Shown here piece after piece: positions 1 through 64,000 of a DNA stretch of 64,000 bases. The notes beneath the pieces are model-generated. The model searched no databases and had not been told where the DNA came from. It was given only the letters and a program-made list of their open reading frames with translations. The position numbers and the translations under genes are program-made. The stretch's first letter is position 1. Every line of letters begins with the position of its first letter. Source of the DNA: Staphylococcus sp. (GTDB lineage Bacteria > Bacteroidota > Bacteroidia > Bacteroidales > Muribaculaceae); the NCBI GenBank assembly GCA_023665865.1, contig JAMPDC010000001.1:1195444-1259443 (forward strand), in the 5' to 3' direction.

Positions 1-269
1 CATTCCATACGGTCATTGTGTTTGGTAGGGGCTACGGCTACGGCGAGCTGCTGCGACCAGGGAAGCGGCATCTCGGCGGCAGAGATTATCTCGACGGCGG
101 CATGCTTGGAGTGGGCAGCTGTGAGGCGGCAGGTGTAGGCGTGACCTTTGCCGTCGATGACCTGCAAGGTGTCGCCCTCGCGCATGCGCAACACTCTGAC
201 GGCGTGGTTTGAGTCGCTTTCGGGAAGCTGGAGGGTCTCGGTGATGTCAGGGGCGAAGAACTGGATCAT
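1..269 (-). CDS. rsmE: 16S rRNA (uracil1498-N3)-methyltransferase RsmE, 3' end cut by the window edge
   Basis: Only the first ~89 codons are present; the gene runs off the left edge. The protein begins MIQFFAPDI and continues with the pattern H-AVRVLRMREGD-L-V-DGKG, typical of the N-terminal PUA-like domain of RsmE. The end of the fragment, AVAVAPTK-DRMEW, is where the SPOUT methyltransferase domain begins. RsmE methylates U1498 of 16S rRNA at N3 using S-adenosylmethionine. The start at 269 lies 7 nt after the stop of the upstream transporter, so the two are probably co-transcribed. Recognition is from the family pattern; the catalytic knot is outside the window. Confidence 0.9.
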   Translation of the reverse strand, partial: MIQFFAPDITETLQLPESDSNHAVRVLRMREGDTLQVIDGKGHAYTCRLTAAHSKHAAVEIISAAEMPLPWSQQLAVAVAPTKHNDRME

Positions 270-276
270 TGTATCG

Positions 277-1617
277 TCATTTTGTATCGACCATGCCGTC
301 GGCACCTGAGAGGGTGTCGTCGATGGCCATTTTTTCGAGCACAGGGTTATCTTTGGGAAGAGAATTGTCGTCGCGGAATATGAACATGAAGAGTATGGCT
401 ACCACGAGTGCGTAGGCTGCGAATATTATCCAAGCTGTGATCCAGCCGGCGTGTTGGGCCTCGGGTGTTGTCTGGGAGAAGACGAAGTGGTTGACCACGC
501 CCTGTGCGCAGAGGGTACCGACGGTGGCGCCGATACCGTTGGTCATCATCATGAAGAGTCCCTGTGCGCTCGAACGGATGTCGGGGCTTGTCTCCTTGTC
601 GACATATAGGCCGCCGGACACATTGAAGAAGTCAAAGGCGACACCGTAGACGATGCAGGATATGATGAGGAGCCATAGGCCGCTGCCGGTGTCACCAAGC
701 CCGAAGAAGGCGAAGCGGAGCACCCATGCGAACATCGACATGAGCATCACTCCTTTGATGCCGAAGCGCTTGAGGCAGAAGGGGATGAGGAGGATGCAGA
801 GGGTTTCGCTGATCTGAGAGAGAGAGATGAGGGCGTTGGCGTTGTGTGCGCCCCAGGTGTCGGCAAATTCGGTAATGTTCTCAAATGAGGTGATGAAGGT
901 ATTGCCATAGGAGTTGGTAATCTGCAAGGAGACTCCGAGCAGCATGCTGAAAATGAAGAAGATGGCCATGCGGCGCTGCTTGAAGAGGCTGAAGGCTTTG
1001 AGGCCGAGGGTTTCGGCGATGGAGCTTTTCCGGTCTTTCTTCACGGGGCATGCAGGCATAGTCAGGGCATAGGTGGCAAGGACGAAGCTGAGGACGGCCG
1101 AGGTGAAGAGCTGGTAGGCATTTGTCTGGAACTGGGTGAAGTTGACAAAAAGCATGGAGCAGATGAAACCGACGGTTCCGAAGACACGGATGGGCGGGAA
1201 ATGCTTGATGGTATCGAGCCCGGCGCTGGTGAGGGCGTTGAAGGCCACTGAGTTGGATAGTCCTATCGTAGGCATGAAGAAGGCTACGGAGAGAGTGTAG
1301 AGCGAGAATAGCGGTCCGAATTCGACCTGCGATGTCGTCAGGCAGTAGACACCGGCGGCAGCCATGAAGCAGCCGGCCAGCACATGGCAGATGCTTAGCA
1401 TCTTCTGGGCTTGTATCCAGCGGTCGGCAAGGATGCCGATGATGGCCGGCATGAACAGGGAGACTATGCCCTGGACGGTGTAGAACCATCCGATCTGTGT
1501 GCCCAGACCGATACGGAAGAGATAGTTGCCGAGAGAGATAAGGTAGGCGCCCCAGACGCCGAACTCGAGGAAGTTCATCAGGGCGAGTTTTGCCTGCAAG
1601 GAGCGGGAGTTTGCCAT
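277..1617 (-). CDS. Nucleoside:H+ symporter-type MFS transporter (NupG/XapB family)
   Basis: 446 residues with about 12 hydrophobic segments. The N-terminus (L-LMNFLEFGVWGAYLISLG) and the C-terminal half (FFNVSGGLYVDKE, followed by SAQGLFMMMTNGIGA) match the Nuc_H_symport branch of the major facilitator superfamily. Members import nucleosides with protons across the inner membrane. The substrate is inferred from family only. It lies between a BFN-type nuclease gene and rsmE on the same strand, 7 nt before rsmE, so it is probably part of a long operon. A CT-rich repeat tract (1636-1658) sits just upstream of its start. Confidence 0.85.
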   Translation of the reverse strand: MANSRSLQAKLALMNFLEFGVWGAYLISLGNYLFRIGLGTQIGWFYTVQGIVSLFMPAIIGILADRWIQAQKMLSICHVLAGCFMAAAGVYCLTTSQVEFGPLFSLYTLSVAFFMPTIGLSNSVAFNALTSAGLDTIKHFPPIRVFGTVGFICSMLFVNFTQFQTNAYQLFTSAVLSFVLATYALTMPACPVKKDRKSSIAETLGLKAFSLFKQRRMAIFFIFSMLLGVSLQITNSYGNTFITSFENITEFADTWGAHNANALISLSQISETLCILLIPFCLKRFGIKGVMLMSMFAWVLRFAFFGLGDTGSGLWLLIISCIVYGVAFDFFNVSGGLYVDKETSPDIRSSAQGLFMMMTNGIGATVGTLCAQGVVNHFVFSQTTPEAQHAGWITAWIIFAAYALVVAILFMFIFRDDNSLPKDNPVLEKMAIDDTLSGADGMVDTK

Positions 1618-1635
1618 GGAGGTTAAATTTAAAAT

Positions 1636-1658
1636 GGAGAATTGGGAATTGAGAATTA
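1636..1658. repeat. Degenerate 7-bp tandem repeat between two genes
   Basis: Tandem units of the GAGAATT type on the plus strand, so AATTCTC on the coding strand of the flanking genes. The tract overlaps the stop codon of the upstream gene (1656-1658) and ends about 20 nt before the transporter start. It belongs to the same tract family as 42416-42460, 48898-48942 and 51823-51847. Confidence 0.7.
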
Positions 1659-2270
1659 TTGTCCGCGTTTGCGCTTGAGAATCTCGGAGACACGCGCGGC
1701 TTCTTCATATTCTTCGCGTTCGATGAGCTTGGCGAGTGTCTTTTCAAGCTCTTCGATAGCGTAGTTTTCGATTTTTGGTTCGCGTGAGATGTCGTCGAGG
1801 CTGTCGGCCCCCTCAGCATCGTCAGCCGTATCGCTATCTTCTTTGACCTCCATCTCGAAGCCTGTCTCATCGAGAATGTCGCGGGTGGTGAATATCGGTG
1901 AGCCTGTGCGCATCGCTATTGCTATGGCGTCGCTTGTGCGTGAGTCGATTTTGATTGTACGATCGCCATCGGTAAAGGTCATTTCCGAGGAGAAAATGCC
2001 GTCTTCAAATTTATAGATGAAGACTTCCAGGAGCTTCACGCCGAAAGCATGGGCGAAGCTGACGAAAATGTCGTGGGTCATCGGACGCGGCGGTGTGATG
2101 CTCTCCATCTTGAGGGCGATCGATTGGGCTTCGGCCGCGCCGATCACTACCGGTATGCGGATCGGTCCTCCGACCTGTGCGAGTATGAGTGCGTAGGCTC
2201 CGGTTTGAATCTGGCTATATGACAGGCCCATGACCTTGAGCCGGATTCTGTCGTCGTCGTTTTCTGGCAT
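1656..2270 (-). CDS. Bifunctional nuclease (BFN/DUF151) family protein with C-terminal UVR motif
   Basis: 204 residues. The first ~130 residues form a BFN domain: G-IRIPVVIGAAEAQSIAL, then RPMTHD and the DSRTSDAIAIAMR-G-PIF signature. An acidic linker (residues ~140-165) leads to a C-terminal UvrB/UvrC-like helix pair with the pattern L-K-I--EEYEEAARVSEIL-R. BFN proteins are reported DNases/RNases; the UVR motif normally mediates protein contacts. The gene is 34 nt downstream of mnmA on the same strand. The biological role in Bacteroidales is not settled. Confidence 0.88.
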   Translation of the reverse strand: MPENDDDRIRLKVMGLSYSQIQTGAYALILAQVGGPIRIPVVIGAAEAQSIALKMESITPPRPMTHDIFVSFAHAFGVKLLEVFIYKFEDGIFSSEMTFTDGDRTIKIDSRTSDAIAIAMRTGSPIFTTRDILDETGFEMEVKEDSDTADDAEGADSLDDISREPKIENYAIEELEKTLAKLIEREEYEEAARVSEILKRKRGQ

Positions 2271-2304
2271 GGTTCAGTTAGATTTTATTCGATTCAGAGG
2301 GACT

Positions 2305-3384
2305 CTATTTGTTAAGGTTTCGGCCGGTGATGATGCCGCTGCCGAAGCAGAGACGTGCTTCACGGTCATAAATGACACCGAACTGTCCGGGGGCGATTCC
2401 CTGGACAGGGACGGAGGACTCGATGATGTATTCACGCCCCTCGATGCGGGTGAGCTTCGCGGGGAGGAAGTCGGGAGAATGGCGGTTTTTGAAGGTGATC
2501 TCTACGGCGTCGCAGTCACCGGGCCAGGGGTCGCGGGTGATCCAGTGCATCTCGTCGAGGTGCAACATGCGTCCATATTGCTTCTCGGTGTCATAGCCTT
2601 GAGATACGTAGATGACGTTGTCGTGGACGTTTTTCTTGACCACATACCAAGGGCCTCCGCTGAGGCCGAGCCCTTTGCGCTGCCCGATGGTGTGGAACCA
2701 GAATCCGCGGTGCTCTCCGAGTTTGCGCCCTGTCTCCAGTTCGATGATCGGGCCCGGACGCTCGCCGAGATGACGGCGGATGAAGTCGTTGTAGTTTATC
2801 TTTCCGAGGAAACAGATGCCTTGGCTGTCCCGACGGTATGCGTTGGGCAGCTGCGCTTCGACGGCCATCTCCCTGACTTTGGCTTTGGGGAGCTCGCCGA
2901 TGGGGAAGATGAGATGGCTGAGCTGGTCGTAGGAGATGCGGCAGAGGAAGTCGGTCTGGTCTTTGACGCGGTCTACTCCGGTGCCGAGGTAGACGAGGCC
3001 GTCGATCTCGTGGGTGGTTGCGTAGTGGCCGGTGGCTGTCTTGTCAAATTCATGGCCCCAGCGCTGTTCGAAGAAGCCGAATTTGATCATCTTGTTACAC
3101 ATGATGTCGGGGTTGGGCGTGAGCCCTTCTTTGACAGTCCGGAGGGCATAGTCCATCACATTGTCCCAATACTCCTGATGGAGCGAGACAACATCAAACG
3201 GTAATCCGTAGAGGCGGGCGATGTAGGTACACATCTCAATGTCCTCTTCGGCCGAGCAGTCGCCCTCTCCGTTGTCGAGGCCGATGCGTATATAGAAAAG
3301 GTGTAGGTCGTGGCCCTGGTCAAGGAGACGGCGGACAGCCACGGCGCTGTCGACGCCTCCCGAAATCAAGACTGCTATTCTCAT
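2305..3384 (-). CDS. mnmA: tRNA-specific 2-thiouridylase MnmA
   Basis: 359 residues, usual length for the family. It shows the PP-loop SGGVDS (residues 8-13) that binds ATP. The two catalytic cysteines lie in [10 protein letters not shown] (Cys96) and SQGICFLG (Cys191). The C-terminal part contains the beta-barrel pattern GQRKGLG. The enzyme adds sulfur to C2 of the wobble uridine in tRNA-Lys, -Glu and -Gln. It follows DoxX by 60 nt and precedes the BFN gene by 34 nt, all minus strand. Some Bacteroidetes carry two mnmA copies; only this one is in the window. Confidence 0.95.
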
Positions 3385-3444
3385 ATCTGTTTAATATGTA
3401 ATCAGTGTTAATCCTGTCAGAGATCTGGATCAGTGGAAGTTTTT

Positions 3445-3954
3445 TCACACGTCTTCAAGCTCTTCTTCCTCGTATTTCCCCTTTTGGGTTATGATGTAGA
3501 GGGAGATGAAGTAGTCGAGGGAGATCTTTCCGGCACCTGCGAGGAGAAGATAGATGTAGATGCCGATAAACATGATGGGGAGATAGCCCGGGTCGGTGCT
3601 GTCGAGACCATAGACCGGAAGATTAGGCACCATGTCGTGGAGAATGTAGTATTCGGCTGCGATCATTGCGCAGATGGGTGGGATCACGCTCAGACGTGTG
3701 AGAAATCCGACCATGATGAGGAGCGAGCAGAGAAGCTCGATGATGATCATTATGATGAGCGAGCACTCCGACGACATGTTGAGCACGGTCGGGAAGGAGT
3801 CGCACAGCTGGCTGTAGTTGACGAGGTGACGAATGCCGAATTGCAGGAGCATCACGCCGACGAAGAGGCGCATGAAGAGGCGCGCGAGGTTTGAATAGGC
3901 GTAGCCCGATAGCTTTACGAAGCAGTTGACGGGTGTGGAGTTATACCAGCTCAT
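3445..3954 (-). CDS. DoxX-family membrane protein
   Basis: 169 residues from the chosen ATG at 3954, which begins MSWYNSTPV. A longer frame to 4017 exists but would overlap the upstream gene, whose stop is at 3980. Four hydrophobic segments are visible, with the pattern RLFMRLFVGVMLLQFGIRHL near residue 30, then LL-S-LIMVGFLTRLS and PIMFIGIYIYLLLAGAGKISLDY, typical of DoxX. The C-terminus is acidic (EEEELEDV). Family members are inner-membrane proteins of poorly defined, possibly redox-related, function. It sits between a DUF5106 protein and mnmA. Confidence 0.85.
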   Translation of the reverse strand: MSWYNSTPVNCFVKLSGYAYSNLARLFMRLFVGVMLLQFGIRHLVNYSQLCDSFPTVLNMSSECSLIIMIIIELLCSLLIMVGFLTRLSVIPPICAMIAAEYYILHDMVPNLPVYGLDSTDPGYLPIMFIGIYIYLLLAGAGKISLDYFISLYIITQKGKYEEEELEDV

Positions 3955-3979
3955 AGGAAAAAATGGTTTCAGAGTGGGG

Positions 3980-4885
3980 TTAGCGCTTTTTGAGTTGTCG
4001 GGTGACGTCGAGGACATCGTCGATCATCAGATGTTTGAACCTGATTTTGTGGTTGCGGTCGAGGATGTAGAAGTCAGGGGGGCCGTTGCGGAGGTCAATC
4101 TGAAGGTCAGCGTCGGGATTCGCGCCGACAGTCCACTGTGCCGGGAATGAAGCGACAGCTTCTTTCCATTCGGGGGTGGGTTCGCAGAGGGAGATTGAGA
4201 CAACTTTGGCTTTACCTTCGCGGATGAGGTCGTTCATCGAGATGTCGGCATCGAGGCGCAGACGGGCCATGTTACATTCGTCGCAGTCCGGATCATTGAA
4301 GAAGACGATTACTACCTCGGCGGAATCATTGTCGAGATTTCCGGTTGTGCCCTCGCGTGTGGTGTAGGGGATGGATGGAGCGGGGCCACGCAGCAGTGAC
4401 CGGCTGAGGATCTTTGCCTGGCTCGCGTAGCGGGCTTTGGACGCTTTGTCAATCTTCTTGTTGGAGGCCACGGCTTCGGCAAAGGGGAGGTAGAGGGCGT
4501 CGATCCATAGCTCGGCTGAGTCACCGTAGAGGAGGTCTTCGGCGCAACCTGCTATGAAGAGCTGGTCGGAAGGCTGTTTCTCGAGCTTTTTGGTGAAGCG
4601 TCTGACTGAGGCTATGGCGGAGTCGGAGGAGGCATTTTTAAGGATCGAGATGTAGACCTTGAATTCTTCGGCCATCTTGTTGCGTGCCGAGAAGGCCTTT
4701 TTCAGCTCGCAGAAGTCCCAGAAATGGCGTGCGAGATAGTCACAGCGGTCCTGGAAGACATTGATGGAGTCGGGGATGAGAGGATAGGGGAAGTATGAGT
4801 TGACCTGAGTCTGGGATTGGGCATAGGCTCCGGAGCCTATGCCGATGAGGAGGAGCAGGCCGAAAAGTAGACGTTTGAAGTTCAT
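3980..4885 (-). CDS. Secreted DUF5106/thioredoxin-like protein with a CDEC motif
   Basis: 301 residues. An N-terminal signal peptide (hydrophobic residues ~5-20 ending GAYAQ) indicates export. The N-terminal half is helical and matches the DUF5106 type. The C-terminal half looks thioredoxin-like: EVVIVFFNDPDCDEC places a CxxC at Cys201/Cys204, with a later GPPDFYILDRN strand-turn. The likely role is a periplasmic redox or scaffold protein, possibly lipid-anchored or soluble. The adjacent DoxX gene makes a shared redox function plausible, but that is inference. Confidence 0.8.
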   Translation of the reverse strand: MNFKRLLFGLLLLIGIGSGAYAQSQTQVNSYFPYPLIPDSINVFQDRCDYLARHFWDFCELKKAFSARNKMAEEFKVYISILKNASSDSAIASVRRFTKKLEKQPSDQLFIAGCAEDLLYGDSAELWIDALYLPFAEAVASNKKIDKASKARYASQAKILSRSLLRGPAPSIPYTTREGTTGNLDNDSAEVVIVFFNDPDCDECNMARLRLDADISMNDLIREGKAKVVSISLCEPTPEWKEAVASFPAQWTVGANPDADLQIDLRNGPPDFYILDRNHKIRFKHLMIDDVLDVTRQLKKR

Positions 4886-4968
4886 TTGAGGTATATCTGT
4901 TATATATAAGGTTTACAAAGATAACGAAAAACTATTGAAATAAAAAAATAACGGTCGCCTATCGTGGC

Positions 4969-6198
4969 TTAGCGTAGCGTAAGATGCGACAAAGCGGTGA
5001 GTTTTTGGGCTGCCGACTGCATCTGCAGGGGGGTGATGGCGAGGATTGCCTCGGCGGTTTCGGCAAATGGGATGACTCGTCCGCGGTAGAGGGTGCTACG
5101 GGCCATGGATATAGCTTCCTGCTCGGAGTTGATTGAGCTGACGGTCAGCTGCCCGACAAACTGGCGCTTGGCGGCCTCAAGTCTGCGGGGGGAGAGCGGC
5201 GAGTCGGCGAGAGGGTCAATGGTGCGCTTGACGAGGCGCAGACAGCGGGCTATGTCTGAGCGCTCGCAGCCGAAGTAGATGGTGAAAAGCCCGTTGTCGC
5301 TCATGAAGGCGGCAGATGCGTCGATGGTGTAGACGAGTCCGTGGCGTTCGCGCAGGGCAACGTTGAGGAGTGAGTTCATCGAAGGGCCTCCGAGCATGTT
5401 GGTAAGCAGTGCCATTTCAATCCGTCCGGGGTCGAGGAGGCCGGGGATGCGTGCTCCGAGCACTGTGTGGGCCTGGAAAGAGTCGGGTGAGGGTTTGCAT
5501 GACCGGAAGACCGGTTGCACCGGGGGTATCCCGCGCGCGAGAGGAGTGTCGGGACGGTTGAGGTGTCCGAAATGCTTCTCGGCGAGTGCGAACACCTTGG
5601 CAGGATCATGCGGGCCGTGGAAGAAGAGCACCATGCGTCCGGGACTGAAGCGTTCCTCCAGCCATCTGCGGCAATCGGCGGAGGTGAAATTGGCGAGTGA
5701 GTCTCGTGTGCCGAGGATGTTGTGGGCCATCGGCGAGCCTGCATATATCAATTCCTCGAAGTCGTCGAATATGGAGTCGGACGGGGTGTCGAGATATGTG
5801 TCGATCTCTTCGCCTACCACGAGCTTCTCTTTGCTCAGCTCCGATTCCGGAAAGTTTGCTGAGTGGATCATCTCGCCGAGGAGCGAGAAGGCGCGCCCGA
5901 CATAGGCGGGACGGTATGGGAATGTGGAGTAGACGACGGTCTCTTCCTTTGTCGTGTAGGCGTTTAGCTCACCGCCGACCACCTCCATGCGGTCGCGGAC
6001 GAAAGCTGCGCGGTGGAGGTCTGTGCCTTTGAAGATTGTGTGTTCGACAAAGTGGGCGATTCCATGCCGGTCCGGGGTCTCGTCGCGGCTACCGGCGTTG
6101 ACGACGACTCCGCAGTGGACAACCGGCGCTTGCGAAAAGCGACACACTATCCGGAGGCCATTGGAGAGTGTGGCATGATGTATTGTCGGTTCAGACAT
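4969..6198 (-). CDS. M16 family zinc peptidase
   Basis: 409 residues starting at MSEPTIHHATLSNGLR; the frame is open to 6246 but this start matches the family. The inverted zinc motif HFVEH is at residues 49-53. It is followed by GGELNAYTTKEETVVYS and the zinc-binding glutamate region VVGEEIDTYLDTP. Two M16 domains fill the protein, as in processing peptidase-like single-chain members. It is the first gene of the minus-strand run ending at rsmE, with a -7 box at 6244-6251 and a divergent promoter serving valS. Substrate unknown. Confidence 0.92.
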   Translation of the reverse strand: MSEPTIHHATLSNGLRIVCRFSQAPVVHCGVVVNAGSRDETPDRHGIAHFVEHTIFKGTDLHRAAFVRDRMEVVGGELNAYTTKEETVVYSTFPYRPAYVGRAFSLLGEMIHSANFPESELSKEKLVVGEEIDTYLDTPSDSIFDDFEELIYAGSPMAHNILGTRDSLANFTSADCRRWLEERFSPGRMVLFFHGPHDPAKVFALAEKHFGHLNRPDTPLARGIPPVQPVFRSCKPSPDSFQAHTVLGARIPGLLDPGRIEMALLTNMLGGPSMNSLLNVALRERHGLVYTIDASAAFMSDNGLFTIYFGCERSDIARCLRLVKRTIDPLADSPLSPRRLEAAKRQFVGQLTVSSINSEQEAISMARSTLYRGRVIPFAETAEAILAITPLQMQSAAQKLTALSHLTLR

Positions 6199-6243
6199 AT
6201 AGGGGGATATAGAATGTGGATTGGATTCGGATTCAGAGAAGTG

Positions 6244-6251
6244 CAAAATTA
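6244..6251 (-). promoter_or_regulatory. -7 box for the M16 peptidase operon
   Basis: TAATTTTG on the minus strand fits the Bacteroidetes TAnnTTTG -7 consensus, about 46 nt before the M16 start codon. Confidence 0.65.
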
Positions 6252-6295
6252 CAAAAAATACGTTCTAAGTCTCAGTCTGTTCTGTGATTTTTTTG

Positions 6296-6303
6296 TAATT
6301 TTG
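6296..6303 (+). promoter_or_regulatory. -7 box for valS
   Basis: TAATTTTGCA on the plus strand, 42 nt before the valS ATG. With 6244-6251 it forms a divergent promoter pair about 45 nt apart. Confidence 0.7.
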
Positions 6304-6344
6304 CACCATTATTTTGAAAACAACCATCCTTATTACAACCTTTT

Positions 6345-8963
<2,619 letters not shown>

Positions 8964-8985
8964 GGCGTGAGGCAGGATGAAATAT

Positions 8986-9037
8986 GAAAATAACCGGAGT
9001 CGCGGACTGAATGTCGCAGCGGCTCCGGTTATTTTTT
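8986..9037 (+). terminator. Intrinsic terminator of valS
   Basis: Stem AATAACCGGAG / CTCCGGTTATT followed by a T tract (about 9031-9037), starting about 23 nt after the valS stop. Confidence 0.85.
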
Positions 9038-9072
9038 ATGTGTGTGTAAGGATCTGACGGTGGAAAGATGTG

Positions 9073-9582
9073 TCAGCGTGTGACGACGCGATATTCCATC
9101 GCGCCTCCCGAGACTATGGAGTAGCGTTTGAGAGCATAGCCTCTGTCGGCCGCCGGGCCCGACAATGGGTTGCCGCGGTTGACAAAGATGTCAAAGGTGC
9201 TTCCGCAGGAGGGACAGCGTGCGAATGTCTCATCTTCGGGGACGACGACGCGGATGGTTGGACGACATTCGTAGGGGCAGGCGAGATCGAAGACGTGAAG
9301 CTGTCCGAGGACATCGGCGACTATCATCAGTCCGCCAAAGCCGGTGCGGTCGAGGGTTGTGTAGGGGAAGTCGGATGGCACGCGCTCGGATGGCGTCGAG
9401 ATATATCGCCGATAGTCTGCGGCGTCACCCTGCACACCGTAGATGTTCCAGTCGCCGACAGTGCGGAATGTCAGATGGACTTCAGCATAGGGTATGCGGT
9501 CGTCGTCGACCGAGTCGCACGATGTGGATGCTGCGAACGGTAGCAGTAGCAGGAGGATTTTCAGAAGGAGAGTCTTGTCCAT
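9073..9582 (-). CDS. Lipoprotein with a Rieske-like domain carrying four cysteines
   Basis: 169 residues. The N-terminus is a lipoprotein signal with Cys22 in the lipobox (AASTSC). The C-terminal half resembles a Rieske domain: an AC-P-x-E-C segment, then CPSCGSTFD, G-PLSGPA and a final LKRY. In Rieske proteins the metal ligands are C-x-H and C-x-x-H. Here the histidines are replaced, leaving Cys102, Cys106, Cys123 and Cys126. The protein may bind another metal centre or none. It lies just downstream of the SRPBCC and pyrE genes on the same strand. Confidence 0.7.
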   Translation of the reverse strand: MDKTLLLKILLLLLPFAASTSCDSVDDDRIPYAEVHLTFRTVGDWNIYGVQGDAADYRRYISTPSERVPSDFPYTTLDRTGFGGLMIVADVLGQLHVFDLACPYECRPTIRVVVPEDETFARCPSCGSTFDIFVNRGNPLSGPAADRGYALKRYSIVSGGAMEYRVVTR

Positions 9583-9597
9583 TTCTTGCAGCAGGTA

Positions 9598-10017
9598 TTA
9601 TTTGAAGATTGAAGTGAAGACTTCACCGAATTTGTCGGCGGCTTCCTGCATCTTGTTGCCGATGAAGGGACGGAGCATCGGTGGAATTTCAATTTTTATA
9701 GCGGGAGTCAGAGCTGTAGATTCTGCGTCGACTTCCTTGAGGTTGACACTGAGCGAGAGGGGAACAGGGCAACCTTCGGCTGAGAATGTCACACGTGTGG
9801 GTTCGACACGCTCGCTGATTTTGAATACGAGCTGACCGATGGCGGGAGCGTCCATCTTGATACATTCGCCCTCGAAGACCACGCCGTTGAGTTTTTCGCG
9901 TTGCTCCTCGGGGAGTTGCTCCACGAGGTCGCGGTATTGGCTGAGATCTGCTACTTTGCCGTAGATGACAGAGATGGGACGGTTGAGGGTGACGGGTTTA
10001 CCGGAGTATGTAGCCAT
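9598..10017 (-). CDS. SRPBCC-fold (START-like) protein
   Basis: 139 residues. The pattern of an early strand (PVTLNRPISVIYGKVADLSQY), a middle long strand region and a final long amphipathic helix (MQEAADKFGEVF) fits the SRPBCC helix-grip fold that binds hydrophobic ligands. No catalytic residues can be named. The gene follows pyrE with a hairpin in between, and lies 15 nt upstream of the Rieske-like lipoprotein gene. As I recall, a pyrE-SRPBCC neighbourhood is common in Bacteroidales. Ligand unknown. Confidence 0.75.
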   Translation of the reverse strand: MATYSGKPVTLNRPISVIYGKVADLSQYRDLVEQLPEEQREKLNGVVFEGECIKMDAPAIGQLVFKISERVEPTRVTFSAEGCPVPLSLSVNLKEVDAESTALTPAIKIEIPPMLRPFIGNKMQEAADKFGEVFTSIFK

Positions 10018-10057
10018 AGCTTATTCTTGATTGATGTTGTGTTGTGAAAAGTTGTCA

Positions 10058-10097
10058 AGAGCCACCAATCCGGCCGATGGCACGGACGAGTGGCTCT
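10058..10097 (-). other. Hairpin between pyrE and the SRPBCC gene
   Basis: 8-bp stem AGAGCCAC / GTGGCTCT with a 24-nt loop. No clear U tract follows on the minus strand, so it may tune the pyrE message rather than terminate it fully. Confidence 0.5.
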
Positions 10098-10130
10098 ATG
10101 TATTTTTGATTATAATTATTGCCGGTGGTT

Positions 10131-10784
10131 TTATTCAGCAGTGGTAGTGTCGGCCGGAGCCCACATAGAGGGGTCTTTGCGCCATTCCTTGAGGGTGGCT
10201 ACATCGCTTTCGCGGATGAAGCCGGTCTCGAGAGCGGCGGTGATGAGGGCTGAATAGTTTGAGAGGGTGATGAGGTTGACGTTGGCATCCTTGAAGCGCT
10301 TGACTGCAACGGGGAATTCATAGCTGAAGATAGCTACCATGCCGATGACTTCGCAGCCTGCGTTGCGGATGGCTTCGACAGCCTTGAGGCTGCTTCCACC
10401 TGTCGAAACGAGGTCTTCGATGACAACGACCTTCTGTCCGGGACGGAGGTCGCCTTCGATGAGGTTTTCAAGACCGTGGTCTTTGGGAGTTGAGCGGACG
10501 TAGACGTATGGTAGACCGAGAGTGTCGGAAACGAGGGCGCCCTGTGCGATAGCGCCGGTGGCAACGCCAGCGATAGCGTCGACATCACCGAAATTCTCGA
10601 GGATGATGCGGGTGAGCTCGACCTTGATGAAATTTCGGACATCCGGATAAGACAGCGTCTTGCGATTGTCCGTGTAGATGGGGGAGTTCCAACCGGATGC
10701 CCAGGTGAAGGGATTCTCAGGCTGAAGTTTGATAGCACTGATTTTCAGTAACTTTTCTGCAAGGATAAGGTCAAGATTTTTCAT
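10131..10784 (-). CDS. pyrE: Orotate phosphoribosyltransferase
   Basis: 217 residues from the ATG at 10784 (MKNLDLILAEKLLKI); the open frame continues to 10865 but those codons cross the promoter. Typical features are NPFTWASGWNSPIYTDNRK near the N-terminus and the PRPP-binding loop VVVIEDLVSTGGSS. The enzyme joins orotate and PRPP to give OMP in pyrimidine synthesis. A -7 box at 10835-10842 lies about 50 nt upstream. Length and motifs are complete. Confidence 0.96.
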   Translation of the reverse strand: MKNLDLILAEKLLKISAIKLQPENPFTWASGWNSPIYTDNRKTLSYPDVRNFIKVELTRIILENFGDVDAIAGVATGAIAQGALVSDTLGLPYVYVRSTPKDHGLENLIEGDLRPGQKVVVIEDLVSTGGSSLKAVEAIRNAGCEVIGMVAIFSYEFPVAVKRFKDANVNLITLSNYSALITAALETGFIRESDVATLKEWRKDPSMWAPADTTTAE

Positions 10785-10834
10785 TGTTTGATCTGTGCTG
10801 TAAGATATGAAATGAAGGAATGAATATTCGGCTG

Positions 10835-10842
10835 CAAAATTA
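10835..10842 (-). promoter_or_regulatory. -7 box for pyrE
   Basis: TAATTTTGCA on the minus strand, about 50 nt before the chosen pyrE ATG. It supports the shorter start. Confidence 0.65.
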
Positions 10843-10954
10843 GAATTTCTATCGACGAATTGCAACTTTTTTTAGTTTACGTTTCTTAAAACCATGAGGA
10901 TTTTTTTTGAGAGGGCAGGGGAGAGGGCCGGTGACTGTGGCCGGAAAGTGACAG

Positions 10955-11030
10955 AATAAAAAAAGGATGTCTCACGACATCCTCTTTCCTTTTTTAAACC
11001 TTTATCTTAATCTAATACTATGAAAAACAC
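10955..11030 (-). ncRNA. Small RNA gene, copy A of a three-member family
   Basis: Read on the minus strand: a -7 box (11036-11043), a ~30-nt leader GTGTTTTTCATAGTATTAG..., an A-rich stretch, then a hairpin AGGATGTC / GACATCCT (10964-10971 with 10976-10983) followed by a T run. This is promoter, short transcript and intrinsic terminator in about 90 bp, with no coding potential. It shares the leader TTTTCATxGTATTAGATT and the loop-closing GTCGTGA with copies B and C. It is the most diverged copy. No gene in the convergent or divergent position explains the terminator. Confidence 0.7.
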
Positions 11031-11035
11031 ACATG

Positions 11036-11043
11036 CAAATGTA
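11036..11043 (-). promoter_or_regulatory. -7 box of small RNA copy A
   Basis: TACATTTG on the minus strand, a perfect TAnnTTTG, placed about 6 nt before the conserved transcript start. Confidence 0.65.
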
Positions 11044-11214
11044 AGGATTATATTTGAAATATTATGCACAATGTAAGCCTATTTAACTATTTTTAGGTAA
11101 AAAGGGTGCAAAAAAGGTGGAATTTATGGTTTGAGGAGTTGTTTTAGGTAATAAAATCGGACAAAATTACCTCCGGATGGAGGCGCGGGGTAAAGAAATT
11201 GTCGGTTTTATGCG

Positions 11215-11222
11215 TAAATTTG
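11215..11222 (+). promoter_or_regulatory. -7 box for the HAD phosphatase gene
   Basis: TAAATTTG, 39 nt before the ATG at 11261. An oppositely oriented TAATTTTG at 11162-11169 could also fire towards the small RNA. Confidence 0.55.
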
Positions 11223-11260
11223 TGCTCTCGTCTCCATAAAAACCGACAGACTTTTAGAAA

Positions 11261-12097
11261 ATGAAACAGCTATTTGTAAGTGATATGGATGGGACACTGC
11301 TCGGTCCCGACAGTAGAGTCAGCGCAGAGAGCGCCCGCATCATCACCAGTCTGTCCCGTCGAGGGATTCCGGTGACTGTGGCCACGGCACGCACGCCGGC
11401 TACCGTGGCCGGGCTTCTTGCCGATACGGAGACGATAGTCCCGGCGATTGTCATGACCGGCGCCGCTCTATGGGACCGAACGACCGGACGCTATCTTGAG
11501 CCGGAGTTTCTCGATGGAGCGCTTCTCACCACTGTTTTGGAGATTTTTTCGGAGGAGGGTGTGGATCCGTTTGTTTATGTGCTTGACGACGAAGATTTTC
11601 TCAACGTCTATCACGGGACTGAGATGAATGTGTGTGAGCGCAGGTTTTATGAAGACCGCCGAGGGCTGTCGCGCAAACGCTTTGTGTTGACCGATGCAAG
11701 CAGAGTGTCTATACCGCGGCCCGGTACAATCCTGATTTTCGGGATGGGTGATGTATGTCGGATTGAGGCCGCCGCTGAGCGTTTGCGGGCAGTCGGGGGG
11801 CTGTCGGTGTCCTGCTACCGCGATATTTTCAACCGCGACGTTGCCAATATAGAGATTTTTGGCGCGGGTGTGAGCAAGGCTAATGCCATCAGGCGTCTTG
11901 CTGCGCGGATCGGCGCTGAAAGGGTGACGGTCTATGGCGATAATCTTAATGATCTGCCTATGTTTGAAGTTGCAGACGAGGCTGTGGCAGTCGCAAATGC
12001 AATGCCAGAGGTGCTTGCCAAGGCTGACCGAGTCATCGGCAGCAATGCTGAGTCGGCTGTGGCTAAGGATATACTGGCATTGGCAGGAGGAGAATAG
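11261..12097 (+). CDS. HAD-superfamily Cof-type phosphatase
   Basis: 278 residues. Motif I is DMDGTLL near residue 8, motif II is VTVATART, and motif IV is YGDNLNDLPMFEVA. The lysine of motif III is in SKANAIRRL. Together with a mid-protein cap these match the Cof (type IIB) sugar-phosphate or nucleotide phosphatases. The substrate cannot be read from the sequence. The gene is convergent with zupT, with an 8-nt gap. Confidence 0.9.
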   Translation: MKQLFVSDMDGTLLGPDSRVSAESARIITSLSRRGIPVTVATARTPATVAGLLADTETIVPAIVMTGAALWDRTTGRYLEPEFLDGALLTTVLEIFSEEGVDPFVYVLDDEDFLNVYHGTEMNVCERRFYEDRRGLSRKRFVLTDASRVSIPRPGTILIFGMGDVCRIEAAAERLRAVGGLSVSCYRDIFNRDVANIEIFGAGVSKANAIRRLAARIGAERVTVYGDNLNDLPMFEVADEAVAVANAMPEVLAKADRVIGSNAESAVAKDILALAGGE

Positions 12098-12105
12098 AGC
12101 GTCGG

Positions 12106-12909
12106 CTATAGAATAAGAAGGGTGAGTGCCATCAATGCCATGCCTGTTATGACGCCGATAAGCGAGATGTGGTGGTGACCGAAGCTCTCTGCGCCCGGGA
12201 GGAGTTCGTCAAACGCTATGTAGACCATGATTCCGGCCACGATGGCAAGGCAGATGGCATTGACTACCGGCGACCAGAAGGGGAGGAGAAAGGCCATGCC
12301 GACGAGGGCGCCGACGGGCTCGGCGAGGCCGGATAGGAGTGACAGACGCAGGGCCTTGCGGCGGTCACCTGTGGAATGGTATATCGGGACTGAGACAGCG
12401 ATACCCTCGGGGATATTGTGGATGGCGATTGCGATGACGATAGGGAGTGCCACTTCCAGTCCGTCGAGACAGGAGATGAAGGTCGCCATGCCTTCTGGGA
12501 AATTGTGGATGCCGATGGCCACGGCAAGCATGGTGCCGGTACGTTTCAGATGGTGGTGGTGTGATCCGGTGTTGAGTTCCGCCAAAGTGTGTGGTTCATG
12601 GGGGTTTTCATCCTCGGGTACGAAATAGTCGATTACGGCGATCAGGGCTATGCCTCCGAAAAATGCAAGCAGCATGTAGGCTTCCGCCACACGGTCGGAG
12701 AAAACGGTGGCGAGGCCGCTGACAGCTTCAGGCATGAGCTCCATGAATGAAATGTAGACCATGACGCCGGCCGAAAGACCAAGAGCGCCGGCAAGCATGC
12801 GGGTGTCGGTGCTTTTTGTGAAAAAAGATATAAGCGCCCCGATTCCCGTCGATAGACCTGCTACGATGGTGAGGCCCAGTGCTATAAGTATTGTTGATAA
12901 ATCTGGCAT
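12106..12909 (-). CDS. zupT: ZIP-family zinc transporter ZupT
   Basis: 267 residues from the ATG at 12909 (MPDLSTILIALGL). Eight membrane segments are visible. The two metal-site helices carry GIHNFPEGMATF and AIHNIPEGIAVS. The first long loop is acidic and histidine-rich (EDENPHEPH, then a His run), typical of ZupT. It imports zinc and other divalent metals into the cytoplasm. The frame continues upstream to 12996 but crosses the tRNA-Arg promoter, so the shorter start is preferred. Confidence 0.93.
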   Translation of the reverse strand: MPDLSTILIALGLTIVAGLSTGIGALISFFTKSTDTRMLAGALGLSAGVMVYISFMELMPEAVSGLATVFSDRVAEAYMLLAFFGGIALIAVIDYFVPEDENPHEPHTLAELNTGSHHHHLKRTGTMLAVAIGIHNFPEGMATFISCLDGLEVALPIVIAIAIHNIPEGIAVSVPIYHSTGDRRKALRLSLLSGLAEPVGALVGMAFLLPFWSPVVNAICLAIVAGIMVYIAFDELLPGAESFGHHHISLIGVITGMALMALTLLIL

Positions 12910-12985
12910 AGTCAAAATTACAGATTTTTTTTGAAAGTGGGCGAAAAAATATCTTAAAAAATTTGGCGGATTAATCCGAAAGCAG

Positions 12986-12993
12986 TAATTTTG
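12986..12993 (+). promoter_or_regulatory. -7 box for tRNA-Arg
   Basis: TAATTTTGCA, 12 nt upstream of the tRNA 5' end. Confidence 0.7.
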
Positions 12994-13005
12994 CACTCAC
13001 AAAAC

Positions 13006-13079
13006 GGCTCATTAGCTCAACTGAATAGAGCATCTGACTACGGATCAGAAGGTTACAGGTTTGAATCCTGTATGAGTCA
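13006..13079 (+). tRNA. tRNA-Arg(ACG)
   Basis: 74 nt. Acceptor stem GGCTCAT / ATGAGTC, D stem GCTC/GAGC, anticodon stem TCTGA/TCAGA with loop CTACGGA (anticodon ACG), T stem ACAGG/CCTGT with TTTGAAT loop, and discriminator A. CCA is not encoded. Confidence 0.97.
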
Positions 13080-13090
13080 CAAGGTTAAGG

Positions 13091-13130
13091 AAAAAGCCAT
13101 TCCGAGTTGCGATTCGGGATGGCTTTTATT
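13091..13130. terminator. Bidirectional terminator after tRNA-Arg
   Basis: AAAAGCCATTCCGA / TTCGGGATGGCTTTT stem with T runs on both strands. It can serve tRNA-Arg (plus) and the small membrane protein gene (minus). Confidence 0.85.
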
Positions 13131-13135
13131 TTTTC

Positions 13136-13315
13136 TTATTTACGGCGGCGTTCAAGCTGTGCCACTGACTTGTTTAGTTTTTCAACCTCGTTGAGGGTGA
13201 TGAGAGCGGCGGCGAGAGTGGCGACCTGAAGGGTTGCATGGAGAATGCAGTGGAGGATCTTGTGCTTTTTGCAATTTGAGCTGTTTTCGTGCTCGTGGCG
13301 AGAGAAAATTTCCAT
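13136..13315 (-). CDS. Small membrane-associated protein of unknown function (59 aa)
   Basis: 59 residues starting at the ATG at 13315 (MEIFSRHEHE); the frame also allows a 78-residue version. The N-terminus is His/Lys/Cys-rich. A hydrophobic segment (residues ~25-42, ATLQVATLAAALITL) follows, and the tail is charged and helix-prone (NEVEKLNKSVAQLERRRK). It ends at a good terminator. I do not recognise a family. Such one-helix proteins are common in Bacteroidales, and the chance that this is not a gene remains. Confidence 0.5.
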   Translation of the reverse strand: MEIFSRHEHENSSNCKKHKILHCILHATLQVATLAAALITLNEVEKLNKSVAQLERRRK

Positions 13316-13459
13316 AATATAAATAGTGTGTGTTTGAAAAATAGATAAATGTTTACCGGAGGCAATTTTCATTGCCTGTCAACTTCATAACGCAAGGGGC
13401 ATAGAAAGGGTTCGGGGGCTTAACATTTATTGTGTGCCATTACATTAAATATATTGGAT

Positions 13460-13528
13460 GAAAAAACAACAGGCTGTCATCACGACAGCCTGTTGATCTT
13501 TAACCTTAAATCTAATACCATGAAAACA
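13460..13528 (-). ncRNA. Small RNA gene, copy B of a three-member family
   Basis: Minus-strand unit: -7 box at 13534-13541, leader GTGTTTTCATGGTATTAG then ATTTAAGGTTAAAG, and a perfect 12-bp stem CAACAGGCTGTC / GACAGCCTGTTG (13467-13478 with 13484-13495) with a 5-nt loop and T tract (13461-13466 as A on the plus strand). Predicted length is about 68 nt. It is nearly identical to copy C over the leader and the upper stem. It lies between the 59-aa gene and gpmI in a gap of about 420 bp. Confidence 0.75.
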
Positions 13529-13533
13529 CAGTG

Positions 13534-13541
13534 CAAATATA
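13534..13541 (-). promoter_or_regulatory. -7 box of small RNA copy B
   Basis: TATATTTG on the minus strand, identical to the box of copy C, with the surrounding GTTACTATATTTGCACTG also shared. Confidence 0.7.
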
Positions 13542-13665
13542 GTAACTTGTCTTTATAACCGCGGCCGGATCAAAAAGGTTCATGAAAAGATGAAAAATTT
13601 TTCAAAAATTATTTCAAAAGTATCCGCAGCCGGATTGCGGACTCTGGAAAACGGAGTGGATAACT

Positions 13666-13696
13666 TTTGTTTTTCGTAGGATTTTCTCTAATTTTG
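13666..13696 (+). promoter_or_regulatory. gpmI promoter
   Basis: TTTG (13666-13669), a 19-nt spacer, then TAATTTTG (13689-13696), matching the full Bacteroidetes -33/-7 promoter. The ATG is 37 nt downstream. Confidence 0.75.
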
Positions 13697-13733
13697 CACT
13701 CTTGAACAACAAACTTACAATTTCTATAACATC

Positions 13734-15248
13734 ATGGCAAAGAAAGCATTGTTAATGATTCTTGACGGATGGGGCATCGGTAACCATACCAAGAGCGACG
13801 CCATCTCGTCAACACCTACCCCCTATTGGGATTATCTTGTGAAAACATATCCCCACAGCGAGCTTCAGGCATCAGGCGAGAATGTCGGTCTCCCCGACGG
13901 TCAGATGGGTAACTCGGAAGTGGGTCACCTCAATATCGGCGCCGGCCGCGTGCTCTATCAGGATCTCGTGAAGATCAACAAGGCATGCAAGGACGGTTCA
14001 ATCCTTGAAAATCCTGAGATCGTCAACGCATTCACTTACGCCCGTGACAATGGCAAGGCAATCCACTTCATGGGCCTCACAAGCGACGGCGGTGTTCACT
14101 CCTCGCTCGACCACCTCTATGCTCTCTGCGACATTGCGAAGCACTATGGTCTTGAGAAGGTCTATATCCATTGCTTCATGGATGGCCGTGACACCGATCC
14201 CCGCAGCGGCAAGGGCTTTATCGAGGCTCTTGAGGACCATTGCGCCAAGTCGACCGGCAAGATCGCCTCGATCATCGGACGCTACTATGCGATGGACCGC
14301 GACAAGCGTTGGGAGCGCGTCAAAGTGGCCTACGATCTTCTCGTGAAAGGTGAAGGCAAGCAGGCCGCCGACATGGCCGCTGCCGTTCAGGAGAGCTATA
14401 ACGAAGACGTGACAGACGAATTTATCAAGCCGATCAACAATTCGACTGTCGACGGTACCATCAAGGAGGGCGACGCTGTCATCTTCTTCAACTACCGCAA
14501 CGACCGTGCGAAGGAGCTCACCATCGCTCTCACCCAGCACGACATTCCCGAAGCCGACATGAAGGTCATACCCGGTCTCCAGTATTACTGCATGACTCCG
14601 TATGACGCATCGTTTACCGGCGTACACATCCTCTTCCCGAAAGAGAATGTCGAGAACACCCTCGGAGAATATCTCTCGAGTCTCGACAAGAAGCAGCTTC
14701 ACATCGCCGAGACCGAGAAGTATGCCCACGTGACTTTCTTCTTCAACGGTGGCCGCGAAGAGCCCTATGAGGGAGAGGAGCGCATCCTTGTCGCATCGCC
14801 CAAGGTCGCAACCTACGATCTCAAGCCTGAGATGAGTGCTTATGAGGTCAAAGATAAACTCGTCGAGGCTATCAAGAGCGAGAAGTTTGACTTCATCGTT
14901 GTCAACTATGCCAATGGAGATATGGTCGGTCACACCGGAGTCTACGAAGCGATCTGCAAGGCCGTGAAGGCTGTCGACGAGTGTGTGAAGGATACCGTTG
15001 AGGCAGCCAAGGAAGCCGGCTACGAGGTCATCATCATTGCTGACCATGGCAATGCCGACAACGCCATCAACCCCGACGGCACTCCCAACACTGCCCATTC
15101 GCTCAACCCGGTTCCCTGCATCTACGTCACCGAGCGCACTGATGCCAAGGTCGAGGACGGCAAGCTTGCCGACGTCGCTCCGACAATGCTCAAGATCATG
15201 GGCCTTCCCCAGCCTAAGGAGATGACCGGACACGCTCTCATCAACTGA
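13734..15248 (+). CDS. gpmI: 2,3-bisphosphoglycerate-independent phosphoglycerate mutase
   Basis: 504 residues. The N-terminal metal/serine region is [10 protein letters not shown], followed by the nucleophile region [17 protein letters not shown]. Further family landmarks are [36 protein letters not shown] and IIADHGNAD. The enzyme interconverts 3- and 2-phosphoglycerate in glycolysis, using two metal ions. It begins an operon: its TGA overlaps the ATG of sdaA by one base. Complete and strongly recognised. Confidence 0.98.
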
Positions 15249-16444
15249 TGGAATCAATAAAGAAACTATATAAGATAGGCCATGGCCCTTCGAGTTCCCA
15301 CACGATGGGACCTCTGAAGGCAGCTCAGGAATTTGGCGACCTCCACAAGGACGCCGCATCGTTCAACGTGACCCTTTACGGTGCCCTCGCCGGTACCGGA
15401 AAGGGTCACATGACTGATGTGGCTATCCTCGGGGCTCTCAATCCGATTGCTCCCGCCTCGATCACCTGGCAGCCCGATATTTTCCTCCCTTTCCACCCTA
15501 ACGGCATGACCTTCCGGGCCTTTGACGCTGAGGGCAAGGAGATTGCCTCGCAGACCGTCTATTCAATCGGTGGGGGCGATATAGTCCATGAGGGAGACTC
15601 ACGTCCGGTGGTCAGACATGTCTATGACATGCACACTATAGCCGATATCCTTGACTGGACCAAGCAGACAGGCAAAAGCTTCTGGGAATATGTCGGGGAG
15701 TGTGAGGATAGCGACGTGTGGGATTATCTCGCCGAGGTGTGGGGAGTCATGAAAGATGCTGTCGAGCGTGGTATCGAAGCCGAGGGAGTGCTTCCCGGAG
15801 GCCTCGGTGTGCGCCGCAAGGCTATCAGCTATTATCTCCATGCCGCAGGCCACAACGACAGCCTCCGCAGCCGTGGTCTTGTCTATGCCTACGCCCTCGC
15901 CGTCAGCGAGGAGAATGCTTCGGGCGGAAAGATCGTGACCGCGCCTACATGCGGCTCGTGTGGAGTCCTGCCGGCGGTGCTCTACCATCTCTCGACCTCA
16001 AAGGGCTTCAGTGACAAGCGCATCCTCCGCGCCCTTGCCACTGCCGGACTCTTCGGCACAGTCGTCAAGCACAATGCCTCTGTTTCCGGGGCAGAGGTCG
16101 GTTGCCAGGGAGAAGTTGGTGTTGCCTGCGCGATGGCCGCCGCCGCCGCCAGTCAGCTCTTCGGTGGTACTCCAGCTCAGATTGAATATTCCGCCGAAAT
16201 GGGTCTCGAGCATCACCTCGGTCTCACGTGTGACCCCGTGTGTGGTCTCGTGCAGATCCCCTGTATCGAGCGCAATGCCTATGCCGCCGCCCGCGCTCTC
16301 GACAGCAATCTCTACGCATCGTTCTCCGATGGCCGCCACTCGGTCACCTTCGACCGCATCGTCGAAGTGATGAAGCAGACCGGCCATGACCTTCCTTCGA
16401 TCTACAAGGAAACAGCCCAGGGTGGCCTCGCGGCCATCAAATGA
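15248..16444 (+). CDS. sdaA: L-serine ammonia-lyase, iron-sulfur dependent, single chain
   Basis: 398 residues, starting with GPSSSHTMGP in the beta-like part. The alpha-like part carries cysteines expected to bind the 4Fe-4S cluster: APTCGSCGVLPAV, CDPVCGLVQIPCIERN. The enzyme converts L-serine to pyruvate and ammonia. It is shorter than the ~450-residue E. coli SdaA but keeps both regions fused. The start overlaps the gpmI stop (ATGA), so translation is probably coupled. Placement between gpmI and nadB suggests a central-metabolism operon. Confidence 0.95.
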   Translation: MESIKKLYKIGHGPSSSHTMGPLKAAQEFGDLHKDAASFNVTLYGALAGTGKGHMTDVAILGALNPIAPASITWQPDIFLPFHPNGMTFRAFDAEGKEIASQTVYSIGGGDIVHEGDSRPVVRHVYDMHTIADILDWTKQTGKSFWEYVGECEDSDVWDYLAEVWGVMKDAVERGIEAEGVLPGGLGVRRKAISYYLHAAGHNDSLRSRGLVYAYALAVSEENASGGKIVTAPTCGSCGVLPAVLYHLSTSKGFSDKRILRALATAGLFGTVVKHNASVSGAEVGCQGEVGVACAMAAAAASQLFGGTPAQIEYSAEMGLEHHLGLTCDPVCGLVQIPCIERNAYAAARALDSNLYASFSDGRHSVTFDRIVEVMKQTGHDLPSIYKETAQGGLAAIK

Positions 16445-16508
16445 TGAGCCAGATCTCATCGCAAGTACACAAGACAAGAATAAACAGCTTCTCACATTTC
16501 AGAAAGGC

Positions 16509-18098
16509 ATGACACGAAAGTATGACTATCTCGTAATCGGGTCGGGCATCGCAGGCATGAGTTTCGCGCTCAAGGTTGCTGCCAAGGGGCGCGTGGCGCT
16601 CATCTGCAAGACCACTCTCGACGAAGCTAACACGGCCCTCGCGCAGGGTGGCGTAGCCTCCGTAACCAATCTTGAAGTCGATGATTTCGACAAACATATC
16701 AACGACACCATGATAGCCGGCGACTGGCTGAGCGATCCGGAGGCGGTGCGAAAGGTGGTGACCGGCGCCCCCGAACAGATACGCGAGCTGATCAACTGGG
16801 GTGTCGACTTCGACAAGAAAGATGACGGATCGTTTGACCTCCACCGTGAGGGTGGCCACTCGGAATTCCGCATACTCCATCATGCCGACAATACCGGATT
16901 TGAGATCCAGGACTCGCTCATCAAGGCTGTGAGGGCCAATGGCAACATCGACATTTTCGAGCATCACTTCGCCATCGAGATCATCACCCAGCATCATCTC
17001 GGCAAGATAGTGACACGCCGCACCCCCGACATCACCTGCTACGGAGCCTATGTGCTCGACACGGAGAGCGGGAATGTCGACACATTCCTTGCCCGTATCA
17101 CGCTGATCGCCACCGGAGGTGTCGGAGCTGTCTATCAGACCACGACCAATCCGCTCGTAGCTACCGGCGACGGCATTGCGATGGTCTACCGGGCCAAGGG
17201 TACAGTGAAGGACATGGAATTCATCCAGTTCCATCCGACGGCACTCTATCATCCGGGCGACCGCCCGAGTTTCCTCATCACTGAAGCCATGCGTGGCTAC
17301 GGGGCTGTGCTCCGCAACCTAAAGGGGGAAGAATTCATGCACAAATATGATCCGCGCCTTTCGCTGGCACCCCGCGACATCGTGGCACGTGCGATCGACT
17401 CGGAGATGAAGCTGACGGGCGACGACCATGTGTATCTCGACGTAACCCACAAAGATCCCGAAGAAACCAAGAAGCATTTCCCGAACATCTATGCCAAGTG
17501 TCTGTCGCTCGGCATAGATATCACGAAGGACTACATCCCCGTCGCTCCCGCCGCCCACTATCTCTGTGGCGGCATCAAGGTCGATGGCAATGCCGAGTCA
17601 TCGATCAAGCGTCTCTATGCCGTCGGTGAGTGCTCATGCACCGGCCTTCACGGTGGCAACCGCCTTGCCTCCAACTCTCTCATCGAGGCTGTGGTCTATG
17701 CCGATGCTGCAGCGCGTCATGCCGTCGAAAATGCGTCGCACTACGAATTTCGCACCGATGTCCCGGCCTGGAACGACGAGGGCACGCGCCACCCTGAGGA
17801 GATGGTGCTCATCACACAGAGCATCAAGGAGGTCAACCAGATCATGGGCACATACGTCGGCATCGTCCGCTCCAATCTGCGTCTCGACAGGGCGTGGAAC
17901 CGCCTCGACATTCTCTATGAGGAGACCGAAGCTCTCTTCAAACGCTCCAAGGCATCGCGTGAGATCTGCGAGCTGCGCAACATCATCAACGTCGGCTATC
18001 TCATCATGCGTCAAGCCAAGGAACGCAAGGAGTCACGCGGTCTGCACTATACCGTAGACTACCCGCCTGTCCACCATCACGGCCCTGAGGCTGAATGA
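16509..18098 (+). CDS. nadB: L-aspartate oxidase
   Basis: 529 residues from the ATG at 16509 (MTRKYDYLVIGSGIAGMS); the frame extends upstream into the end of sdaA, which is not needed. It has the FAD dinucleotide motif GSGIAGMSFAL, the region HREGGHSEFRILHH, and the C-terminal HGGNRLASNSLIEA. It oxidises L-aspartate to iminoaspartate, first step of de novo NAD synthesis. It is 64 nt behind sdaA. nadA and nadC are not in the window. Confidence 0.96.
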   Translation: MTRKYDYLVIGSGIAGMSFALKVAAKGRVALICKTTLDEANTALAQGGVASVTNLEVDDFDKHINDTMIAGDWLSDPEAVRKVVTGAPEQIRELINWGVDFDKKDDGSFDLHREGGHSEFRILHHADNTGFEIQDSLIKAVRANGNIDIFEHHFAIEIITQHHLGKIVTRRTPDITCYGAYVLDTESGNVDTFLARITLIATGGVGAVYQTTTNPLVATGDGIAMVYRAKGTVKDMEFIQFHPTALYHPGDRPSFLITEAMRGYGAVLRNLKGEEFMHKYDPRLSLAPRDIVARAIDSEMKLTGDDHVYLDVTHKDPEETKKHFPNIYAKCLSLGIDITKDYIPVAPAAHYLCGGIKVDGNAESSIKRLYAVGECSCTGLHGGNRLASNSLIEAVVYADAAARHAVENASHYEFRTDVPAWNDEGTRHPEEMVLITQSIKEVNQIMGTYVGIVRSNLRLDRAWNRLDILYEETEALFKRSKASREICELRNIINVGYLIMRQAKERKESRGLHYTVDYPPVHHHGPEAE

Positions 18099-18169
18099 GA
18101 GGGCATGCGTATAGGGGCTCTCTGTATGGCGATACAATAAAAAGCCATTTTCGTGTGTTATAATAATAT

Positions 18170-18835
18170 ATGAAACAACTCTGTAGATTTCTCCTCGTCT
18201 TCGCAGTCCTGCTCTGTGCGCTTGGCGCCCACGGATCGCCACTCATGCCCTCTGACAAGGAGGACTCCGGGGCTGAAGCCGACATCAAGGTCGGATCCGG
18301 GCGTGTCAAGCCGCTTCAGGGCTATTATTTCTTTGACGATGAGGATGGCGAGCAGACGCTGATGCTGGTGCTCGCCGACGTGACGGTGTTTCCGCCTCTG
18401 AAGTTTAAAAACAAAAAAGAGGAGGAATTCTATTGGAAGACCGTGCGCGATGTGAAGAAGACACTTCCCTATGCGAAGCTTATCTGCGAGACGCTGATAG
18501 AGACCTACGAATACATCGAGACGTTTCCAACACAGAAAGAGCGCGAGGAGCATCTGAAGAAGATGGAAGGGGAGGTATTCAAGCAGTATAAACCTGCATT
18601 GAAGAAGTTTACCAAATCGCAGGCCCAGATGCTGATCAAGTTGATAAACCGGGAGACCAACCAGTCGAGCTATAATATCCTCAAGGCCTTTCTGGGCTCT
18701 TTCCGTGCGGGTTTCTGGCAGACTTTCGGCCGTTTCTTCGGAGTAAACCTCAAGACATCATACAAGCCTGATTCCGACCGCCGTGACGCGATAGTCGAGC
18801 GCGTGGCCACTATGGTGGAACTGGGGCAACTATAG
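18170..18835 (+). CDS. DUF4294 family exported protein
   Basis: 221 residues. A signal peptide covers residues ~1-22 (LCRFLLVFAVLLCALGAHG). The body has an acidic patch (DDEDGEQ), a conserved-looking VTVFPPLKFKNKKEEEFYWKTVRDVKKTLPYAKL block, and a C-terminal basic helix pair (SFRAGFWQTFGRFFGV-LK-SY-P). This matches the DUF4294 pattern of Bacteroidetes. Function unknown; it is expected to act in the periplasm or envelope. It may be the last gene of the gpmI-sdaA-nadB operon (71-nt gap). Confidence 0.8.
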   Translation: MKQLCRFLLVFAVLLCALGAHGSPLMPSDKEDSGAEADIKVGSGRVKPLQGYYFFDDEDGEQTLMLVLADVTVFPPLKFKNKKEEEFYWKTVRDVKKTLPYAKLICETLIETYEYIETFPTQKEREEHLKKMEGEVFKQYKPALKKFTKSQAQMLIKLINRETNQSSYNILKAFLGSFRAGFWQTFGRFFGVNLKTSYKPDSDRRDAIVERVATMVELGQL

Positions 18836-18885
18836 AAATAGAGGGGACAGACACATCTCTCCCCTCCCTTACGGCGCATCTGTGT

Positions 18886-19839
18886 TCAGTCGCGCGAAGT
18901 GTATTCAAGCCACGTCTTGTGGTGGTTGTCAAGCCAGGGATAGAGTTCGAAGTGTGACAGCACGGCCTGTAGCTGACGGTCATAGCCTCCGGACTTATTT
19001 ATGTCATAGAGATTTTTTGTTTTGCTCGACTTGCTGTTGCGCACGTCGTCACACTCCGAGTAAGCCTTCCTGACGATGGTCCCTTTCAACATACCCATTG
19101 CCTTAAACCAGAAATCGTCGGTCGACGGACAGAGGTCGAGGAATATTTTTTCGTCAAACACGCGCTCGTCCATGCTGTGGGGCGGGTAGAGGATGCCCAT
19201 AGCTCCCTCGGGGAGCAGTTTTATGCTTGATTCGGAGCCGTTGGGTGCGAACTTCCAGCTGAGGAACGACGACAGCAGTTTGCTACCCTTTGTTTCCATG
19301 ACCCTGCAGCGCGATGCGATGATCTCGTTGGGGTGGGTGATATGCTCGTTGACTAGGTTTGACACCATGTCGTAGTCATATATTATATCGTCGTCGACTG
19401 TGATGATGGCGGCGTTGGGATAGTCCTTCAGTGTCGGCAGAAGTTTGGTGTATGGACCGATGTCGCGTGAGAATCTGATCTCGAGGCCTCGGCGCTCAAG
19501 GAGCTTGAGTGAGCCGGGGATGCGGCCCTTGCCTTCAAACTGGCGGCCGAGGTTGAGGATGATGCGGTTGGGCTTGACGCTCTGTTCGAGTAGCGACTCG
19601 ATGGTGATGGCTGTGCCGTGGATGCGGTCACCGAAGGTGGAGAGGGTGATGATGAGTTCCTCGTTGCAACACTTGGTTGAGGTGACTCCAGTCTCAGTTC
19701 GGTAGATAATGTTGCGGCTGAGTTCGGGCGCACGGCTTACGTTGTTGATTTCCAAGAGCTGTCGTTTCATTATCCAATCAATATATGCCTTGTCGGGATA
19801 TGACTGGATAAACATTTTCAGTCTTTTGATGGGGTTCAT
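18886..19839 (-). CDS. Putative glycosyltransferase (GT2-like fold)
   Basis: 317 residues without signal peptide or obvious membrane segment. The N-terminal half contains LIITLSTFGDR, a region of SVKPNRIILNLG, and the metal/nucleotide-sugar motif IITVDDDIIYDYDMV. These fit a GT-A glycosyltransferase, probably family 2-like. The second half (ILYPPHSMDERVFDE, then CPSTDDFWFKAMGML) is typical of capsule or LPS-linked enzymes in Bacteroidales. Acceptor unknown. Transcribed alone, with a -7 box at 20007-20014 and a leader of about 160 nt. Confidence 0.75.
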   Translation of the reverse strand: MNPIKRLKMFIQSYPDKAYIDWIMKRQLLEINNVSRAPELSRNIIYRTETGVTSTKCCNEELIITLSTFGDRIHGTAITIESLLEQSVKPNRIILNLGRQFEGKGRIPGSLKLLERRGLEIRFSRDIGPYTKLLPTLKDYPNAAIITVDDDIIYDYDMVSNLVNEHITHPNEIIASRCRVMETKGSKLLSSFLSWKFAPNGSESSIKLLPEGAMGILYPPHSMDERVFDEKIFLDLCPSTDDFWFKAMGMLKGTIVRKAYSECDDVRNSKSSKTKNLYDINKSGGYDRQLQAVLSHFELYPWLDNHHKTWLEYTSRD

Positions 19840-20006
19840 GGAGCGTTTTTGTTGTGAGGTTTGCAGTTTCGCTACAGGTCTTTTCGTAAATGGATGGCTG
19901 TGCAGCGACAGATCAATCAGAAAATAGAAGTAGTGTGATCGGTAGAATATAGTAGAAATGTGACGTTATGTCCGGATTGTGAAGGAAACTTCTTCCAGGA
20001 ATCGCA

Positions 20007-20014
20007 CAAATATA
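20007..20014 (-). promoter_or_regulatory. -7 box for the glycosyltransferase gene
   Basis: TATATTTG on the minus strand, about 168 nt before the start codon. Confidence 0.55.
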
Positions 20015-20207
20015 CTCAGATTAAAATGTTTTTGAAAATTTTGTAACATGATTTTCACATCTCCTTCCCGGTGTGTTGGTCGGGGCTCAGCACGATTTGC
20101 CTGCTTCCGGCAGTTGGGGCCGGCAGTATCGTGGGTAGGGGTGAAGGGGGCGTCAGACATTCTATTATTTTTTTAATTTAATTTTGGCTTTTTCAAATGT
20201 TAATTCT

Positions 20208-20215
20208 TAACTTTG
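20208..20215 (+). promoter_or_regulatory. -7 box for the WecA-like gene
   Basis: TAACTTTGCA on the plus strand. It would give a 5' leader of about 210 nt before the ATG at 20435, long for this genome. Confidence 0.55.
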
Positions 20216-20434
20216 CAAGTGAAATACAGGGAAAGCCGCCTGTCGTTGTCATCGCAAAATGTATGGATATAGGCATTGGTCTTCTCTCCGGCCTGATTTC
20301 CACGTGTTTCCCATGATAGTGACGACTTTGTGTTTGACAAGTCTTTTCCGCAGTCTTGTAGCTGTGCGGTATGACTTTTGATATATAATTACAACTGTTT
20401 AATTTCGCCCTCTCTAAAACCATACTTATTTTTT

Positions 20435-21559
20435 ATGGGATACTGGTCAATCAATTCTCTCATCACATTTTTCCTCTGTGCATTGCTCGCAGGAGTCCTC
20501 ATCCCGCAGATCCTGCTCATCGCCTACCGTCGAAACCTTTTCGATGAAGTCAATGAACGAAAGATCCATAAGGGTCTTGTCCCCCGTCTCGGTGGCATCG
20601 CTTTTGTCCCCGTGATTCTTGTGTCGATAGCCGTCCTGCTCGAAGGCAATCTCCGTCTCGGCTACATGCAGTTTTCCGGAGCGCTCTACGACTCTTTCCT
20701 CCCTCTGCTGTCGACCTTCATCGCCCTGCAGCTTCTCTACCTCGTCGGCATCGCCGATGACTTGATCGGTGTGAAATATCGTGCGAAATTTGTCGTTCAG
20801 ATTGTCTGTGCCCTTTTTCTTCTCGGAGGCGGAGTGTGGTTCTCGAATCTCGGCGGTGTTCTCGGCATCGAGGCCATCTCACCCTGGATAGGCTATCCGT
20901 TCACTGTAGTGGTGCTTGTGTTTCTCATCAATGCCATCAATCTCATCGACGGTATCGACGGCCTTGCGTCAGGTCTGAGTTCCATCGCCTGTGTCATCTA
21001 TGGCTGTGCCTTCATGTTTCTCGGTGAATATGCGCTCTCTATAGTGAGCTTCGCCACTCTCGGTGTCCTCGTCCCCTTCTTCTACTACAATGTATTCGGC
21101 GATGTCAAGAAACATTCCAAGATCTTCATGGGCGACACCGGCTCGCTCACCATCGGTCTGATCCTCGGAGTGCTCGGCACGCTTCTCTATACCCACCCCG
21201 ACAGCCCCGAAATCAGCATCAATCCGTCGGTCATCGCCTTCTCTCCGCTGATTGTCCCCTGTTTCGACGTGATCCGCGTCTATATGCTCCGCATCCGTCA
21301 ACACCGCAGTCCCTTCATGCCCGACAAAAACCATATCCACCACAAGCTGCTGGCTGCCGGCATGAAACCCCGCATGGCGATGATCACCATCGTCAGCGTC
21401 TCGGCAACGTTTACGATTGTCAACTTCCTCCTTTCGCGTTATCTCAATGTCAATATCAACCTTCTCGTTGTTCTTGACGTGGTCGTCTGGACCGTTGCCA
21501 ATCTCTGGCTTGCAAAAGTCATCAAGAGCAAGACCGCCGCAGCCGGGGAGCAGAAGTAG
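20435..21559 (+). CDS. WecA/MraY-family undecaprenyl-phosphate sugar-1-phosphate transferase
   Basis: 374 residues from the ATG at 20435 (MGYWSINSLITFFL). About ten membrane segments. Family motifs are RKIHKGLVPRLGG, YLVGIADDLIGV (catalytic Asp pair), NAINLIDGIDGLASGL, FMGDTGSLTIG and the C-terminal DKNHIHHKLLAAG. It transfers a UDP-sugar 1-phosphate, probably GlcNAc or similar, to undecaprenyl phosphate, the first step of O-antigen, capsule or related glycan synthesis. Exact sugar not readable. The export genes at 27433-30976 could handle the product. Confidence 0.9.
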   Translation: MGYWSINSLITFFLCALLAGVLIPQILLIAYRRNLFDEVNERKIHKGLVPRLGGIAFVPVILVSIAVLLEGNLRLGYMQFSGALYDSFLPLLSTFIALQLLYLVGIADDLIGVKYRAKFVVQIVCALFLLGGGVWFSNLGGVLGIEAISPWIGYPFTVVVLVFLINAINLIDGIDGLASGLSSIACVIYGCAFMFLGEYALSIVSFATLGVLVPFFYYNVFGDVKKHSKIFMGDTGSLTIGLILGVLGTLLYTHPDSPEISINPSVIAFSPLIVPCFDVIRVYMLRIRQHRSPFMPDKNHIHHKLLAAGMKPRMAMITIVSVSATFTIVNFLLSRYLNVNINLLVVLDVVVWTVANLWLAKVIKSKTAAAGEQK

Positions 21560-21587
21560 GCATCACGATATATCCGCATCACCAATT

Positions 21588-21622
21588 TTCCCTGAAAGAG
21601 AAACGCTCTTTTTCAGGGAAAT
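21588..21622 (+). terminator. Terminator-like inverted repeat after the WecA-like gene
   Basis: TTTCCCTGAAAGAG / CTCTTTTTCAGGGAAA, followed by ATTTG. It sits directly before the hflX promoter. Confidence 0.65.
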
Positions 21623-21626
21623 TTGT

Positions 21627-21634
21627 TATCTTTG
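21627..21634 (+). promoter_or_regulatory. -7 box for hflX
   Basis: TATCTTTG on the plus strand, 33 nt before the preferred hflX ATG. Confidence 0.65.
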
Positions 21635-21667
21635 TATAATCTCAATTCCAAGCAACTCAAATCAGTC

Positions 21668-22912
21668 ATGATTGATCAGATACTCAACGAAGAGGTGACA
21701 GAGCGTGCGGTGCTCGTCGGCCTCATTACGGAGCAGCAGAACGAAGCCAAGGCTACGGAATATCTCGACGAGCTCGCGTTTCTCGCCGACACGGCCGGAG
21801 CCGAGACTGTCAAGGTGTTCATGCAGCGTCTGCCCTATGCCAATCCACGCACCTTTGTCGGAAAAGGCAAACTTGATGAAATCCGCGAGTTTATCGAGGA
21901 CAATGACATCGGCATGGCCATCTTTGACGATGACCTCAGCTCAAAGCAGGTCCTCAACATCGAGCGAGAGCTAAAGGTGAAGATTCTCGACCGGACAAGC
22001 CTCATCCTCGATATTTTTGCCAAGCGTGCGCGCACGGCCAACGCAAAGACCCAGGTGGAGCTTGCGCAATATCAGTATCTTCTCCCTCGCCTGACCCGCA
22101 TGTGGACTCATCTTGAGCGTCAGCGTGGCGGTATCGGTATGCGTGGCCCGGGTGAAACCCAGATCGAGACAGACCGCCGTATCATCCTCAACCGCATCTC
22201 GCTTCTTAAGGAGCAGCTGCGCGACATCGACAAGCAGAAGTCAGTGCAGCGCAAGAACCGCGGCAAGCTCACACGTGTGGCTCTCGTGGGCTATACCAAC
22301 GCCGGAAAGTCTACGTTGATGAATGTGTTGAGCAAGAGCGATGTCTTTGCTGAAAACAAGCTCTTCGCCACTCTCGACACCACGGTCCGAAAGGTGATCA
22401 TCGACAATCTGCCGTTTCTGCTGACCGACACTGTGGGCTTCATCCGCAAGCTCCCGACCCATCTTGTCGACTCGTTCAAATCAACGCTCGATGAGGTGCG
22501 TGAGGCAGACTTGCTCGTTCATGTGGTCGACATTTCACATCCCAATTTCGAGGAGCAGATAGAGGTCGTCGACAAGACTCTGCGTGAGGTCTGCAACGGC
22601 GCCGACAAGCCGATGATTATGGTATTCAACAAGATAGATGCCTTTACCTATAAGCCGAAGGATGAGAATGACCTGACGGAGCGCACACGCGAGAATGTCT
22701 CGCTTGAGGAGCTCGAACGGATGTGGATGGCGCGTCTGCCCCACGACTGCGTCTTCATCTCGGCCAAGAAGGGCACTAACATTGATGAACTGAAAAAGAT
22801 GCTCTATGAGCGTGCCAAGGAGATCCATCTCACCCGTTTCCCTTACAATGATTTCCTCTTCCAAAAATATGACGAAGCCGACAGTCCCGCTGACGACGAT
22901 AATGCGGAGTGA
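21668..22912 (+). CDS. hflX: GTPase HflX
   Basis: 414 residues from the ATG at 21668 (MIDQILNEEVTERAVLVG). The N-terminal HflX domain carries NPRTFVGKGKLDEIREF and RAR-ANAKTQVELAQYQYLLPRL. The GTPase domain shows GYTNAGKST (G1), DTVGFIRKLP (G3) and NKID (G4). HflX binds the large ribosomal subunit and can split stalled ribosomes. The frame extends 15 codons upstream across the promoter, so the shorter start is preferred. Monocistronic, with promoter and terminator. Confidence 0.95.
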   Translation: MIDQILNEEVTERAVLVGLITEQQNEAKATEYLDELAFLADTAGAETVKVFMQRLPYANPRTFVGKGKLDEIREFIEDNDIGMAIFDDDLSSKQVLNIERELKVKILDRTSLILDIFAKRARTANAKTQVELAQYQYLLPRLTRMWTHLERQRGGIGMRGPGETQIETDRRIILNRISLLKEQLRDIDKQKSVQRKNRGKLTRVALVGYTNAGKSTLMNVLSKSDVFAENKLFATLDTTVRKVIIDNLPFLLTDTVGFIRKLPTHLVDSFKSTLDEVREADLLVHVVDISHPNFEEQIEVVDKTLREVCNGADKPMIMVFNKIDAFTYKPKDENDLTERTRENVSLEELERMWMARLPHDCVFISAKKGTNIDELKKMLYERAKEIHLTRFPYNDFLFQKYDEADSPADDDNAE

Positions 22913-22935
22913 GGACGAGGTGTGAGGCATAAGTG

Positions 22936-23001
22936 AAAAAAATCTCTCCCGGCAACCATCACGATCTGACTGTTCGTGAGATTGCCGGGAGAGATTTTTT
23001 T
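22936..23001. terminator. Bidirectional terminator between hflX and gldH
   Basis: Long stem AAATCTCTCCCGGCAA / TTGCCGGGAGAGATTT with an inner TCACGA/TCGTGA pair, and T runs on both sides. Convergent genes share it. Confidence 0.9.
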
Positions 23002-23015
23002 GTGTGTATGTGAGG

Positions 23016-23492
23016 TTACTGTCGGACTATCTCCACGCCCACCTGTTCAATGCCCGTGAGGGTATCGACACGCATGATGTGGCGCAGGCTCACCGGACGG
23101 GTGACGTCGATGGTGGCCGAGGGGCTGACGGTCATGTCCTGCTGATATGATGCACCGAAGCCGCTGCCGAGCCAACGTCCGTAGATGTCCGCGAGACGGA
23201 TGTTGATCGTGTCGCGCATCATCAGGCGGTTGGTGGAGTGGTAGGTCAGCTCAAGCCAGATGTTGGAGAAGGGATAGGCGTTGCTGTGGCGCAGAGCCAC
23301 CTTCAGCTTCCCTCCGTCGACAATGGAGTCGTTGTCGGAGAGGGTAGTATCGACCGGCAGCAGCGACACTGTATCGCCATAGACCCAACCGGCAGGTGGC
23401 ATGTCGGCCCAGCGGCTGTAGTCGCGTTTGCCGGAGCATGCACACAGCAGAGCCATTATGGTTATGAGTATGTAGACCGGCTGACGCATCAT
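23016..23492 (-). CDS. gldH: Gliding motility lipoprotein GldH
   Basis: 158 residues. Lipoprotein signal with lipobox around ALLCAC (Cys19 or Cys17). The body matches GldH: a tract near the N-terminus with W-YGDTV, then the central NAYPFSNIWLELTYHS and ADIYGRWLGSGFGASYQQD. GldH is required for gliding in Flavobacteria but is kept in non-gliding Bacteroidales, where its role is unclear. Its ATG overlaps the ricT stop by 4 nt, indicating coupled translation. Confidence 0.92.
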   Translation of the reverse strand: MMRQPVYILITIMALLCACSGKRDYSRWADMPPAGWVYGDTVSLLPVDTTLSDNDSIVDGGKLKVALRHSNAYPFSNIWLELTYHSTNRLMMRDTINIRLADIYGRWLGSGFGASYQQDMTVSPSATIDVTRPVSLRHIMRVDTLTGIEQVGVEIVRQ

Positions 23493-24814
23493 TTCTGGTT
23501 GTCTCTGAAGGCTTTCGGTTGGCGGTTCGAAGTCCGTTGCTCCTGTCGCAGTTCGGCCGCAGGCTGATTGGTTTGCGGCTGGGCGTCGGGGTTGGGATTG
23601 GGCTTCTTAGGCTTGTTTTTAGGCCTCGGTTTGCGCTCTCCGTTCTGCTCGCCCCCCTTGGGTTTCTGCTCAGGTTTGGACTGGGCATCCTTCTGGGTTG
23701 CTTTCTGAGACTGATTCTCATTTTCGGGAGCTGCGGCCTGTTGCTGGCCTGCTGCCTGACTCTTCTTCTTGCGTTTCTTCTTCTTGGTCTTGTCGAAGCG
23801 GGTGAGATCGTCTTGCGATGCGAGGTCGATGGGCTTCGGCTTGCCGGCAGGCTTTTCTTCGCCTTCACGGATGAGCGACTCAGGCTTTTCGCCGCGGCGG
23901 TTCATCTCGATGATCTCAAAGGCACGCTTGGCGTCGATGGTGACGAGATTGGCCGGAATCTGCTTGTCGGTGGAGTAGGTGATGAGCTTCTTGAAGATGT
24001 CGGTCTTGAAGTGGTAGTAGGTGTTGTCGAGGGTTTCGAGCCGGATCTCACGGCCGGGCATCTGGCGTGAGCTCTCGACATAGGTGTCGACCTCGAAATT
24101 GAGGCAGCATTTGAGCTTGGCACACTGTCCTGCGAGCTTCTGGGGGTTGAGCGAGATGTCCTGATAGCGGGCAGCGCTGGTGCCGACCGACACGAAGTTG
24201 GTCATCCAGCTCGCGCAGCAGAGAGGGCGGCCGCAAGAGCCGATGCCACCGATGCGTCCGGCTTCCTGGCGGGCACCTATCTGTTTCATCTCGATGCGTA
24301 CCTTGAATGTCTCGGCGAGTACCTTGATGAGCTGACGGAAGTCGACACGCTCGTCGGCGATGTAGTAGAAGATGGCTTTGTTGCCATCGCCTTGATACTC
24401 GACGTCGCCTATCTTCATATTGAGATGGAGCGACTCGGCGATCTTGCGGGCGCGGATCATGGTGTCGTTTTCCCGTGCTTTGGCCTCCTCATATTTGTCA
24501 ATGTCGGCAGGTTTCGCTTTGCGGAATACACGGCGTATCTCCGCGTCGGGTTTCACGTTGACGCGGCGCATCTGGAGAGCCACGAGCTTGCCGGTGAGTG
24601 TGACTGTGCCTATGTCGTGACCGGGATTTGCCTCGACCGCGACGAGGTCGCCTGGCGCGAGGTCAAGATTTGTGGAATTGCGGTAGAAACCCTTGCGGGT
24701 GTTTTTGAACTGGACTTCGACGATGTCAAAGTCCGTCATGCCGCCCGGGATGTCCTCCAGCCAGTTGTAGCAATGGAGTTTCCCTCGGGGGCAGCGTCTG
24801 TTTTTTTCTTCCAT
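23489..24814 (-). CDS. ricT: RicT/PSP1-domain protein with a long basic tail
   Basis: 441 residues. The PSP1 domain contains conserved cysteines: CPRGKLHCYNW at the N-terminus, GSCGRPLCCASWMTNF and LAGQCAKLKCCLNFEVDTY in the middle. In Bacillus the Ric complex carries Fe-S clusters and acts with RNase Y. Here ricT lies 18 nt downstream of rny, supporting a linked RNA-processing role. The last ~110 residues are low complexity (K, P, Q, N-rich), probably disordered and possibly RNA-binding. Downstream, gldH overlaps by 4 nt. Confidence 0.92.
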   Translation of the reverse strand: MEEKNRRCPRGKLHCYNWLEDIPGGMTDFDIVEVQFKNTRKGFYRNSTNLDLAPGDLVAVEANPGHDIGTVTLTGKLVALQMRRVNVKPDAEIRRVFRKAKPADIDKYEEAKARENDTMIRARKIAESLHLNMKIGDVEYQGDGNKAIFYYIADERVDFRQLIKVLAETFKVRIEMKQIGARQEAGRIGGIGSCGRPLCCASWMTNFVSVGTSAARYQDISLNPQKLAGQCAKLKCCLNFEVDTYVESSRQMPGREIRLETLDNTYYHFKTDIFKKLITYSTDKQIPANLVTIDAKRAFEIIEMNRRGEKPESLIREGEEKPAGKPKPIDLASQDDLTRFDKTKKKKRKKKSQAAGQQQAAAPENENQSQKATQKDAQSKPEQKPKGGEQNGERKPRPKNKPKKPNPNPDAQPQTNQPAAELRQEQRTSNRQPKAFRDNQK

Positions 24815-24832
24815 ATCTCAGTCCCTCCCTCC

Positions 24833-26374
24833 TTATTTGGCGAAGCTGACAGAGCGGGTCTCGCGGATAACGGTGATTTTGACCTGTCCGGGATATGTCA
24901 TCTCGTCCTGGATGCGACGGGCGATCTCGCTTGAGAGTTTCTCGGTCTCGACATCGTCGATCTTGTCGGCGCCGACGATCACACGCAGTTCGCGGCCGGC
25001 CTGGATGGCATAGGTCTTGATGACGCCGGGATATGAAAGGGCAAGCTGCTCAAGGTCGTTGAGACGCTTGATGTAGGCCTCGACGATTTCGCGGCGGGCA
25101 CCGGGGCGGGCACCTGAGATGGCGTCGCAGACCTGGACGATGGGGGCCAGGAGCGAAGTCTGTTCGATTTCGTCGTGGTGAGCGCCGATGGCGTTGCAGA
25201 TCTCGGGTTTCTCCTTGTATTTTTCGGCGAGTTTCATGCCGAGGAGTGCGTGGGGGAGCTCCGGCTCTTCGTCGGGCACCTTGCCTATGTCGTGGAGCAG
25301 GCCTGCACGGCGGGCTTTCTTGGGGTTGAGGCCAAGCTCAGAAGCCATGATGGCACAGAGGTTGGCGGTTTCGCGTGAGTGCTGGAGGAGGTTCTGTCCG
25401 TAGCTTGAACGGTATTTCATTTTTCCGACCATGCGGATGAGGTCGGGGTGGAGTCCGTGGATGCCGAGGTCGATAGCTGTGCGCTTGCCTGTCTCGACGA
25501 TTTCTTCCTCGATCTGCTTGCGCACCTTTGCCACCACTTCTTCAATGCGTGCGGGGTGGATGCGGCCATCGGCCACGAGCTGATGGAGGGCGAGACGGGC
25601 GATCTCGCGGCGGACGGGGTCAAAGCCTGAGAGGACGATGGCTTCGGGGGTGTCGTCGACGATGATCTCAATGCCTGTGGCTGCTTCGAGAGCCCGGATG
25701 TTGCGGCCTTCACGGCCGATGATGCGGCCCTTGATCTCGTCGCTGTCGATATGGAATACGGTGACCGAGTTTTCGATCGCAGTCTCTGTGGCAAGGCGCT
25801 GGATCGACTGTACGACGATGCGCTTTGCCTCTTTGTTGGCGGTCATCTTGGCTTCGTCCATGATATCGTTGATGTAGGCGCTTGCGGCGGTTTTGGCTTC
25901 ATCCTTGAGCGAATCGATCAGCTTTTCCTTGGCTTCTTCGCTTGAGAGTCCGGAGATGTGTTCGAGGGTATCCTGGGCTGTGCGGCGGAGACGGTCGAGC
26001 TCCTCTTTGCGCTGCTCGACTACTGTCATCTGCGCTTCGAGGTTCTGACGAGTCTGTTCGTTTTCGTTCCGGGCGCGGGCGTTTTCGCTCTGCTGCTGGT
26101 TGAGTTGGGTCTGGCGCTGCTTGAGTTTAGACTCCTCGCTCTGTATGCGTGCAAGTCGCTGGTTGGCCTGTTTTTCAGCTTCGGTTTTGATTTTAAGTTC
26201 CTGTTCGCGGGCTTCAAGAAGCTTGTCTTTCATGAGGACTTCAGCTTCGCGGTTGGCATCGTCGATGATAGTTTTGGCTCGTGAGCGGGCTGTGGCGCGC
26301 TGCACCGCAACCATGATTGCGATTCCGATGGCCGCTCCGATGAGCGCCGCACAAATGTAGAATAATATAGCCAT
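24833..26374 (-). CDS. rny: Ribonuclease Y
   Basis: 513 residues. One N-terminal membrane helix ([19 protein letters not shown]), a long coiled coil (residues ~35-190, rich in E, Q, K, R), a KH domain ([19 protein letters not shown]) and an HD domain with GLLHDIGK. RNase Y is a membrane-bound endonuclease that starts mRNA decay. It is downstream of zapA and the probable 6S RNA, and upstream of ricT. Confidence 0.97.
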
Positions 26375-26420
26375 AGTAGCTTTACGGAATTTGTAGAATG
26401 GTGATAAATATATATAAATA

Positions 26421-26497
26421 ATGCACGTCTCACTCCCGCGCTCCCCTGGTCCGCGGCATCCCGCGGGGGAAAGTCACTCAAGGAGTTGAACGTGCGT
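26421..26497 (-). ncRNA. ssrS: Probable 6S RNA (ssrS) hairpin between zapA and rny
   Basis: The 218-nt gap between zapA and rny holds a strong long-range hairpin on the minus strand: ACGCACGT / ACGTGCAT closes it, an inner ACTCC/GGAGT pair follows, then CCCC-CGCGG / CCGCGG-GGGG around a short loop. Bulged long hairpins are the hallmark of 6S RNA, which binds the RNA polymerase holoenzyme. A 6S gene next to zapA is known in Proteobacteria and, as I recall, in Bacteroidales. Only the most certain core is given; the full RNA may extend upstream to about 26590. No separate promoter is evident, so it may be processed from the zapA message. Confidence 0.55.
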
Positions 26498-26592
26498 GAA
26501 CTCGGCTTGTTTTTTCAATATGATAGAAGGGCCGGGCGGCCCGTCTGTGTCTGACATTGTCGGAATCCGGGGCTGTGTGTAGGGGCGGTACT

Positions 26593-26910
26593 CTAACCGG
26601 CAGTCCCGTCGGCCGACTCTATATCGAAGAGCACCTTGTCAAGACTTTTCTCAAGACCGGCAAGGGTCTTGTCGACCCGGCTTGCTGCTTCCTCCGCGGT
26701 GAAATAGAACTGGGCGAACCTGAAGGTTACCATAGCGAGTATTTCGGCTGAGGATTTATCTTTGAATTCATCCATTGCAGACCATTTGCGCCATAGGTCG
26801 TTGATGCTTGATTCAGCACGACGGACTATTTCTTCCTGTCCCGCAGGAATCCGCAGCGATATGCGTGGCTGGTCGGCGATACGGATAGATATATTGATCT
26901 TGTCAGTCAT
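26593..26910 (-). CDS. zapA: Cell division protein ZapA
   Basis: 105 residues from the ATG at 26910 (MTDKINISIRIADQPRISLR). A beta-rich N-terminus is followed by a long helix, as in ZapA, with the pattern LAMVTFRFAQFYFTAEEAASRVDKTL near the middle. ZapA crosslinks FtsZ filaments at midcell. The start overlaps the stop of the coiled-coil gene upstream (ATGA), so the two are translationally coupled. Followed by the 6S RNA candidate and rny. Confidence 0.9.
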   Translation of the reverse strand: MTDKINISIRIADQPRISLRIPAGQEEIVRRAESSINDLWRKWSAMDEFKDKSSAEILAMVTFRFAQFYFTAEEAASRVDKTLAGLEKSLDKVLFDIESADGTAG

Positions 26911-27203
26911 CAAAAGCTTAACTGGGTGATGCACTTGTCGATTTCGCGCACTAATTCAGAGAGCATGGCTCTGGTTGCTTCCACATCCGAGTGGTCGGGG
27001 GTGAGGACGGAGGCGACTTTCAGATATTCAATCTGCCTGTCGCGGGCTTCAAGTTCACGCCGTAGGGCTGTCACTGTCGCCTCAAGTTCCGAGATTCGCT
27101 CGTCGGCGGCATTCTTGGCCTTGCGGAGACGCTCGTGACATTCGACTATCAAAGCGGCTTTGGCCTCGATTTTCTCTATGCGTTGCTGAAGGTTGACAGC
27201 CAT
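26910..27203 (-). CDS. Small coiled-coil protein, ZapB-like
   Basis: 97 residues, almost entirely heptad-forming helix (LQQRIEKIEAKAALIVECHERL, then SELEATVTALRRELEARDRQIEYLK). The C-terminus has a second short helix ending ITQLSF. No enzymatic motif. Its fixed place directly before zapA, with overlapping stop and start, suggests a ZapB-type partner of ZapA in division; that is inference from context and coiled-coil nature. Confidence 0.7.
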   Translation of the reverse strand: MAVNLQQRIEKIEAKAALIVECHERLRKAKNAADERISELEATVTALRRELEARDRQIEYLKVASVLTPDHSDVEATRAMLSELVREIDKCITQLSF

Positions 27204-27334
27204 GCTTTTCTAAATTACCTCACAAAAGTAAGGATTTATTCTCGAATCAGATGTATGACGGAAGATAAATTTAAATCGGCGAAACATTATTTAACGAAAT
27301 TTTCTGCAATCGTCAGTTGTCTTTTCTCTGGCTA

Positions 27335-27365
27335 TTGCATAAGAGATTGTAAATTACTAACTTTG
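27335..27365 (+). promoter_or_regulatory. Promoter of the polysaccharide export operon
   Basis: TTG at 27335-27337, a 20-nt spacer, then TAACTTTG at 27358-27365; the SLBB gene starts 67 nt downstream. Confidence 0.7.
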
Positions 27366-27432
27366 CACAGATTTATGTAAAATGCGTGCGTAAAATGTAC
27401 GTTAAAAGGATTATCACGATACAACTAACCCT

Positions 27433-29829
27433 ATGAAAATCAAACCCTTACTTTTTTCGTTGTTTATGCTTGCCGGTGCATTTAGCGCATCTGCTGACAT
27501 GACAGACGACCAGGTAGTCCAATACATCAAACAGCAGATGGCATTGGGTAAGACCGAACAGCAGATCGGGCGTGAGCTCGTGGCCCGCGGTGTCACACCC
27601 GACCAGGTCAAGCGTATAAAGGCCAAGCATGATTCGGGCCAGGTGTCCCTTGCCGATCAATCGGTGACCACGACAGAAGGCCGCTCACGCACGCAGCAGG
27701 TTGCAGAAACAAGTGTAGTGTTTGAGGACATCGTCCAGAATCCGGAAGCAAACACAGTCGCCGAGCCTAAGGCCAACGAGGTGTTCGGCCACAAAGTGTT
27801 CAATTCCCGCAATCTGACATTTGAGCCCAACGAGAACGCTGCCACCCCCCAGGACTACCGTCTTGGCCCCGGTGATGAGGTGGTCATCGATATCTGGGGC
27901 GTAAGCGAAGACCATCTCCGCCGCACCATCTCCCCCGAGGGAAGCATCATGATCTCCCAGCTCGGGCCTCTGTATCTCAACGGACTTACAATCAATGAAG
28001 CCAACGATCATATCCGCTCGGCTTTCGCTTCGAAATATTCCGGAGTTGACAGTGAGGCTACTGATATCGCTGTCACTCTCGGCCAGATGCGCACCATACA
28101 GGTCAATATCATGGGCGAGGTCTCGGTGCCCGGCACTTATCGCCTGTCTCCATTCTCGACCGTCTTCCATGCTCTCTACAATGCCGGCGGCATCAACGAC
28201 ATCGGCTCGATGCGTAATGTCGAGGTGCGTCGCAACGGCCGCACGGTGGCCGAGGTCGATATCTATGACTTCCTCTTCAATGGCCGTCAGAAAGGCAATA
28301 TCCGTCTTCAGGAAGGTGATATCATCATGGTGCCTCCCTATAATGAGCTTGTCAACGTGACCGGCAATGTCAAGCGCCCGATGTTCTACGAGCTCAAACC
28401 GACCGAGACCCTTGCGCAGGCCATTGAATATGCAGGCGGTTTTTCAGGCGACGCCTATACAGAGATGGTTCGCGTCGCACGCCTGTCCGGACGTGAGAAA
28501 GAACTCTTTAATGTCGCCCGCAATGAGTTTGACGGCTATCGCCTGCAGGATGGCGACATTATCACCATCGGTACGACTCTCGACCGATATTCAAACCGTG
28601 TGGAACTCCGCGGTGCAGCCATGCGCCCCGGCATGTTCTCGCTTGGCTCGGGCGTCAGCACTATCCGTGATCTTGTCCGCAACGCTGACGGGTTGAGAGA
28701 GGATGCCTACACCTCGCGTGCGATGTTATATCGTGAATCGCCTGACCTCACTCTTGTAGCCGAGGCCATCGACCTCGGTGCTATCCTCAACGGCACTGCC
28801 CCCGACATCGAGCTTAAGCGCAACGATGTGCTTGTCATCTCCAGCGTCCAGGATATTTTTGACCGTGGCGGTTTCACTATCATGGGTAGTGTCTCACAGC
28901 CGGGCACATATCCATACGCTGAGAATACTTCTATCGAAGACCTCATCCTCACGGCCGGTGGTCTCCTCGAAGGGGCTTCCTACTCTAAGGTGGACGTGTC
29001 TCGCCGAATTGTCGATCCGATGTCGACAACGTCTGACGCGCAGATCGCCCGTACATATACCTTTACATTGAAAGATGGTCTCCTCCTCGGCGAAGACAAT
29101 GAATTTATCCTCCAGCCTTACGATATCGTTGAGGTGCGCCGCAGCCCTAACTATGTCGCCCAGCAGTTTGTCAACGTTCAGGGCGAGGTCACATTCTCCG
29201 GCGGCTATGTGCTGAGCCAGCGCAACGAGCGCTTGAGCAGTATTGTCAAGCGTGCTGGTGGTCTCACTCCTGAGGCCTATGTGCGCGGTGCCCACCTTAT
29301 GCGTAAGATGACAGAGGACGAGAAGGCTGCCCGCGACGAGACCATCCGTCTGGCAAAGGCGTCTGCCGGTCCCGATTCGATCTCTCTTGCCAAACTCCAG
29401 GTGTCGGAATATTATTCAGTCGGCATTGACCTCGAGAAAGCGCTGGCAGAGCCGGGAAGCACCTACGACATTGTCGTTCGTCCCGACGACCGTCTCTTCG
29501 TGCCCCAGATGGTTAGCACCGTCAAGATCTCCGGCGATGTGATGATGCCAAACACTGTGACCTATGTTCCTGATATGAAAATCAAGGACTACGTTGAGCT
29601 CTCCGGCGGCTATGGCGACCGCGCCAACAAGAAAAAAGTGTTCATAGTATATATGAACGGTATGGTGGCCAGGGCCAAGAAAAATACGCCTGTCGAACCG
29701 GGTTGCCAGATCATCATTCCTTCCAAGCCTGACAGGAAGGGCTTTGACTGGACCAAGGCGCTCTCGATCACCTCAACTCTTGGCTCTCTCGCGGCCATCA
29801 CTGCGTCGATCGCCAATATGACAAAATAA
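27433..29829 (+). CDS. SLBB-domain polysaccharide export outer-membrane protein (Wza-like)
   Basis: 798 residues with a signal peptide (residues 1-21, LFSLFMLAGAFSASA). Residues ~25-70 form a small helical domain (QMALGKTEQQIGRELVARG). The Poly_export domain begins near residue 137 (YRLGPGDEVVIDIWGVSE), followed by several SLBB repeats (for example VNIMGEVSVPGTYRL, VNVTGNVKRPMFYELKP, ITMGSVSQPGTYPYAE-like units). It ends with a hydrophobic C-terminal segment. It should form the periplasmic/outer-membrane channel for capsule or exopolysaccharide. Operon partner: the Wzz gene 37 nt downstream. Confidence 0.92.
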   Translation: MKIKPLLFSLFMLAGAFSASADMTDDQVVQYIKQQMALGKTEQQIGRELVARGVTPDQVKRIKAKHDSGQVSLADQSVTTTEGRSRTQQVAETSVVFEDIVQNPEANTVAEPKANEVFGHKVFNSRNLTFEPNENAATPQDYRLGPGDEVVIDIWGVSEDHLRRTISPEGSIMISQLGPLYLNGLTINEANDHIRSAFASKYSGVDSEATDIAVTLGQMRTIQVNIMGEVSVPGTYRLSPFSTVFHALYNAGGINDIGSMRNVEVRRNGRTVAEVDIYDFLFNGRQKGNIRLQEGDIIMVPPYNELVNVTGNVKRPMFYELKPTETLAQAIEYAGGFSGDAYTEMVRVARLSGREKELFNVARNEFDGYRLQDGDIITIGTTLDRYSNRVELRGAAMRPGMFSLGSGVSTIRDLVRNADGLREDAYTSRAMLYRESPDLTLVAEAIDLGAILNGTAPDIELKRNDVLVISSVQDIFDRGGFTIMGSVSQPGTYPYAENTSIEDLILTAGGLLEGASYSKVDVSRRIVDPMSTTSDAQIARTYTFTLKDGLLLGEDNEFILQPYDIVEVRRSPNYVAQQFVNVQGEVTFSGGYVLSQRNERLSSIVKRAGGLTPEAYVRGAHLMRKMTEDEKAARDETIRLAKASAGPDSISLAKLQVSEYYSVGIDLEKALAEPGSTYDIVVRPDDRLFVPQMVSTVKISGDVMMPNTVTYVPDMKIKDYVELSGGYGDRANKKKVFIVYMNGMVARAKKNTPVEPGCQIIIPSKPDRKGFDWTKALSITSTLGSLAAITASIANMTK

Positions 29830-29866
29830 AATCCATTCACACATCCGACAATATCGTTTTGACCCA

Positions 29867-30976
29867 ATGAGTGACAATAAAGACCTCATCGTCCGCCCCG
29901 ACAACGAGGAAGAAGAAATAGATCTGCTGGAGCTTGCCGCTAAACTGTGGAAGTCGCGCCGCACCATATTTATATATGCCGGTGTGGCTGCCGTCATCGG
30001 ACTTGTGGTGGCGTTCAGCATCCCGAAGGAATATACCACTACTATCAAGCTTGCCCCTGAGGTCTCAAATGCCGGACCCGGCAAAGGTGTCAGCTCTCTC
30101 GCATCGATGGCCGGTATCAATCTCGGTTCGGCTTCGGCCGGAGGAGATGCCGTGCTTCCCGAGCTATATCCCGATGTCCTCTCGTCGGTCCCGTTTCTTG
30201 TGGAACTTTTCGACGTGCAGGTCAAGGAGAGCAAAACCGACTCAGTCTATACCGTCAGCAATTATATCGAGGACCACACCTCGTCGCCATGGTGGTCGGT
30301 GGTGATGGGCCTCCCCATGAGGGCTGTCGGAGGTGTCATCGGTTTCTTCCGCGATGAGGAAGTGGAGGAAGGTGACGGCAAGACGAATCCTTTCCGTCTC
30401 ACGAAAGATGAGGAGGAGATCAAGGAGGCGCTCTCACGTCGCATATCCTGCGACTATGACCAGAAGACAGGTGTCAATACTATCTCTGTGACGATGCAGA
30501 ATCCCCTTGTTTCCGCGATGCTTGCCGATACCGTGGCTGCCCACCTTCAGGCTTACGTTACGGAATACCGTACGTCGAAGGCGCGTCAGGATCTGGAATA
30601 TGCTAAGACGCTCAACGAGAAGGCTCGTCAGAAATACTATCAGGCCCAGCAGCGTCTTGCCAACTATCTTGACCGTAACCAAGGGCTGTCGCTCCACTCC
30701 GCCCAGGTCGAAAAGGAGCGTCTGACAAATATTGCCCAGCTCGAATTCAACCTCTTCAATCAGACTTCACAGCAACTCCAGATGGCAGAGGCTAAAGTGC
30801 AGGAAAACACCCCCGTGTTTGCCACTATCGAACCTGCCACAGTGCCTATCAAGCCTTCCAAGCCATCTAAGGCAATGATACTTATCGGATTCGTCTTCCT
30901 TGGATGTGTAGTCGCTTGCGCCAAGATTCTGTTCTCCGACACTATTGCCGTGATGAAGAAAAAAATCAGCGAATAA
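29867..30976 (+). CDS. Wzz-type chain-length determinant / polysaccharide co-polymerase
   Basis: 369 residues. Two membrane helices flank a large periplasmic domain: TIFIYAGVAAVIGLVVAF (~37-54) and ILIGFVFLGCVVACAKILF (~336-354). The middle has a coiled coil (YAKTLNEKARQKYYQAQQRLANYL). No tyrosine kinase domain is attached, so chain length control would not be by an autokinase in this protein. It works with the SLBB protein in glycan assembly and export. A proline-rich PIKPSKPSK stretch precedes helix 2, as in Wzz proteins. Confidence 0.92.
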   Translation: MSDNKDLIVRPDNEEEEIDLLELAAKLWKSRRTIFIYAGVAAVIGLVVAFSIPKEYTTTIKLAPEVSNAGPGKGVSSLASMAGINLGSASAGGDAVLPELYPDVLSSVPFLVELFDVQVKESKTDSVYTVSNYIEDHTSSPWWSVVMGLPMRAVGGVIGFFRDEEVEEGDGKTNPFRLTKDEEEIKEALSRRISCDYDQKTGVNTISVTMQNPLVSAMLADTVAAHLQAYVTEYRTSKARQDLEYAKTLNEKARQKYYQAQQRLANYLDRNQGLSLHSAQVEKERLTNIAQLEFNLFNQTSQQLQMAEAKVQENTPVFATIEPATVPIKPSKPSKAMILIGFVFLGCVVACAKILFSDTIAVMKKKISE

Positions 30977-31049
30977 TTTTCAACGGGAGGGTGTTGTTTT
31001 CATGACACCCTCCTGTTTTCTCCTTACATCTTCTGCTCTGACCTGCGGC

Positions 31050-31802
31050 GTGAAATTGTCTCTCATATCATTATTTATATTGTCGCTCGCGGCCGCTCCG
31101 GTCGTGAGCGCTGATGTTGTAGTGTTTGGCAATGATACAGTCGTGACTGACACGGCGCGCATCACCCAGTTTTCGTTTGACGCCATCCTCTCTTCGATGC
31201 CCGAGGCTGAGGAGGAGATTGCAGATGAGAATGTCGGGTCGATACTCGACTATATGAGTACGCTATTCGATGCGACAGGCGGCCACCGAACAGCGGCCGG
31301 AGGTTCCGGCGGGATGTTTCAGCTCTCGCGGCTGCCGGATGGGGATGTGCCTATCAATGTCAGTGAGTTTTCCATGCCGGCCGTGGGACCCATCACCTCT
31401 CAGTTTGGTTACCGCAAGAAGTATAAACGCTATCACCGCGGAGTGGATATAGATATCGCCAGGGGTGACACGATACGTGCCGCTTTTCCGGGTGCAGTGG
31501 CTCTCACCGGCTATGACAAGCGCGGATATGGCTACTATGTCATACTGTCCCATCCAAACGGACTGCAGACGCTCTATGCGCATCTCGACCACTTCCTCGT
31601 GGTGCCTACGACAACGGTCGATGCGGGGACACCTATCGCTATAGGAGGAAGCAGTGGAAACTCTACAGGCGCCCACTTGCATTTCGAGACACGCTATTGT
31701 GCCAAGGCGATAAATCCAACCGACATTATAGATTTCAAGCGGCGTCGCCCCAAAGCCGCGACTTTTATCTTCAACAAGGATATGCTTGAGGAGAAAAACT
31801 GA
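31050..31802 (+). CDS. M23 (LytM) metallopeptidase, export-operon member
   Basis: 250 residues if translation starts at the GTG at 31050, which yields a clean signal peptide (VKLSLISLFILSLAAAPVVSA). An ATG at 31002 gives 266 residues but puts 16 odd residues first. The LytM domain has the zinc ligands in HRGVDID and HLHFETRY, with GYGYYVILSHPNGLQTLYAHL between. Such enzymes cut peptidoglycan cross-links or act as regulators of amidases. It is 25-73 nt behind wzz, so probably in the polysaccharide operon. A close paralogue is at 33048. Confidence 0.88.
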   Translation: MKLSLISLFILSLAAAPVVSADVVVFGNDTVVTDTARITQFSFDAILSSMPEAEEEIADENVGSILDYMSTLFDATGGHRTAAGGSGGMFQLSRLPDGDVPINVSEFSMPAVGPITSQFGYRKKYKRYHRGVDIDIARGDTIRAAFPGAVALTGYDKRGYGYYVILSHPNGLQTLYAHLDHFLVVPTTTVDAGTPIAIGGSSGNSTGAHLHFETRYCAKAINPTDIIDFKRRRPKAATFIFNKDMLEEKN

Positions 31803-31927
31803 TCCTCATGGGGCCGAATGGCTCTGTATTGTGTGAAAAAGCAGTGGCACACTTGGGCATTTTCAAGAAAATTTAAAGAAAATCGTAAAAAGTTGCTGAA
31901 AAATTTGCACATCACAAAAATACTGCC

Positions 31928-31935
31928 TACCTTTG
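31928..31935 (+). promoter_or_regulatory. -7 box for the tRNA-Val pair
   Basis: TACCTTTGCA, 19 nt before the first tRNA-Val. Confidence 0.7.
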
Positions 31936-31954
31936 CATCGCTTTTAGCAAGAAA

Positions 31955-32032
31955 GGGCGCTTAGCTCAGCTGGTTCAGAGCGTCTGCCTTACAAGCAGAG
32001 GGTCGGGGGTTCGAATCCCTCAGCGCCCACCA
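31955..32032 (+). tRNA. tRNA-Val(TAC), copy 1, with encoded CCA
   Basis: Acceptor GGGCGCT / AGCGCCC, D stem GCTC/GAGC, anticodon stem TCTGC/GCAGA with loop CTTACAA (anticodon TAC), T stem GGGGG/CCCTC region, discriminator A at 32029, followed by CCA (32030-32032). Confidence 0.97.
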
Positions 32033-32088
32033 CCAAATTCTTTCTCGCTTAAAGAAAAATAAACCAATCCGGGACAATCCCGCTTCCC

Positions 32089-32163
32089 GGGCGCTTAGCT
32101 CAGCTGGTTCAGAGCGTCTGCCTTACAAGCAGAGGGTCGGGGGTTCGAATCCCTCAGCGCCCA
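32089..32163 (+). tRNA. tRNA-Val(TAC), copy 2
   Basis: 75 nt, identical to copy 1 over the mature tRNA. The sequence after discriminator A (32163) is CTA, so CCA is not encoded here. The 56-nt spacer between copies is AT-rich. Confidence 0.97.
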
Positions 32164-32170
32164 CTACTAC

Positions 32171-32219
32171 AAAATCGAATTAGACACATAACCCCGAGTC
32201 TGATTCGATTTGTTTTTTT
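32171..32219 (+). terminator. Terminator of the tRNA-Val operon
   Basis: AAATCGAATTAGAC / GTCTGATTCGATTT stem followed by G and seven T. Confidence 0.9.
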
Positions 32220-32519
32220 CTCTTCTTACCTTTTGCACTGCTCCCGACTGACGATTGTTAATTGAAAGTCACAGAAAAATACAATAATTAACGTATTTTC
32301 ACGCCGAAAATCAAGTGTGAAAACACGTTTTAATATTTTAGGGTATTTTCACATAGGATTGTATGTGGTTGATGCTTAAATTATTACTGTTGAATTTTGA
32401 AAGTGTTTTAACTTGATTGACATTTTTTTGCTTGACAAGATTTTTTCAATCATCTCAAAATGACTAAATTTGAGAAGTAGGAACGAAAAATGCAAAATTT
32501 CGTTAAAACCTAATTCAGA
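32220..32519. other. 300-bp AT-rich region upstream of ndk with repeated TTTTCAC sites
   Basis: No gene. It holds GTATTTTCAC twice in direct orientation 50 bp apart (32293-32302 and 32343-32352) and an inverted form GTGTGAAAACAC between them (about 32315-32326). These could be an operator. The ndk -7 box is at the 3' end. Confidence 0.5.
32465..32472 (+). promoter_or_regulatory. -7 box for ndk
   Basis: TAAATTTG, 47 nt before the ndk ATG. Confidence 0.6.
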
Positions 32520-32984
32520 ATGGAACAGACTCTAATCATATTCAAGCCATCAGCAATCGAGCGCGCTCTTGTCGGCAAAGTTCTCTCCCGCTTCGAGCAG
32601 AAGGGCCTCACCATAACCGGCATGAAGATGATGAAACTCTCCGAAGAGCTTCTGCGCCAACACTACTCTCACCTTGTCGAGAAACCGTTTTTCCCACTGA
32701 TCATCGAATCAATGACCGCATCGCCGGTCATAGTGATGGTGCTCAAAGGAGTCGAAGCTATCTCGGTGGTCCGTGCAATGACCGGCGCTACCAACGGACG
32801 GCAGGCTGCTCCCGGAACCATACGCGGGGATTTCGCCCTTTCCAATCAGGAAAACATAATCCACGCATCCTCTTCTCCTGAAGACGCTGAGATCGAAATC
32901 AAACGCTTCTTCAGATCCGATGAAATTTTTGACCGTACCGCTCACCAGACGCCATTTATCAACTGCTCTCTGGAACTGAGTTGA
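32520..32984 (+). CDS. ndk: Nucleoside diphosphate kinase
   Basis: 154 residues. N-terminal EQTLIIFKPSAIERALVGK and the active-site block GATNGRQAAPGTIRGDF, then ENIIHASSSPEDAEIEIKRFF containing the catalytic histidine. The classical NIIHGSDS is here NIIHASSS, a mild variant. The enzyme transfers the gamma phosphate between nucleoside di- and triphosphates. Followed 63 nt later by a LytM peptidase gene. Confidence 0.96.
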   Translation: MEQTLIIFKPSAIERALVGKVLSRFEQKGLTITGMKMMKLSEELLRQHYSHLVEKPFFPLIIESMTASPVIVMVLKGVEAISVVRAMTGATNGRQAAPGTIRGDFALSNQENIIHASSSPEDAEIEIKRFFRSDEIFDRTAHQTPFINCSLELS

Positions 32985-33047
32985 ATATAGTAACCTTAAA
33001 CCAATCATTACCGCTCTCCTCTTGCCGGAAAAATACCCCCGAAAGCA

Positions 33048-33866
33048 ATGAAATTTATTAAAATAAAAACTCTTCTCGCCACAATTTTCATCTCAGCGGC
33101 AGCCATTTCAGCGCAGGCTCAACTCAAACTCCCTGCGTCACACACCAAACAACACAATTCTCTCATCGCTAATCAGAAGCCATCTGTCAATCCGTTCAAG
33201 ATTGAAAACAATGATCTTCTTGTCAATCAGATTAAAGAGCGTGAGGCTGCTCTCAACAATGAAATTTTCGCTGAATTCTGGAACAGCGACCGCGTCAACC
33301 CTTATGGCACGGCTGTCACCATCCCCGATCATCACGACATTGACGTCTCGGAATACACCACACCTACTCCCGGCCACATAACTTCCAACTACGGTTACCG
33401 CTCGCGCTTCGGCCGCATGCACTATGGCATTGACCTCAAACTTCAGGTAGGCGATACTGTCCGTGCCGCTTTCTCCGGCAAGGTCCGCCTCACAAAATAT
33501 GAGGGCCGCGGCTACGGATACTACGTAGTCATCCGCCACAGCAATGGTCTTGAGACTGTCTATGGTCACCTCAGCCGCTTTCTCGTGAAGCCCAATCAGG
33601 TTGTCGAGGCCGGAGAGCCTATCGCTCTCGGTGGCAACACAGGCCGCAGCACAGGCGCCCACCTCCATTTCGAGACCCGTTATCTCGGCATCCCCATCAA
33701 TCCCGCCGCTATCATTGACTTTGAAAACGGTGTCCCCCACAAGGATGTTTTCGCATTTGATAAGCGCACCTATGGCAAGTCGCAGAAATACACTACGGCA
33801 AAACGCAAGAAGAAATCATCTATCCGCAAGCGCCGCACGACAGCTTCGCGTAAGGCAAGAAGATAG
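33048..33866 (+). CDS. M23 (LytM) metallopeptidase with basic C-terminal tail
   Basis: 272 residues with a signal peptide (residues 1-24, LLATIFISAAAISAQAQ). The LytM domain carries HYGIDL and HLHFETRY zinc sites with GRGYGYYVVIRHSNGLETVYGHL between them. The last ~35 residues are strongly basic (KRKKKSSIRKRRT), likely binding cell-wall polymers or nucleic acid. It is clearly paralogous to the peptidase at 31050 over the catalytic domain. Predicted periplasmic peptidoglycan endopeptidase. Confidence 0.92.
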   Translation: MKFIKIKTLLATIFISAAAISAQAQLKLPASHTKQHNSLIANQKPSVNPFKIENNDLLVNQIKEREAALNNEIFAEFWNSDRVNPYGTAVTIPDHHDIDVSEYTTPTPGHITSNYGYRSRFGRMHYGIDLKLQVGDTVRAAFSGKVRLTKYEGRGYGYYVVIRHSNGLETVYGHLSRFLVKPNQVVEAGEPIALGGNTGRSTGAHLHFETRYLGIPINPAAIIDFENGVPHKDVFAFDKRTYGKSQKYTTAKRKKKSSIRKRRTTASRKARR

Positions 33867-33896
33867 AAATTAGAAAATATTAGAAGAGATATAAAA

Positions 33897-33947
33897 ACAA
33901 GGCAGGATGACAGATGCTTAAACCGCTGAGTCATCCTGCCTGTTGTT
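33897..33947. terminator. Bidirectional terminator between the LytM gene and mgtE
   Basis: ACAAGGCAGGATGAC / GTCATCCTGCCTGTTGT stem with a single bulge; convergent genes end on both sides. Confidence 0.8.
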
Positions 33948-33966
33948 TGTGTAGGTCCCGTCTATG

Positions 33967-35331
33967 TCAATGGCCGAAGGTGACGATGAGCCAGGAGGAG
34001 ATCGACATATAGATGAGCATACCGATGATGTCGTTGGTGATCGAGATAAACGGGCCTGTGGCCAGAGCCGGGTCTATCTTGAGTTTCTCGAGCGTCAGAG
34101 GGACGAAGGTGCCGAAGACTGACGCAAACATCACCACGCAGAATATCGAGGCTGAGACTGCTATCGTGGTCACCTGATGGCCGCTTCCGAGGGTGAAGAA
34201 GTTGTAGAGGAAGACAAGGAGGGCGATGATAGTGCCGTTGAGCAGACCTACGCCAAGTTCCTTGAGCAGCTGCCGCGCTGATTTCTTGATGTCGAGTGAG
34301 CCGTTGGCGAGGCCCTGGACGACGATTGCCGACGATTGAGTGCCCACATTACCACCGGTACCACCGATAAGGGGGATAAAGAGGGCGAGAGCCGGATCGA
34401 CCACGAACCCTCCCTCGAACCGGCCGAGGATGACGGAGTTGCAGAGACCGCCGATCATGCCTATGAGCAGCCAGGGAAGACGAGCTTTGGTCTGGGCGAA
34501 GAGTTTGTCGTCGCTCTCCACGTCGCCGGAGAGACCCGATGCCAGCTGGTAGTCACGTTCGCTTGAATCACGGACTTTGTCCATCACGTCGTCGACTGTT
34601 ATGCGTCCGAGCAGGCGTCCGATAGAGTCTATGACTGGCATTGCCACAAGGTCATATTTCTCGAAGTCGAGAGCCACGTCGTCGATGGGGGTATCGGCCT
34701 TGACTGCAACGGGATCAGTCTCCATGACATGTTTGATTTTTGAGACAGAGGGGTGGGTGATGAGTTTCTTGAGCGGGAGAGTGCCGCGCAGACGGTCTTC
34801 GTTGTCGACCACATAGACATAGTAGACCTCATCCATATCCTCGGCCTGCATTCTCATCTGCTTGATGCACTCGGGCATGCTCCAGTTCTCGTTGACTACA
34901 ATCATCTCTGTGCCCATGAGACCGCCTGCGGTGTCCTCGTCATACTTGAGAAGGTCGATGATGTCGCCGGCTTGCTCCACGTCATCGATATGGCTGAGGA
35001 TTTTCTCGCGGTCATCCTCATCGAGCTCCTGGATGATGTCGACGGCATCGTCGGTATCAAGGTGCTCGATCTGCTTTGCGATATCGGCCACATCCATCTT
35101 CGAGAGGAGCTTGGCGCGATCGTCTTCATCGAGCTCCATGAGGACATCGGCCTGCATATCTTCATTGAGGAGTTTGAAGAGATATTCGGCTTCGTCGAGG
35201 TCAAGATCCTGATAGAGTTCGGCGATATCGGCGGGATGGAGGTCGGCAAGCTCGTCGGTAGCTGCCGCGTCTGCGCGGTCGTGGATGATTTTGCGCAGAT
35301 GGGCGAGATATTCAGGGGTGAATTCTTTCAT
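33967..35331 (-). CDS. mgtE: Magnesium transporter MgtE
   Basis: 454 residues. Acidic N-terminal MgtE_N superhelix (LHPADIAELYQDLD and repeats), a CBS pair (~140-265, ETDPVAVKADTPIDDVA), a plug helix and five membrane helices. The pore signature is PLIGGTGGNVGTQSSA. The protein imports magnesium; the cytosolic domain closes the gate at high magnesium. It is full length. Upstream is rsmA on the same strand (69-nt gap). Confidence 0.96.
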   Translation of the reverse strand: MKEFTPEYLAHLRKIIHDRADAAATDELADLHPADIAELYQDLDLDEAEYLFKLLNEDMQADVLMELDEDDRAKLLSKMDVADIAKQIEHLDTDDAVDIIQELDEDDREKILSHIDDVEQAGDIIDLLKYDEDTAGGLMGTEMIVVNENWSMPECIKQMRMQAEDMDEVYYVYVVDNEDRLRGTLPLKKLITHPSVSKIKHVMETDPVAVKADTPIDDVALDFEKYDLVAMPVIDSIGRLLGRITVDDVMDKVRDSSERDYQLASGLSGDVESDDKLFAQTKARLPWLLIGMIGGLCNSVILGRFEGGFVVDPALALFIPLIGGTGGNVGTQSSAIVVQGLANGSLDIKKSARQLLKELGVGLLNGTIIALLVFLYNFFTLGSGHQVTTIAVSASIFCVVMFASVFGTFVPLTLEKLKIDPALATGPFISITNDIIGMLIYMSISSWLIVTFGH

Positions 35332-35400
35332 TGTCGTTGCGTGAGGGAGAGTAAGAGTGGTCGTGGATACTTGTTGTTAAAAAACACCCTTTTTTTGCTC

Positions 35401-36213
35401 TCAGTCCTGTCGGCCGACGAGTCGTGTCAGTTCGACAAATTGCTCCACCGACAGTTGCTCGGGGCGCATTGAGAGCAGAGCATTGTCGGGCAACGGTACG
35501 CCGGCTGGAAAGAGGCCGCGTATGGAATTGCGCAGCGTCTTGCGTCGCTGGCCGAAGGCTGTCTTCACGACTGTCTTGAAGAGTTTTTCATCGCAACCGA
35601 GATCGGTCACTGAGTTGCGTGTCATGCGGATGACTCCGCTCTTGACCTTTGGGGGAGGGTTGAATACTTTTTCATCTACCGTAAAGAGGTATTCCACATC
35701 ATACCATGCCTGAAGCAATACGCTGAGGATTCCGCGGGCTTTTGTGCCGGGGGCGGCGGCGAAACGTTCGGCCACCTCGCGTTGCAGCATGCCGGAACAG
35801 CAGACCACCTGATCGCGGTAGTCGAGCACGTGGAAGAAAATCTGTGATGAGATGTTGTAGGGGTAGTTGCCGATGACACAAAACTTCTGTCCGTCGGGAT
35901 AGATCTGAGCCAGGTCGAGGCGCAGGAAATCGGCGTCGAGTATGCGGCCTGCGAGTTCAGGGTAGTTGTAGCGGAGATATTCGATGCTTTCACCATCGAT
36001 TTCGGCTACTTTCACGTCGTGGCCGGCGGCGATGAGATATTTGGTGAGCACTCCCATGCCGGGGCCGACTTCCATCACGGGAAGGCCATTGTAGGCCTCG
36101 AGAGTGTCGGCTATGCGCGATGCTATGCTTTCATCGGTCAAAAAGTGTTGCCCGAGAGCTTTCTTGGGACGCACATCGCCCCCATGGTTTGCTTTGGTTG
36201 GGTTTCTTCTCAT
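35401..36213 (-). CDS. rsmA: 16S rRNA dimethyladenosine transferase RsmA (KsgA)
   Basis: 270 residues from the ATG at 36213 (MRRNPTKANHGGDVRPKKALGQHFL). Motifs: LGQHFLTDE, PVMEVGPGMGVLTKYL (SAM binding), the catalytic IGNYPYNISSQIFF, and VMLQ-like MLQREVAERFAA. It dimethylates the two adjacent adenines near the 3' end of 16S rRNA. A -7 box lies at 36247-36254. Confidence 0.96.
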   Translation of the reverse strand: MRRNPTKANHGGDVRPKKALGQHFLTDESIASRIADTLEAYNGLPVMEVGPGMGVLTKYLIAAGHDVKVAEIDGESIEYLRYNYPELAGRILDADFLRLDLAQIYPDGQKFCVIGNYPYNISSQIFFHVLDYRDQVVCCSGMLQREVAERFAAAPGTKARGILSVLLQAWYDVEYLFTVDEKVFNPPPKVKSGVIRMTRNSVTDLGCDEKLFKTVVKTAFGQRRKTLRNSIRGLFPAGVPLPDNALLSMRPEQLSVEQFVELTRLVGRQD

Positions 36214-36246
36214 GGATGCCGCTGGTATATTGATGGAACTTGCATG

Positions 36247-36254
36247 CAAATATA
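36247..36254 (-). promoter_or_regulatory. -7 box for rsmA
   Basis: TATATTTGCA on the minus strand, 34 nt before the preferred rsmA start. Confidence 0.65.
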
Positions 36255-36300
36255 CGGGTTTTTGGCGAAAAACCGGGCAGTGGGTGGTCTAAATCTTTGC

Positions 36301-36350
36301 GGCGGTACCCGGTACCATCGTTTTCGCCGGCAATCGCGGTACCATACTGT
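36301..36350. repeat. GGTACC-rich repeat cluster
   Basis: Three GGTACC units in a short span (36304, 36311 and 36338), with GGTACCCGGTACCATCG. Similar clusters occur at 39817, 46317-46402, 46759-46844 and 48859. Confidence 0.65.
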
Positions 36351-36389
36351 CGCGGGGAGGGGATATAACACCCTCTAACAACTCTTCAC

Positions 36390-36657
36390 GTCTTTTAGAC
36401 AGTAAGTCTCCAACCATTTTCCGCCATGTGCGTTTAGTATAGTGAACGCAGCCAAACAAGACGTTCAAGCGGTAGTCTTTGGCGAAAGAGCCACAGGCTA
36501 TATTAAGAAGAGCGGAGTCTGAATCCCAATCGACTCTCTCTGCCCCGATTCAAGGTTTCTAAACCGTAGAAACCTTTGGGTGACGGCATTGAAACCCTGT
36601 CGCCCGACATTATCACCCCGCCCGGCAGTGGAACCAGCGTCCAGCCGGGCTTTTTTT
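36390..36657 (+). ncRNA. Candidate structured RNA ending in an orphan intrinsic terminator
   Basis: Eight consecutive short hairpins can be drawn on the plus strand: AGAC/GTCT, TGCGTT/AACGCA, AAGAC/GTCTT, TGGC/GCCA, GAGTC/GACTC, a 9-bp AAGGTTTCT/AGAAACCTT, GGGTGAC/GTCGCCC, and a terminator GCCCGGC/GCCGGGC followed by seven T (36651-36657). The last three are strong. No plus-strand gene lies upstream, so the terminator must belong to an unannotated transcript. A consensus promoter was not found. It is not tmRNA, SRP RNA or RNase P by their core motifs. A degenerate gene on the minus strand is the alternative. Confidence 0.45.
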
Positions 36658-36679
36658 GTGTCCTGTCCGGACCGGAGTC

Positions 36680-38158
36680 TCAGCTCTCGGTCGATTTCGG
36701 GAGGGTGAAGATGTATTCCAGACCACCTTTCGATCTGTTGCGTACCGAGATGGTGCCGCCGAGCGAGACGATTGTGCTCTTGACGATCGGAAGGCCGAGA
36801 CCTGTGCCTCCCATCTTGCGGGAACGTCCGGTGTCGACACGGTAGAAGCGCTCGAAGAGGTGCGGGATGTGTTCCTCTGCTACACCGTTGCCGTTGTCAT
36901 AAAAGCTGAATACGAAGAAGCGGTCGTTTTCCGAGATTAGCTTCATGCCGATCTCCGTGCCGCCCGAGTGGAGCGCGGAGTTTTTGATGAGGCCGCAGAT
37001 CATACCTTGAAGCAGGCTGTAGTTGCCGGTGGCATTACATTCGAGCGGGATGTCGAAGCTGAATTTCATGTCGCCGGCGAGATTGTTGGCCTGGAGATCG
37101 TAGTCGATCTGATAGACGAGGTCGTGCATGTTGACGGGCTCTACGGCGATCATATCGGCGCCGTTTTCGAGGCGGGTCATCGTCGAGACATCGTTGAGGA
37201 GGGAGGTGAGTCGTTCGACGTTGGAGAGCATGCGCTCCAGGAAGCGTGTGCGGGTCTCTGCATCCATGTCAGGATCGCTGAGTATCGACTCGAGGTAGCC
37301 TCTGATGATTCCGACCGGGGTCTTGATCTCGTGGTTGATATTGTTGGTCATCTGCCGTGACAGGCGCGCTTTCTCCTCGATGGCATGGACGGCAATCTTG
37401 CGCTCCTTCTGGATGGCTTCGAGGGATCGGTTGCGCTCGTGGTAGAAGTTGAGGATTTCGCGTGAGATGTCGCCGAGTTCATTTCGCGGGAAGTCAAGGT
37501 CCTCGCGCACCTTTTTGCCGGCCGAGGCGTTGTGGGCAAACTCGCGCAGCAACACGATGTTGCGTGAGAGCACACGGGTGGAGTAGTAGGCTATGAGCAG
37601 GGTGACTACGAGGGCTCCGAGGATGATGAACCAGACAGTCTCGTCGATGTCAATGGCGTCGTGGACGCTCTCGTTGTATGGCATGGCGGTGAGCACATCC
37701 AGACGTCCGTCGTCGCTCTGCACCTTTGAGAAGAAGTAGACCTGGTCGTCGTCGCGCACGACCATGCGCTCGCCTTGGGCGCCGTAGGCCGTCGGGGCTA
37801 TCTGAAGGTCATGTTTGCGTATGTCGACATCGTTCATGTCGAGCGGCACCGGGACTCCGAGCGAATAGTAGAGGCGGCCGTCGCGGTAGACGCTGACGCG
37901 GACGCCCTCAAACATAGAGCCTTGGAAAAACTGCTGGATGAAGGAGAGAAATGTGCGCAGGTTGACGTCCTGACGGTAAGCCTCGAGAATACGGTTGTCG
38001 ATCAGGTCGAGCTCGGCGCTGAACACCTGGGCGCGATAGTTGGCCTCGCGCTTATACTGGTAGAAGATGATGAATCCGAAGACGATGCAGAGCACTGTCG
38101 CAATCGGAAGGAAGAGTCGCCACTGATAGTTAATCCTTCTCTTTAAAGCCATAGCCAA
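36680..38158 (-). CDS. Sensor histidine kinase
   Basis: 492 residues (start at 38158; MALKRR at 38152 is an equal choice). Membrane helices near residues 14-32 and 173-192 flank a periplasmic domain of about 140 residues. The dimerisation helix has MTNNINHEIKTPVGI (phospho-accepting His). The ATPase domain has LIKNSALHSGG (N box), DNGNGVAEEHIPHLFERFYR (G1/F) and GGTGLGLPIVKS (G2). It overlaps the response regulator gene by about 29 nt, so the two form a two-component system. Signal unknown. Confidence 0.93.
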   Translation of the reverse strand: MAMALKRRINYQWRLFLPIATVLCIVFGFIIFYQYKREANYRAQVFSAELDLIDNRILEAYRQDVNLRTFLSFIQQFFQGSMFEGVRVSVYRDGRLYYSLGVPVPLDMNDVDIRKHDLQIAPTAYGAQGERMVVRDDDQVYFFSKVQSDDGRLDVLTAMPYNESVHDAIDIDETVWFIILGALVVTLLIAYYSTRVLSRNIVLLREFAHNASAGKKVREDLDFPRNELGDISREILNFYHERNRSLEAIQKERKIAVHAIEEKARLSRQMTNNINHEIKTPVGIIRGYLESILSDPDMDAETRTRFLERMLSNVERLTSLLNDVSTMTRLENGADMIAVEPVNMHDLVYQIDYDLQANNLAGDMKFSFDIPLECNATGNYSLLQGMICGLIKNSALHSGGTEIGMKLISENDRFFVFSFYDNGNGVAEEHIPHLFERFYRVDTGRSRKMGGTGLGLPIVKSTIVSLGGTISVRNRSKGGLEYIFTLPKSTES

Positions 38159-38849
38159 AACCTAAGCGAGTCTCGATGTTGTTGCCGTAACGTCCGATTT
38201 TCTTACGCAGGCGTGTGATGTTTGTGTCGATAGTACGGTTTGTCACCACAACATCATCTGCCCAAACATGGCGAATGATCTCCTCGCGCGAATAGATGCG
38301 GTTGCGTCTGCGCAGGAAGAATGAGAGTATTTCAAGCTCGGTTTTTGTGAGGGCTATTTTCTCTTCGTCAAGATAGCAGGTCTTGTCGTTGGGATCGATG
38401 CGGAGACCCTGGTAGACGATCTGGGGCTCAAGGCCGTCGTCGACTACTGCCGGGGCTGCCTCGCGCGCCCTGCGGGCTATCTGTGCGCGGCGGAGCACGG
38501 CGTTGACACGGGCTATCACCTCGCTGATCTTAAACGGTTTGGTGATATAGTCATCGGCTCCTATGTTGAGGCCCATGACGGTGTCGTCCTCTCCATCGAG
38601 GGCTGAGCAGAAGATGATGGGGACTTCTTCCATTGCGTTGGAGTTGCGGAGGCGTTTGGCAAAGTCAAAGCCGCTCAGTCGCTCCATCATGATGTCGACG
38701 ATGAAGAGGTCGTAGGGGGTGAGGTCCATTTCGAGTGCCTCTTCTGCGCTATAGGCCGTGTCTACAAGATAGCCTTCTTTCTGTAGATTATATTTTAGAA
38801 TCTCGCAGATTGATTCTTCGTCATCTATTACTAACAGGCGTGTGCTCAT
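38130..38849 (-). CDS. OmpR-family response regulator
   Basis: 239 residues. Receiver domain: acidic Asp10, phosphorylation site Asp52 in LFIVDIMMERLSG, Lys104 in DDYITKPF. The C-terminal winged helix is of OmpR/PhoB type (LTKTELEILSFFLRR, then TNRTIDTNITRLRKKIG). It is the upstream partner of the overlapping histidine kinase. RprY of Bacteroides is one possible relative, but I cannot assign the orthologue from sequence alone. Confidence 0.93.
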   Translation of the reverse strand: MSTRLLVIDDEESICEILKYNLQKEGYLVDTAYSAEEALEMDLTPYDLFIVDIMMERLSGFDFAKRLRNSNAMEEVPIIFCSALDGEDDTVMGLNIGADDYITKPFKISEVIARVNAVLRRAQIARRAREAAPAVVDDGLEPQIVYQGLRIDPNDKTCYLDEEKIALTKTELEILSFFLRRRNRIYSREEIIRHVWADDVVVTNRTIDTNITRLRKKIGRYGNNIETRLGFGYGFKEKD

Positions 38850-38985
38850 ATCGGTATGATTATGTACGTTTTCGAGATTTTGTCGCTAAATTACAACATT
38901 TTTTCGTGTCTCTGTGTTAATGATTGTTAAACCGAGGTTTCGCGTGAACTTTTCAGCCTCCCCGCGGTTTTAAAGACATAGTTAC

Positions 38986-38993
38986 TATATTTG
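38986..38993 (+). promoter_or_regulatory. -7 box of small RNA copy C
   Basis: TATATTTG within GTTACTATATTTGCACTG, identical to the promoter of copy B. Confidence 0.7.
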
Positions 38994-38999
38994 CACTGT

Positions 39000-39066
39000 G
39001 TTTTCATGGTATTAGATTTAAGGTTAAAAAAATAATAGGCTGTCGTGATGACAGCCTATTGTTTTA
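39000..39066 (+). ncRNA. Small RNA gene, copy C of a three-member family
   Basis: Plus-strand unit: leader GTGTTTTCATGGTATTAG then ATTTAAGGTTAAA, identical to copy B, followed by an 11-bp stem AATAGGCTGTC / GACAGCCTATT (39034-39044 with 39050-39060) and a short T run. Base changes in the lower stem relative to copy B (AATAGG/CCTATT against AACAGG/CCTGTT) keep pairing, so they are compensatory. It lies between the response regulator gene and the ABC ATPase gene. Confidence 0.75.
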
Positions 39067-39096
39067 TATGTCCGGATGGAAGTGCCGGGCCTCCCT

Positions 39097-40533
39097 TCAG
39101 ATCTTCACCAGGGTCTTGGTCAGGGTGACGATCGAGGGGATCTCGCGCTCATAGTGGGTCACGAAAATCAATGTGCTCTTGTTGCGGCTGACGAGGAGGT
39201 CGATGACGCGGCGGACGCGCTCCTTGTGTGAGGCGTCGAGTCCGTGGAGGGGTTCGTCGAGAATCAGTAGCTCCGGTTGCTTGATGAGGGTACGTGCCAG
39301 AAGCACAAGGCGCTGCTCGCCCGAGGATAGTTCGGCAAACTGACGGTCGGCCAGATGGGTGATGTCGAGCAACGATAGCCACTGCCGGGCTTCGTCGAGC
39401 TCTTCGGGGCTTGCCTTGCGGAATTGCGACAGGGAGTTTCTCATTCCACCGACCACGATCTCTATCACCGGGAGCGACGAGCGGAAATAGAGTTGCATCT
39501 CGGGGCAGATGTAGCCGATGCGGTCTTTGATTTCCCAGATGCTCTCGCCCGAGCCACGGCGGCGGTCAAAGAGGGTGATGCGGTTGGCGTAGGCCTGGGG
39601 GTTGTCGGCGCAGACGAGGCTCAGCAACAGTGACTTTCCCGAACCGTTGGGGCCGGTCAGAGCCCAGCGCTCTCCTGATCTCACCACCCAGTCGATTCCT
39701 TCGAGTATGGAGCGTTGTCCGTAGCGCACATGTCCGTCCTCGATGGCAAAGGCTATCTCAAAGTCCTTGCGGCCCTCCTTGGGTGCAGGGAGCTCCCCGA
39801 TGTCGGGACCGCCGGCGGTACCGGTACCATTGGTTGCGGCAGGGTAGGCGGTACCGCCTACGGTACCATAGCTTGTCGGGAGCGACAGACAGCGGTCGTC
39901 GAGGCGGATGACCGAGTTGGCAAACGGTGGGATGTCGGCTTCATCGCAGAGCAGAAGCACTATGCCTGTGCCGGCTGCTGAGATGCCGGAGATTGCCGTG
40001 TCGAGTTCATCGCGCGAGCGGGCGTCGAGACCTATGTAGGGATTGTCGAGGATGAGGATGTCGGGCGTGTCGAGCAGAGTGTTGATGATCAACAGTTTCC
40101 GCAGCTCGCCGCTTGAGAGATAGTTGATGCGCTTGCCGGTAACATCGCACAGGGCGAAGGCTTCACACAGTTGCTCCCAGCGCTCCGATGTGGCTTTCCC
40201 GCCGAGGATCTCGCCGACGGTGGGGACCAGATCGTTGACCGTGGCTTCGAGACGCTGGTCATAGCGGGTGACCTCTATGCCGGTGAGGGAGTGGATGTCG
40301 GTAAACGCGAGCTTCCTGACCTTCATGTCGGGGCGTGCGAACTCCAGACGGTTGCCGTAGGCATAGCGGCCTTTCTCGATGACGAGGCCGAGAGCCGACT
40401 TGCCGGAGCCGTTTGGGCCGAGGACGGCGGTGACTCCTGCGGGGATATATGACCGGTGGGGATTATTGATGATGACGTTGCCGTAGCCGAGACGCTCGCT
40501 GGCGAAACGGACAAGAACTTCCGGGGTATCCAT
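39097..40533 (-). CDS. Double ABC ATPase (ModF-like)
   Basis: 478 residues from the ATG at 40533 (MDTPEVLVRFASERLGYG); the frame extends further upstream but without family match. Two ATPase domains: first Walker A GPNGSGKSALG, signature YLSSGELRKLL and Walker B ILILDNPYIG; second Walker A GPNGSGKSLLL, signature ELSSGEQRLVL and Walker B LLILDEPLHG. No membrane domain is encoded, as in ModF. Function unknown. The linker between the domains is Gly/Thr-rich (GTVGGTAYPAATNGTGTAGG) and is encoded by GGTACC repeats. Confidence 0.88.
   Translation of the reverse strand: MDTPEVLVRFASERLGYGNVIINNPHRSYIPAGVTAVLGPNGSGKSALGLVIEKGRYAYGNRLEFARPDMKVRKLAFTDIHSLTGIEVTRYDQRLEATVNDLVPTVGEILGGKATSERWEQLCEAFALCDVTGKRINYLSSGELRKLLIINTLLDTPDILILDNPYIGLDARSRDELDTAISGISAAGTGIVLLLCDEADIPPFANSVIRLDDRCLSLPTSYGTVGGTAYPAATNGTGTAGGPDIGELPAPKEGRKDFEIAFAIEDGHVRYGQRSILEGIDWVVRSGERWALTGPNGSGKSLLLSLVCADNPQAYANRITLFDRRRGSGESIWEIKDRIGYICPEMQLYFRSSLPVIEIVVGGMRNSLSQFRKASPEELDEARQWLSLLDITHLADRQFAELSSGEQRLVLLARTLIKQPELLILDEPLHGLDASHKERVRRVIDLLVSRNKSTLIFVTHYEREIPSIVTLTKTLVKI
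39817..39867. repeat. GGTACC repeat cluster inside the ABC ATPase gene
   Basis: Four GGTACC units in 51 bp (39817, 39823, 39850, 39862), in frame, encoding the Gly/Thr/Ala-rich linker between the ATPase domains. Confidence 0.75.
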
Positions 40534-40702
40534 TGTCAAGTACACTCTATCTATTAATATGTGGTGGTTGATAAACCTGTTGATGATGCTTTGCAGGTGC
40601 AAAGTTACGAATTTGCAACGTGAACAGGCATCGGAAAGACCCAAATACTCAAATTTAATGGTGGATTTGATGACGGATATTTCGATTTTATAAGATTTTT
40701 TG

Positions 40703-40710
40703 TATTTTTG
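40703..40710 (+). promoter_or_regulatory. -7 box for the first POT transporter
   Basis: TATTTTTGCA, 86 nt before the ATG at 40796. Confidence 0.65.
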
Positions 40711-40795
40711 CACAGACTCTCCGTCATGAACCCGAGTTAATCTTAAATTTTATACCACCGGCTTCACGCCTAACAATCGAAATTTTAATTACGTT

Positions 40796-42322
40796 ATGTT
40801 CAAAGACCAACCCAAAGGCCTTATTCCTGCCGCTCTCAGCAACATGGGAGAGCGCTTTGGCTACTACATCATGAATGCGGTGTTAGTGCTTTTCCTCTGT
40901 TCGAAATTCGGACTCAGTGAAGAGACCAGCACTCTGATCTATTCATTTTTCTATGCCGGTATCTATCTGCTCAGCCTCGTGGGCGGTGTGATCGCCGACC
41001 GTACCCGCAACTACAAGGGCACCATCATCAGCGGCCTCGTCGTGATGTGTCTCGGCTATCTCTTGCTGTCTATTCCCATCCTCTCGACCAGCGACAACAT
41101 CTCGTGGCTCCTCCCGATGACCTGCTTCGCCCTCTTCCTCATCGCCTTTGGCAACGGTCTTTTCAAGGGTAACCTCCAGGCCATCGTCGGTCAGCTCTAC
41201 GACAATCCCAAGTATGCCTCCAAGCGCGACTCCGGCTTCCAGATCTTCTACGTCTTCATCAACGTCGGCGGTCTCATCGCACCCTTCGTGGCTCCGATGC
41301 TCCGCAGCTGGTGGCTCGGTGTCCACAACCTTGCCTACAATGCCAAGCTCCCCGCGCTCTGCCATGAATATCTCAGCGTGACCGACAATATGTCGACCGA
41401 GAACATTGACAACCTCTATGCGCTCATCACTGCCACCGGTGGCAACGTCGCCGGCGACATCCAGGCCTTCTGCAGCGAATATCTCGAGGTGTTCAACACC
41501 GGTGTCCACTACTCGTTCATCGCCTCTGTCTGTGCGATGCTCCTCTCGCTCGTCATCTTCCTCATCTTCAAGAAGGGTCTCCCCAATCCCTCTGCAAAGG
41601 CCAAGGCTGCATCCGTCAGCATCTCCGACGAGGAGCGCCGCGCTATGGCCAAGGAGATCAAGCAGCGCATGATGGCTCTCTTCGCAGTGCTCGGCGTCGT
41701 GATCTTCTTCTGGTTCTCATTCCACCAGAACGGCACCTCGCTCTCACTCTTCGCCCGTGACTTCGTCGACACATCTACAATCGCTCCCGAGATCTGGCAG
41801 GCTGTCAATCCCTTCTTCGTGATCGTGCTGACTCCCGTAGTCATGGCCTTCTTCGCCATGCTCAGCCGCCGCGGCATCGAGATCTCCACTCCTAAGAAAA
41901 TCGCCATCGGCATGGGTCTCGCAGGACTTGCTTTCCTCTTCCTCGCCATCTTCTCGGGTGTCTCAGGCTACCCCTCGGCCACCGACTTCCGCGCGATGCC
42001 CGTCAGCGAGACCGCAGGGATGCTCGCAGGCCCCTGGGTGCTGATACTCCTCTACTTCTTCCTCACAGTAGCCGAGCTCTTCATCTCGCCGCTGGGTCTC
42101 TCATTTGTTTCGAAGGTGGCCCCTGCCCACATGCAGGGCCTCTGCCAGGGCCTCTGGCTCGGTGCCACGGCCCTCGGTAACCTCCTGCTCTGGATCGGCC
42201 CGCTGATGTACAATGCATGGCCTCTCTGGATGTGCTGGAGCGTCTTCCTCGCAGTCTGCCTCATCTCGATGGCTGTCATGTTTGGCATGGTGAAATGGCT
42301 TGAGCGCGTCACCAACGCCTGA
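40796..42322 (+). CDS. POT-family peptide transporter, copy 1
   Basis: 508 residues with about 14 membrane helices. N-terminal MFKDQPKGLIPAALSNMGERFGYYIM is the POT start with the ExxERFxYY-like motif, here NMGERFGYY, so the first Glu is replaced. The loop GNGLFKGNLQAIVGQLYD and the late FVSKVAPAHMQGLCQGLW also fit. Family members import di- and tripeptides with protons. It is the first of two tandem paralogues. Confidence 0.9.
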   Translation: MFKDQPKGLIPAALSNMGERFGYYIMNAVLVLFLCSKFGLSEETSTLIYSFFYAGIYLLSLVGGVIADRTRNYKGTIISGLVVMCLGYLLLSIPILSTSDNISWLLPMTCFALFLIAFGNGLFKGNLQAIVGQLYDNPKYASKRDSGFQIFYVFINVGGLIAPFVAPMLRSWWLGVHNLAYNAKLPALCHEYLSVTDNMSTENIDNLYALITATGGNVAGDIQAFCSEYLEVFNTGVHYSFIASVCAMLLSLVIFLIFKKGLPNPSAKAKAASVSISDEERRAMAKEIKQRMMALFAVLGVVIFFWFSFHQNGTSLSLFARDFVDTSTIAPEIWQAVNPFFVIVLTPVVMAFFAMLSRRGIEISTPKKIAIGMGLAGLAFLFLAIFSGVSGYPSATDFRAMPVSETAGMLAGPWVLILLYFFLTVAELFISPLGLSFVSKVAPAHMQGLCQGLWLGATALGNLLLWIGPLMYNAWPLWMCWSVFLAVCLISMAVMFGMVKWLERVTNA

Positions 42323-42415
42323 TATTCTCCCAAGGATATATTTATATTATATATCAGTTAGATTAATGCGCAGGGGTGTCGAAGGCCAAAATCCTTCCTC
42401 ACCCTTGCTTTTTAA

Positions 42416-42460
42416 ACTCCCGACTCCCGATTCTCAACTCTCGATTCTCGATTCTCAACT
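42416..42460. repeat. CT-rich tandem repeat upstream of POT copy 2
   Basis: Units of 6-8 bp such as GATTCTC and AACTCTC in about 45 bp on the plus strand, ending just before the leader of the second transporter (ATG at 42469). Confidence 0.75.
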
Positions 42461-42468
42461 ATAAGCCT

Positions 42469-44175
42469 ATGTTCAAGAACCAACCGGCCGGACTCTATGT
42501 CCTCGCGCTTGCCAACACCGGAGAGCGCTTCGGCTACTACACAATGCTCGCCATCTTCCTCCTCTATCTCCAGGCGAAGTTCGGGCTCGACTCCACGGTC
42601 TCCGGACAGATCTATGCCATCTTCCTTGCCTCGGTCTATTTCATGCCCCTCATCGGCGGATGGCTTGCCGACAAGTGGAGCTTCTCAAAGTGTGTGGTCT
42701 CCGGACTCGCCGTCATGTTTGCCGGCTATCTCATCATGGCTATCCCGACCGACATCCGCTCCACCTCCTCGCTCGTGGTTCTCTGCGCGGCACTCTTCCT
42801 CATTGCCTGCGGCACGGGTCTCTTCAAGGGCAACCTCCAGGTGATGGTCGGCGACCTCTACAACGAGCCTCGCTACAGCGGTCAGCGCGACGCTGCGTTC
42901 TCGCTCTTCTACATGGCCATCAACATCGGCTCCATGTTTGCGCCGATGGCTGCCACCGCGATGTGTAACATGGCTCTCCAAGCCCGCGGCTATGTCTATG
43001 TTTCCTCCCTTCCCGGACTGTGCAATGACTATCTGGACGGACATGAGAACGGTGCCGAGCTGATCTCTGTCATCTCCGAAAGCGGCATGACGGCCGGGTC
43101 GGATCTCTCGGCCTTTGCCGGTGACTACATCACGACCCTCTCGACCGGCTACACCTACGCCTTTGCCATTGCCTGCGTCTCGCTCATCGTCAGCGTCCTC
43201 ATCTACTTCTTCGGGCGCCACACATACGCCCACATCCTCACCGACAAGACCAAGGCCGCCAAGGCTGCAAGCGCTGCCGCAGCGGGAGCACCGGAGCTAT
43301 CGCCTACCCAGGTTCGCCAGCGCGTCGTGGCCCTCCTGCTCGTCTTTGCCGTCGTCATCTTCTTCTGGATGGTCTTCAACCAGAACGGCGCCACGCTGAC
43401 GGAGTTTGCCAAGAGCTGCACCGCCCCCGAAGCCACGGGCTGGACACGTATAGGCTTCAACGTGTGGGCGCTCGGTGCGGTAGCCATCGGAGTCTACGCC
43501 CTCTTCAACCTCTTCCAGTCAAAGGGCTTCCTCAGCCGCCTCATCTCGGTCCTGATCATAGCCGGAGTCTGCGGAGTGCTCATCTACCTGTACTCCGTCA
43601 CCCCCGACCCGCTGACAGGCATACAGCCGCAGGAATACCAGCAGTTCAACCCCTTCTTCGTAGTGGCGCTCACGCCAGTCTCCATCGCCCTCTTCGGATG
43701 GCTCGCCCGACGTAAGGCCGAGCCCTCGGCTCCGCGCAAGATCGGCTACGGTATGGTCATGGCTGCCGTCGCCTACGTCGTCATGCTTATCGGTTCCCTC
43801 TCCGTTACCGGTACCACCGGTACAGTCTCCTCCAACTGGCTCATGTCGACCTACCTGCTTCTGACCTTTGCCGAGCTGCTCCTCTCGCCGATGGGCATCA
43901 GCTTCGTCAGCAAGGTGGCACCTCCCAGGCTCAAGGGCTCGATGATGGGCGGATGGTTTGCCGCCACCGCCATCGGCAACTATCTCGTCTCCATCCCCAT
44001 GATCCTCTGGGGCAAGATCCCGACGTTCATGGTGTGGGGCATCCTCGTGGTCATCTGCCTCATCTCCGCTGCCTTCATCTTCGGCATCATGAAGAAGCTC
44101 GAGGCTGCGACGGCCGACGCTCCCGACCCCGCTCTTGCCGACAAGCCCGACATCGTGGAGGAAGAAGTGCTTTGA
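42469..44175 (+). CDS. POT-family peptide transporter, copy 2
   Basis: 568 residues from the ATG at 42469 (MFKNQPAGLYVLALANTGERFGYYTM), preferred over a longer frame that runs through the repeat tract. It aligns with copy 1 in the N-terminus (NTGERFGYY), GTGLFKGNLQVMVGDLY and SFVSKVAPPRLKG. It is longer by about 60 residues, mainly in the loops after helices 8-9. GGTACC sites occur at about 43811 (TGTTGTV). Proton-coupled oligopeptide importer by family. Confidence 0.9.
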   Translation: MFKNQPAGLYVLALANTGERFGYYTMLAIFLLYLQAKFGLDSTVSGQIYAIFLASVYFMPLIGGWLADKWSFSKCVVSGLAVMFAGYLIMAIPTDIRSTSSLVVLCAALFLIACGTGLFKGNLQVMVGDLYNEPRYSGQRDAAFSLFYMAINIGSMFAPMAATAMCNMALQARGYVYVSSLPGLCNDYLDGHENGAELISVISESGMTAGSDLSAFAGDYITTLSTGYTYAFAIACVSLIVSVLIYFFGRHTYAHILTDKTKAAKAASAAAAGAPELSPTQVRQRVVALLLVFAVVIFFWMVFNQNGATLTEFAKSCTAPEATGWTRIGFNVWALGAVAIGVYALFNLFQSKGFLSRLISVLIIAGVCGVLIYLYSVTPDPLTGIQPQEYQQFNPFFVVALTPVSIALFGWLARRKAEPSAPRKIGYGMVMAAVAYVVMLIGSLSVTGTTGTVSSNWLMSTYLLLTFAELLLSPMGISFVSKVAPPRLKGSMMGGWFAATAIGNYLVSIPMILWGKIPTFMVWGILVVICLISAAFIFGIMKKLEAATADAPDPALADKPDIVEEEVL

Positions 44176-44265
44176 CACGCGGCAGTTTAACATGTGTTCA
44201 ATGCTTTTAGGGTGTTTTATGCGTTTCCTGGACCCCATGATTGCCCGTATGCGGAGTTTTTTTCG

Positions 44266-44273
44266 TAATTTTG
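44266..44273 (+). promoter_or_regulatory. -7 box for the NhaC-type gene
   Basis: TAATTTTGCA, 92 nt before the TTG start. Confidence 0.6.
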
Positions 44274-44364
44274 CAGTCATGGCAGGCATCTTTTGTCTTG
44301 CGGACATCAAGAGCCTGTGGCAAATTGCTATTAATAACATTTCTAAGGTAACATAAAGGTAACA

Positions 44365-45819
44365 TTGAATACACAAGGCCTCTTCGGACGGCGCAACCAG
44401 CCGTCGCTCGCGCTTTCGCTCATCCCCTTTTCATTTCTGCTTGTCACCCTCATCTCGGTCATCGTCATGCGTGGAGCCGACGGAGTTTCCGAACACGGCC
44501 CCGCCATCCTGCTCGCATCGGCAGCCCTCGCCATGCTTCTCTCGGCCATAGGAGGGGTAGCCACCCGCCGCGGACTCTCGGTGGGGCTCCGCAGGAGCGC
44601 CGTGCAGATACTCCCGGCTGTCCCCATCCTCATCTGCATCGCCATTGTGGCCACCACGTGGATGCTCTCGGGAGTGGTTCCGACGCTGATTGCCTACGGT
44701 CTCCACATCCTTTCGCCGCGCCTCTTCCTGCTCATCACCTGCCTTGTCTGCTCGGTCATCTCGGTCATGACGGGCAGCTCATGGACCACCATAGCCACCA
44801 TCGGCGTAGCCTTCATGGGCATCGGTGAGGTCATGGGCTACAGCGACCCCTGGATTGCGGGAGCCATCATCTCGGGAGCCTATTTCGGCGACAAGGTCTC
44901 GCCTCTGAGCGACACTACCGTCGTCGCATCGTCGACCGCCGGAGTCGACCTCTTCGACCACATACGCTATCTCATGTTCACCACCGTCCCCGCAATGGGG
45001 ATAGCCCTCATAGTCTACGTAGCCGTCGGCTTCCTCACCCCTCTCACACCCTCGCCCGAGTCGGCACCGATACTCGACGCTCTCGCCGCCACCTTCCGCA
45101 TAAGCCCGTGGACACTTGTCATCCCCCTGCTGACACTCGTCATGATAGCCCTGCGCATCCCCACGCTCATCGTGCTCTTCAGCGCAGGCATCCTCGGGGC
45201 CATAGGCATCGCCGTGTTCCAGCCGCAGCTCTCGATGGGCTTCACCGACACTCTCCGGGCCTTCTGGAGCGGATCGGCCTTGCAGACGGGCAGTGAGTCG
45301 CTCGACTCCCTCGTCGGCACAGGTGGCATCCTCGGCATGCTCCCCACCGTCTGGCTCGTCCTCAGCGCCATGGTCTTCGGCTCGGTCATGATAGGCACGG
45401 GGATGCTGGCAAAGCTCACCGATGCGTTCACACGCCGTCTGAGAAAGCGCACGGGCATCGTCAGCGCCACCGTAGCCAGCGGACTTGCCATGAACTGCGC
45501 CACCGCCGACCAATATCTATCGCTAATCATCACGGGCAACATGTATCGCTCCCTCTACCGCCGCTACGGGCTTGAGCCGCGACTGCTCAGCCGCTCGATG
45601 GAGGATTCGATCTCCGTCACCTCAGTCCTTGTCCCGTGGAATTCGTGTGGCATCACCCAGTCGACTGTTCTCGGCGTCAGCACTCTCGTCTACTTCCCCT
45701 GCTGCATCTTCAATCTGCTCACTCCCCTCATGAGCATCCTCATGGCCCGTCTCGGTTTCAAGATCCCCGAACGACGAGTTGAGAATCGAGAGTTGGGAGT
45801 CGTAAGTCGAGAGTCGTAA
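44365..45819 (+). CDS. NhaC-family Na+/H+ antiporter
   Basis: 484 residues with about 11-12 membrane helices. Initiation appears to be at TTG (44365); an in-frame stop at 44344 rules out a much longer form, and the next ATG is far downstream. NhaC landmarks: MTGSSWTTIATIGVAFMGIG, SGAYFGDKVSPLSDTTVVASS, ATADQYLSLIITGNMY and SVTSVLVPWNSCGITQS. It exchanges sodium for protons. The last ~14 codons (RRVENRELGVVSRES) are encoded by the GAG-type tandem tract, so the repeat has grown into the C-terminus. Confidence 0.9.
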   Translation: MNTQGLFGRRNQPSLALSLIPFSFLLVTLISVIVMRGADGVSEHGPAILLASAALAMLLSAIGGVATRRGLSVGLRRSAVQILPAVPILICIAIVATTWMLSGVVPTLIAYGLHILSPRLFLLITCLVCSVISVMTGSSWTTIATIGVAFMGIGEVMGYSDPWIAGAIISGAYFGDKVSPLSDTTVVASSTAGVDLFDHIRYLMFTTVPAMGIALIVYVAVGFLTPLTPSPESAPILDALAATFRISPWTLVIPLLTLVMIALRIPTLIVLFSAGILGAIGIAVFQPQLSMGFTDTLRAFWSGSALQTGSESLDSLVGTGGILGMLPTVWLVLSAMVFGSVMIGTGMLAKLTDAFTRRLRKRTGIVSATVASGLAMNCATADQYLSLIITGNMYRSLYRRYGLEPRLLSRSMEDSISVTSVLVPWNSCGITQSTVLGVSTLVYFPCCIFNLLTPLMSILMARLGFKIPERRVENRELGVVSRES

Positions 45820-45862
45820 GTCATTAGTCGGAAGATGGGAGTCGTGAGTCGTGAGTCTTTCT
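45775..45862. repeat. GAGAGTC-type tandem tract crossing the nhaC stop
   Basis: GAGAATCGAGAGTTGGGAGTC and further GAGTCGTAAGTC units on the plus strand, spanning the end of the antiporter gene and the start of the repeat island. Confidence 0.75.
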
Positions 45863-45889
45863 CGGCAAGCTGATTACGTGAGTTGGCTC

Positions 45890-46095
45890 CTGCCGGAGGC
45901 AGGGTAGTTGTGATGAAACCCCAGGCAAGGCCTGGGGGTAGACAGCCGTATGGAATAATAGCCTCGGAGAGGCGCTATAGACGCGGGGTATGTCTCTCTG
46001 TCACAAACCGCCTCTCCGAGGCTCTGGGATATGCGTGTCGGATGGTCCCCCAGGCCTTGCCTGGGGTTTCTGCATGATCTATCTGCCTCCGGCAG
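45890..46095. repeat. Nested palindromic REP-like element
   Basis: Three nested, perfect inverted pairs: CTGCCGGAGGCAG (45890-45902) with CTGCCTCCGGCAG (46083-46095); a 23-bp AAACCCCAGGCAAGGCCTGG-type arm (45916-45938) with 46047-46069; GCCTCGGAGAGGCG (45961-45974) with CGCCTCTCCGAGGC (46009-46022). The first two arms are also self-pairing. This looks like a REP/BIME-type repeat rather than a gene. Confidence 0.8.
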
Positions 46096-46117
46096 ATATG
46101 ACTTGGGAGGCGGGTGT

Positions 46118-46200
46118 TGTAAGTCGAGAGTCGTAAGTAGGGAGGCGGGAGTTTAGTCGTAAGTAGGGAGGCGGGAGTCATTAGTCAAGAGACGGGAGTT
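46118..46200. repeat. GAG/GTC-type tandem tract
   Basis: Mixed units of GTAAGTCGAGAGTC and GTAGGGAGGCGGGAGT, with the GGGAGGCGGGAG block present twice, on the plus strand. Confidence 0.65.
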
Positions 46201-46267
46201 ATGGGGCTGAAAATGCGGAACGCGTAGCCAACTCTCGTCATCGGCTTGCCGCTTTCGAGCTTGCCGA

Positions 46268-46312
46268 GAAAGATTCTCCATTCTCGACTCTCAATTCTCA
46301 ACTCACGACTCC
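46268..46312. repeat. CTC-type tandem tract
   Basis: Units such as CTCGACTCTCAATTCTCAACTC on the plus strand, opposite in orientation to 46118-46200, directly flanking the inverted-repeat element. Confidence 0.65.
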
Positions 46313-46316
46313 CTGT

Positions 46317-46844
46317 GCGGTACCGGTACCACGGTTTTGGCCCCTACGGGATGGTACCGGGTACCACTGGGTTCCGCCCCGTGCGATGGTACCGGGGAAC
46401 CCATTGCGGTTTCGCGTCCAGGAATCATCTTGCAATGTCGGGTGTCTCTGAGTGTGTCAGCCTTGTTGCAACAGCCTTGCCCTCCGCCACTTTTTCTTCC
46501 CATCGCTATCCCCTCTGCGATGGTCATCCCGAAGCGTCGCCGGTCTCCACGGCCACCGCTGATTCCCCCGGTCAGCAATGATTTTCTTTTGAAGTCGATA
46601 GACGGAAAAATAAAATACAGTCTCCCTCCCTTTACTCTTTACTATTACTTAGAGCACAGGGTCACGAGAGACTGCATAGGATATGATGATGCAAAGTTAA
46701 TGCACGGCAGAGGCGAAAAGGTGCGATGATGCAAAACACCGACACATTTTCTTCACACGGGTTCCCCGGTACCATTGCACGGGGCGGAACTCGGTGGTAC
46801 CCGGTACCATCCCGTAGGGGCCAAAACCGTGGTACCGGTACCGC
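46317..46844. mobile_element. 528-bp element with 86-bp terminal inverted repeats
   Basis: Left arm 46317-46402 and right arm 46759-46844 are inverted copies with 83 of 86 matching positions, both GGTACC-rich. The 356-bp core has no convincing gene. It carries a minus-strand TAACTTTGCA (46692-46699) that could be a promoter. No transposase and no clear target duplication are seen. It could be a non-autonomous MITE-like element or a structured RNA locus. Confidence 0.6.
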
Positions 46845-46849
46845 GTAGT

Positions 46850-46890
46850 GGAGTCGAGAGTCGTGACTCTCGACTTACGACTTTCGACTT
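46850..46890. repeat. GAGTC/GACTC tandem tract ending at ferritin
   Basis: GAGTCGAGAGTCGTGACTCTCGAC... forms a hairpin centred at about 46866 and then runs on as CTTACGACTTTCGACTTA into the 3' side of the ferritin gene. Confidence 0.65.
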
Positions 46891-46893
46891 ATA

Positions 46894-47418
46894 TTACGCT
46901 TCCTCTGATGCGAGGGGGGAGGGGGTTGTGTAGGTGCGGCTGGCAAGCTCCTGGTTGAGCATGTAGAGACCCATGCCGTTGTCGCCGATGAGGGCAAACT
47001 TGTCGATGAGCGTGCGGCAGTTGTCTTCCTCCTCGACCTGCTCGGTGACGAACCATTTGAGGCGGTCGCAGGTGGCATAGTCCTTCTCAGCCTCGGCGAG
47101 AGCATAGAGGTTGTTGATGAGAGAGGTCACCTTCTGCTCGTGTTCGAGAGTGGCCTTGAAAGCGTCGAGGGGAGTGGCCCATGTGGTGGGGACAGCGTCG
47201 ATCGCCTTGAGCTCCACACGGCCGCCGCGCTGGTTGATATAGTTCATGAAGATGGTGGCGTGGTCCTGCTCCTCTTTGAACTGGATTTTGAACCAATTTG
47301 CCACACCGGGCATGCCTTCTGCCTCAAAGTGCTGTGCCATCGAGAGATAGAGATATGCGCTCCAGAATTCGGCGTTGATCTGGGCGTTGAGGGCGTCTTG
47401 AACTTTGTTGTTTAACAT
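46894..47418 (-). CDS. ftn: Ferritin
   Basis: 174 residues. Four-helix ferritin with ferroxidase glutamates and histidine in QINAEFWSAYLYLSMA, KEEQDHATIFMNYI and WFVTEQVEEE. The length matches bacterial non-haem ferritin (FtnA type). It stores iron as a ferric core after oxidation of ferrous iron. A -7 box at 47460-47467 drives it; the gene stands alone between the repeat island and the arginine operon. Confidence 0.96.
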   Translation of the reverse strand: MLNNKVQDALNAQINAEFWSAYLYLSMAQHFEAEGMPGVANWFKIQFKEEQDHATIFMNYINQRGGRVELKAIDAVPTTWATPLDAFKATLEHEQKVTSLINNLYALAEAEKDYATCDRLKWFVTEQVEEEDNCRTLIDKFALIGDNGMGLYMLNQELASRTYTTPSPLASEEA

Positions 47419-47459
47419 GATGTGTCGTTTTTAGTTGATATGAGACTGTATTCAGATGG

Positions 47460-47467
47460 CAAAAATA
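47460..47467 (-). promoter_or_regulatory. -7 box for ferritin
   Basis: TATTTTTGCC on the minus strand, 42 nt before the ATG. Confidence 0.6.
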
Positions 47468-47522
47468 CAAACTTTTGGCGTAAGTCGTGCCTCCGTGGTG
47501 CGATTTTTTTTGTGCCCATGCC

Positions 47523-48818
47523 TCAGGCGTTGAAACCGTCGAGCACCTTGCGGAATTTCTCGGCGATCTCCGTGTTGCAGAGGTTGCTGATCGACCCCAC
47601 GTGGGTGTGGCTGACGGAGCGGACTGGGCTGTAGGTGCCATCCTGCACTTCGAGTCCCACCTTCTTGTAGGCTTCGCGGAAGGGCATCCCCTGAAGGACG
47701 AGGCGGTTGACCTCCTCGACGGTGAAGAGGTAGTCGTAGCGTGGATCGTCGATGATGTCGCGGCGGACGCGGATGTGGCGGAGCATGAAGTCGGCCATGT
47801 CGAGGCAGGAGATCATCTCTGTGGTGGCGGGGAAGATGATGTCTTTGAGCAGCTGGAGGTCGCGGTTGTAGCCGAGGGGGAGGTTGGCTGTGAGGAGGGC
47901 GATCTCGTTCTGGACGGACTGCAGGCGGTTGCATTTTCCGCGCATGATCTCGAAGACGTCGGGGTTCTTCTTGTGGGGCATGATGGAGGAGCCGGTGGTG
48001 AGCTCGTCGGGGAAGGAGACGAAGCCGAAGTTCTGACACATCCACATGCAGACGTCCATGGCCAGATGGCCGAGGGTCGAGGCTATGGCTCCGATGGCCA
48101 TTGCGGCTGCGCGCTCGGTCTTTCCGCGCGACATCTGTGCGGCCACGACATTGTAGTGGAGCGTCCCGAAGCCGAGGAGCTGTGTGGTCATCCTGCGGTC
48201 GAGGGGGAAGGAGGATCCGTAGCCCGCAGCGGAGCCGAGGGGGTTCTGATTGGCTATGTTGTAGGCTGCGAGGAGCATCTGCAGGTCGTCGGCAAGCGAT
48301 TCGGCGTAGGCTCCGAACCATAGTCCGAACGAGGAGGGCATGGCTACCTGGAGGTGGGTGTAGCCGGGCATGAGCACGTCTTTGTATTCCTCGCTGAGTG
48401 CCTGGAGGCGGTCGAAGAGGCGCTCGACGGCTGCGGCTACCTTGCGGAGTTCGTCGCGCATGAAGAGTTTGAGGTCGACGAGCACCTGGTCGTTGCGTGA
48501 GCGTCCCGAGTGGATCTTCTTGCCTATGTCGCCGAGGCGGGCGGTGAGCATGAATTCTACCTGCGAGTGGACGTCTTCGACACCCGGCTCGATGGTAAAC
48601 TCTCCGCGTTCGATGATCTCGGCGATCTCTCCGAGGGCTTTGAGCAGCACTTCGAGTTCGTCGGCTTTGAGCAGGCCGATGCTTTCGAGCATCTTGATGT
48701 GGGCCATGGAGCCCTGGACGTCGTAGCGTGCGAGACGGAGGTCAAGTTCGCGGTCTTGACCGACGGTGAATTCCTCAATCATTTTGTCGGGCTCGAAGCC
48801 CTTGCTCCAGAGTTTCAT
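47523..48818 (-). CDS. argH: Argininosuccinate lyase
   Basis: 431 residues. Fumarase/aspartase-superfamily motifs: EDVHSQVEFML, IHSGRSRNDQVLVDLKLF, and the signature loop GSSIMPHKKNPDVFE. It splits argininosuccinate into arginine and fumarate, the last step of the pathway. It is last in the operon GNAT-argG-argC-argD-argF'-argB-argE-argH. A 190-nt gap before it carries GGTACC and tandem repeats. Confidence 0.97.
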   Translation of the reverse strand: MKLWSKGFEPDKMIEEFTVGQDRELDLRLARYDVQGSMAHIKMLESIGLLKADELEVLLKALGEIAEIIERGEFTIEPGVEDVHSQVEFMLTARLGDIGKKIHSGRSRNDQVLVDLKLFMRDELRKVAAAVERLFDRLQALSEEYKDVLMPGYTHLQVAMPSSFGLWFGAYAESLADDLQMLLAAYNIANQNPLGSAAGYGSSFPLDRRMTTQLLGFGTLHYNVVAAQMSRGKTERAAAMAIGAIASTLGHLAMDVCMWMCQNFGFVSFPDELTTGSSIMPHKKNPDVFEIMRGKCNRLQSVQNEIALLTANLPLGYNRDLQLLKDIIFPATTEMISCLDMADFMLRHIRVRRDIIDDPRYDYLFTVEEVNRLVLQGMPFREAYKKVGLEVQDGTYSPVRSVSHTHVGSISNLCNTEIAEKFRKVLDGFNA

Positions 48819-48852
48819 ATAGTCATATTTGTTGGTGGTTAGTGGAGGGGGA

Positions 48853-49008
48853 TGGTGTGGTACCGTTATGCCGCCGGTGCTGATGGTACCGGTACCGGGA
48901 GTTGAGAGTCGGGAGTCGTGAGTCGAGAGTTGAGAGTTCGTGCTACTTTATCCTTTATACTTCATCCTTGCTACTTAATACTTCATCCTTTATCCTTCAT
49001 ACTTAAAA
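48853..49008. repeat. Composite repeat tract between argE and argH
   Basis: From argH outwards: GGTACC units (48859, 48884, 48890), then GAGAGTCGGGAGTCG-type tandem units (48898-48942), then degenerate TACTTCATCCTTTATCCTT units up to the argE stop. In argH sense the GAG block reads as CTC. Confidence 0.75.
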
Positions 49009-50076
49009 TCAAAGCTCCAGCGATAGTAGCATGCGGCGATAGCCGACGATCGCGGCCTCAATCTCATCAATCATGACAAATTCGTCGGCCGAGTGGCTCC
49101 TTGACGATTGTCCGGGGCCTATCTTGAGCGAGGGGAAGTCGTACATGAGCGACATGTCGCTTGTCGTCGGCGAGACGAAGGTGTGGCTCCCTAAGGCTAT
49201 GGCGCTGCGGACGAGGGGATGGTCGAGGCTGATGACCGAGGCGCGCACACGGGTGGAACGCGGGGTGAGCGTGGTGTGGCTGACGGCTTTGCGCAGCAGC
49301 CCGACGGTCTCTTCGTTGGTGTAGGCGTCGGTGGTGCGGATGTCGACCACCCATTTACACTCGTCGGGGATGGCGTTGTGTTGCCAGCCGGCGTTGATCT
49401 GAGTGATGTTGAGGCCTATGGGGCCGAGGATGGCCGAGGTCTTTGGGAAACGGAAGTTGCGGAGGGTGTTGATGTCGTCCATGGCGCGGTAGATGGCGTT
49501 GACACCCTCTCCGCGGGCGGCATGGCCTGTCACTCCGGGGGTGAGGCAGTCGAGCACGACGAGTCCGCGTTCGGCAATGGCTGCCTGCATGCCTGTTGGT
49601 TCTCCGACTATGGCACAGTCGATGGTGATACCCTCGTCGGCGAGCATGGGAAGGAAGGCCCTCATGCCGTTTTCGCCCCCCACCTCTTCCTCGGCTGTGA
49701 TGGCAAGGAGCAGATTGAAGGGGAATGGCTCCGAGCGCAGAGAGAGAAAGGCTTCGGTGAGGGAGACCACTGAGGCTCCGGCGTCGTTGCTCCCGAGACC
49801 GTAGAGGCGTCCGTCATCGTCGATGGTCGGGAGGTGAGGGTCGCGGGTGTAGCTCGCGGCAGGGCGCACGGTGTCGTGGTGGGAGTTGAGCATGAGTGTC
49901 GGGCGCGTAGGGTCGAAGTTGTCCGAGAGCGCCCAGACGTTGTTGCGGAAGCGTTTCGGAGAGGCCCCGCGTTGGCTCAGCCGGTCAAACAGCAGGCTTG
50001 CCGTCCCCTCCTCACTGCGTGAGACCGACGGGATGGCAATCATCTCCTTGAGTAGCTCGACGGCTTGCTTCATCAT
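49009..50076 (-). CDS. argE: M20 family deacylase, probable N-succinylcitrulline desuccinylase (ArgE-type)
   Basis: 355 residues. M20 zinc ligands: MLNSHHDTV (His, Asp), GLGSNDAGASV (bridging Asp), AEEEVGGENG (Glu pair), VGEPTG, and a late SSRSHSADEF histidine. In B. fragilis-type pathways, deacylation happens after transcarbamylation, so the likely substrate is N-succinyl- (or acetyl-) citrulline. That is inferred from the neighbouring argF'. It directly follows argB in the operon. Confidence 0.88.
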   Translation of the reverse strand: MMKQAVELLKEMIAIPSVSRSEEGTASLLFDRLSQRGASPKRFRNNVWALSDNFDPTRPTLMLNSHHDTVRPAASYTRDPHLPTIDDDGRLYGLGSNDAGASVVSLTEAFLSLRSEPFPFNLLLAITAEEEVGGENGMRAFLPMLADEGITIDCAIVGEPTGMQAAIAERGLVVLDCLTPGVTGHAARGEGVNAIYRAMDDINTLRNFRFPKTSAILGPIGLNITQINAGWQHNAIPDECKWVVDIRTTDAYTNEETVGLLRKAVSHTTLTPRSTRVRASVISLDHPLVRSAIALGSHTFVSPTTSDMSLMYDFPSLKIGPGQSSRSHSADEFVMIDEIEAAIVGYRRMLLSLEL

Positions 50077-50077
50077 G

Positions 50078-50854
50078 TCAGTTGCGAATTGTGGTGCCGA
50101 CCCCGGTGGTCAGCGCGTCGGAATGTTTGATAGTCACGGATGAGACTCCCGAGCCGATGGCCTTGAAAGCGTTGTCGATCTTGGGTATCATGCCCTTGTT
50201 GACGATTCCGCGGGCACGCAGGTCGGCATAGATGTCGGGAGTGATGAGAGGGATGAGGGAGTCGGGGCGCTCGATGTCTTCCATGACGCCCGGTTGCTCG
50301 AAGCAGAAGATGAGCTCAGCCGGTGAGACCCGTGCAGCTCCTACGGCGACCGACGAGGCTATGGTGTCGGCGTTGCAGTTGAGCAGGGTGCCCTTGCCGT
50401 CGTGGGTGATGGCGCAGTAGACGGGTGTGATCCCGGCATCGAGGAGCGAGCTGATGAGGGCGGAGTTGACCCCCTCGGGAGCTATGTCGCCCACAAAGCC
50501 ATAGTCAATCGGCTCGGCGGGACGGCGTGTGGCAGTGATGGCGTTGGCGTCGGCTCCGGTGAGTCCCAGAGCGTTGCATCCTTCGGCCTGGAGCATGGAG
50601 ACGATGCGCTTGTTGACGAGTCCGGCATAGACCATGGTGACAACGTCGAGCGTCTCGCGGGTGGTGACGCGGCGCCCTTCGATCATGGTGGTCGGGATGT
50701 CGAGCTTAGCGCTCATGCGGGTGGCTTCCTTACCTCCGCCGTGGACGAGTATCTTCCTGCCGGGGAGCTTCACAAAGTCCCTGACGAAACGGCTGAGAGC
50801 CTCGGGGTTGTCGACGACGTTGCCGCCGATCTTGATGACCTTTACAGTTTCCAT
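50078..50854 (-). CDS. argB: Acetyl/succinylglutamate kinase
   Basis: 258 residues. Amino acid kinase fold: VIKIGGNVVDNPEAL, LVHGGGKEATRMSAKL, and the late IPLITPDIYADLRARGIVNKGMIPKIDNAF. It phosphorylates N-acylglutamate. In this operon the acyl group is probably succinyl (see argF'). The stop is one base before the argE start; the gene follows argF' by four bases. Confidence 0.95.
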   Translation of the reverse strand: METVKVIKIGGNVVDNPEALSRFVRDFVKLPGRKILVHGGGKEATRMSAKLDIPTTMIEGRRVTTRETLDVVTMVYAGLVNKRIVSMLQAEGCNALGLTGADANAITATRRPAEPIDYGFVGDIAPEGVNSALISSLLDAGITPVYCAITHDGKGTLLNCNADTIASSVAVGAARVSPAELIFCFEQPGVMEDIERPDSLIPLITPDIYADLRARGIVNKGMIPKIDNAFKAIGSGVSSVTIKHSDALTTGVGTTIRN

Positions 50855-50858
50855 CGTC

Positions 50859-51812
50859 TCAGAGGCTTTCGAGGATGCGTTTGAGCACTACCTGTGCCGA
50901 AATCTCGCGGTTGGCCGCCTCGGGGATGACGATGCTGCGCTCTGACTCGATGACGTCGTCGGTGACGATCATGTTGCGGCGCACGGGCAGACAGTGCATG
51001 AAGAAAGCATTGTCGGTGAGGCCCATCTTCTCGCTGTCGACGGTCCAGGCGCGGTCGGTGGAGAGCACCTTGCCGTAGTTGGGGTCGGCGTAGGCGCTCC
51101 AGTTCTTGGCGTAGACGAAATCGGCCCCTTCGAGAGCCTTGCGCTGGTCATATTCGACGCGGGCCTTGCCCACGAACTCAGGTGCGAGCTCATAGCCGTG
51201 GGGGTGGGTGATGACAAAATCGTAGTCAGTGGCGTTCATCCACTCGGCAAAGGAGTTGGGGACAGCCTGCGGGAGCGCGCGGGGGTGTGGAGCCCAGGTC
51301 ATGACGACTTTCGGGCGCTCTTTGGTCTTGAATTCCTCGATGGTGATGAGGTCGGCGAAGCTCTGGAGAGGATGGCGGGTGGCAGCCTCCATGCTGAAGA
51401 CGGGGCGGCCGGAGTATTTGATGAACTGGTTGATGACGCGCTCCTCATAGTCCTCGGCCTTGTCCTTGAGCCCTGCAAAGGAGCGTACACCGATGATGTC
51501 GCAATAGGAGCCCATGACGGGGATGGCTTCAAGGAGATGTTCGGCCTTGTCGCCGTCCATGATGACGCCGCGCTCGGTCTCGAGCTTCCAGGCTCCCTGG
51601 TTGACGTCGAGGACGATGACGTTCATGCCGAGGTTCATGGCAGCCTTCTGTGTGCTGAGGCGGGTGCGGAGGCTGGAGTTGAAGAATATCATCATCAGCG
51701 TCTTGTTTTTGCCGAGATGAGTGTAGGCGAAGCGGTCGGCCTTGACCTGGAGGGCTTCCTTGACGGCGAGGTCGAGAGGCCCGATATCTGTTACGTTGGT
51801 GAAATTGCGCAT
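50859..51812 (-). CDS. argF: N-succinyl-L-ornithine carbamoyltransferase (ArgF')
   Basis: 317 residues. Carbamoyl phosphate motif FNSSLRTR (~44-51), MEAATRHPLQSFADL, and HCLPVRRNM. From memory it is close in length and sequence to B. fragilis SOTCase, including MDGDKxEHLLEAIPVMG. At the specificity position 90, where B. fragilis has Pro and the acetylornithine enzyme has Glu (its residue 92), this protein has Ala. Published mutation work on the two enzymes, as I recall, found that small residues here favour the succinyl substrate. So succinylornithine is the expected substrate. Confidence 0.92.
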   Translation of the reverse strand: MRNFTNVTDIGPLDLAVKEALQVKADRFAYTHLGKNKTLMMIFFNSSLRTRLSTQKAAMNLGMNVIVLDVNQGAWKLETERGVIMDGDKAEHLLEAIPVMGSYCDIIGVRSFAGLKDKAEDYEERVINQFIKYSGRPVFSMEAATRHPLQSFADLITIEEFKTKERPKVVMTWAPHPRALPQAVPNSFAEWMNATDYDFVITHPHGYELAPEFVGKARVEYDQRKALEGADFVYAKNWSAYADPNYGKVLSTDRAWTVDSEKMGLTDNAFFMHCLPVRRNMIVTDDVIESERSIVIPEAANREISAQVVLKRILESL

Positions 51813-51822
51813 GGTAAATCGA

Positions 51823-51847
51823 GAGTCGAGAATTGAGAATTGAGAGT
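51823..51847. repeat. CT-rich tandem repeat upstream of argF'
   Basis: GAGAGTCGAGAATTGAGAAT units on the plus strand; on the argF' sense strand it reads CTC-type. It lies in the 36-nt gap between argD and argF'. Confidence 0.7.
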
Positions 51848-51848
51848 T

Positions 51849-52988
51849 TTAGTTGTCGAGCACTTCCTTGAAGGCTTCGATGAAGCGGCGGGCATGGCTC
51901 TGCGGGAGTGACAGGGGCGGGAGGAGGCGCACTGTGTGTTCGCCGGCACCTCCGGTGAATATGTGCTTGTCGAAGAGGAGACGTTTGCGCAGTTTGGGAG
52001 CCGAGCCTTTGATCTCGATGCCGATCATGAGGCCGCGGCCGCGCACTTCAACCACTTCTGGGTGGGTTGCGGCGAGGTTGTTGAGCTCCTCAAGGAGATA
52101 TTCGCCCACGGCGGCGGCGTTGGCAACCATGTTTTCGGTCTCCATGACGTCGAGGACGGCGATGGCTGCCGCACACGCGAGGTGGCTGCCTCCGAAGGTG
52201 GTGCCGAGCATCCCCTTGACAGGCGAGATGGCGGGCGAGATGATGACAGCTCCCATCGGGAAGCCGTTGGCGATGCCTTTGGCGCAGGTGATGATGTCGG
52301 GGCGCACTCCGGCATACTGGTGAGCGAAGAAGCGGCCTGTGCGTCCGTAGCCCGACTGGATCTCGTCGAGGATCATGACCACACCATACTTCGTGCAGAG
52401 CTCGCGGAGCTTGCGGAGGAAGCCGTCGTCGACCATGCGGATGCCTGCCACACCCTGGATGCCTTCGATGATGACTCCGGCAAACTTACCGGTGGCAAAT
52501 TTCTGCTCCACGGCGTCGATGTCGTTGAGCGGTGCGAACTCCACATTGTCGGTAGAGTTGAACGGAGCCTGGATCTTGGGATTGTCAGTGGCGGCGACAG
52601 CTCCGGAGGTGCGTCCGTGGAAGGCGCGGTCAAAAGCGAGGATCTTCTTGCGTCCGGTGTGGAACGAGGCGAGCTTCATGGCGTTCTCGTTGGCCTCAGC
52701 GCCGGAGTTGCACAGGAAGAGGGCATAGTCGTCGTAGCCCGACAGACGGCCCAGACGGTCGGCAAGCTGCTGCTGGAGGGAATTCTGCACCGAGTTGGAG
52801 TAGAATCCGAGCTTCGCAACCTGCTCGGCTATAGCGGTCACATAGGTGTGGTGGGCATGGCCGATCGAGATGACGGCATGGCCACCGTAGAGGTCGAGAT
52901 ATTCGGTGCCGTCGGCAGTGTAGACGTGGTTGCCGAGACCGCGCACCGGCTCGATGTCATATAGTGAATAAACGTCAAAGAGTTTCAT
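51849..52988 (-). CDS. argD: Acetyl/succinylornithine aminotransferase
   Basis: 379 residues, class III PLP aminotransferase. PLP features: LDEIQSGYGRTGRFFA, then the Schiff-base lysine in ITCAKGIANGFPMGAV, and GTTFGGSHLACAAA. It makes N-acylornithine from the semialdehyde using glutamate. The succinyl form is inferred from the argF' specificity position. 55-nt gap to argC. Confidence 0.95.
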   Translation of the reverse strand: MKLFDVYSLYDIEPVRGLGNHVYTADGTEYLDLYGGHAVISIGHAHHTYVTAIAEQVAKLGFYSNSVQNSLQQQLADRLGRLSGYDDYALFLCNSGAEANENAMKLASFHTGRKKILAFDRAFHGRTSGAVAATDNPKIQAPFNSTDNVEFAPLNDIDAVEQKFATGKFAGVIIEGIQGVAGIRMVDDGFLRKLRELCTKYGVVMILDEIQSGYGRTGRFFAHQYAGVRPDIITCAKGIANGFPMGAVIISPAISPVKGMLGTTFGGSHLACAAAIAVLDVMETENMVANAAAVGEYLLEELNNLAATHPEVVEVRGRGLMIGIEIKGSAPKLRKRLLFDKHIFTGGAGEHTVRLLPPLSLPQSHARRFIEAFKEVLDN

Positions 52989-53043
52989 GCGGGTGGAGTG
53001 GGGGAGATATATGTATATAGGGGTGTATGGGGGGAAAGGGGGG

Positions 53044-54006
53044 TCAGAACGCCGAGGGCTTCAGGCACAGGCCTGTCTCCTCGGGAAATCCGCAGATGAG
53101 ATTGAAGTTCTGCACGGCCTGACCGGAGGCTCCTTTGAGGAGATTGTCGATGGCCGAGATGATGAGCAGCTTGGAGCCATGTTTCTCAAGCGAGATGACA
53201 GCCTTGTTGGTGTTGACCACCTGTTTGAGGTCGACCGGACGGTCGGAGACATGGGTGAAGCGGGCGTCGGCATAGTAATCCTTGTAGAGCTTCACAGCCT
53301 CCTCGATAGAGAGGTCGGTGTCGATGTAGCTCATGGCGAAGATGCCGCGTGCAAAGTCGCCGCGCACAGGCACGAAGCTGATCTCGGCGTCAAAGCCGGA
53401 CTGGAGCTGACGGAGAGTCTGACGGATCTCGGCGAGATGCTGATGGGTGAAAGCCTTGTAGACCGACAGATTGTTGTTGCGCCAGCTGAAGTGGGTCGTG
53501 GTACCGGGTTTGACGCCTGCACCGGTGGTACCGGTAACGGCTGTGACATGTACCTCGCTGTTGAGCTTGCCCGCCGCAGCCAGGGGGAGGAGTGCGAGCT
53601 GGAGTGCGGTGGCGAAGCAGCCGGGATTGGCAACCTTGTCGGCCTTGCGGATAGCCTCGCGCTTGGCTTCGGGGAGACCGTAGACATAGCCTTCCGACTC
53701 GTCGCGGTAGTCCTGGGCGAGGTCGACGACTTTCAACCCCTCGGGCCGAGTGTTTTCCTCCCAGAACTTCTGGCTGAATCCGTGGCCCTGGCAGAGAAAG
53801 AGGACGTCGATGGCCGATAGGTCATAGCTGTCGGCAAAACAGATGTCGGTGTCGCCGATGAGCCCCTCGTGGATCTCGCTGACAGGCTTGCCGGCGTTGC
53901 TCGAGGAGTGGACAAACACGATTTCCGCCCCCGGATGGTTGATGAGGAGACGGAGGAGCTCGCCGGCTGTGTAGCCGGCGCCTCCGATGATACCTATTTT
54001 AGCCAT
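53044..54006 (-). CDS. argC: N-acyl-gamma-glutamyl-phosphate reductase
   Basis: 320 residues. NAD(P) motif GIIGGAGYTAGELLRLL at the N-terminus, catalytic cysteine in NPGCFATALQLALLPL, and the conserved VTGTTGAG segment. It reduces acylglutamyl phosphate to the semialdehyde. The gene contains a small GGTACC cluster (about 53499-53535) that encodes part of this conserved segment. Its start is 3 nt downstream of the argG stop. Confidence 0.95.
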   Translation of the reverse strand: MAKIGIIGGAGYTAGELLRLLINHPGAEIVFVHSSSNAGKPVSEIHEGLIGDTDICFADSYDLSAIDVLFLCQGHGFSQKFWEENTRPEGLKVVDLAQDYRDESEGYVYGLPEAKREAIRKADKVANPGCFATALQLALLPLAAAGKLNSEVHVTAVTGTTGAGVKPGTTTHFSWRNNNLSVYKAFTHQHLAEIRQTLRQLQSGFDAEISFVPVRGDFARGIFAMSYIDTDLSIEEAVKLYKDYYADARFTHVSDRPVDLKQVVNTNKAVISLEKHGSKLLIISAIDNLLKGASGQAVQNFNLICGFPEETGLCLKPSAF

Positions 54007-54009
54007 GAC

Positions 54010-55224
54010 TCAGTCTTCCTTTCCGTTGCGTTTCTGCACGTTGTGGAAAATCTTCATCTGGTTGCCGAGGATCTTGGTGAAGCCCTTGACATCGTCGGCG
54101 CTCCACGCCTTGTTGACCTCGCCATATTCGCCGAAGTCGGTCTTCATGAGGTCGAAGGGTGAGTCTACGCCCACGAGAGTATATGAATAAGGACGGAGGA
54201 TCACCTCGACAGTGCCGGTGACGTTGGCCTGCGAGCTTTCGAGGAAGGCCTCCATGTCGCGCATGACGGGTTCAAGATACTGCGACTCGTGGAGGAACAT
54301 GCCATACCATGTGCCGATCTGGTCTTTCCAATACTGCTGCCACTTGGTCAGCGTGTGCTTTTCGAGCATCTTGTGGGCGGCGATGATGAGGATCGGGCCG
54401 GCAGCTTCGAAACCCACACGACCCTTGATGCCGATGATGGTGTCGCCGATGTGCATGTCGCGGCCGATGCCGTAGCGTGAGCCGAGGCGCTCCACCTCGC
54501 GGATGGCGTCGATCTTGTTGTCGTAGTGCTTGCCGTTGACGCTGTCGATCTCACCCTTGACAAAACCGATGGTGATATGCTCCTCACCCTTCTCGGTCAC
54601 CTGGCTGGGATAGGCGTTCTCGGGCAGAGTCTGCTCTGAGTGGAGGGTCTCCTTGCCGCCGATGCTGGTGCCCCAGAGGCCCTTGTTGATCGAATATTCC
54701 ATCTTCTTGAAGTCGGCCTCGATGCCATGCTTCTTCAGATAGTCGATCTCATACTCGCGTGTGAGGGTCATGTCGCGTGTCGGGGTGATGATCTCGATCT
54801 CGGGTGCGAGGATCTGGAAAGTGAGGTCGAAACGCACCTGGTCGTTGCCGGCGCCTGTCGAACCGTGGGCCACTGCGTCGGCGCCGATCTTCTTGGCATA
54901 CTCGATGATGGCGATAGCCTGGAAGATGCGCTCGGAGGAGACGGAGATGGGATAGGTGCCGTTGCGGAGCACATTGCCCGCGATCATATATTTGATGCTC
55001 TTGTCGTAGTAGTCGCCGGTGACGTCGAGAGCCGCGTGGGAAGCGGCGCCGAGTTTCAGGGCCTTCTCCTCGATGGCCTTGAGCTCTTCGGGCGAGAAGC
55101 CGCCGGTGTTGGCGATGGCGGTGTGGACTTCATAGCCGAGATCTTCCGAGAGATATTTTGCTGCAAACGATGTATCGAGACCGCCGCTGAAGGCGAGGAC
55201 TACTTTCTTCTTGTTATTTTCCAT
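54010..55224 (-). CDS. argG: Argininosuccinate synthase
   Basis: 404 residues. ATP pyrophosphatase motif LAFSGGLDTSFAAKYL at the N-terminus, DAVAHGSTGAGNDQVRFDL in the middle, and the signature YSINKGLWGTSIGG region. It joins citrulline and aspartate with ATP. The longish internal ELEIITPTRDM is typical of the Bacteroidetes/type-II form. Second gene of the operon. Confidence 0.96.
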   Translation of the reverse strand: MENNKKKVVLAFSGGLDTSFAAKYLSEDLGYEVHTAIANTGGFSPEELKAIEEKALKLGAASHAALDVTGDYYDKSIKYMIAGNVLRNGTYPISVSSERIFQAIAIIEYAKKIGADAVAHGSTGAGNDQVRFDLTFQILAPEIEIITPTRDMTLTREYEIDYLKKHGIEADFKKMEYSINKGLWGTSIGGKETLHSEQTLPENAYPSQVTEKGEEHITIGFVKGEIDSVNGKHYDNKIDAIREVERLGSRYGIGRDMHIGDTIIGIKGRVGFEAAGPILIIAAHKMLEKHTLTKWQQYWKDQIGTWYGMFLHESQYLEPVMRDMEAFLESSQANVTGTVEVILRPYSYTLVGVDSPFDLMKTDFGEYGEVNKAWSADDVKGFTKILGNQMKIFHNVQKRNGKED

Positions 55225-55282
55225 TTCAGTTAAGTTTTAAATTCAATGTTTATAAATTTATATGTTCATCACCACCCTCTCT

Positions 55283-55900
55283 CTACTTCAGGTGGAGCAT
55301 CTTCTTGATGCGGTTCTGAAACCACATCATGTAGGGTGCGCCCTTGGAGGGACGTTCCAGTTTTCCCTTGGGGTCATAGAGCATACCAGTGCAGAGACAC
55401 ATGCGTCGGTTGTTGCGCTGGAGAATGTCGAAGTTGACACAGCCCTGGCAACCGGCCCAAAACTCCTCGTCGTCCGTAAGCTCCGAGAAAGTGACAGGCT
55501 TGTAGCCCATCTGCGAATTGAGCTTCATGACCGGGAGCGAAGTGGTGATACTGAACAGTTTTGCAAAGGGAAAGCGGAGGCGTGCGAGCTCGAATGTCTT
55601 TGCTTTGATTCGTGCCGCGAGCCCCAATCGTCGGAATTCCGGGTCCACGATAAGGCCTGATGTGGCCACATAGTCACCATGTTCCCAGCTCTCAATGTAA
55701 CTGAAGCCGATGAGACGGTCATCACAGAGAGCGACGACAGCCTTTCCCCCGCGGATCTTCTGGGCGATGTATTCCGGTGAACGCTTCGCAATGCCAGTGC
55801 CGCGCTGAAGGGCTGATTCATAGATGAGGGCGACAATCTGCTCGGCATACTTCGCATGCTCTTCTTCGGCAAATATCACCTTTATCTGATCATTGTTCAT
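55283..55900 (-). CDS. GNAT acyltransferase, probable first enzyme of the arginine pathway
   Basis: 205 residues. GNAT core: VALCDDRLIGFSYIESWEHGDYVATSGLIVDPEFRRLGLAARIKAKTF, with the acyl-CoA loop RRLGLA. The C-terminal extension has a Cys-rich tail (CQGCVNF, RRMCLCTGML) not found in generic GNATs. It is the first gene of the arginine operon and there is no argA, argJ or argO-type N-acetylglutamate synthase in the window. It could be the glutamate N-acetyl- or N-succinyltransferase. The acyl donor is an inference. Confidence 0.8.
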   Translation of the reverse strand: MNNDQIKVIFAEEEHAKYAEQIVALIYESALQRGTGIAKRSPEYIAQKIRGGKAVVALCDDRLIGFSYIESWEHGDYVATSGLIVDPEFRRLGLAARIKAKTFELARLRFPFAKLFSITTSLPVMKLNSQMGYKPVTFSELTDDEEFWAGCQGCVNFDILQRNNRRMCLCTGMLYDPKGKLERPSKGAPYMMWFQNRIKKMLHLK

Positions 55901-55943
55901 CTAACTGTTTTAATAAATTGAATTTGAAATGATAAAATGTCCG

Positions 55944-55951
55944 CAAAATTA
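55944..55951 (-). promoter_or_regulatory. -7 box of the arginine operon
   Basis: TAATTTTGCG on the minus strand, 44 nt before the GNAT start. No clear ArgR box is seen near it. Confidence 0.65.
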
Positions 55952-56079
55952 CTAAATATATATCAGATTTTTACCCGAAAACCGAAATATTATGCAAAAT
56001 GGCGCGTATTTGTCACGATTTTGAAGCATTTGGCTCGTATTTCTGGCGCGGATCCGACAAATTGTTGCCCGTAGATGCC

Positions 56080-56115
56080 AAAAAGAAGGAGCCGCGCCTA
56101 TACCGGCACGGCTCC
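56080..56115 (-). terminator. Terminator of the SusCD operon
   Basis: GGAGCCGTGCC / GGCGCGGCTCC stem followed by TTCTTTTT on the minus strand, just after the susD stop. Confidence 0.85.
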
Positions 56116-56143
56116 CTATGGTCAGAGATCGGATATTGTCAGA

Positions 56144-57865
56144 TTAGAGACCGACGAGCGAAGCATCGGCTTCCTTGTTGTAGGTGAATTCCGACTGAGG
56201 AATTGCCGCACGCCATCCGTCCATGAAGTCGGGCTGGTAAGCGCGGGCAACAGAAGACGGATAGCTGCCCATGTTCTCGATGTCATCCTTGTCAAAAGCC
56301 TTGTACTCGATGACTTCGTTCCAACGTTTGTAGTCAAACCAGTTGAAGCCCTCGCCCCAGAGCTCGAGGCGGCGCTGGAGTTTCACTTCGTCGAGCAGAG
56401 CCTGACCGGAGGTTGCGGGGATCACGTAGGAGGGGTCGCGTTTTGCCATGAGCTCGTTGATGCAGGAGACGGTTGTCCCGGCGTCACCGTTCTGGTAAGC
56501 GGCCTCAGCCTCGATCAGCAGCATCTCGGATGCACGCATGTAGGGAGGCCAGCAGGAAGTGTAGCCGTCGGGGAGACCCTGGAACTTATACTGTACGCCG
56601 AATGAGAGACCCTTGGTGTTGGTCACGTAGATACCCTTGATGTCTTCAGGACGGAGCGATGCAAAGCTCTTGCCATAGTCCATGATGAAGTCCCACATGG
56701 CTTTGTTCTTGCCCTTGGGTTTTGTACCGGAGCTTGTGATGGAGATACCGTAGGTCTGGTTTGAGTAAACCGAGGGATCGAAGAAGTCTTCCTTGGTCAC
56801 ACCATACTTTTCGGCGAGGTCAGCTGCATGATCCACGCAGAGGGGGCCGAAGTAGAGCTTGGATCGGACGTCAGACGATTTGAAGTGCTTGTAGAGGTCA
56901 TACTGCATCGAGCAGGAGTAACCCCAGCTCTTCACGTAGTGGCCGTTGCATGCATAGTGAGGACCGAAGCCCCAGTAGTAGACACCGAGGGGATCCATTG
57001 CGGGTGCCCACATCCACTCGTCGTTGACAGTTGAGAAGCCTGAGAGATAATCGTTCTCCGACATGATTGTGTAATCCTGGCGTGCGTCATGGGCCATCTT
57101 CTGGGCTGTCCGGTAGTCATTCTTGAGAAGGGCGACACGGGCATAGATACCGCGGGCCACTGACTCGTCGACAAAGAAGAGCTGCTCGCCACGGTGTTTC
57201 TCAGTCTTCTGGAAGTAGCTGATGGCGAGGTCGAGGTCACGGTAGAGCTGGTCATAAACTTCGTTGCAGGTATTGAAAGGCTTTTCGTTGGCTTCGCCGG
57301 CGTTGACGCGGAGCACGATGCAATATTTCTCGCCATTGTCAGAGTCGATCCAACGGGGGGCATAGACCTGCATGAGGCGGCAGTAGGCATGTGCGCGCAT
57401 AGTCAGAGCGGATGCCTTGAGCCAGAGTTCGTTGCTGTTTGTGGGATCCTCTGAGAGGTTGTGGAGGATCGAGTTGGCCGAACCGATGATGGAGTAGCAG
57501 TAGTTATACATCCACTTGGCCCACCAACCGGTCTGTTGGCGGAAGTTTTCAGGCTTGATGCCGCTGCGGAGGTAGTTGGTGATCTCGCCTACGTTGTTGT
57601 CGGGGCCGAGTCCCTCACCGTAGAGGTTGGCGAAGAAGGTTTCGCCGGAGGCATTGAGGTTATTGTTCTTAAGATCGCTGTATTGACGCTGCATCTGACG
57701 GGCAAGACCGGTCACGGCTGCGGTGGCGCCCTCTTCTGAAGTAGCGACCGTCACTGATGAGATTTGGGTGCGCGGCTCTTCGTCAAGGTAGCTGTCGCTA
57801 CATGAAACGAAGGCGGGCGCGATCATAGCCGCTGCTAAACCACAGATGATATATTTATTTTTCAT
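56144..57865 (-). CDS. SusD/RagB-family nutrient-binding lipoprotein
   Basis: 573 residues. Lipoprotein signal with Cys22 (AFVSCSDSYLDEEP). TPR-like helices and the C-terminal SusD region (PYMRASEMLLIEAEAAYQNGD, then LDEVKLQRRLELWGEGFNWFDYKRW) are present. It binds glycan or related substrate at the cell surface and hands it to the partner SusC. Encoded 27 nt downstream of susC, in the same operon as a phosphatase. Terminator follows. Confidence 0.96.
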   Translation of the reverse strand: MKNKYIICGLAAAMIAPAFVSCSDSYLDEEPRTQISSVTVATSEEGATAAVTGLARQMQRQYSDLKNNNLNASGETFFANLYGEGLGPDNNVGEITNYLRSGIKPENFRQQTGWWAKWMYNYCYSIIGSANSILHNLSEDPTNSNELWLKASALTMRAHAYCRLMQVYAPRWIDSDNGEKYCIVLRVNAGEANEKPFNTCNEVYDQLYRDLDLAISYFQKTEKHRGEQLFFVDESVARGIYARVALLKNDYRTAQKMAHDARQDYTIMSENDYLSGFSTVNDEWMWAPAMDPLGVYYWGFGPHYACNGHYVKSWGYSCSMQYDLYKHFKSSDVRSKLYFGPLCVDHAADLAEKYGVTKEDFFDPSVYSNQTYGISITSSGTKPKGKNKAMWDFIMDYGKSFASLRPEDIKGIYVTNTKGLSFGVQYKFQGLPDGYTSCWPPYMRASEMLLIEAEAAYQNGDAGTTVSCINELMAKRDPSYVIPATSGQALLDEVKLQRRLELWGEGFNWFDYKRWNEVIEYKAFDKDDIENMGSYPSSVARAYQPDFMDGWRAAIPQSEFTYNKEADASLVGL

Positions 57866-57892
57866 AATCTTTTTAGGTTTTAGTGTGGGTTT

Positions 57893-60800
57893 TTAGAAAC
57901 GTGCAACAAGCTCGAATGAGTAGACGCGTGAGGGAACGAAGTATTCACCCTGGCCACCGGCGTTGTTGTAGGTGGGGTTCATACCGTCGCGTGCGGTGAA
58001 GAGCTTCACGTTGTCGATCGAGATACCGGCGCTGAGACCGCGGAGATTGAGCGGAGAAACCCACTTCTTTGGAAGCTCGTAGGTGATGTTGAGGTTCTTG
58101 AATGCGAGGTAGTCGCTCGAGACGAGGAAGCGGCTGCTGGTTGCATTGTTGTTTGACGCGTTGACATTGTTGATCTCAGGACGGACACCGGCGTTGATAC
58201 GGTTGGCGTCTGTGATACCCTCGGCCATGTCGGGAGTCCATGAATTGGATATTGCATCCTCGTGGATAGCTGAGCCTGCTGATGTATAGAGTAAGCCGGC
58301 GTAAACAGTGTCGAGAGTCTTACCGCCGAGGCTGTAGGTGAAGAGGGCGGAGATTGAGAGACCCTTCCACTGGAAGTTGGTGCCGAATGAGCCGTAGACT
58401 GTCGGGAGCGATGTGCCGCAGAAATGCTTAGAAGCGTAAGATGTGCTGGTGGTGTAGTATCTGTCTCCGATCTTCACGAGAGCGTTTGCGCCCTCGGCGT
58501 TTTTGATATTGGAATCCCATTTATCCTGGTCGAATACCCATTTGCCTTTGATGATGTTGCCGTTATCATCAGTAGCTTCTGACTCGAACTGGTGGCTGTT
58601 TTGGTTAATCTCATAGAGAGAATTACCGGTGAGCATGTCGGTACCGGCCCATTTGTAGGTGTAGTATTCGTAGCGGCTCTTGCCTTCGATGAGGGCGCGG
58701 GGTGAGTTCCAGAGGTTGCCTGAGGGGAGCTTGGTGATCTTGTTTTTGATGAAGGTCGCGTCAACGTGTGCTGACCAGGTGATGTCCTTGGTGCGGATGA
58801 TGTCGCCGCTGAACATGATTTCCCAGCCGGTGTTGCGCATGTTACCTATGTTCTGCCACTGTGTCATCGAGTTACCGCCGCTGTCAGTACCGTTGGAGGG
58901 TGCCTGCGGAACTTCATAGAGAAGGTCGGCGTTGACGCGGGAGAAGAAGCCTACAGAAGCGTTGAGGCGGCTGTTGAAGAAGTAGCCTTCGAGAGCGAGG
59001 TCAAGAGTTTTGGTTGACTCCCAGCGGATGTTCTCGTTACCCTTGGTCGAGGGGAAGACAGAGGGGTTGCCGTCAAGAGTGTGGCTGTACTTAGACCAGA
59101 GGTCGTAGGTGGGATAGTAGCCGTCGGTGTAGTCGTTGCCGGCTGTACCGTAGGCAGCGCGGAGTTTGAGCTGGTTGATCTGCTCGATATCTCTCAGGAA
59201 TTTCTCCTTGCTGATGATCCAGCTTGCACCGACGCTCCAGAAGGTACCCCAGCGGGAATCTTTTGCGAAGCGGCTTGAACCGTCGCGCGAGAGGCTGGCC
59301 TCGAGGAAGTAGTGGTTGTTCCAGTTGTAGCGTGCGCGGGCCATGTAGGTCTCGGTGCGGTAGCGGTAAGCGTAGGCGCCTGTACCCTCGTTTTCAGTGA
59401 AGTTGCTGAGATAGTAGTTGCCGGGGAAGAGCTCGTTTTTGTTCTGCACGTAAGAGTAGTCGTAGTAACGGCTGTAGCTTTCGTGGTTGAGCATGGCGTC
59501 GATGTGGTGTGCGCCGTAGTTCTGTGACCAGCTGATATACTGCTGGAAGTTGCTTGTCTCACGTTTGTAGAAATACTTGGAAAGACGGCCGAAACCCTGT
59601 GCTGAACCGATGACGGGGCTGTCGTAGGATGTGCTTTCCTGACGGTAGCGGTTCATGGTGCCGCGGACGGTCACTTCAAAGTTGTAGGGGAGATAGATGG
59701 TGGCGAAAGCGTTGCCATCGATTGCGAGGCGGCTGTAGTCCTCGCTGTTTGCACGGAGGATGTAGGCCTTGTTGCTTGTGAAGGCTGAATAGCCGTCCAT
59801 GGTGTTCCAGATAGGCTTGCCGTTTTCGTCGCGGAGGAGGGCACCGGTGTCCCAGTCATGTGCGTAGTAGGGGAGACCGGGAGCCAGCTTCTGGTATGAC
59901 ATGGCGTTGGAAGTCGACGAAAGGTTGTCGCTGTCAAACTGTGGCTGATTTGACTTGATGTCGGCAGCGTTGAGACCCATGCCGAATTTCAGGTAGCGCA
60001 CGGGGCGGAAGTCGGCGGTGATGCGGCCGTTCCAGCGCTCGAAGTCAGTGTTGAGGAGGTAGCCTTTTTCCTTAACGTAGCCGAAAGAGGCGAAGGCACT
60101 GAATTTTTCAGTTGCGCCGGTACCGCTGACGTTGTATTCCTGACGGTGACCGTTGCGGGAGATAGCGTCCCACCAGTCGGTGTCGTTGTATGCGGCGAGA
60201 GGATTGAGGATCACACGGCCGTTGGCGTCGAAGACATCAGCACCTGAGCTGGTGTAGTTGCCGTCTTCGTCATGAGTTCCGTATAGGTTGAGCACGCCGG
60301 CTTCTGAGAAGAAGTTGTCGATGGTTTCCTTCATTGCCGATTCGCGGGTGTAGGCAGTGGGGTTTGAGCTGACCTTGCCGTTTGTGATGGCCTGGAGCAT
60401 AGCTTCGTTCCACTTGTTGTAGCCGAGGCGGCGGTATTCGGGAAGAGCGCGCTGGTAGATACCCTGGCTGATCTTGGCAGTGATCTCTACGTTGCCGGCG
60501 TTTTTGGCACGCTTGGTGGTGATGAGCACGACACCGTTGGCACCCTTGGCACCATAGAGGGCGCAGGAGGCAGCGTCTTTGAGGACGGAGATAGTCTCGA
60601 CGTCGTTGGGGTTGATGTCGTTGTAGTTGCCTGACCATACGACACCGTCAACCACGTAGAGAGGAGCGGTGGTACCGTTTACGGAGTTGATACCGCGGAT
60701 GAGGATTGAAGGTGAATCGCCGGGGGTGCCGGTTGAACCGTTGACCTGTACACCGGGAGCCATACCTTCGAGAGCTGATGTCACCGAAGTCACGGGACGG

Positions 60801-61237
60801 CGCTGGATGTCTTTGTCGCTGATGACTGCCACAGAACCGGTGAGCGATTCTTTGGACGCGGTACCGTAGGCCACGACGACGACTTCGTCGAGAGCCTTGA
60901 CGTCTTCCTTCATGGTGACGTTGATCACACGGCGTTCACCGACGACAATCGACTGGGTGAGGTAGCCGATGAAGGAGAACTCGAGCGTAGCGCCCTTGGC
61001 AGCTTTGACAGAGTAGCGTCCATCGAGGTCTGTAGACATACCGGTGTTGGTGCCTTTGACGAGGACTGCGACGCCGGTCAATGGGTCGCCGGCTTCATCT
61101 ACGACTGTACCGGTGATTGTGTGAGTCTGTGCGTAGGCTGCAAATGACCAAAGAGCGCAGACAAGGAGAAGCAGGGAGCGGGTGAGGAATCTTATCCCCC
61201 CCGATTTGTTAATTGATGTTAAAACTCCGTTCTTCAT
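57893..61237 (-). CDS. SusC/RagA-family TonB-dependent outer-membrane receptor
   Basis: 1114 residues from the ATG at 61237 (MKNGVLTSINKSGGIRFLTRS). A signal segment (SLLLLVCALWSFAAYAQ), a CarboxypepD_reg-like N-domain (ITGTVVDEAGDPLTGVAVLVKG), the TonB plug (PLYVVDGVVWSGN, NPNDVETISVLKDAASCALYGAKG) and a beta-barrel (SRDGSSRFAKDSRWGTFWSV). Imports a large nutrient with the partner SusD. It lies between the phosphatase and susD; the frame extends 16 codons upstream into the phosphatase stop, hence the shorter start. Confidence 0.97.
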   Translation of the reverse strand: MKNGVLTSINKSGGIRFLTRSLLLLVCALWSFAAYAQTHTITGTVVDEAGDPLTGVAVLVKGTNTGMSTDLDGRYSVKAAKGATLEFSFIGYLTQSIVVGERRVINVTMKEDVKALDEVVVVAYGTASKESLTGSVAVISDKDIQRRPVTSVTSALEGMAPGVQVNGSTGTPGDSPSILIRGINSVNGTTAPLYVVDGVVWSGNYNDINPNDVETISVLKDAASCALYGAKGANGVVLITTKRAKNAGNVEITAKISQGIYQRALPEYRRLGYNKWNEAMLQAITNGKVSSNPTAYTRESAMKETIDNFFSEAGVLNLYGTHDEDGNYTSSGADVFDANGRVILNPLAAYNDTDWWDAISRNGHRQEYNVSGTGATEKFSAFASFGYVKEKGYLLNTDFERWNGRITADFRPVRYLKFGMGLNAADIKSNQPQFDSDNLSSTSNAMSYQKLAPGLPYYAHDWDTGALLRDENGKPIWNTMDGYSAFTSNKAYILRANSEDYSRLAIDGNAFATIYLPYNFEVTVRGTMNRYRQESTSYDSPVIGSAQGFGRLSKYFYKRETSNFQQYISWSQNYGAHHIDAMLNHESYSRYYDYSYVQNKNELFPGNYYLSNFTENEGTGAYAYRYRTETYMARARYNWNNHYFLEASLSRDGSSRFAKDSRWGTFWSVGASWIISKEKFLRDIEQINQLKLRAAYGTAGNDYTDGYYPTYDLWSKYSHTLDGNPSVFPSTKGNENIRWESTKTLDLALEGYFFNSRLNASVGFFSRVNADLLYEVPQAPSNGTDSGGNSMTQWQNIGNMRNTGWEIMFSGDIIRTKDITWSAHVDATFIKNKITKLPSGNLWNSPRALIEGKSRYEYYTYKWAGTDMLTGNSLYEINQNSHQFESEATDDNGNIIKGKWVFDQDKWDSNIKNAEGANALVKIGDRYYTTSTSYASKHFCGTSLPTVYGSFGTNFQWKGLSISALFTYSLGGKTLDTVYAGLLYTSAGSAIHEDAISNSWTPDMAEGITDANRINAGVRPEINNVNASNNNATSSRFLVSSDYLAFKNLNITYELPKKWVSPLNLRGLSAGISIDNVKLFTARDGMNPTYNNAGGQGEYFVPSRVYSFELVARF

Positions 61238-61281
61238 AAATGTGATAGTTATTGGTGTGAAAATAGGATTTCCTCTGTGAT

Positions 61282-62604
61282 TCATTCAGCAAATTTCGTC
61301 GGGAAGGCGTCAAGTTTGGCCTGATAGTAGTCGCGGAGGTCTTTCCAGCGGTAGTAGGGGCCGGAGACGGCTTTGACGGGAAGGGTGGCTTCGTCTTCGT
61401 TGAGCAGGACTTTGACGAGGACTTCGTCGGGCGTGAACGCGGGGTTCTTTTCAGGACGGTAGAACACGATCTGGATGTTGCTTCCCATTGGGAAGATCTC
61501 GTAGTTGCGCCAGTTGGCTGCGAGATTGTCGAGATCTGTGGTGGAGTAGTCGGCGTTGTTGAGCTCCATGAGGATGGTGAGGGGGAGGACTATTGACTCA
61601 TGGCCGAAGCGGAGGTTGGCGCTGATGCGGGGCGATACTATGGCTGTGTCGGCCGACCGGAGGATGTTGTCGAGGAGGACGCGTTGGTTGTAGGGGACGC
61701 GGTTGTTGGTGTAGGGGTTGCTTGCAGCGGTGACATACCAGTCGGTGTTGCGGTTGAGCCATTCCTCGTGGAGTTCCTGCGGGGTGAAGAGGTCGTAGAG
61801 GTCGGGCTGGTCATCGTGGCTCTGGGTGTTGATCGCTACATCGAAGACAGCTTTGAATACTTTGTTTTCCTTTAGGCTGTCGGCCACAAATTGCGGGTCG
61901 TTGAAGACTTTTGAGATGAATGAACTGTGGTCGCTGTGTTTCTTGGCCCACTCTTCGGCTATCGGCTCAGCTTTGTCGGATAGTTTCTTGGCGACGGTAT
62001 CGGTGCTGTTGTAGGCGAGGATCTTCTGAGTTGTGCGCGAGGCATCGCAGGTGACGATGAGCTCGGGGCAGATTTTCTGAAGCTCGGCGATCTCGTTGGC
62101 CATTGAGAGGATGCAGCGGATGACGACTGTCGATTTGGCATCGACGTGGGCGCCTGGGACGAAGATCTGAGGGAAGTTTTCGGTCATTCGGCGTGCTATG
62201 TCGCGGTGCTGGCGGTGACCGAGCGGAGTTAGCTCTCCGACACGTCCGCGGGAGTCGTCGCGGATTTTGGTAAGCTGGCGGAGCAGGAGCTGTCCGCGTG
62301 GTGTGAGCTTGCCGTTGCGGTCGGCTTTCTCAAGATATTCCACAGGACGGTCATATTTGTCGTCTTTGAGCAACCATCGGCTACCGTGGCGTCCGTAGTG
62401 CTCGATGTGGAAGGGTACATAACCTTTCGGAGCTTCCGTAAGCTTTGGAAGGCCATAGGCAGGACGGGGATATGCCAGATATTGGCTGCCGGCCTGGTAT
62501 GGATCTACCATTGATGCCTTGTCGGTTGGTGTCGCTGCCGTTGCTGAAAACAGCAGTCCGGCGCACCCCAGGAGAGAGGCTGCTAAACGGTGGAATGTTT
62601 TCAT
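61282..62604 (-). CDS. Secreted histidine phosphatase (branch 2, MINPP/phytase-like)
   Basis: 440 residues. Signal peptide ~1-24 (LGCAGLLFSATAATP). Catalytic RHG motif in HIEHYGRHGSRW (His73 nucleophile), and a late proton-donor segment FGHESIVLP. These fit His_Phos_2, the group of inositol-polyphosphate phosphatases and phytases; the HYGRHGSR variant is shared with Bacteroides MINPPs. Likely periplasmic, or exported by vesicles. It is the first gene of the operon with susC (44-nt gap) and susD, so a phosphorylated substrate such as inositol phosphates is a reasonable hypothesis. Confidence 0.85.
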   Translation of the reverse strand: MKTFHRLAASLLGCAGLLFSATAATPTDKASMVDPYQAGSQYLAYPRPAYGLPKLTEAPKGYVPFHIEHYGRHGSRWLLKDDKYDRPVEYLEKADRNGKLTPRGQLLLRQLTKIRDDSRGRVGELTPLGHRQHRDIARRMTENFPQIFVPGAHVDAKSTVVIRCILSMANEIAELQKICPELIVTCDASRTTQKILAYNSTDTVAKKLSDKAEPIAEEWAKKHSDHSSFISKVFNDPQFVADSLKENKVFKAVFDVAINTQSHDDQPDLYDLFTPQELHEEWLNRNTDWYVTAASNPYTNNRVPYNQRVLLDNILRSADTAIVSPRISANLRFGHESIVLPLTILMELNNADYSTTDLDNLAANWRNYEIFPMGSNIQIVFYRPEKNPAFTPDEVLVKVLLNEDEATLPVKAVSGPYYRWKDLRDYYQAKLDAFPTKFAE

Positions 62605-62655
62605 GAATAAATAGAATTTGAGGTATAACGACTGATGATTGAATTACGACGTCTG

Positions 62656-62663
62656 CAAATATA
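62656..62663 (-). promoter_or_regulatory. -7 box of the phosphatase-SusCD operon
   Basis: TATATTTGCA on the minus strand, 52 nt before the phosphatase ATG. Confidence 0.65.
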
Positions 62664-62839
62664 TGAAAAAATGTTTTAATTGGTATTGTTTTGGTGAAAT
62701 TTTATTTAAAAATATGTATTTTATAGTAAAATGTCAGATAAAAGCTGTGGTTTTTGAGAATTTAACGCAAAAAAATGGCATTTTGTAAAGCGTTTGAAGC
62801 GATTTGACCATAAAGCAGACCGGATGCGTGCAAACGGCG

Positions 62840-62881
62840 GGAGGCCGGGCCGACGTTGTGGTTGACGTCGGTCCGGCCTCC
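62840..62881 (-). terminator. Strong hairpin after the TonB receptor gene
   Basis: GGAGGCCGGACCGACGT / ACGTCGGCCCGGCCTCC, about 16 bp, 46 nt after the stop. No good U tract follows, so termination efficiency is unclear. Confidence 0.6.
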
Positions 62882-62926
62882 GTATGGGTGGTGGAAAATC
62901 CGGGTTGGGAGAGCGGATTCTGGGTG

Positions 62927-64000
62927 TCAGAATTTGAGTGATGCTCCGACCATGACGGTGGTGCCCTGCGAGGGTCGGAAGCTGAAGAGGTCGTAGCGGC
63001 GGTTGAGCAGGTTTTCGCCGTTGAGGAAGACTGTGAGCCTGTCGGTGACACTATAGGCTGCGGAGAGCGAGAGGTCGGAGACGCAGCCGAGCGAGACGGG
63101 GACGGGGGTGTAGTATTGGAAGACGCCGAGGTCACCGAACACCTCATTATTATAATAGGTGTGTCGGCCGGCGCGGAATTCCCAACCGAGGGTGACGAGG
63201 AGGGGCTTGATGGGACGGACTTTGAGCTCGGCGTTGACGACGTGTTTGGCTCTGTCGCGCCACTCATAGTAGCTGTTGTCGTAGTCGTTAGGGGCGGTCT
63301 CGTAGCTTACGCGGGCCGAGAAGCGGTCGCGCCAGTCGTAGCCGATGGCGGCGCCGGCGTGCCATGCAGAGAGGTCGACACGGTCAAAGATGCCGTAGCC
63401 GGCATAGCTGTTTTCAACCGGCATGAGCCAGCCGTTGGCTTTGGCGTAGCCGCCGTAGAGTTCGAGGTATGCGCCGAGAAATGGACCGACTGTCAGGCGT
63501 CCGTCAAGTGCGACTGGTATGTGTGACTGGCCGTAGGTCGCAAACGGGTTGAGGTAGGGTGAGTAGGCATAGAGCTCGGCGAGAGAGTTGAGCGAGGAGC
63601 CACCGTGGGCTTTGATTTCAATTCCGAGAAGTTGGGTGGGAGTCCATGCGAAGGAGACCTCAGGTGCGATGTGGATGGCTTTACCGTCATTGATGCTGAA
63701 GTCGACTTCGGCACCGATGTGACCTTTGACTGCCTGTGAGCCGAAATCGAAATGGGGTGTGACAGCTATGAGACCGGTGGTTTCACTTCCTGCGTTGTCA
63801 AACGAGAAGTGGAGAGGATGGATCGGGGTGATGTGGCTGCTGCTGTGGAGGAAGTCTGCGCTCAGGTCGATGGCCACTTCTGTGGTCTCGCCCATGGGGA
63901 GGGAGACGCTGCCGTCGATTGCGGCAAGATTTTGGCGCGCTCCCTTCTCGGGGTAGTCGGCGAGGAGATAGTTGAAGCCGGCCGGGAAATCGAAGTGGTA
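62927..64000 (-). CDS. TonB-dependent receptor, C-terminal part (cut by the right edge)
   Basis: The frame stays open to the right edge, so only the C-terminal ~357 residues are in the window and the start is outside. The pattern is of amphipathic beta-strands throughout (for example GGYAKANGWLMPVENSYAGYG, AAIGYDWRDRFSARVSYET) and a TonB-receptor-like end (FLNGENLLNRRYDLF, then terminal LKF). It is an outer-membrane beta-barrel, probably a TonB-dependent receptor, though a porin-type barrel cannot be excluded. It ends at the hairpin at 62840-62881. Confidence 0.85.
   Translation of the reverse strand, partial: YHFDFPAGFNYLLADYPEKGARQNLAAIDGSVSLPMGETTEVAIDLSADFLHSSSHITPIHPLHFSFDNAGSETTGLIAVTPHFDFGSQAVKGHIGAEVDFSINDGKAIHIAPEVSFAWTPTQLLGIEIKAHGGSSLNSLAELYAYSPYLNPFATYGQSHIPVALDGRLTVGPFLGAYLELYGGYAKANGWLMPVENSYAGYGIFDRVDLSAWHAGAAIGYDWRDRFSARVSYETAPNDYDNSYYEWRDRAKHVVNAELKVRPIKPLLVTLGWEFRAGRHTYYNNEVFGDLGVFQYYTPVPVSLGCVSDLSLSAAYSVTDRLTVFLNGENLLNRRYDLFSFRPSQGTTVMVGASLKF

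Follow-up and report, generated by a model that had tools for sequence, protein, structure and literature searches.

Which genes are the three short, similar elements found in this stretch of a Muribaculaceae genome, and how might they be controlled and act? The stretch, called the window here, comprises 64,000 nucleotides of a host genome of 2.69 Mb (88.75% complete). A sequence-only reading had placed the elements at 10955-11043 (minus strand), 13460-13541 (minus strand) and 38986-39066 (plus strand), where all three were located again, and had taken them for small RNA genes. They are referred to below as copies A, B and C.

Identity of the three copies

The window was searched with the covariance models of all 4227 Rfam families, a comparison suggested by the sequence-only reading. 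Three matches to RF04319, the FopS family, were obtained, each full length (positions 1-71 of 71) and above the gathering score of 56 bits: copy C (38998..39068, plus strand) scored 75.2 bits, copy B (13460..13529, minus strand) 67.6 bits and copy A (10955..11030, minus strand) 60.4 bits. E-values of 3e-9, 1e-7 and 2e-6, calculated for the 64 kb window, exclude chance. Copies A, B and C are members of the known FopS small RNA (sRNA) family. The earlier statement that nothing annotated explains them does not hold, since RF04319 does; the suspicion that they belong to a paralogous sRNA family, perhaps one of Bacteroides, was right, that family being FopS (PMC11697453). The host genome contains six FopS copies, three in the window and three elsewhere.

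All window copies are intergenic: copy A lies between pyrE and an HAD-type hydrolase gene, copy B between a tRNA-Arg gene and gpmI, and copy C between phoB and an ABC-type ATPase gene. The box anticipated as TAnnTTTG is the -7 box, TACATTTG in A (11036..11043, minus strand) and TATATTTG in B (13534..13541, minus strand) and C (38986..38993, plus strand). A common leader had been claimed, and GTGTTTTCATGGTATTAGATTTAAGG is indeed matched exactly in B and C; copy A is divergent, with one base changed (CATAGTATTAG, the CATAG variant), one additional T and a 5-nt insertion ahead of AAGG. The hairpin is likewise closed by the same sequence, GTCGTGATGAC, in B and C, and by GTCGTGAGAC in A. The alignment of B with C spans about 104 bp at 92% identity and starts within the upstream element described below; copy A is 72% identical to B (90 bp) and 76% to C (87 bp).

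In the predicted folds, all three copies form a hairpin followed by a T run, shortest in C, as expected from the terminators attributed to them. A terminator consensus scan of positions 10800-13800 found the terminator of copy B (terminator-like hairpin 13495-13467) on its own strand and the hairpin of copy A solely on the opposite strand. A single-stranded R1' seed and a Rho-independent terminator are present in the folds of B and C; in copy A, with its insertion, the leader is partly paired. The compensatory changes reported between the stems of B and C were seen by eye as one full (C-G to U-A) and one half change (C-G to U-G).

Comparison with FopS of Bacteroides

In B. thetaiotaomicron, 14 FopS RNAs with canonical promoters are described, and bile salts raise their levels (PMC11697453). 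Pairing of R1' with SusC-type mRNAs at their start region blocks translation, as shown for FopS-10 and susC(BT_3983) with compensatory mutants; the RRM-1 protein RbpB binds FopS RNAs and relieves the block (PMC11697453). According to the same source, FopS occurs in the Bacteroidaceae and one phage, strong sub-diversification is not seen apart from a few seed SNPs, and induction is left to an unknown regulator. PhoB, phosphate, Muribacul- and tandem never occur in its main text, and no report of FopS for the Muribaculaceae was found in the literature searched on this family and small RNA. The window copies resemble the B. thetaiotaomicron genes in sequence/structure model, R1' seed, terminator hairpin, multicopy organisation and the -7 box, with six copies in the host as against 14.

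Upstream element and promoter classes

Upstream regions were compared in a sample of FopS loci chosen mainly from the list of FopS-positive genomes, mostly Muribaculaceae. The 125 regex matches were reduced to 123 by removing two non-FopS sequences and to 122 by keeping those with sufficient upstream sequence and no repeats. These were divided by leader into 5-T (51), AG-5T (33), 4-T (34, including B and C) and other (4) genes.

Copy B is preceded by a GAAC-N18-GTTATAA element (13553..13581, minus strand) and copy C by a GAAC-N17-GTTTTAA element (38946..38973, plus strand), both recognised by pattern match; copy A has no such GAAC..GTT element. In its strict form (GAAC-N17/18-GTTnTAA type) the element precedes 27/34 4-T genes, 3/51 5-T genes and 0/33 AG-5T genes, with a background of 3/700 windows. 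The GAAC-N16/19-GTT arrangement stands at a fixed distance in the 4-T class (27/34 strict, 32/34 relaxed). FopS genes bearing the element are termed class III here; the three 5-T genes that have it come from other Muribaculaceae genera and look like class III by eye.

The canonical sigma-ABfr promoter was checked in the same genes. The -33/-7 pair, sought with a loose pattern, was found in 1/34 4-T genes compared with 30/51 5-T and 28/33 AG-5T genes, and the -7 box in 17/34, 49/51 and 31/33, respectively. Of the promoter claimed for each copy, the -7 box is seen in all three; B and C are without the -33/-7 pair and, unlike FopS of B. thetaiotaomicron, have a GibS-like element in its place. They form a promoter subclass, credibly new beyond the main text of PMC11697453.

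The strict element has 53 sites in 17 genomes of the host's genus, compared with 24 for the reversed pattern; 15 of these sites are FopS genes by eye, and the remainder is 38 versus 24. Ten genomes from other families of the order showed no enrichment (20 sites versus 42 reversed). Copies B and C are the only two matches in the host genome. Sites in the genus also lie upstream of thioredoxin, FKBP-isomerase and malate dehydrogenase genes, each in two genomes (one gene per pair was checked against Pfam), and of DUF4332 genes; some have no fitting gene nearby.

Comparison with GibS and probable mode of transcription

A -30/-10 element of this kind, with GAAC and GTT 17-18 nt apart, is common to B, C and the two above-cut-off GibS genes used for comparison (a sub-cut-off match, L354, was not counted). 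The B. oleiciplenus GibS gene (149 bits) has GAACTTTTTCTGTGGGGCTGTGTTATATAA just upstream, its two boxes being 17 nt apart; in the second gene (128.9 bits) the spacing is 18 nt. GibS is driven by the non-canonical promoter PM2, and PM2 promoters in B. thetaiotaomicron are tied to oxidative stress and stationary phase (PMC7366714). One proposal is that two ECF sigma factors, SigW-1 and SigH-1, recognise them; for SigW-1 the motif did not reach significance (PMC12596196). Judged by its likeness to the GibS upstream sequences, and not by the published PM2 logo, the GAAC..GTT element may be a PM2 promoter.

The R1 seed that GibS (Rfam RF04182) shares with all three copies, together with the upstream element that it shares with B and C, could mean that the copies are GibS orthologues; the GibS model also matches copy A (40 bits) and FopS loci in other genomes. 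This reading is largely refuted by the scores, since the best GibS match in the host genome stays at 43.8 bits where the cut-off is 115, and the FopS matches are above cut-off and full length. The RNA length of about 70 nt, compared with about 142 for GibS, also speaks against it, and we consider it highly improbable.

GibS and class III also differ in that the GTT is 11 nt from the 5' end in the two GibS genes and mostly 29-32 nt before the GTG in class III, so that a start from the element would add about 20 nt to the RNA. The stretch between the putative start and the GTG is well conserved. The seed of copy C would be more paired in such an extended RNA, with a predicted pairing of 0.55 compared with 0.12 in the canonical RNA.

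Since the GibS-like element replaces the housekeeping -33/-7 pair, B and C are most likely transcribed by an ECF-type sigma factor. It could be argued that they are read from the housekeeping -7 box only, GAAC..GTT being an activator site or a relic: 17/34 4-T genes keep this box, TATATTTG is at the usual distance in both copies, and a start of the PM2 type would extend the RNA by about 20 nt beyond the canonical FopS 5' end, with the effect on the copy C seed given above. However, the other 17 4-T genes are without the box, the -33/-7 pair is retained in one of the 34, GAAC and GTT are fixed in 27, and the element also precedes protein genes. Transcription of B and C from the -7 box only is rather unlikely in our judgement, and an alternative sigma factor is preferred, with additional housekeeping transcription possible.

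An autoregulated ECF gene was considered and rejected: at the 15 sigma-70 region-2 loci of the host only partial GAAC..GTT matches were seen, with one divergent candidate (L343), and no gene was preceded by a clear, correctly oriented copy of the element.

A second FopS-like multicopy element was observed in three genomes of the host's genus (L330 with two copies, L326 and L331). Upstream it has GAAC-GTTATAA or GAAC-GTTGTAA; its conserved leader, TTACTTTTTCCATTGCAAGAAATGTGATAATGATTGGTTTATTA, differs from that of FopS and carries a short insertion in one copy, and a terminator-like hairpin that varies follows. It has no credible Rfam match, was not found in the window or the other loci examined, and is possibly an undescribed sRNA family.

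Conservation of structure

FopS stems differ widely among genes. Pairing is kept in 99%, 95% and 100% of cells in the three leader classes, compared with 62, 58 and 67% for shuffles; these percentages lean towards structure because the register was chosen for each sequence so as to maximise pairing. Four of the 33 distinct 4-T genes were dropped from this analysis, as no five-pair stem was found by the script.

Short palindromic sequences can also spread as mobile repeats that are not transcribed. Such an origin would fit the near identity of the dispersed copies B and C, the tandem arrays of three or two copies in relatives (G002, G008 and G018) and the occurrence of FopS-like DNA in a few phage records and 14 viral contigs. 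It would also fit the synteny of gpmI: among the best 80 gpmI loci, with flanks of variable length, the leader regex detected no FopS at the A or B positions, and the single FopS gene found was about 6 kb from gpmI (L081). In these 80 loci the nearest relative of the gpmI product, the phosphoglycerate mutase encoded beside copy B, is from a Porphyromonadaceae MAG (90%), followed by Muribaculaceae bacterium Isolate-104 (88%), a 'Bacteroides sp.' MAG (88%) and a Muribaculum MAG (87%); the assignment of the host to the Muribaculaceae is based on these relatives. Against mobile repeats stand stems that vary with pairing retained (register chosen per sequence), a nearly invariant seed, the retention of promoter and terminator, and the transcription and function of the family in B. 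thetaiotaomicron (PMC11697453). We give this explanation very little credence and regard the copies as sRNA genes.

Linkage to phoB

Copy C is divergent from phoB, a response-regulator gene (38130..38849, minus strand; NCBIfam NF053854, 317 bits, cut-off 270), and differs in this linkage from FopS of B. thetaiotaomicron. A PhoR-like sensor histidine kinase gene follows downstream of phoB (36680..38158, minus strand; best NCBIfam model NF053855, at 353 bits short of the 500-bit cut-off). A phoB-like start, recognised as an N-terminal motif by a short regex, lies opposite 19/38 class III loci, in 14 of the 24 genomes with fetched class III loci; the count may be a lower bound because many flanks were only 200-300 nt long. 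The same start was found opposite 1/80 other loci, and that one (L277) is class III by eye. Tandem class III arrays with a period of about 207-227 nt stand beside a phoB-like gene in three relatives, with three (L207/G002), three (L208/G008) and two (L209/G018) copies. The simplest history would be an old phoB-linked FopS gene that gave rise to tandem copies and to dispersed ones such as B.

Between phoB and copy C lies a direct repeat, GTTAA-N5-GTTAA (38916..38930, plus strand), which looks like a response-regulator site. Repeats of this 10-bp spacing are found in many class III genes, with 19 GTTA pairs counted among 34 genes; copy B has none. The host genome contains 18 GTTAA-N5-GTTAA sites compared with two for the reversed pattern, and a second genome 26 compared with six. 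They precede FopS genes of classes II and III and, as judged by eye, envelope-lipid genes, the neighbours read in this way including phosphatidylserine decarboxylase, pdxA and glycosyltransferase genes. The repeat was taken at first for a Pho box because phoB adjoins it; this was rejected, as in the 30 loci read of the 44 sites in the two genomes no pst gene was the nearest frame. A feedback of copy C on phoB was also rejected, pairing with the phoB start being ordinary (rank 0.21 among control genes).

Pairing with SusC starts

Seed pairing was calculated for 80-nt regions spanning the start codon, taken as the first ATG in frame, of 13 of the 15 above-cut-off SusC genes of the host. Two genes with N runs upstream, two shorter sub-cut-off genes and 12 sub-cut-off genes without a closed frame were left out. 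The 13 SusC starts had a median of -16.0 kcal/mol, and 280 other genes one of -12.3 kcal/mol (p=0.004). With 96 signal-peptide-like genes as the reference, p was 0.014. With 56 Met-Lys genes as the reference the excess fell to p=0.07, since ATGAAA is by itself able to pair with the seed; restricting the SusC set to its nine Met-Lys genes gave p=0.015. A difference between medians as large as this came from one of 40 tail-shuffled seeds and a p value as small from three of 40; one of 30 wholly shuffled seeds gave p<0.05. The seed complement occurs with up to three mismatches at 36 sites in the genome compared with 21 for the reversed sequence, six of the 36 being FopS genes. The SusC gene of the window ranks in the middle for seed pairing. 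Taken together, these predicted energies lend modest support to pairing of the seed with host SusC starts.

Distribution of FopS and RRM_1

FopS was detected at E<=0.001 in 45/61 genomes (41 above cut-off): in all 37 Muribaculaceae genomes (27 of the host's genus, including the host, and ten of other genera) and in 8/24 outside this family. More than one match was obtained in 36 of the 37. In an order-wide sample, at least 90/392 genomes have FopS, at least 77 of them above cut-off; these counts are lower bounds because 12 candidates per genome were scored with stricter filters.

The host differs from the B. thetaiotaomicron circuit in that no match to RRM_1 (PF00076), the domain of RbpB-type proteins, was found in its 88.75% complete genome, a search that a strongly diverged RRM would escape. 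The detector recovered Bacteroides ihuae as a positive control. RRM_1 was found in 17/61 genomes, including 1/37 Muribaculaceae and 0/21 of the Muribaculaceae genomes listed as at least 90% complete, and in 260/392 genomes of the order-wide sample. With FopS counts as lower bounds, the 392 genomes comprise 52 with both, 38 with FopS only, 208 with RRM_1 only and 94 with neither, and show no positive association (p=0.057). At E<=1e-6, 43 of 78 FopS-bearing genomes of this sample have RRM_1 and 35 do not. RbpB antagonism is a trait of the B. thetaiotaomicron circuit and not of the RNA model, so that membership in FopS stands. With FopS in 37/37 Muribaculaceae genomes and RRM_1 not found in 36 of them, nor in 38/90 FopS-bearing genomes order-wide, it seems that the RNAs can be maintained where RbpB is lacking, and in the host they would work without it.

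FopS-like DNA was also observed in 17 plasmid-collection records, three Parabacteroides and one Prevotella among them, seven of which cover at least 80% of the query. Ten phage records matched, one being Bacteroides phage BX-TP2 (PQ571285.1, 44785-44847) and five being Enterococcus phages that match the hairpin half only; the viral contigs were from IMG/VR (L394-L407). At a locus of another family (L153, G169) three FopS-like leaders lie within about 720 bp, one apparently without a terminator.

Proposed mechanism and significance

We consider it probable that the copies encode trans-acting FopS sRNAs that silence SusC, with B and C under an alternative sigma factor. Three RNAs of about 70 nt would be made, each with an intrinsic terminator 3' of the seed. 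The 5' seed would be complementary to ...AUCUAAUACCAUGAAAA..., i.e. the start codon and its surroundings, and would most likely pair with the mRNA starts of SusC-like transporters, blocking ribosome entry as in B. thetaiotaomicron. This mechanism is assigned to the host because of the work on Bacteroides, target pairing adding weak support. Copies B and C would most likely be read by an ECF-type sigma factor when cells are stressed or in stationary phase; their subclass is known so far from the Muribaculaceae.

In enterobacteria, OmrA/OmrB and RybB/MicA are stress- or two-component-controlled sRNAs that depend on Hfq and repress outer-membrane proteins, including TonB-dependent receptors. FopS would work alike, as a functional analogy with no sequence relation claimed. 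It differs in the need for Hfq, classical sRNA chaperones being described as absent from Bacteroides (PMC11697453).

As a tentative extension, which we hold to be possible rather than probable, FopS would have split in the Muribaculaceae: a branch founded beside phoB and spread by tandem and dispersed duplication would have acquired a GibS-type stress promoter, placing a SusC-silencing seed under alternative-sigma and response-regulator control without the RNA-binding antagonist known from Bacteroides, as a Bacteroidota counterpart of RybB/MicA and OmrA/B. The sequence-only observation was correct: the copies belong to a known RNA family, for which no earlier report from the Muribaculaceae was found in the literature searched, and show a credible new promoter subclass in a host where the known antagonist was not found. 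Control of glycan uptake by FopS has been described for the Bacteroidaceae with RbpB as counter-player; the RNAs are seen here in the Muribaculaceae, another gut family, where 36/37 genomes show no RRM_1 gene. The exchange of promoters would offer a testable answer to the question of FopS induction left by PMC11697453.
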